From IMG/VR virus record IMGVR_UViG_3300025889_000982, positions 1-23,281 of that record: 23,281 nt of DNA; one strand, 5' to 3'. The position numbers and the translations under genes were made by a program. The notes under the pieces are model-generated. The model ran no database searches. It worked only from the letters and a program-made list of their open reading frames with translations, and was not told the origin of the DNA. Shown piece after piece: positions 1 to 23,281 of this stretch; positions within the stretch are counted from its first letter, which is position 1, and each line of letters starts with the position of its first letter. This DNA comes from a virus.

Positions 1-383
1 TGGGCGCCATTGCGCAGGACACCGGCTGTTTCCAAGTGCGCAATATTGCCGACCATGTCGCGGAAGAATTCCAACACCTCGATGGGCTGCACAATCTTGT
101 ACTGGCTAGACACCAAACCGAGAGGCATGTTGCTGTCAGTGCGGTACATAACTTTCTTGCCGTCATAAGGCAAGGACTGAGCCTTGAAGCCGTTCCACAC
201 GCTGGCAGGAGGGGTGAACTCAACATCTGCGGTAGCCAATTGGAAGTCAAGGCCAGATTCTTCGGCCCATGTTTCAATGGTTGAGTCCGCAGTCAACTGC
301 TGGCCAAGACCATGCCAAGGAGTCTCACCAACATAGGCCATTGCTGCTTTGCCGGATGCTGTAGTTGCGATTAAGTGTGCCAT
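1..383 (-). CDS. DUF932 family phage/plasmid protein (5' part, cut by left edge)
   Basis: Reading leftward from the ATG at 383-381, the frame stays open for 127 codons to the window edge, so only the N-terminal part is present. The protein begins MAHLIATTASGKAAMAYVGE, followed by TPWHGLGQQL. The signature of an N-terminal Met-Ala-His and then YVGETPWHGLG is typical of DUF932 (TIGR03299), a family common in phages and plasmids. Later it has SVWNGFKAQ, MYRTDSNMPLG and the SSQYKIVQP motif, also family-like. A GAAAGG ribosome site (plus-strand 393-398) lies 9 nt before the start. It is transcribed away from the rest of the genome, under the promoter at 448-475. The biochemical role of DUF932 is not established; it often sits among early or replication genes. 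Family assignment is confident, function unknown. Confidence 0.87.
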   Translation of the reverse strand, partial: MAHLIATTASGKAAMAYVGETPWHGLGQQLTADSTIETWAEESGLDFQLATADVEFTPPASVWNGFKAQSLPYDGKKVMYRTDSNMPLGLVSSQYKIVQPIEVLEFFRDMVGNIAHLETAGVLRNGA

Positions 384-414
384 GATTAAATACCTTTCAA
401 AAGTCAGTTAAGTT

Positions 415-443
415 TTACAGCAATCTGAAGTGTGTTGCTGTAA
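415..443. repeat. 9-bp perfect inverted repeat at the leftward start site
   Basis: TTACAGCAA at 415-423 and TTGCTGTAA at 435-443 are perfect inverted copies separated by 11 nt. The right arm covers the predicted start of the DUF932 transcript, so the element could be an operator for a dimeric repressor or a hairpin at the very 5' end of the mRNA. No run of T follows it on the minus strand, so it is not a classic terminator. Confidence 0.5.
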
Positions 444-447
444 GTGA

Positions 448-475
448 ATTATACGGCCATTCTCGTGATTGAACA
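448..475 (-). promoter_or_regulatory. Leftward promoter for the DUF932 gene
   Basis: On the minus strand there is a perfect TATAAT (-10; plus positions 448-453) with TGTTCA (3 of 6 matches to TTGACA; plus 470-475) 16 bp upstream. Transcription would begin near 441 and give a leader of about 58 nt before the ATG at 383. A-tracts upstream (487-505) could act as an UP element. The perfect -10 and the position support this; the -35 is weak, which would suit a regulated or activated promoter. Confidence 0.55.
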
Positions 476-486
476 CAGGTTCGGGT

Positions 487-505
487 AACTTTTTTCAACT
501 TTTTT
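487..505. repeat. Two AACTTTTTT direct repeats, 10 bp apart
   Basis: AACTTTTTT occurs at 487-495 and again at 497-505, with another T-run at 513-517. Copies one helical turn apart upstream of the leftward -35 (470-475) should bend the DNA and may bind the RNA polymerase alpha subunit. This is inferred from spacing and base content only. Confidence 0.4.
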
Positions 506-512
506 GCATTTA

Positions 513-538
513 TTTTTGAAAACCTGAGTATTCAAAAA
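513..538. repeat. 8-bp inverted repeat TTTTTGAA / TTCAAAAA
   Basis: TTTTTGAA at 513-520 and TTCAAAAA at 531-538 form a perfect inverted pair around a 10-nt centre. It sits upstream of the leftward promoter. It could be an operator half-site pair; as an all-AT stem it would be a weak RNA hairpin. AT-rich sequence can give such matches by chance. Confidence 0.3.
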
Positions 539-774
539 CTGCAGCAGTTAGTGCTTCTGTATACTTTTGTTTCTCGAGGTAACACTTTCCCAAAAGACAG
601 AAAAGAAATACTTTTTTACCGCTGCGGAGCTGATGTATAGTACCAATCCCCACCGTCTGCCGATAGGGTAGATTTTCATCAGCAAATTGGATCATTATGA
701 CTATTGACAATACACATGGCCACCATTGGCCAAGCTCCCCCATACCTAATAAAGCCTTCATCGAGGCAAAAGAA

Positions 775-802
775 AAGGGCCTAGAGGTAAGTCTAAGCCC
801 TT
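775..802 (-). terminator. Hairpin upstream of the primase gene, terminator-like on the minus strand
   Basis: Positions 775-785 pair with 792-802 in an 11-bp stem with one C-A mismatch around the 6-nt loop GGTAAG. On the minus strand the stem is followed by TTCTTTTG, as in an intrinsic terminator. That polarity would block leftward or antisense RNA from the primase gene entering the control region. On the plus strand the 3' arm runs into TATAAA at 802-807, 27 bp before the primase ATG, so it could also be part of a promoter or an attenuator. The stem is clear; the role is inferred. Confidence 0.45.
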
Positions 803-833
803 ATAAAATAGCATTCCTGCAAAGAAAAGCACC

Positions 834-2921
834 ATGCCATCAGGTTTCTCATCACTAATAACACAGCCAAGCGAATTATACACTAACTTCCTATCTGCAA
901 GGTCATTTGAGGACTCGGACATTCAGGCCTTGGGCCTCTCCCTCCTTGATCCAGAGGAATGTTACCAATTACTAGGCCACACTCGTGAGTGGAGCATCAA
1001 AATCCCGTATTTTGATATGCAAGGCCAAGAAACCGGCTTCAATCGGGTCAGGATTCTGACACCGAAGGGCAAAATGAAGTACTCGCAGGCTCGAGCCAGT
1101 GGCAGTCACGTCTATTTCCCGCCAACGGTGAGCTGGAAGCAGGTCGCGCAGGATGTAGACATCCCCATCATCATCACGGAAGGGGAATTCAAAACTTGGG
1201 CCATCACCAAGCAAATTAACAAGGACTCACTGAACTACGCCACCCTAGGTCTGGCCGGAGTCACAAGCTGGACAGACAAGTCGGGCTTGCACCTCCACAA
1301 GGACCTGATGAAGATCATTTGGCAGCGTAAAACCAGCTTCGCTGAGAAGCATCGCAAGGTTTACATTGTCTTTGATTATGACGGGGCAGGTGAGGATGGT
1401 GAGCCCAATGAACAGGTTGGCATGGCCGAAACAAAGCTTGCTGTCACCCTCCGAGGGCTTGGCGCTGAGGTACACCTTTGCCGCGTTGGCAGGTTCGGAT
1501 CGGGAAAAGGTAGCAAATACGCTATTGATGACCATCTTCAGGCTGGTGGCAACTTGGCTCAGGTTCTCACAAGCACCAGCACGGTGATGAATGGCATAGA
1601 TACCTTGGAGACCAAGCTTTATGAGTTCAAAACCCAGTACGCGTTGATCAACGGCGACGTGATCAGGCTCAAAGATGGTTTGATTTTGAGCTGGAACAAG
1701 GCACGGATTGACGCGGCACAGGATTATTTTGTCCAAGTCACGCAACGACCGAACGGTGGCACCAGCAGCAAGACCATTTACATCTTGGATGCCTATAAGG
1801 ACTGGGCAAAGCGGTGTGATCTGGATGGCGTGGGCATGTATCCCGAGTATCAAGGGCTTACTATCACCCCGACACGGCATTACAACCTGTTCAAGGACTG
1901 GTCCAATGAGCCTACAGCCGGTGATCCACGGCCTTACCTTGAGTTTTGTGAATACTTCTTTAGAGATGAGCCGGCTTTTGCCGAGTACTGGCACAACTGG
2001 GTCGCCAATATTGTCCAGTTCCCATGGAGAAGGAACTACACCACACCGCAGTTCGCTTCTTCCATTGAGGGCATCGGCAAATCAGCTATCGCCGAGTTTA
2101 TTGCCGAGATGCTTGGGGTTGGAGAAGGCGGGCCTGCAGCAGTGATCGGGCCTGATGAGTTATTTGGCAACTTCAACGGCATGTTAAAGGGTAAGATCTT
2201 TATAGTCGTGAACGAGCCCTCGTCAGATCGTGATGACCACTCGGCGAAGCTTAAGAACTACATCACATCTAATGAGCTAACCATCAACAATAAGTATGGT
2301 GCCCAGTACTCCATCACCAACTACATTAACTTCGTATTCACGACTAATAAGAGCTACGTCACACACATGGGTGATACCGCAAGGCGTGAAGCTATCTATA
2401 GTCCGGCCAGCTTATCCAATAAAGAAACTCACCCCAAGGTCGTTGCTTTGATGCGGTGGGCACATCAGCAGCAGGGCTTTGGCATCATGCTGAATTGGTA
2501 CATGAATCGTGATATATCAGGCTTTGATCCTAAGCATGCTGCACCGCGAACTCAGTATCGTGAGACTGCGATCCAATTGTCCAAGACCCCCCTTGAAGCT
2601 TTTGCCCTTGAGCTTAAAGACTGGGTCAACGATCACCTTGACGGGATTGCTGCTTTCACAGCCCCGCAGCTGCAAATTTTGTGTGAGCGTTGGGGCCACG
2701 ACAGCAAGGCAAAGGCGCAATATATCCGAAAAGCTCTGCAACCCCAAGGGACGCTTGACCCAAGCCGCATGATCAAAGTGCACGGTAAGGCCGGAAGATA
2801 CACGACATTTATCACGCCAGAGGTTACACAGCACAAACTGTTTGAGCCCACTTGGTCACAGGTTGTCACGAGAACTGAGGACGCACTTCAACGTGAATTA
2901 GAACAAAACGGGAGTTTTTAA
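834..2921 (+). CDS. Replicative primase-helicase (TOPRIM/DUF3854 plus SF3 helicase, DUF5906-like)
   Basis: This 695-residue protein looks like a fused phage replication enzyme. The N-terminal half carries a TOPRIM-like fold: ITEGEFK with E116, VFDYDGA with D181 and D183, and IDDHL with D232-D233, fitting the DUF3854 primase-associated domain. The C-terminal half is a D5/DUF5906-type superfamily 3 helicase. It has Walker A IEGIGKS (K416, S417), Walker B KIFIVVNE (N460, E461), the motif C strand NFVFTTN (499-505) and an RRE arginine-finger candidate (R518, R519). It should unwind DNA and synthesise or support primers at the phage origin. The ATG at 834 is the first start after an in-frame stop at 804-806, and its ribosome site is weak. 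A GTAAC repeat block starts 11 bp after its stop, a usual place for the cognate origin. Primase activity itself is not proven by the motifs. Confidence 0.88.
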   Translation: MPSGFSSLITQPSELYTNFLSARSFEDSDIQALGLSLLDPEECYQLLGHTREWSIKIPYFDMQGQETGFNRVRILTPKGKMKYSQARASGSHVYFPPTVSWKQVAQDVDIPIIITEGEFKTWAITKQINKDSLNYATLGLAGVTSWTDKSGLHLHKDLMKIIWQRKTSFAEKHRKVYIVFDYDGAGEDGEPNEQVGMAETKLAVTLRGLGAEVHLCRVGRFGSGKGSKYAIDDHLQAGGNLAQVLTSTSTVMNGIDTLETKLYEFKTQYALINGDVIRLKDGLILSWNKARIDAAQDYFVQVTQRPNGGTSSKTIYILDAYKDWAKRCDLDGVGMYPEYQGLTITPTRHYNLFKDWSNEPTAGDPRPYLEFCEYFFRDEPAFAEYWHNWVANIVQFPWRRNYTTPQFASSIEGIGKSAIAEFIAEMLGVGEGGPAAVIGPDELFGNFNGMLKGKIFIVVNEPSSDRDDHSAKLKNYITSNELTINNKYGAQYSITNYINFVFTTNKSYVTHMGDTARREAIYSPASLSNKETHPKVVALMRWAHQQQGFGIMLNWYMNRDISGFDPKHAAPRTQYRETAIQLSKTPLEAFALELKDWVNDHLDGIAAFTAPQLQILCERWGHDSKAKAQYIRKALQPQGTLDPSRMIKVHGKAGRYTTFITPEVTQHKLFEPTWSQVVTRTEDALQRELEQNGSF

Positions 2922-3017
2922 TTGTCAAGCACTGTAACTTCAAAAAAGTGTAACCCAAACTGTTACCTCGCAAAGCCTTATCCAGATTGAAAAGTTACAA
3001 GGTTACAGTAGGTTACT

Positions 3018-3070
3018 AAATATTTATAAAAGATATTAGATATATAGTATATGTGTATATATATAGTTTT
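3018..3070. other. AT-rich stretch, possible DNA unwinding element
   Basis: Across these 53 bases there are only six G and no C, with runs of TATA steps at 3038-3065. It lies between the oppositely oriented GTAAC groups. Such a tract melts easily, as in origin unwinding elements. It also contains several -10-like words, so promoter activity toward terS cannot be excluded. Confidence 0.5.
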
Positions 3071-3079
3071 CTGGACGGT

Positions 3080-3100
3080 CTGTAACCTGTAACCTGTAAC
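3080..3100 (+). repeat. Three tandem CTGTAAC repeats (7-bp period)
   Basis: CTGTAAC is repeated exactly at 3080-3086, 3087-3093 and 3094-3100. The first copy with its following C (CTGTAACC) is the reverse complement of GGTTACAG at 3001-3008. A 7-bp period puts neighbouring sites on different faces of the helix, unlike typical plasmid iterons of about 20 bp, which may point to a small binding protein or a multimer. Confidence 0.85.
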
Positions 3101-3114
3101 CTGCCCCAAATAAA

Positions 3115-3144
3115 TGTACACACTTCCAACTTTATGTTTAAAAT
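3115..3144 (+). promoter_or_regulatory. Weak promoter candidate for the terminase operon
   Basis: TGTACA (3115-3120; four matches to TTGACA) and TAAAAT (3139-3144) are 18 bp apart. The start site would fall at about 3151, the terS ATG itself, so the message would be nearly leaderless. No clear Shine-Dalgarno sequence precedes that ATG, which fits, but AT-rich DNA gives such matches easily. Confidence 0.22.
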
Positions 3145-3150
3145 CCGCAC

Positions 3151-3621
3151 ATGACTACAAAGACACCATCTAAGAACGGAAAGTTCTTGGGCCGTCCGTC
3201 AAAGTACGACCCAGCATACTGCGACCAGATCGTAGCCCTTGGAAAAGAGGGCTTATCGCGTTGGCAAATCGCATCTAAACTCAACATCGGGTGGCGCAAT
3301 CTTCAGAACTGGGAAGGTGCGCATGACGATTTTCGGGCAGCGTTGGAAGAAGCACGACTTGATGCGCTATGCTACTGGGAAGAGCTAGCCCAGAATCACA
3401 TGGTTGAGAACCCCGGCGGGCCGAGACTCAACACTGGGTTGTGGAGCCGAAGCATGGCAGCACGCTTCCCAGAGCAATACCGTGAGAACTCCAAAGTCGA
3501 GGTCACAGGCAAGAATGATGGGCCGATCGAGGTGGACATGATCCATGACTTCTCACAAAACCTGTTGGATGATCTCCTAGCAACGCGGCAAGCAGATGCT
3601 AAGTCAAGCAAAGGCAAATGA
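3151..3621 (+). CDS. terS: Terminase small subunit
   Basis: This 156-residue protein begins with a basic, disordered tail and then GRPSKYDPAYCDQIVALGKE, a layout seen in many phage small terminases. Residues about 25-60 (LSRWQIASKLNIGWRNLQNW) form a helix-turn-helix that should bind the packaging initiation site. A helical oligomerisation part follows (FRAALEEARLDALCYWEELA) and then a C-terminal tail, possibly contacting TerL. It lies directly before terL, whose start overlaps its last 26 bp, so the two are probably translated together. The start ATG has no good ribosome site; the next in-frame Met lies too far in to be plausible. The GTAAC block just upstream may be its binding site. The DNA-packaging role is inferred from family pattern and gene order. 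Confidence 0.8.
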   Translation: MTTKTPSKNGKFLGRPSKYDPAYCDQIVALGKEGLSRWQIASKLNIGWRNLQNWEGAHDDFRAALEEARLDALCYWEELAQNHMVENPGGPRLNTGLWSRSMAARFPEQYRENSKVEVTGKNDGPIEVDMIHDFSQNLLDDLLATRQADAKSSKGK

Positions 3622-5023
3622 GTTCGCTGATCGGATCCGCAAAGGTCCGAATCTTAACCTCATGGCGCCTGAGCGTAAAGCTGCGCACAAAGCTCGACAG
3701 AAGTGGCTCACGGTAGCCAATGACCATCAGGTTCCGCCCAAAGGCGATTGGTGGAACATTTGGCTTTTGCTGGCTGGCCGAGGCGCAGGCAAGACCCGCG
3801 CAGCTGCCGAGTGGCTGTGGTGGGAAGCTTGGACTCACCCCAAGACTCGATGGCTTGTCTCCGCGCCCACATCGTCCGATGTCCGCGACGTTTGCTTTGA
3901 GGGCGACTCAGGTCTAATCACCGTCATCCCAGAGCAGTTGGTCGATCACTACACACGATCACTCCATGAGATCTACCTCATCAACGGCACGCTGATTAAA
4001 GGGATCCCTGCGTCCGAGCCGTCCCGCTTCCGAGGCCCGCAGTTCCATGGAGGCTGGTTCGACGAGCTTGCTGCATGGGATTACCTTGACGAGTCGTGGG
4101 ACATGATTCAGTTCGGCATGCGCTTAGGTCAGAAGCCTAAGATGCTATGCACCACAACGCCTAAGCCCAAGCCATTGATCGTGGATCTGGTGAACAGAGA
4201 TGGGGAGGATGTGATATGTACCAAGGCCAGCACGTACGATAACCTCCACAACCTCGCTCCTTCGTTCCAAGCGCAGATCTTGCAGTACGAAGGCACGAAG
4301 CTCGGCAGACAAGAGATTCACGCCGAGATCTTGGATCCCGAAGAAGCTGGTATCATCAAGCGCCCATGGTTCAAGCTTTGGGATAATGAGAAGCCTCTCC
4401 CGAGATTCGAATACGTGCTGCAGTCTTATGACTGCGCAACCAGCGACAAGACCAAGAACGATCCAACTGCCTGCACAGTGTGGGGTATCTTTAGGCCAAG
4501 TCCCGACAAGCCAATGTCTGTGATGCTCATCGATTGCTGGGAAGAGTACATGCAGTACCCTGAATTGCGACCCAAGGTGATCGAGGAGTCCAGCGCCATT
4601 TACGGCGATGAGAATGAGTTTGGTCACGGGAAGAAGGTGGACATGATCCTGATCGAGGACAAGTCAGCCGGCACCCAGCTCCTCCAAGATCTGCAACGTG
4701 CCGGCCTGCCTGTGAGAAGCTACAATCCCGGGAACGCGGACAAGACTACACGTCTGAACATCGTGGCTCCCATCATCCAACGTGGTAGGGTTTACATTCC
4801 CGAGTCCTCGGTCAACCCGGGCATGGCTCGTGATTGGGCCGAGCCTTTGATCGCGCAGCTGTGCTCGTTCCCCGAAGTCCGGCACGATGACTTGGTGGAC
4901 TCCACATCTCAAGCTTTAAGACTTTTGCGAGACTTAGGGTTAATTTCGATCGACCCGGTATACAATCCGGAAGACGACTATGATGAAGATCGTCCAAGAA
5001 GGGTAAACCCTTACGCAGTCTAA
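3596..5023 (+). CDS. terL: Terminase large subunit (packaging ATPase-nuclease)
   Basis: The 475-residue protein has both terminase activities. The N-terminal ATPase shows Walker A LLAGRGAGKTR (58-68; K66, T67), Walker B GGWFDELAAW (152-161; D156, E157) and a coupling motif CTTTPK (185-190). The C-terminal RNase H-like nuclease shows QSYDCA (D279), LIEDKSAG (E354, D355) and RHDDLVDS (D431, D432), the three acidic clusters needed for metal-dependent cutting. It powers DNA entry through the portal and cuts concatemers. The length is normal for the Terminase_6 type. The start at 3596 lies within terS and depends on coupling; Met23 (ATG at 3662) is a possible alternative, but the region before it is coding-like. 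The acidic end (YNPEDDYDEDRPRR) is common in this family. Confidence 0.95.
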   Translation: MLSQAKANEFADRIRKGPNLNLMAPERKAAHKARQKWLTVANDHQVPPKGDWWNIWLLLAGRGAGKTRAAAEWLWWEAWTHPKTRWLVSAPTSSDVRDVCFEGDSGLITVIPEQLVDHYTRSLHEIYLINGTLIKGIPASEPSRFRGPQFHGGWFDELAAWDYLDESWDMIQFGMRLGQKPKMLCTTTPKPKPLIVDLVNRDGEDVICTKASTYDNLHNLAPSFQAQILQYEGTKLGRQEIHAEILDPEEAGIIKRPWFKLWDNEKPLPRFEYVLQSYDCATSDKTKNDPTACTVWGIFRPSPDKPMSVMLIDCWEEYMQYPELRPKVIEESSAIYGDENEFGHGKKVDMILIEDKSAGTQLLQDLQRAGLPVRSYNPGNADKTTRLNIVAPIIQRGRVYIPESSVNPGMARDWAEPLIAQLCSFPEVRHDDLVDSTSQALRLLRDLGLISIDPVYNPEDDYDEDRPRRVNPYAV

Positions 5024-5037
5024 CATAAGGTGCGCAC

Positions 5038-8000
5038 ATGGCAGCAATCTACGATGAGCAAGGTAACTATGTGGGCGATGATGGCACACCTAGTTTAGAT
5101 CAAATGAAACTGGAGCTGGTCAAAAAGAACCAGCCTCTGTCAGCTCAAATCCCCGGCTACGACCGACCAATCCCCCAAGCGCAAAGCAAACCTGATCCCT
5201 TAGGCGCAGCTGCAGGCAACTTCACCGAGTTGGCCACCAAGTTCAATCCGCTGATGATGGCCAAGTCCATGCGCGAGGCTGCAGGCATTGTGACCGTTCC
5301 TGCTGTGGCTGCAGTCAAAGGCGTTGGCGAAAGCATACTCACATCACCTGCTGGTACATACACCTCGGGCAAAGCACCGGCATACGCCGAGCAAGTTGCC
5401 AAGCAGTTCATGGAACAGAATGCGCCGCAAACGCCAATGACTCAGGAATTCGCAGGCGCGATTGCCCCGTACATGGCCGAGCTGCCTGCGTACCTTGGGC
5501 ACCTATCAACCGGCCGCCCAGCATTAACCCCTAACGATCTGCGGGTTATGGGCGCTGAGGCCACGCGCATAGGCCGACAAGTACGCGATATTCCCACCGA
5601 CTTTGCTAATGCGCAATCAGGTTTGCAGAAGTTAGACCCTATTACGGGTCAGCCAACTTATGGCGCCAAGCTGCAAGGCGTGGCTGAAAACGTTGGTGAC
5701 ATCATGGCGCAAAGGGAAATGCAAGGGTTGCCACCCATCCCTGGGCTTCCCGCTTCCATGCAGCCAATGAACACTAAGCTATACGCCATGCGGCCTGCAG
5801 GCTCAAGGCTTACAAATGCTGCGGTGCCTAAAACCGCAAGCCCTGATGCTGCAACGCATATGCCTGCGCAAGACATTGTAAATGACGTTATTGACAATCC
5901 TACAATTACACCATTGCAAGCGGTAACAGAAATTCAAGATCGCATTTTGCAAACTGAAGCCACCGCGCCTGCACGTGAAGCTTTTGCTAATTTTCTAAAG
6001 CAAAAAGCTAATGAGATGTATCCAGATGCACCTACGCCTGCGGACGCGTTGCAAGCGTATAAGACGTTATTTGCAAATAAAGAAGCTTCTGCGCCGCATA
6101 CGTTGCAAATGTATGACGAGTTTTTGCAAACACCTGAAGGCGCGCAATTTAAAGCTGCACACAATTTACCTACTGCTAAGGAAATTACCGCAAGACATGA
6201 AGCTGCAAGCAATTGGCTTAACTCGCAATTTACTAATTACATTAATGAAAAAGTTGGCACACCTGATGAGCCAGCTGCAAAATTGGCCCGTCAAGGCTTA
6301 ACGTTTTTACCCCCTTCAAAAGTAACAGATGCTGCAAATGTATCGCCACGTCTGATAGGCGCTAAACGCGTATCTGCAGGTATGCCTGCACTTACATCTA
6401 CTGATGAAGCTCTTATAGCAGCACAGCAACAATTGCAAGAATTAGAAACGCAGGCACTTATTGCAAAAGACAATAAGATTGCGCAAGAAACTTTGGCGCA
6501 TTCATTGGGATATGGCGCGCAAGGAGGCCCTAACGTTGGGCAATACGCGCCTTTTGCCGAAGCATCTCGCATAGAAGCTAAAGCTGAGAATGCTGTGCGT
6601 AAACATCAACAAGCTGTAAACAACTTACGACTTGGCTCTGCGTATGAGACTGCAGCTGATCTAGCAATTCATGCAACTACAGCAGAAGACTTAAAAGAGA
6701 ATCTTAAATATAAAGAATTGCAATTCTATCCCTCATTACTAAAAACTCCTGGTAATGAAAAGGTATATACTGCAGACAGGCTAACATTGCAGAATCTTGG
6801 ATTTAGAAATCTTGCACTTAAATTTTACAATGATGTTATGTCAGGTGCAATACCATTAGACAAAGTGTCAAAGACAACCGTCGAAAACTATATACGTTCT
6901 ACGGCAGAAGCGCGCATTGCTGAAGAAAAGCGTATGCAACTTGAAGCAGATAAGTATAAAAAGCAAGTTGATGCGCAATTTAAAAAGTCTGCTGAGACGT
7001 ACATACCTAATGATAAAGTCTTCGGCAACGTTGGCGCATTAGAAATCACTGATGCGTTTGAGCCTTTACAAATACGTAAGTTAATAAGTGAAGATACCAC
7101 TGCACTGGATCATTGCGTTGGTGAAGGCGGGTCAGCAAAAAATAAGCCAAACCTTTGGCACCCAAATACTGGCAATCGTAGTTATGAGCCTGCGTATGAT
7201 GTTGCCACAGGCTTGCGTAACCCTAACGCAGGGTCACCAAGACAAGCATATGCTAATGCTGTTGAAAAAGGCGATGAAATAGTTAGTTTTCGCGATATTT
7301 CAACTGGCATACCTGTTGCAACATTTCAATTGGAAAAAAATCGAGCTACACCTGGCAAATTTAATATTGGTTTTGCATCAGGTCTTAAAAATGGTGAGGT
7401 TAAACCTGAATATATACAAGGCATTAAGTCGTATTTAAATAGTCGCAGCGATGCACTTAATAGCCCCGGTTCTGATCTTGCAGGTAATCTTGGCATTTAT
7501 GATCTTGCGCATGCCGATGAATTTAATTTAGCACGCGCTACAGGCTTAACAACTGCAGAGTTTAGAAATCTTAATCTTAATGAATTGCCACGGTTTGTTA
7601 CGCTTGCTGATTTACGTAACTACATTGCTGACGTTCAAGCGCGCGGCGCACAAGCACCTGCTATTGCAAATCAGCGCCCAAGCGAAAGTATTGAAGCTTA
7701 TTTGCAAGGTGGTGTATCGTCAGCAATTGACGGGGTATTGGATTCTTTAAGCACGCAATTTGCAGAAGCCGGAGAAAGTGACAATTTTAGACTAGCTGAA
7801 GTTTTCTTTGAAGGCGTACGTAATGACTTTAATTACGCGCTTGCTACTGAGCGTAATCCTCTTACCGCTGCAGGCAATCTTGCGCAGCTTTTGTATGATC
7901 TTGAGTCCGAATACGCCAATAGCCCTAGAATCGCAGCCAATTTGATTGCTGAAGGTATTCAGGATTTACTTGATGATGTGCGCGGACACATTGATCTTGC

Positions 8001-9873
8001 GTTTGAACGTCAAAGGTTTGAAGCTGCAGAAGCTGCGCGGCCACGTCCATTTGCGCAAAGAGCTGAACCCGCACAAGCGCAAAGACCTGATTACTTACGC
8101 ATGACGCATGACGCGGCGTTGGAAGCTGATAGAGATTGGGGCACTACTACAGCTGATGAGGTACGCTCTGAGATTCGCAATATCACTGAGCAATTAGGCA
8201 TTGATCCGGCAAATGACACTGATGTGTTCATTGCGCAATTACGCCGTGCTGCGGATACTGTTGCATTAAACAGTAGTGAAACTATCTTGCGCGAACTTGC
8301 TGATCGCATGGAAAGTGAATACATGCGCGATTGGGAGCCTGAAGAAGCTGCGCAACCTCGCGAGGCCGATCTTGCTAATCAGCGCAACGACGCCATGATT
8401 CAACTTGAAAATTCATTGAATGATCCAGAATTAAATCCTGATGACTTGCGTTTCTTGGCAAATGGTTTAAGCAATCCAGCAGATCAAACTGCAAACAGTC
8501 CGTGGATCGCCTTAACTGAAAGAGAGCGTCGTGAGTACGCGTTAGCACTTCGTGAACGCGCAAACTACATTGAATTTAGCCCTGCAGACTTTGCAATACG
8601 TCTTTCAAATGAGGCGGGCGCGGATATAGCTGACCTGCGTGACACTGTTCAAGCATTGAATGATGGCACCTTTGACCATGAAGTTTTGCGTGGTTTGCCT
8701 CCCGTAGAGCGTGATCGTGCTGCGCAGCGTACAGCATTGAACCTAAACCATATTCTGCAAGGTATGGAGACTGACGCGCGGCAACAAGTTCGCGCAGCTG
8801 AACCTGCAACACAACCCTTTGACTTTGCCGGCATGGTCGATGCTGTAATGGGTGATATGTCTGCTGCGTTGCCTGATCCTGTGGTAGAACGTGTTAGCAC
8901 TATTGCGTATCGCATAGCAGAACGCACCAACCCTCGTCTTGACCCTATAGGCTATGCACAAGCATTACGCGCTGTAAATGCAGCTAATGAACATGTTGCG
9001 GTTGTTAGCGCGTTGAATGATCTTGCTGACAGAATTACGCAAACGCAGCAACCTGCAAATCAAAGCGTAAATATTGTTGCGAATAGGCCTGCGCAACAGT
9101 ATATGCGCGCGGCAGAAGACATTGCGAATATACTAGATGAGTCTGAATACGGGGATTACGCAACAGGTGAAGTTGCAGCACGTCAGATTGATAGACATTT
9201 ACGTGACTTACAGCAAGGTGGCGTACAAGCGTTTGAAGATCTTCTGGGTATGGCCTCACTTGAGTACAACTGGTCACCTGAATTGCTGCGAGCGCTTGAA
9301 ATTGTGTTAAGTGACCTCGCCACAAGATACCGTGACATGGGTGATGGCGAAGGCAATGCTGATGGTGGTCCAGTTCGTGGCTACCAAGCCGGTGGATCAG
9401 TCAAGAAACCCGAAGTCAAGACTCCTTGGCTGTTCAGTGTCCCGACTTACTCGGAGACTGTGGCCTATGAGATGTACCCCGGCCAAAAAGGGCAGAACGA
9501 CCAGCGTGATGCGGCACGACATATGTTGGCTGCAGGTACTCTTTCACGAAAGTATGGCCCAGGAGTGGCTGAGTTCTTAGGCAAAGCCCATGAGTTCACG
9601 ACTTCCCCGCTTCAAGCTGTCAAAACTCTGTTTGGCGGGCAAATGCCTGCCGACTATGGTATGGATACCCACAACAACGCGGTTGGAGCTCAGTTGGGGC
9701 AACGTGCTAAGTCACAAGCCGAGCTGGAAGATCTCGTACAAGCGGAGGCTGAACGTGCATCTCGCACACAAACGCCGGGTCAAGCCTTCATCAAGAAGGC
9801 AAATGGTGGTATAGTCCAACAAAATCCGACTACAGACCAAATGCGGTATGCACTTATGATGCGGAGAAAATAA
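5038..9873 (+). CDS. Giant multidomain (polyvalent-type) phage protein with PcfJ-like and DUF6973-like segments
   Basis: This 1611-residue protein lies between terL and the portal gene. A ribosome site AAGGTG precedes its ATG, and the portal gene starts 3 bp after its stop. The N-terminal 270 residues are Pro/Ala-rich. A long helical, Gln/Ala/Glu-rich interior follows. Residues 690-698 (LDHCVGEGG), with EIVSFRD (747-753) and PVATFQLEKN just after, match the pattern of PcfJ-like domains, whose function is unknown. Near the end are GG motifs (1442-1457), then QRDAARHMLAAGTL (R1494, H1495), GKAHEF (H1518, E1519) and MDTHNNAVG (D1543, H1545, N1546, N1547). That His / His-Glu / Asp-x-His-Asn-Asn set resembles DUF6973 and suggests an enzyme site. 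It may be injected with DNA or act in the virion; no membrane segment or signal peptide is evident. Base use shifts inside the gene. Domain calls are by eye; overall function is unknown. Confidence 0.72.
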   Translation: MAAIYDEQGNYVGDDGTPSLDQMKLELVKKNQPLSAQIPGYDRPIPQAQSKPDPLGAAAGNFTELATKFNPLMMAKSMREAAGIVTVPAVAAVKGVGESILTSPAGTYTSGKAPAYAEQVAKQFMEQNAPQTPMTQEFAGAIAPYMAELPAYLGHLSTGRPALTPNDLRVMGAEATRIGRQVRDIPTDFANAQSGLQKLDPITGQPTYGAKLQGVAENVGDIMAQREMQGLPPIPGLPASMQPMNTKLYAMRPAGSRLTNAAVPKTASPDAATHMPAQDIVNDVIDNPTITPLQAVTEIQDRILQTEATAPAREAFANFLKQKANEMYPDAPTPADALQAYKTLFANKEASAPHTLQMYDEFLQTPEGAQFKAAHNLPTAKEITARHEAASNWLNSQFTNYINEKVGTPDEPAAKLARQGLTFLPPSKVTDAANVSPRLIGAKRVSAGMPALTSTDEALIAAQQQLQELETQALIAKDNKIAQETLAHSLGYGAQGGPNVGQYAPFAEASRIEAKAENAVRKHQQAVNNLRLGSAYETAADLAIHATTAEDLKENLKYKELQFYPSLLKTPGNEKVYTADRLTLQNLGFRNLALKFYNDVMSGAIPLDKVSKTTVENYIRSTAEARIAEEKRMQLEADKYKKQVDAQFKKSAETYIPNDKVFGNVGALEITDAFEPLQIRKLISEDTTALDHCVGEGGSAKNKPNLWHPNTGNRSYEPAYDVATGLRNPNAGSPRQAYANAVEKGDEIVSFRDISTGIPVATFQLEKNRATPGKFNIGFASGLKNGEVKPEYIQGIKSYLNSRSDALNSPGSDLAGNLGIYDLAHADEFNLARATGLTTAEFRNLNLNELPRFVTLADLRNYIADVQARGAQAPAIANQRPSESIEAYLQGGVSSAIDGVLDSLSTQFAEAGESDNFRLAEVFFEGVRNDFNYALATERNPLTAAGNLAQLLYDLESEYANSPRIAANLIAEGIQDLLDDVRGHIDLAFERQRFEAAEAARPRPFAQRAEPAQAQRPDYLRMTHDAALEADRDWGTTTADEVRSEIRNITEQLGIDPANDTDVFIAQLRRAADTVALNSSETILRELADRMESEYMRDWEPEEAAQPREADLANQRNDAMIQLENSLNDPELNPDDLRFLANGLSNPADQTANSPWIALTERERREYALALRERANYIEFSPADFAIRLSNEAGADIADLRDTVQALNDGTFDHEVLRGLPPVERDRAAQRTALNLNHILQGMETDARQQVRAAEPATQPFDFAGMVDAVMGDMSAALPDPVVERVSTIAYRIAERTNPRLDPIGYAQALRAVNAANEHVAVVSALNDLADRITQTQQPANQSVNIVANRPAQQYMRAAEDIANILDESEYGDYATGEVAARQIDRHLRDLQQGGVQAFEDLLGMASLEYNWSPELLRALEIVLSDLATRYRDMGDGEGNADGGPVRGYQAGGSVKKPEVKTPWLFSVPTYSETVAYEMYPGQKGQNDQRDAARHMLAAGTLSRKYGPGVAEFLGKAHEFTTSPLQAVKTLFGGQMPADYGMDTHNNAVGAQLGQRAKSQAELEDLVQAEAERASRTQTPGQAFIKKANGGIVQQNPTTDQMRYALMMRRK
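5870..9390 (+). other. Composition island inside the giant gene
   Basis: Between about 5870 and 9390 the reading frame stays open but codon choice changes. GCA, CAA, TTG, AAT, GAA and ACA dominate and GC content drops visibly (for example 6660-6960). The ends of the same gene and its neighbours use more GCC, CTG, ATC, AAG and GGC. TTGCAA and GCGCAA words are very frequent inside. The pattern suggests a long insert from another source between older terminal parts. Boundaries are approximate and judged by eye. Confidence 0.55.
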
Positions 9874-9876
9874 TTT

Positions 9877-12417
9877 ATGGCCACACAGATGCCAATCCCA
9901 CCGGACTTCGATCGTTTTATCGAGCCCATGACTGACGAAGAAGCCGAAGCCGCTGGGCCATCCGCTCTCACAATGTTTGATGAGATGGAAGAGTCTCCGC
10001 CTGAAGTAGAAGAATTGCCCGATGGCTCGGCCATTGTGCGCATGGATGATGGTTCCAAGGGTCCTGAGGGTGAGCCTGACTTCTACGAGAACTTAGCCAA
10101 TGTACTTTCCAGCTACGACCTGAGCAAGTTGGCTCACAAGTATGTTGAGCTGATTGAGAAAGACAAAGAAGCTCGTGAAGAGCGTGATAAGCAATATGAA
10201 GAAGGCTTGCGTCGTACTGGCTTAGGCCATGACGCACCGGGTGGTGCCCAGTTTACCGGCGCCAGCAAGGTTGTCCACCCAGTTATGGCTGAAGCTTGCG
10301 TTGACTTCTCAGCTCGAGCCATTAAAGAACTATTCCCACCAGATGGTCCGGTTAAAACCAAGATTCTTGGTGAGACTACGGATGAAAAGGTCAATCGCGC
10401 CGAACGTAAGCGCGATTACATGAACTGGCAGCTCACGGAGCAGATTGAAGAATACCGCGATGAAGAAGAGCAGTTGCTGACGCAGTTGCCGCTTGGTGGT
10501 AGCCAATACATGAAGATCTGGTACGACGAAGTTAAGCGCCGTCCATGCGCTGAGTTCGTACCAATTGACAACGTGTATTTGCCATTTGCAGCGGTTAACT
10601 TCTACACTGCAGGCCGCGTAACGGAAGTCCAAGACATTACGCAAGAGACTTTTGAAGAGCGCGTTGACAGCGGTCTGTACATCGACATCGACATTGTTCG
10701 CGCCTCGATGGAGCCTGAAGAGTCTAAGGCAGAAAAGGCAAACAATAAGATCGAGGGTCGTAAGAGCCAAGCTGATAACGTGGACGGCGTCCGCCGTGTG
10801 TACCACATCTACACTTGGCTTTCACTGGATGATGACAATTACTCAGATGGAAAGCGCGCACCTTACATCTTGATGGTCGATGATCTGACAACCGAGGTTG
10901 TTGGCTTGTACCGCAACTGGCAAGATGGTGATGACACCATGGCCAAGTTGGACTGGTTGATTGAGTTCAAGTTCATTCCATGGCGAGGTGCTTATGCAAT
11001 TGGCTTACCGCATCTTATTGGTGGCCTATCTGCTGCTCTTACCGGCGCTTTACGTGCTTTACTGGATTCTGCACACATTACTACGGCTCCCACAATGCTT
11101 AAGCTCAAAGGGGCTAAGATATCGGGCCAGTCGCTGACCATTGAGCCTACGCAGGTCAGTGAGATTGAAGGCGCACCAGGTGTGGATGACATTCGTAAGA
11201 TTGCCATGCCATTGCCATTTAACCAGCCCTCTCCTGTGCTGTTGGAACTTCTTGGTTGGTTATCCAACGCTGCCAAGGGCGTGGTCACCACCAGTGAAGA
11301 GAAGATTGCTGACATCACAAGCAATGCGCCGGTTGGCACTACACAAGCTTTGATTGAGCAAGGCGCCGCGGTGTTTAGCGCAGTGCATGCACGCTTGCAT
11401 GACTCTCAGCGCCGCGTGTTGAAGGTCATTGCCCGCCTGAACAACTGGTACTTGGATGAGCAAGTCAAAGGCGATATGGTCGAGGACTTGGAAGTTACCA
11501 AGGAAGACTTTAGCAGAAACTCAGACATCGTTCCAGTGTCTGACCCTCATATCTTTGCTGAAACGCAACGGTACGCGCAGATCCAGACCTTGGCTGCACG
11601 GGCTCAGGCAAACCCTGACTTGTACAATCGCCTTGCTGTTGAGAAGCGAATCCTTAAGCAAATCAAGTTGCCTGACATCAATGAGGTTTTGCCTGATCCC
11701 AATGAGGTGAAGGAAATGAACCCCGCACTGGAAAACGTGGCCATGACATTTGGCCGCCACGCCGGTGCGTTCCCAAGGCAAGATCACTTGGCTCATATTC
11801 AAGTTCACTTGGATTATTTGCAAGACCCGATGTATGGTGCAAATCCCATCATGGCTCCGGCTTTCATCCCATTGTGCTTGGAGCATTTGAAGCAGCACTT
11901 GACCATGTGGTACCTTAACCAAGTGGATTCATACAGCTCAGCGGCCTTGAATCGCCCTTTCAATGTCTTGAAAGAGCAAACCTTGCCGCAAGGCGCGGAC
12001 CAGTTGTTGGCCGCCGTTGCTCAGCACGTTCACCAAGATACCGGTGAGACCTTCAAGGCATTGCCACCCATCATCCAGAAAGCAATTGCCGCCATTAAGC
12101 AATTGTCAGGCCAACCGCCTATGGATCCTGCAACTCAGGCATTTGTTCAAACTAGCATGGCAGAAACACAGCGCCGCGCGACCAAGGACCAAGCCGAGAT
12201 GCAAATTGAAGCTGCAAAGCTTCAGCAAACGGCGCAGATTGCAACTCAGAAACTCCAAGCCGACATGGCCAAGAATACTGAGAACAATCTGACCAAGGAA
12301 AGACTGGAATCAGCGGCGCTTACGCGCGACGCCGCTAACTTACAGCATGAGCAAGTCAAAACTGCTCTGGAAGCGCAAAACTTAATTCAACAAACCCTAG
12401 GAGCTCAAAATGGCTGA
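9877..12417 (+). CDS. Portal protein (head-to-tail connector ring, P22-like group)
   Basis: The 846-residue product has the layout of large podovirus portals. An acidic N-terminal extension (about 15-70) is followed by GASKVVHPVMAEACVDF (128-144) and AIKELFPPDGPVKT, where the portal core begins. A central part with LIGGLSAALTGALRALLDSA and GAPGVDDIRKIAMP is typical of stem and clip regions. A C-terminal Gln/Ala-rich coiled coil (about 735-840) may form a barrel inside the head. Twelve copies should form the channel through which TerL drives DNA. It follows the giant gene by 3 bp, has GGAG upstream, and overlaps the next gene by 8 bp. The N-terminal segment has DGSAIVRM (49-56), closely matching DGSAIVKL in the scaffold. 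Family-level call from pattern and position; confidence is high. Confidence 0.87.
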   Translation: MATQMPIPPDFDRFIEPMTDEEAEAAGPSALTMFDEMEESPPEVEELPDGSAIVRMDDGSKGPEGEPDFYENLANVLSSYDLSKLAHKYVELIEKDKEAREERDKQYEEGLRRTGLGHDAPGGAQFTGASKVVHPVMAEACVDFSARAIKELFPPDGPVKTKILGETTDEKVNRAERKRDYMNWQLTEQIEEYRDEEEQLLTQLPLGGSQYMKIWYDEVKRRPCAEFVPIDNVYLPFAAVNFYTAGRVTEVQDITQETFEERVDSGLYIDIDIVRASMEPEESKAEKANNKIEGRKSQADNVDGVRRVYHIYTWLSLDDDNYSDGKRAPYILMVDDLTTEVVGLYRNWQDGDDTMAKLDWLIEFKFIPWRGAYAIGLPHLIGGLSAALTGALRALLDSAHITTAPTMLKLKGAKISGQSLTIEPTQVSEIEGAPGVDDIRKIAMPLPFNQPSPVLLELLGWLSNAAKGVVTTSEEKIADITSNAPVGTTQALIEQGAAVFSAVHARLHDSQRRVLKVIARLNNWYLDEQVKGDMVEDLEVTKEDFSRNSDIVPVSDPHIFAETQRYAQIQTLAARAQANPDLYNRLAVEKRILKQIKLPDINEVLPDPNEVKEMNPALENVAMTFGRHAGAFPRQDHLAHIQVHLDYLQDPMYGANPIMAPAFIPLCLEHLKQHLTMWYLNQVDSYSSAALNRPFNVLKEQTLPQGADQLLAAVAQHVHQDTGETFKALPPIIQKAIAAIKQLSGQPPMDPATQAFVQTSMAETQRRATKDQAEMQIEAAKLQQTAQIATQKLQADMAKNTENNLTKERLESAALTRDAANLQHEQVKTALEAQNLIQQTLGAQNG

Positions 12418-12676
12418 TGAAGGAATTAACTTGCATAAACGCTTGGCAATGGGGGCAGGTGAATCCGCAGCCACAGCCAAGGGCAAGAGTGTTATTCAAA
12501 AATACAAATCTGGTGGAAGTGTGATGTCTGAATCTCGCGTGGCAAACTTGCCTGCACGTGGCTCAGCACCCCCACCACTTGCTCGCCCCGCACCGGGCGC
12601 AGCTGGCAAAATCGCAACCATGAAGCGTGGCGGTTCTGCTAAACCCGTGAAGAAGTCTGCAGGTCGCGGCCGCTAA
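12410..12676 (+). CDS. Small basic protein with a VIQKYKSGG motif
   Basis: This 88-residue protein is rich in Gly, Ala, Lys, Arg and Pro and is probably disordered. It starts inside the end of the portal gene (8-bp overlap) behind AGGAGCTC, so translation is likely coupled. Residues 28-38 (VIQKYKSGGSV) closely match the C-terminus of the glycine-rich protein at 16816-17262, and MKRGGSAKPVKK (71-82) is a second such block. I do not recognise a characterised family. Its place between portal and scaffold suggests a head-associated or DNA-contacting minor protein; the strong positive charge fits the latter. That role is inference. Confidence 0.62.
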   Translation: MADEGINLHKRLAMGAGESAATAKGKSVIQKYKSGGSVMSESRVANLPARGSAPPPLARPAPGAAGKIATMKRGGSAKPVKKSAGRGR

Positions 12677-12678
12677 AC

Positions 12679-12864
12679 ATGGCCCTACTTGCAGATTTCA
12701 TTGGTCGAATTAAGCAAAGACAAGAGCGAATTGCTGAATCCCTCGTAGAGGGAAATGCAGTCACATTCGAAGCCTATCAGCGCTTAGTCGGCCAGCACCA
12801 AGGCTTGGAGGAAGCCTTGCTTATCATCAACCAACTCTTAGAAGAGGAAAAAAATGTCGAATGA
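12679..12864 (+). CDS. Small coiled-coil hypothetical protein
   Basis: A 61-residue acidic-ended helical protein. DFIGRIKQRQERIAESL and YQRLVGQHQGLEEALLIINQ look like two amphipathic helices joined by a short turn, a helical hairpin. Similar small proteins occur next to portal and scaffold genes in related phages, but no function is known to me. The gene begins 2 bp after the preceding stop and ends 11 bp inside the GroES gene, whose ribosome site GAGGAA lies within its last codons. The tight packing supports it as a real gene. Confidence 0.6.
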   Translation: MALLADFIGRIKQRQERIAESLVEGNAVTFEAYQRLVGQHQGLEEALLIINQLLEEEKNVE

Positions 12865-13276
12865 CGTTGAACAGACGCTTGAAGAAGCGTTTCCTACCAT
12901 AGACCCTTTAATGGCACCCTACGGCGCAAGGATTCTTGTGCAGCTTCGTGCAGTTAAAGAAAAAGTCTCATCTGCTGGAATTTTTATTCCACAGGAAACC
13001 AAAGAGACCGAGAAATGGAATACCCAAGTTGGGAAAGTCATTGCAATCGGACCTCTTGCATTTAAAAAGCGCGAGTCCATGGAAGCATGGCCTGAAGGCG
13101 CATGGGCGCAGGTAGGCGATTTTGTGCGCGTACCTAAGTGGGGCGGCGATCGATGGGAAGTTGATTTCAAAGATGCGCAAGGCGCAGAAGGCAAATGCCT
13201 TTTTACCTTCTTCAATGATCACGAACTCATTGGCAAAGTCACTGGCGACCCTCGTGATATTAAAGCTTTCATCTAA
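12854..13276 (+). CDS. groES: Phage GroES-like co-chaperonin (Cpn10)
   Basis: This 140-residue protein contains a Cpn10 fold. PLMAPYGARILVQL (18-31) is the first strand. SAGIFIPQE (40-48) with the polar stretch to W55 corresponds to the GroEL-binding mobile loop, the IFIP group standing in for the Ile-Val-Leu triplet of GroES. GKVIAIGP (60-67), VGDFVRVPKWGGD (87-99) and LFTFFNDHELIGKV (116-129) match the later strands. It is longer than bacterial GroES (about 97 residues), with an extra N-terminal tail, a longer middle insert (68-86) and a C-terminal tail. It probably caps host GroEL so that the capsid protein folds, as gp31 does for T4. Its place just before the scaffold and capsid genes supports this. 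The start ATG follows GAGGAA and overlaps the preceding gene by 11 bp. Confidence 0.87.
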   Translation: MSNDVEQTLEEAFPTIDPLMAPYGARILVQLRAVKEKVSSAGIFIPQETKETEKWNTQVGKVIAIGPLAFKKRESMEAWPEGAWAQVGDFVRVPKWGGDRWEVDFKDAQGAEGKCLFTFFNDHELIGKVTGDPRDIKAFI

Positions 13277-13295
13277 AGCTTTGAAAGGATAACAA

Positions 13296-14288
13296 ATGAC
13301 ACCTACTGATAAGTTGGAAATGCAGATCGAAGAGTCCCAAGACGGCTCCGCGATCGTGAAATTGCCTTCTGGCATGGATAATCCCCAGTCTGACGACCAA
13401 GATGATGATGAAGATGGCATATCTGATGCATCAGATGACGCTGAGGGACCCGGAGACGACAATGGTGAAGGTTCTACCACAGACGATCCGGATAGAGAGG
13501 CCATAAGGGCCGCACGCCGTGAAGAGCGCAAGCTCAAGAAGCAACTTCATCGTGAAAAAGCACGCGAATCTAACCATTTGATCACAGCTTTGCGCAAGCA
13601 AAACTCGCAAATGGCAGAACGTGTGGCACTTTTGGAGAAACGTACCTCTGGCGCTGAGCTAGCAAGGGTCGATAAGGCCATTGATGATGCTGGCACAAGG
13701 CTTGAGTACGCCAAGATGAAGCTGCAAGAGGCTGTCAATGCTCGAAATGGTGAGGAAGTTACCAAGGCTCAACAACTTTGGTATGAAAGCCAACGCCAGC
13801 TCGAATCATTGCAGGCTTTACGTGAAAATGCTAACAAGCAACTCACGCAAACCTCACAGAACATTAAAGCTCCAGATCCGATGGTCCAGAAAATGGCCGC
13901 CGACTGGATCGATAAGAATAAATGGTATGACCCCCAATTGAAGGATGCAGATTCTAAGATTGCCCAGACCATTGACGTGGCGTTGACCGAAGAAGGCTAC
14001 GACCCAGCACTTCCCGACTATTGGGAAGAGCTCGACGACAGACTACAAAAATATTTACCACACCGATATAATTCGGGGTATAGTAATGGTACGAGAAACC
14101 CAAGACCGAGGTCTGTTGTGACAAGTTCAGGACGTGATACCACCGCGACTACAAGAGCCAACGAATATATCGTTGACCCTAAGCGCGTTGCCGCCATTAA
14201 AGAGGCTGGCATGTGGGACAACATTGCACAGCGAAACAAAATGATTCGCAAGTTCGCAGAATATGACAAACAACAGAAACGGAAATAA
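13296..14288 (+). CDS. Capsid scaffolding protein (putative)
   Basis: A 330-residue, highly charged protein upstream of the capsid gene. The N-terminus is very acidic (Asp/Glu-rich, about 30-70), followed by a long coiled coil (about 70-190, beginning REAIRAARREERKLKKQ). The middle has WIDKNKWYDP and DYWEELDDRLQKYLPH, a pattern seen in scaffold-like proteins of related podoviruses. The C-terminus is basic (MIRKFAEYDKQQKRK), as expected for binding the inner capsid surface. Scaffolds assemble the procapsid around the portal and leave before or during packaging. The ribosome site is GAAAGGA. The DGSAIVKL stretch at 16-23 is shared with the portal. Assignment rests on architecture and order, without a catalytic motif to confirm it. 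Confidence 0.72.
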   Translation: MTPTDKLEMQIEESQDGSAIVKLPSGMDNPQSDDQDDDEDGISDASDDAEGPGDDNGEGSTTDDPDREAIRAARREERKLKKQLHREKARESNHLITALRKQNSQMAERVALLEKRTSGAELARVDKAIDDAGTRLEYAKMKLQEAVNARNGEEVTKAQQLWYESQRQLESLQALRENANKQLTQTSQNIKAPDPMVQKMAADWIDKNKWYDPQLKDADSKIAQTIDVALTEEGYDPALPDYWEELDDRLQKYLPHRYNSGYSNGTRNPRPRSVVTSSGRDTTATTRANEYIVDPKRVAAIKEAGMWDNIAQRNKMIRKFAEYDKQQKRK

Positions 14289-14290
14289 TC

Positions 14291-14827
14291 ATGGACGATC
14301 GTATCAAAAAGAATACCAACGCAGGACGTGAGAGTCGCGCAATGCAAGATGCATCACGTGCTGCACCTGAAGAAAACTTTGTTTCTTCCGAGGAGCGTCG
14401 TAGGATGTTCCGCTCGGAGTGGCTGCAAGAGGCGCTTCCGACCCCTCCCGAGATTCCGGGATACCACCTATGCTGGTTGTCTTCTACCAACCAATATGAC
14501 CCAATTCACAAGCGTATGCGACTGGGCTATGAACCAGTAAAAGCCGAAGAACTACCCGGCTTTGAGCATTTGAAAGTGAAGGCTGGCGAACACACAGGTT
14601 TTGTTGCTTGCAACGAGATGCTTTTGTATAAATTGCCTGAAGACATTTATCAAGAGCTCATGTATGAACTTCATCATCTGGCTCCTATGGAAGAGCAACA
14701 GAAGATTAAGATTCAGCAAGAACAATTGCTGGGTGAACGCGATAGCAATGGCAAGACATTGGTTTCAATTGAAGGCGATGGCATGGGATTCGATGCAAAA
14801 GTTAAATCACGTCCTGTTTTTGAATAA
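14291..14827 (+). CDS. Conserved hypothetical head-module protein
   Basis: This 178-residue protein begins 2 bp after the scaffold gene. It has a polar, charged N-terminus (about 1-45), then a compact part, PGYHLCWLSSTNQYDPIHKR and LGYEPVKAEELPGF, and a helical C-terminal segment (MEEQQKIKIQQEQLLGE, about 132-148). Proteins with this central pattern recur between scaffold and capsid genes of related uncultured phages, so it is probably an assembly or minor head protein. No enzyme motif is visible. The function is not known, and I would not assign one. Confidence 0.6.
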   Translation: MDDRIKKNTNAGRESRAMQDASRAAPEENFVSSEERRRMFRSEWLQEALPTPPEIPGYHLCWLSSTNQYDPIHKRMRLGYEPVKAEELPGFEHLKVKAGEHTGFVACNEMLLYKLPEDIYQELMYELHHLAPMEEQQKIKIQQEQLLGERDSNGKTLVSIEGDGMGFDAKVKSRPVFE

Positions 14828-14868
14828 GCATGATGGGGTTTTTATTTCAATTTTGAAAGGACTCAATT

Positions 14869-15441
14869 ATGAGCTCAACTAATGCGCCGTTCGGTCTTCG
14901 TCCTGCATATCATCCCTCCGGGTTGGATCGTGCTGTGACCTTGGCTGGCGGTATCGCTTCTGGCTATGCCAGTAACATCCTGAAAGGTCAACCCGTAAAG
15001 TTGGCTACCGCAGGTACAATCGTCGTTGCCGCTGCCGGTGATGCATTCCAAGGCGCCTTTGACGGCGTTCAGTGGACTGACACTACTGGTCGTGCTCGTG
15101 TATCCAACTACTGGCCTGCTAACACAGCCTATACAGCTGGTACATGCGTGGCTTACTACTACAACGATCCCAACATTGTGTATGAGATCCAAGCTGATGG
15201 TTCATTGACTCAAGCTGCCGTGGGCGACATGGCTGATCTGAGCAACACCACTGCTGGCTCGGCCACAACTGGTTTGTCTGCTTGCACCTTGTCAACCACA
15301 TTGGTTGGCGCTGGTAATAGCGCACAAATGTTGATCCGTGACTTGGCCCCGTACCCCGACAATGCTTGGGGCGATGCGTACACAATTGTTCGCGTAACCA
15401 TCAACGAGTCGCAGTTCAATGCGTCCGTTAACGCCGTTTAA
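14869..15441 (+). CDS. Putative capsid decoration (head cement) protein
   Basis: A 190-residue protein rich in Ala, Gly, Thr and Val, with few charges and alternating beta-like strands. It begins SSTNAPFGLRPAYHPSG, an N-terminus common in phage proteins encoded directly before the major capsid gene. DAFQGAFDGVQWTD and ANTAYTAGTCVAYYYNDPN suggest a compact beta fold. Position and composition fit a decoration protein added to the mature shell, though a minor capsid protein is possible. The ribosome site GAAAGGA (14855-14861) is well placed, and the capsid gene's SD sequence overlaps its stop codon. The decoration role is inferred, not shown by a motif. Confidence 0.58.
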   Translation: MSSTNAPFGLRPAYHPSGLDRAVTLAGGIASGYASNILKGQPVKLATAGTIVVAAAGDAFQGAFDGVQWTDTTGRARVSNYWPANTAYTAGTCVAYYYNDPNIVYEIQADGSLTQAAVGDMADLSNTTAGSATTGLSACTLSTTLVGAGNSAQMLIRDLAPYPDNAWGDAYTIVRVTINESQFNASVNAV

Positions 15442-15446
15442 GGAGG
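15441..15446 (+). promoter_or_regulatory. Perfect AGGAGG ribosome site of the capsid gene
   Basis: AGGAGG lies 9 nt before the ATG at 15456 and shares its first base with the stop codon of the upstream gene. It is the strongest Shine-Dalgarno sequence I see in the window, fitting the high output needed of a major capsid protein. Confidence 0.8.
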
Positions 15447-15455
15447 GAGTGAACC

Positions 15456-16370
15456 ATGGCAGCTCCAATGCGCAGTACCGACTTTCGTAGTATCGTCGAA
15501 CCAATTCTGAATGAATGCTTCGACGGTGTCTACGATCAACGTTCGGACGAATGGTCCACGGTCTTCCGTGAACAACAAGGTATCCCACGTAACTACCACG
15601 AAGAGCCTGTCTTGTACGGCTTTGGTGCAGCACCTCAGTTGCCTGACGGCAGCCCTGTTGCTTACCAACAAGGTGGCGTGCTGTTCCTCAAGCGTTACCT
15701 CTACAATGTGTATGGCTTGGCCTTCGCATTGACAAAGGTTTTGGTTGAAGACGGCGACCACATCCGTATCGGTCAAGTTTACGCTAAGCATTTGGCCCAA
15801 TCTTTGGTGGAAACCAAAGAGACATTGGCAGCCAACGTGTTGAACCAAGCGTTCAACTCAGCATATGCTGGCGGCGACGGTGTTCAGTTGAACTCCTCTT
15901 CTCACCCACTGGTTAGCGGCACAGCAAGCAACTTGCTGAACACTGCAGCTAACTTGAGCCAGACTTCCTTGGAACAAATGTTGATCCAAGTTCGTCAAGC
16001 TGTGGACAACAACGGCAAGAAGATCCGCTTGCAGCCCCTGAAGTTGGTGGTTGCTCCTGGTAACGTCTTCCAAGCTGAAGTTTTGTTGAAGAGCGTTCTT
16101 CGTGCTGGTACAGCCAACAACGACATCAACCCAATTAAATCTATTGGTTTGATGCCCGAAGGTGCTTCTGTCATCTCTCGTTTGACTTCCGCCACAGCAT
16201 GGTGGGTTCAGACTGATGCCCCTGAAGGCATGAAGTTGATGATGCGCCGTGGCTTGGAAAAGACCATGGAAGGCGACTTTGAGACCGACTCAATGCGTTA
16301 TAAAGCCACTGAGCGTTATGACATTGGTTGGACTGATTGGCGCGCAATGTTCGGTACACCCGGCGTCTAA
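15456..16370 (+). CDS. Major capsid protein (HK97 fold)
   Basis: The 304-residue product has the size and pattern of an HK97-fold coat protein. It starts with a helix (FRSIVEPILNECFDGVYDQR), followed by a polar loop region. A long central helix (HIRIGQVYAKHLAQSLVETKETLAANVLNQAF) resembles the spine helix. A late strand set includes QPLKLVVAPGNVFQAEVLL and the closing GLEKTMEGDFETDSMRY and TERYDIGWTDWRAMFGTPG. The motif in which a Trp-rich stretch follows a D-x-D-turn near the C-terminus is usual in capsids of this type. It forms the icosahedral shell. It has the best ribosome site in the window and comes after scaffold and GroES. No obvious prohead protease lies nearby, so maturation by cleavage is not suggested. 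Codon use is strongly biased, consistent with high expression. Confidence 0.85.
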   Translation: MAAPMRSTDFRSIVEPILNECFDGVYDQRSDEWSTVFREQQGIPRNYHEEPVLYGFGAAPQLPDGSPVAYQQGGVLFLKRYLYNVYGLAFALTKVLVEDGDHIRIGQVYAKHLAQSLVETKETLAANVLNQAFNSAYAGGDGVQLNSSSHPLVSGTASNLLNTAANLSQTSLEQMLIQVRQAVDNNGKKIRLQPLKLVVAPGNVFQAEVLLKSVLRAGTANNDINPIKSIGLMPEGASVISRLTSATAWWVQTDAPEGMKLMMRRGLEKTMEGDFETDSMRYKATERYDIGWTDWRAMFGTPGV

Positions 16371-16376
16371 ACCCAA

Positions 16377-16396
16377 GTGGGGGCTACGGCCCCCGC
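16377..16396 (+). terminator. GC hairpin with a UACG tetraloop after the capsid gene
   Basis: GGGGGC (16379-16384) and GCCCCC (16389-16394) pair around TACG, and one G-T and one G-C pair extend the stem to 16377-16396. The C(UACG)G loop is a very stable UNCG type. The plus strand lacks a T-run afterwards, so it may slow polymerase or protect the 3' end of the capsid message rather than end transcription fully. Genes continue 20 bp further on. Confidence 0.45.
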
Positions 16397-16415
16397 GTAT
16401 TAAGGAGAAAAGACA

Positions 16416-16805
16416 ATGGCATACAATAATGCAGTAACTAATTCGGCAGGTCAACTGTCCGCAATTACTACAACATTCGATTACACTAGCACCACTGTAA
16501 CTATTGGCACTATCCCTGCTGGCTCGCAAATCGTTGACATCAATATTGATGTGACTACAGCGTTTGATGCTGCAGGTACTGACTTGGTTACCGTTGGCAA
16601 AACTGGTTCTGCTGCAGCGTATGTTGCCGCAACTAGCGTTGCTGCTGCTGGTCGTGCTTCAGTTGCTACAACTGGTGTGTACAGCGCTTGGGCTAACGTA
16701 GGTACTTCCGATGTGGACTACGCCACATTGACCTACGCTTATACAAGCACTGCACCAACAGCTGGCGCAGGCCGTGTAACAATCGTTTACAAAGCTTTTG
16801 CTTAA
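16416..16805 (+). CDS. Small beta-rich structural protein (head or fibre accessory, putative)
   Basis: This 129-residue protein is almost free of charged residues and rich in Thr, Ala, Val, Ser and Gly. Strands such as TVTIGTIPAGSQIVDINIDV (near 28-47) and AGRVTIVYKAF at the C-terminus show alternating hydrophobic residues, fitting a small beta-sandwich or a trimer unit. Comparable short proteins follow the capsid gene in related phages and are likely virion components such as a decoration protein or head fibre. It has AAGGAG before its ATG and follows the UACG hairpin. No motif gives a specific function. Confidence 0.55.
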   Translation: MAYNNAVTNSAGQLSAITTTFDYTSTTVTIGTIPAGSQIVDINIDVTTAFDAAGTDLVTVGKTGSAAAYVAATSVAAAGRASVATTGVYSAWANVGTSDVDYATLTYAYTSTAPTAGAGRVTIVYKAFA

Positions 16806-16815
16806 GGGGAGCATC

Positions 16816-17262
16816 ATGGGACAGTTCAAACCTATGCCTAAGATGCAAACCACTGAGCCTTCAGTTGAACTGAAGCTTAAAAAAGGCGGTACAGTGAAGA
16901 AGGCAGCTGGGGGTATTATCCCTGAGCGTGCTTCAGCACGTGGTGCCCCCATGGCAGCTCGTCGTGGTATGGCTCCTGCCATGCCTAGCCGCGGTATTGG
17001 TATGGGTGGTATCCCCACTCGTATGGAAACCGGTCCGATGGGTCGTAAAAAGGGCGGTGAAGTTGAGACTCCTAAGATGCACAAAGCTGAGATGTCAGCT
17101 ATTAAGGGCATCAAAAAAGATATGTCAGCTCACGCAGCTAAGCCTGCTTCCAAGGCGCATAAAGGTCTGAAAACTGGCGGTGTTATTGAAAAATACGCTA
17201 CCGGCGGTGTTATTCAGAAATACAAGCGCGGTGGAAAAGCTTCCGGCGGCTCTTGCTACTAA
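16816..17262 (+). CDS. Basic Gly/Met/Lys-rich repeat protein with GG motifs
   Basis: I chose the ATG at 16816 (148 residues) behind AAGGGGAG. A TTG at 16798 would overlap the previous gene and lacks a ribosome site. The protein is basic and low in complexity, with repeated GG motifs: LKKGGTVKK, KKAAGGIIPE, RKKGGEVE, LKTGGVIEKYATGG and VIQKYKRGGKASGGSCY. The last two form a tandem 9-residue repeat. Its C-terminal motif is nearly the same as one in the 12410 gene. Probably disordered, it may bind DNA or be packed inside the head, but this is inference. It lies between two hairpins, so it could have its own expression level. Similar Gly-rich proteins are frequent in aquatic phages, without a known role. 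Confidence 0.6.
   Translation: MGQFKPMPKMQTTEPSVELKLKKGGTVKKAAGGIIPERASARGAPMAARRGMAPAMPSRGIGMGGIPTRMETGPMGRKKGGEVETPKMHKAEMSAIKGIKKDMSAHAAKPASKAHKGLKTGGVIEKYATGGVIQKYKRGGKASGGSCY
17182..17235 (+). repeat. Tandem 27-nt repeat coding for VI[EQ]KYxxGG
   Basis: Positions 17182-17208 (VIEKYATGG) and 17209-17235 (VIQKYKRGG) are two 9-codon copies in frame. Differences between them are mostly in codons 3 and 6-9. The single copy in the gene at 12410 (VIQKYKSGG, 12491-12517) matches the second copy best. Confidence 0.75.
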
Positions 17263-17264
17263 TC

Positions 17265-17292
17265 AAGGTCGGGGCTTCGGCCCCTTCCTTTT
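17265..17292 (+). terminator. Intrinsic terminator-like hairpin with a UUCG loop
   Basis: GGGGC (17271-17275) and GCCCC (17280-17284) pair around TTCG, and AAGG (17265-17268) pairs with CCTT (17287-17290) across a small internal loop. The T-rich TTCCTTTT (17285-17292) follows. It comes 3 bp after the stop of the Gly-rich gene and 12 bp before the next ATG, so it would partly end or slow transcription before the tail genes. Its CCTT arm can also pair with the AAGG ribosome site of the next gene. Confidence 0.58.
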
Positions 17293-17303
17293 AAGGATTT
17301 ATT

Positions 17304-17585
17304 ATGAGCACATTGACGAATGTATTTAACGCGCATGCTGATGCCACAGGCACAATTTATGCTGGCGCGACAAATATTGGTGGCTATCAATTAGCTTCAG
17401 GCGGCACTGCAGGTGAGATTGTTTTCCGTGACGGGGGTGCTTCAGGCACTGTGCGTTTGCGAGTAAACATCACAATCAATACTGCTGTGATTGCGACGTT
17501 GTTGCCCGGTAATGGTATTCGATTCAACACTGACATCCATGTAACACTGCCAACTGGCGCGGCTGTTTCAATTTTCTGCGGCTAA
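17304..17585 (+). CDS. Small conserved phage structural protein (putative)
   Basis: A 93-residue protein with little charge and many Thr, Gly, Ala and Ile residues. [18 protein letters not shown] and [20 protein letters not shown] form beta-like strands, and the end [14 protein letters not shown] is hydrophobic. This short family, in which [12 protein letters not shown] is the most recognisable element, recurs in the tail-module region of phages with this gene order. I do not know a proven role; a virion surface or head-tail joining accessory protein is the most likely. AAGGA (17293-17297) gives a good ribosome site, directly after the UUCG hairpin. Confidence 0.55.
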
Positions 17586-17587
17586 TC

Positions 17588-17995
17588 ATGCCTTTAATTA
17601 AAAGCAAATCAGATAAGGCTTTTAAGAAAAACATCTCAACTGAGGTGAAAGCTGGCAAGCCTGTTAAGCAGGCTGTTGCCATTGCATATTCTGTTAAGCG
17701 TGGCGCGCAAAAGATGAAAGACGGTGGTGAGCCAAGACTTTCAGTCTCTCGTGGTGAGAAGCTACCCACAAGCCGTGGGGCTGGCTTAACACAAAAAGGC
17801 CGCGACAAGATCAACCGTGCAACAGGTTCTAATTTGAAAGCGCCTGCGCCGCACCCAAAAACTAAAGCTGATGCAGGAAGAAAAGCCTCATTTTGTGCTA
17901 GAATGTCCGGCATGCCGGGGCCTAAGCGCGATGAAAATGGCGAGCTTACTCGTAAGGCCGCATCTCTTAAACGTTGGAACTGCCCAGGGTGGTAA
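17588..17995 (+). CDS. Small basic two-part protein (DUF6496-like start, DUF6321-like end)
   Basis: The 135-residue product begins 2 bp after the previous stop. The first part ([20 protein letters not shown] and [12 protein letters not shown]) matches a short helical motif often annotated DUF6496. KMKDGGEPR forms a GG hinge. The second part ([53 protein letters not shown]) matches DUF6321-like proteins, with paired Cys residues in FCARM and WNCPGW. The two parts are usually met in small separate phage proteins, so this looks like a fusion. High Lys and Arg content suggests contact with DNA. The family calls are from memory of patterns; function is unknown. Confidence 0.6.
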
Positions 17996-17998
17996 TGT

Positions 17999-19057
17999 AT
18001 GAGCACTAGTGGAACAGTTGGTCAAACTACAATCTCGGTTCAAAAACTGATTGATCATGGCGCACGTCGCGCCGGAAAGTTGGCCGAGGAACTGACGGAT
18101 GAGCAGGTAGATGCTGCCAAGGTTAGTTTGTACTACTTACTTTCCAATCTTGCCAATCGCGGGATTCAGTATTGGTGCATTGATAAGACCGTGATTGGTC
18201 TTATCCCAGATAAGTATGTCTATTATTTGCCTGTAGGCACGGTTGATGTCTTAAATTCCAACTACCGCACGGTGACGGCTAATAATACAGGCGCGTATAG
18301 CTCATCGGGCAACGCCGCCAACGCTTTTGATGCCCAATACACCAATATTTGCCAATTAACCAACAACTCGGGCTATATTGGCATCAATAATGGGACTGGA
18401 AACAACATCTACATGGGCACCGTGGGTATCTTACCTGCAATATCCGGCTCAGTGACCATAGAGATTCAAGCTTCAACGGATAATACCAACTGGACAACGG
18501 TTTATAGCCCTGGAGCAGTCACTTGGAGTGCTGGCACGTGGCTTTACTACGACTTGGAGCCTTCAGAGAGCGCACCCTATTGGAGAATCTTGCAAACTGC
18601 AGGGGCCAATATGGGTGTCTACCAAGTAGTTTTTGGCTCAAATTCCAATGAAATTCCTATTGCGCGGTTGAATCGTGATGACTACACCAACCTGCCAAAT
18701 AAGAACTTCACAAGCCTTTACCCACTGCAATATTGGTTTGACCGCAACATTCCCCAGCCTGCAATGTACTTGTGGCCCGCGCCTTCATCATACGCGCCAC
18801 AAATCGTGGTCTGGAGACATCGCCAGATTCAGGATGTAGGTGACTTATCAGGCGAGATCGAGATCCCTCAGCGATGGTATCTTGCCGTTCAGAACATGCT
18901 TGCGCATCAGATGGCTATGGAGCTACCCACTGTGGCGCCGGATCGAATCACTTATCTTGAAGCACAGGCCGAAAAGTATTGGAACATGGCGGAGCAGGAA
19001 GAAAGAGATAAGTCTCCTATTTACTGGGCTCCGAATATTAGTTACTATACGAGGTAA
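17999..19057 (+). CDS. Head-to-tail connector (P22 gp4-like) with an inserted beta domain
   Basis: This 352-residue protein has conserved ends typical of podovirus connector or packaged-DNA stabilisation proteins. The start is GARRAGKLAEELTDEQVDAA and SLYYLLSNLANRGIQYWCID, followed by LPVGTVDVLN. The end has LNRDDYTNLPNKNF, PLQYWFDRNIPQPAMYLWP, VWRHRQIQDVGDL and EIPQRWYLAVQNMLAHQMA. Between them (about 91-217) lies a Ser/Asn/Gly-rich beta segment: NAANAFD, VTIEIQASTDNTNW, GTWLYYDLE and YWRILQT. This layout looks like a discoidin (F5/8 type C-like) fold. Such an insertion could project from the neck and bind sugar. The gene follows the DUF6321-like gene by 3 bp. Connector role is well supported by pattern and position, the lectin-like fold less so. 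Confidence 0.78.
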   Translation: MSTSGTVGQTTISVQKLIDHGARRAGKLAEELTDEQVDAAKVSLYYLLSNLANRGIQYWCIDKTVIGLIPDKYVYYLPVGTVDVLNSNYRTVTANNTGAYSSSGNAANAFDAQYTNICQLTNNSGYIGINNGTGNNIYMGTVGILPAISGSVTIEIQASTDNTNWTTVYSPGAVTWSAGTWLYYDLEPSESAPYWRILQTAGANMGVYQVVFGSNSNEIPIARLNRDDYTNLPNKNFTSLYPLQYWFDRNIPQPAMYLWPAPSSYAPQIVVWRHRQIQDVGDLSGEIEIPQRWYLAVQNMLAHQMAMELPTVAPDRITYLEAQAEKYWNMAEQEERDKSPIYWAPNISYYTR

Positions 19058-19059
19058 GT

Positions 19060-19395
19060 ATGCCACGTACGCTTGACACTCTTGGCAATTCTGTTTTAAG
19101 CATTGCAATTTGTGACAGATGTCACATGAAGAGAGCGTACGTCGAACTAGGACCTGACCCTAACTTCCCGGGCTTGAAAGTCTGTGACCACGGGTGTAGA
19201 GACCAGTTTGACCCATACCGGCTTCCTGCGCGGCAACCTGAAAAGATTGCGCTTAGATATCCTAGGCCTGATGTCAGTGTGGCTGCAAACCAAGACTCGC
19301 TGATCACCGGACCGTATAATACATACAATCTCTCTCCGGAGCAAAATGTTGATGATCCTGAGAATAACGGCAATCTCGATAACCTTTCACCGTGA
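19060..19395 (+). CDS. Zinc-ribbon-like conserved phage protein
   Basis: This 111-residue protein has CDRCHMKR (C18, C21) and VCDHGC (C42, C46, with H44), four Cys arranged as a treble or ribbon-type metal site. The N-terminal 60 residues hold this site; the rest (RQPEKIALRYPRPD onward) is polar and probably extended. Similar proteins commonly lie between connector and fibre genes in related phages. The site may hold zinc and stabilise a small fold that joins tail parts or binds nucleic acid. GAGGTAA precedes the ATG, 2 bp after the connector gene. I know no proven role. Confidence 0.65.
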   Translation: MPRTLDTLGNSVLSIAICDRCHMKRAYVELGPDPNFPGLKVCDHGCRDQFDPYRLPARQPEKIALRYPRPDVSVAANQDSLITGPYNTYNLSPEQNVDDPENNGNLDNLSP

Positions 19396-19412
19396 TAACT
19401 TGAGTACGTAAT

Positions 19413-21845
19413 ATGGCCAATATACAAATTACGCAACTGCCAGCAGCAGGTAGTATCACAGGCACCGAGTTGGTGCCTGTTGTGCAAAACGGTGTTACGG
19501 TTCAGACAACTACAGGGGCCATTGCTGCATCACCTGCATTAACTGCAACGTTCTTGACAAAAGATCAAGAGCTTACACTTCCCAATAGTCGATATTTATC
19601 CACAAGCTCGGGATTAGGTTTAACTGACGGTGGCGCTACTTCATATTATCGCATTGGCTTAACAGGCGCCATCTCTGATCTTAATGCCTTGGGCGGCGGT
19701 ATTGTTGTTAAAGATAGCAGCAGTACGCTCATTAATAGGCAAATCGCAACTTCGGGAAGTGGCCTGAGTGTATCTAATGCTGATGGTACTGGTGGTAACC
19801 CCACGCTCCAGTTGACTGGGGTTGCTGCGGCTGTAGCATCTTTAGGCGGCACGGGTATGATGGCCGTGGTTGGCGGTGCAACCGTTGCGGGTCGTCAAAT
19901 CGTAGGCACTGCAAATCAAATTGCCGTTGCTAATGGTAATGGCGCAGGCAATCCTACTATTTCCATTGTTGATGACGCTATTTTCCCTGGTGTTGAAGGC
20001 GTGGTTGTGCCTAATGGCACTACGGCGCAACAGCCATTAGGCGCTGCAGGTCAGATTCGATACAACACGGACACGCAAGTATTTGAAGGCTTTGCCGCAG
20101 GGTCTTGGAATGCGTTTAGTACTGCAGGCGGTGTATCAAGCTTCAGCGCAGGGTCGACAGGATTGACCCCGTCATCTGCAACGGGTGGTGTGGTTACTTT
20201 AGGCGGCGTGCTTAATGTTGCTAATGGTGGTACTGGTGCCAATACATTAACAGGCTATGTTAAGGGATCAGGCACTTCGGCAATGACTGCCAGTGCAACC
20301 ATCCCTAATACGGACATTACAGGCTTAGGCACGATGTCTACGCAGAATGCGTCGGCTGTTGCTATTACCGGCGGCACGGTTGCAGGGGCCACGATCACGG
20401 GCGGGTCGATTAACAATACGCCAATTGGGGCAGGCACTGCGGCGGCTGGCACGTTTACGTCATTGGCCACCACCACTGGTACGGTCTCCACCACGCCAAC
20501 AAATGCAACGGACATTGCGAATAAGTCTTACGTTGATGGGTTGGTAACGCAAGGTATTTCATACCACAACCCTGTTTACGTTGAGTCACCCGATACTGCA
20601 GGCAATTTGAATGCAACTTACAATAATGGCGCATCAGGCGTTGGGGCTACATTAACCAATGCAGGCACACAAGTTGCATTGACTATTGATGGCGTGTTGA
20701 CAACCGTTGGCATGCGTGTGTTGATATATAACCAAACCAACCAAGCTGAAAATGGTGTCTATACGGTCACAACAGTTGGTAGCGGGTCAACCAATTGGGT
20801 ACTAACTCGCGCTACGGATGCAAATACATACGGAATTCGTGACCCAAATGCTTTAGGCTACAACGACGCTTTCTTTGTTCAGGCTGGTGATACTGGGGCA
20901 GGCGAGACGTATGTTTGCACAACTACGGGTGTAATTACATTTGGCACAACGGCGATTACGTTCTCACAGATTTCAGCCTCTGTGCTTTACAGCGCAGGCA
21001 CGGGTCTGAACCTCAGCCCATCAACGACGTTCAATATTTCAAATACAGGCGTGACTGCGGCAACCTATGGTTCTGCTTCACAAGTTCCAGTCTTTGCTGT
21101 TAACGCCCAAGGCCAGTTGACTTTGGTCACCAACACATCGATTGCCATTGCTTCTGGCGCTGTTTCAGGCTTAGCAGCTTCTGCTACAACAGACACAACC
21201 AACGCCTCCAACATTTCCTCTGGAACGCTTCCTACGGGTCGTTTAAGCGGTTCTTACACTGGGATTACAGGCGTCGGTACGCTGACAGCGGGTACATGGA
21301 ATGGGACTGCAATCGGGGTTGGTTATGGCGGTACAGGTTTAACAGCCACGCCAACCAACGGGCAATTGGCTATCGGTAATGGTACCGGCTATTCACTGGC
21401 TACGTTAACCGCTGGAACGAACGTCAGCATCTCAAACACTGCTGGTGGCATCACCATCTCTGCCACGCCATCTTATGGCGGCACAGTAACAAGTGTTGAC
21501 ATGACTGTTCCTGCATTCTTGTCGGTCTCTGGCAATCCAATCACAACAAGCGGTACACTGGCTGTTACGTATTCAGGCACTGCATTGCCTGTTGCAAATG
21601 GTGGTACAGGTGCTACAACGCTTTCAGGTTACTTGTTTGGTAATGGCACAAGCGCGGTGACTGCATCGACCACGATTCCTAACACGGCAATCACTGGTTT
21701 AGGAACCATGTCAACGCAAGCGGCAAGTTCTGTGGCCATCACAGGCGGCGCAATAGATGGCACTGCAATTGGCGCAACGACCGCATCTACTGGTAAATTT
21801 ACAACTGTGACTGCCACTACTGGCATCTTCGGAGGAACCTTCTAA
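19413..21845 (+). CDS. Tail fibre / adhesin protein
   Basis: The 810-residue protein begins ANIQITQLPAAGSITGTEL and PVVQNGVTVQTTT, an N-terminus usual for fibres that attach to the virion. The body is Gly/Thr/Ala/Ser-rich with few charges and many repeats, as in trimeric beta-helical fibres. A central domain (about 365-530) has NKSYVDGLV, VGATLTNAG, ALTIDGVLTTVGMRVLIYNQ, NGVYTVTTVGSGSTNWVLTR and GAGETYVCTT. This is a recognised phage-fibre domain. An 80-90-residue unit starting VANGGTGA occurs twice (from V269 and from V727). The protein should bind the host surface. Its ribosome site is weak. Its stop overlaps the next gene's ATG (TAATG), pointing to coupled translation of two fibre subunits. 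Receptor unknown. Confidence 0.78.
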   Translation: MANIQITQLPAAGSITGTELVPVVQNGVTVQTTTGAIAASPALTATFLTKDQELTLPNSRYLSTSSGLGLTDGGATSYYRIGLTGAISDLNALGGGIVVKDSSSTLINRQIATSGSGLSVSNADGTGGNPTLQLTGVAAAVASLGGTGMMAVVGGATVAGRQIVGTANQIAVANGNGAGNPTISIVDDAIFPGVEGVVVPNGTTAQQPLGAAGQIRYNTDTQVFEGFAAGSWNAFSTAGGVSSFSAGSTGLTPSSATGGVVTLGGVLNVANGGTGANTLTGYVKGSGTSAMTASATIPNTDITGLGTMSTQNASAVAITGGTVAGATITGGSINNTPIGAGTAAAGTFTSLATTTGTVSTTPTNATDIANKSYVDGLVTQGISYHNPVYVESPDTAGNLNATYNNGASGVGATLTNAGTQVALTIDGVLTTVGMRVLIYNQTNQAENGVYTVTTVGSGSTNWVLTRATDANTYGIRDPNALGYNDAFFVQAGDTGAGETYVCTTTGVITFGTTAITFSQISASVLYSAGTGLNLSPSTTFNISNTGVTAATYGSASQVPVFAVNAQGQLTLVTNTSIAIASGAVSGLAASATTDTTNASNISSGTLPTGRLSGSYTGITGVGTLTAGTWNGTAIGVGYGGTGLTATPTNGQLAIGNGTGYSLATLTAGTNVSISNTAGGITISATPSYGGTVTSVDMTVPAFLSVSGNPITTSGTLAVTYSGTALPVANGGTGATTLSGYLFGNGTSAVTASTTIPNTAITGLGTMSTQAASSVAITGGAIDGTAIGATTASTGKFTTVTATTGIFGGTF
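20217..20480 (+). repeat. Fibre repeat unit, copy 1
   Basis: Codes for a unit starting VANGGTGANTLTGY and running through TIPNTDITGLGTMSTQ to about AGTFTSLATTTG (residues 269-356). Copy 2 at 21591 shares most residues but differs by many silent changes and lacks about ten codons. This indicates an old duplication or recombination of a fibre module. Confidence 0.7.
21591..21824 (+). repeat. Fibre repeat unit, copy 2
   Basis: Codes for VANGGTGATTLSGY, TIPNTAITGLGTMSTQ, VAITGGAIDG and a shorter ending (residues 727-804). Compared with copy 1 the unit is about 78 rather than 88 codons, the gap falling after VAITGG. Confidence 0.7.
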
Positions 21846-23281
21846 TGGCGGCTACTGGCTTTACCCCAATCTCGCTGTACTACAGCACTACGGCTTCTGC
21901 TACGCCTTCTGCTGGCAACTTGGTTGCTGGTGAGTTGGCGCTTAACACCACTGATGAGAAGCTGTACTTTAAGAACGCATCTGGCACGGTGAAGTTGTTG
22001 GCTTCTAACGCGGCCACCACGCCAGTGACCCCCGGCGGTTCTAATACACAAGTACAGTATAACTCAAGCGGCTCTTTTGCGGGTTCTTCAAACCTGACGT
22101 TTGACGGCACTAGCCTAACCCTTGGTGGCAATCCAACCCTCTCTGGCGGCACAGCCAACGGAGTAACCTATCTGAATGGCTCAAAGGTTTTGACAAGTGG
22201 CTCTGCGCTTACTTTTGATGGTGCTAACATTATTGTAAATGCCACTACTCCAGCGTACTTTACAGGCACTTCAAACCTTGCACAGGTTTCTATAAATCGT
22301 TCACCATCTACAGGCGCAATATTTAACGCAAGTCAATCTGCGGCTTATCTGAATATTGATGGTGCAAGCGGTGGTAGTTCATTTCAGTTTGTTGTTGCTT
22401 CTGCGGCTAACACGCAACCATCAGAACAAATGCGCCTAACCAGCACAGGGTTGGGTATTGGTACAAGTTCGCCTTCTACAAAACTTCATGTTGCTGGAAG
22501 TTCAGCGGGCGTTGAAGCATTGTTTTCGTACTCTAGCGGTACACCAACAATTGCAATTGGAAACAGCGCAACCACATACAACACGCAGATTGGTTACAAC
22601 GTCACAAGTGAATATGGATATATTCAGGCAGTTGCGGCGGCGGGTGTTTATGATGATATTGCTATCAATCCTAATGGCGGCAATGTAGGTATTGGTACAA
22701 GTAGTCCTTTAAGTAAATTAAATGTGGCGGCTTCTGGTGGAAATTGTTTACTTACATGGACTCAGACAAACGCTGGAACAGATTTGAAAACAGGTTATAT
22801 CCAGCATTATGCGGGAGATTTCTTGTTTGGTCGTAGTACAGACGCAGGCTCAAATACTGATTTGATGACTTTGACACAAGCAGGAAATCTAGGCTTGGGA
22901 GTTACTCCGAGTGCTTGGGGAGGTGGGCAGGTTGGCCTACAAGTAAAAAATGCTTCATTAAGCGGATACTCAAATTCCGCTTATGTGATGGCTAATACAT
23001 ACTACGATGGAACTAGCGAGAAATATATTGCATCTAGTTTTGCTGGTAAATATGCTCAAGCAAGTGGTGCGCACATTTGGTACACAGCCCCATCAGGCAC
23101 AGCAGGAAACGCTATCACCTTTACTCAGGCGATGACTCTGGATGCAAGTGGGAATTTGGGTGTGGGGACTACAACCACAACTGCGGCACGATTAACGCTT
23201 GCATCCACAACGCTACCCGCATTGACACTGCCAAACATTGCTGAGATTGCGACAGTATCTGCAACAGCGGCAACAGGCACG
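21845..23281 (+). CDS. Second tail fibre / spike gene (3' end beyond window)
   Basis: The frame starts at the ATG overlapping the previous stop (TAATG), after GGAGGAAC, and stays open for 479 codons to the right edge. It begins AATGFTPISLYYSTTAS and then LVAGELALNTTDEKLYFKNA, an N-terminus common to phage fibres. GIGTSSP occurs at 204-210 and 282-288, followed by KLHVAG or KLNVAA, and LGVGTTT appears near 437. These repeats form the stalk of many fibres whose C-terminus carries a peptidase S74 auto-cleaving chaperone domain. That domain is not in the window, so it is expected rather than seen. The protein is almost free of Cys and rich in Ser, Thr, Gly and Ala. It should form part of the host-binding apparatus together with the gene before it. 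Confidence 0.78.
   Translation, partial: MAATGFTPISLYYSTTASATPSAGNLVAGELALNTTDEKLYFKNASGTVKLLASNAATTPVTPGGSNTQVQYNSSGSFAGSSNLTFDGTSLTLGGNPTLSGGTANGVTYLNGSKVLTSGSALTFDGANIIVNATTPAYFTGTSNLAQVSINRSPSTGAIFNASQSAAYLNIDGASGGSSFQFVVASAANTQPSEQMRLTSTGLGIGTSSPSTKLHVAGSSAGVEALFSYSSGTPTIAIGNSATTYNTQIGYNVTSEYGYIQAVAAAGVYDDIAINPNGGNVGIGTSSPLSKLNVAASGGNCLLTWTQTNAGTDLKTGYIQHYAGDFLFGRSTDAGSNTDLMTLTQAGNLGLGVTPSAWGGGQVGLQVKNASLSGYSNSAYVMANTYYDGTSEKYIASSFAGKYAQASGAHIWYTAPSGTAGNAITFTQAMTLDASGNLGVGTTTTTAARLTLASTTLPALTLPNIAEIATVSATAATGT

Follow-up and report, generated by a model that had tools for sequence, protein, structure and literature searches.

A repeat array 3' of a phage primase-helicase gene as a probable replication origin that co-varies with the predicted wing of the encoded protein

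We propose that a block of short repeats at positions 2933-3101 of the analyzed viral DNA is a phage replication origin, probably bound by the phage's own primase-helicase in a manner resembling that of the P4 alpha protein, and from sequence comparison we assign this reading a probability of about 0.82. An origin had been one of the possibilities raised in an earlier note on this DNA, and it is now supported by the conservation of the array, by its co-variation with the primase-helicase and by a prediction made for the cultured phage NrS-1. By computation, we show the array and how it is conserved, its co-variation with the protein, the structural class to which the protein belongs and the outcome of the NrS-1 prediction. 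The window, i.e., the whole stretch of 23,281 nucleotides that was analyzed, corresponds to a separate linear virus record, and coordinates refer to it unless stated otherwise.

The box array and its conservation

The array lies between the gene for the primase-helicase (834-2921, + strand), the proposed initiator, and terS (3151-3621, + strand), which is followed by terL (starting at 3596) and, just after terL, by a single reading frame of 1611 aa (5038-9873) with DUF6973 near its C-terminus. Between positions 2922 and 3150, GTAAC or GTTAC words occur nine times, whereas 10,000 Markov-simulated sequences of matching composition contained 1.1 on average and never more than 6, and GTTACA/TGTAAC is the most clustered hexamer in the window. 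The words read GTAAC on the + strand at 2934, 2950, 3082, 3089, and 3096 and GTTAC at 2962, 2994, 3002, and 3012, so that all nine copies described in the earlier note were recovered at its positions. Across the whole 23-kb window, GTAAC occurs 43 times against 32.5 ± 6 expected, which is not a significant enrichment; the genome-wide density check that the note had suggested thus shows the word to be only mildly frequent overall, and the signal is the local cluster.

The boxes form three groups. Group 1 (2933-2966, + strand), the least conserved, consists of TGTAAC at 2933 and 2949 and of TGTTAC, with the other central base, at 2961. Group 2 (2994-3017, - strand) comprises the inverted boxes at 2994, 3002, and 3012, and group 3 (3080-3101, + strand) three direct boxes in an exact 7-bp tandem (CTGTAACCTGTAACCTGTAACC), within which the previously noted CTGTAAC triplet at 3080-3100 was confirmed. 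Two details of the earlier description were corrected. While four GTTAC words had been taken as reversed, this is true of those at 2994, 3002, and 3012, but the box at 2962 is a direct box with the other central base, because its flanks (CTGTTACCT) are oriented like those of the direct boxes. Likewise, the reported spacing of 7-10 bp describes group 3 (7 bp) and group 2 (8 and 10 bp) but not group 1 (16 and 12 bp).

The inverted and direct boxes are separated by an AT tract (3017-3079, without strand), which is 80% AT and represents the proposed unwinding element. The C-free stretch that had been pointed out here is indeed present and, at 54 nt (3017-3070), exceeds every other C-free run in the window, the runner-up measuring 25 nt. 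At the end of the tract lies a TATATAGTTTTC element (3060-3071, + strand), of which an AGTTTT-like version was found in 67/67 loci by a loose pattern; an opening point, a primer start or a terS promoter are candidate roles for it. Multiple oriented repeats on either side of an AT-rich tract correspond to the layout of an iteron origin. The GC skew, which had also been recommended as a check, showed no clear turn at the array in a scan of the window, itself a fragment.

As the earlier note had proposed, we compared the gap upstream of terS among relatives, and a comparable array was found 3' of the same primase-helicase gene. It is present between the primase stop and terS in 34 close relatives (66-100% identity), where it usually comprises nine boxes; an inserted stretch precedes it in L021-L024 and L029 (our locus labels), so that it begins later. 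In L021 and L022, the insert 3' of the primase stop has an inverted repeat (GATCACCTTCTATT...AATAGAAAGTGATC). In the wider family of 67 non-redundant loci, direct boxes follow inverted ones across an AT tract with a median length of 65 bp and 80% AT, FFF-RRR-tract-FFF being the commonest box order.

Three box forms were found, TGTAAC, TGTTAC, and TGTAAT, the last in L108, L134, L135, L141, L142, L144, and L145, and an array switches nearly as a whole: the swap between GTAAC and GTTAC among relatives affects all or nearly all boxes together. Between the window and L004, which encode 98% identical proteins, all three central bases of group 2 differ, compared with 7/64 differences outside the boxes. 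Group 1 is the laxest in this respect, with the window box at 2962 and two L028 boxes still carrying the other base. Since GTAAC and GTTAC are reverse complements of each other, a type switch resembles a reversal; a reversed box orientation between types was nevertheless rejected, as the sense of the flanks is kept and only the central base changes. In both C-ending types, the base after the pentamer is C or T in ~99% of boxes. An avoidance of own-type boxes elsewhere was not seen, TGTTAC being if anything commoner in loci of the TGTTAC type. Three further words, at 485, 579, and 2823, are present outside the array and had been tentatively linked to control of the replication gene. The word at 579 is retained as GAGGTAAC whichever box type a locus has, and that at 485 is confined to the nearest relatives; they do not follow the box type, and we abandoned them as control words.

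GTAAC or GTTAC arrays around AT-rich tracts were additionally observed in unrelated virus contigs (L040, L043, L045, L076, L077, L080, L081, L084-L086, L091, and L093). Opposed groups totalling seven TGTTAC boxes, with no AT-rich tract between them, are also found in a chromosomal region (L149, 2520-2800) of the complete Anaeromyxobacter oryzae genome, where they lie about 2 kb upstream of the gene for a distant relative of the primase. Unrelated tandem repeats that were also matched by the 21-mer scans (e.g., L046, L055, and L092) were set aside.

Wing residues of the primase-helicase and box type

Analysis with Pfam, PHROGs, AlphaFold2, and Foldseek divided the primase-helicase into DUF3854 (residues 101-239), a DUF5906 SF3-type helicase domain (411-518; Pfam E 2.4e-18) and a C-terminal winged helix (about 586-660), and Foldseek matched the protein to NrS-1, SaPI5, and D5-type helicases. 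In the AlphaFold2 model, the C-terminal winged helix (pLDDT 84) shows helices and a wing hairpin, with a helix at 628-638 and wing strands at 640-649 and 652-660. The profile of this domain gave just a weak PU.1 match among solved structures, which we take as general winged-helix likeness, and a Foldseek search with the C-terminal model returned nothing below E 0.1, with RFX1 and P4 absent from its best matches. Compared to L004, codons 640-670 (2751-2843) differ by 29% and codons 1-639 by 6%; judging from this divergence, the wing codons of the window may constitute a replaced or fast-evolving cassette.

Two wing residues predict the box type, namely residue 646 (2769-2771, + strand; ATG, Met) for box base 3 and residue 648 (2775-2777, + strand; AAA, Lys) for box base 5; lying two positions apart on the first wing strand, they should face the same way. 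Among 70 non-redundant loci, residue 646 predicts TGTTAC without error (33/33 with Leu; 0/37 with Met, Val, Ala or Pro), and it is the single column among 695 that splits TGTTAC from the other types errorlessly. At residue 648, the same loci have Asn, Ser or Thr with TGTAAT and Lys or Arg with the C-ending boxes, again without error; columns 661 and 683 split TGTAAT equally perfectly, and 648 is therefore not proven to be unique. L004, for instance, carries Leu646 and Lys648, and the TGTAAT-type L141 carries Pro646 and Thr648. In the close set, perfectly discriminating columns of the primase are confined to residues 646-669, and no such column exists in TerS or TerL. The best columns of TerS and TerL score 0.912 and 0.879, compared to 1.000 for primase residue 646, and these lower values are roughly what could be expected from common ancestry alone. 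Pro653, perfect in the close set, was discarded as the deciding residue, since it scores 0.914 in the wide set.

On a tree of primase residues 1-600, from which the C-terminus was left out, the box type changes at least nine times, and supported independent pairs agree in 6/6 cases for Leu646 (p 0.031) and in 3/3 for residue 648. Columns 646 and 648 were chosen after seeing the data; held-out loci and the NrS-1 prediction serve as guards. The held-out loci, which came from a later scan and have the same wing, all fit: L167 and L171-L173, with Ala or Ser at 646 and Ser648, have TGTAAT boxes; L188 (Val, Arg), which is close to L128, has TGTAAC; and L181 (Leu, Lys) has TGTTAC while being 82% identical to the TGTAAT-type L144. 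Distant proteins found via their arrays agree where the residue belongs to the vocabulary (L039, L041, L044, and L083), the TGTTAC-type exceptions at 646, Thr in L082 and Gln in L088, being outside of it. A second, longer wing type (e.g., VVKLSKNAADSGTERTVRGW) takes the place of the usual wing in L191-L206, L209, L215, L232, L234, and L235. In these proteins, the position corresponding to 648 in an alignment made by eye is Lys with TGTAAC, Tyr, Phe or Leu with TGTAAT, and Thr with a mixed array (L203/L204). The divergence of the window's wing codons from those of L004 suggests that recombination may also move the wing jointly with its boxes; a recombined cassette would explain their linkage, but not that one residue predicts the box across cassettes.

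NrS-1 and other known systems

For the cultured phage NrS-1, whose wing carries Val and Lys, TGTAAC boxes were predicted, and this prediction was recorded before the locus was read. The NrS-1 locus contains 12 TGTAAC words in 6,951 bases, 11 of which fall within 316 bases (P about 2e-14 for even scatter). This stretch (L248, AB746912, 3980-4295) begins 11 bases past the end of the primase gene and overlaps the annotated small gene NRS1_29. TGTAAT is absent from the 316 bases, and the single TGTTAC of the locus lies within them, overlapping a TGTAAC box on the other strand. The recognition (priming) site of the NrS-1 primase, TTTGGTTA according to Zhu et al. 2017 (cited in PMC8718748), has a single copy in the locus, which lies within one TGTAAC box (TGTAACCAAA). 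PMC7102993 notes that the copies of this sequence in the genome may act as the origin.

The NrS-1 polymerase (PDB 6k9c, 6lrb) is the nearest solved relative of the window protein: helicase and tail are homologous (profile E 4e-23, residues 358-655), and its C-terminal region is the best Foldseek match (E 9e-17). As in the window, a TGTAAC array directly follows the primase gene. However, NrS-1 has an N-terminal PrimPol domain, whereas the window protein has DUF3854 and no PrimPol was found by Pfam; furthermore, with 11 boxes over about 316 bp, the NrS-1 array exceeds that of the window in length and, while it follows the primase, does not abut terS. PriRep1 of SaPI5 (PDB 7ola, 7pds) belongs to the same helicase class by fold (E about 1e-6). 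In several named phages with DUF5906-like primases, this box is not present. Other repeats were seen directly 3' of the primase in PG1 (CCCAACA, L241), Turba (CCAACAC, L243), ZQG1 (GGTCCGA, L245), and A1432 (AATCTAA, L246), which suggests that the layout may be general, with a different box sequence.

Gp-alpha of P4 (NC_001609; origin-binding domain PDB 1ka8) is likewise an SF3 primase-helicase with a C-terminal winged helix, and P4 ori and crr are made up of short repeats in both orientations, as is the window array next to its initiator gene. The crr repeats (CTGTTCACC) sit directly 3' of alpha, as the array does in the window, and in box orientation correspond to CTGTTACC plus one extra C. 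The type-1 repeat TGTTCACC, located at 4291-4590 and 9310-9413 in P4 (L237), is not matched, the window-family box TGTWACY being one base shorter. Between the P4 origin-binding domain and the window C-terminus, no sequence similarity was detectable (hhalign probability 0). The primase-helicase thus does not belong to the P4 alpha family by sequence, but it most likely works like P4 alpha. Gp-alpha binds its repeats, opens the DNA and primes in broadly the manner proposed below.

The wing of RFX1 reads DNA in the major groove (PMC4333399), X-box half-sites include GTTACC (PMC2375033), and the P4 origin-binding and RFX1 domains have been described as similar winged helices (PMC10516667). RFX1 (PDB 1dp7) is a eukaryotic transcription factor that resembles the window wing in mechanism and motif only, and because the best Foldseek matches omit both proteins, the comparison to RFX1 and P4 is only a mechanistic one.

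Alternative explanations and proposed mechanism

P4 also provides the model for the best-surviving alternative, namely that the primase-helicase binds the array as a control or helper site, similar to P4 crr or to a plasmid incompatibility array, with strand opening elsewhere. P4 has its annotated origin, which carries type-1 repeats of its own, at another place than crr, the repeat block immediately 3' of alpha. In the window, by contrast, opposed boxes enclose the AT tract and a second cluster of boxes was not detected, and the known NrS-1 priming site falls inside the array, so that we consider a helper site unlikely. Considerably less probable is an operator at which transcription of the primase or terS gene would be controlled, be it by the primase-helicase or by a different regulator. 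The array does lie between these two genes, and self-regulation is common among initiators; yet the array comes after the initiator gene, the word at 579 upstream of that gene is independent of box type, and opposed groups around a conserved AT tract exceed the needs of an operator.

The position immediately before terS had led the earlier note to consider a packaging start site (pac/cos) recognized by TerS as well. This has become very improbable: the box type is tracked perfectly by a primase residue but by no residue of TerS or TerL, which leaves TerS unsupported as the alternative binder, and the NrS-1 array follows the primase rather than neighboring terS. Finally, complementarity to group 2 is seen in groups 1 and 3, and changes of the central base preserve pairing, but it is very unlikely that the boxes form alternative hairpin arms in RNA or single-stranded DNA, given that single-stranded DNA folding is ordinary (z -1.7), no Rfam family matches, box 2962 breaks the pairing pattern and pairing leaves the link to the wing residues unexplained.

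We therefore return to the array as an origin read by the primase-helicase, and infer that this protein binds the array, opens the DNA and primes there, with residues 646 and 648 touching bases directly. Copies of the protein would bind TGTWACY boxes via the wing of the C-terminal winged helix, and the inverted and direct boxes across the AT tract would set two initiator groups face to face. The SF3 helicase domains would then assemble and the AT tract open, with the same protein unwinding and priming. Residue 646 would set base 3 of the pentamer (T with Leu; A with Val, Met, Ala or Ile) and residue 648 base 5 (C with Lys or Arg; T with Asn, Ser or Thr), and because these residues set the bases that are read, array and wing would change together. 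We regard it as somewhat probable that this constitutes a wing recognition code, in which 646 specifies base 3 and 648 base 5, by which whole origins were recoded at least nine times within the family, leaving close relatives in mutually incompatible replication types, and which also applies to NrS-1 and further distant phages.

Co-variation of initiator and origin at the level of modules is already known from the satellites of Vibrio, in which the DNA-binding domain of PLE RepA and the origin co-vary as a module and have been swapped repeatedly (PMC8263062). That system differs from the present one, as it involves an unrelated RepA_N domain, swaps of whole domains and ~30-bp iterons, while the window family shows a recoding by one base and one residue. 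In the literature searched, which took in a minority of subscription papers, we found no case of a whole origin recoded by one residue and one base.

How an initiator and its many binding sites can shift specificity together while function is kept is an old question, and the family described here offers very similar phage proteins with switched arrays, in which the responsible residue is narrowed to one or two positions. It also offers a sequence rule for locating origins in uncultured phages with such a primase, and it places the published NrS-1 priming sequence within an iteron array. Furthermore, our findings suggest the existence of replication-incompatibility types; speculatively, the forces behind them could be competing phages, satellites or defence directed at origins.
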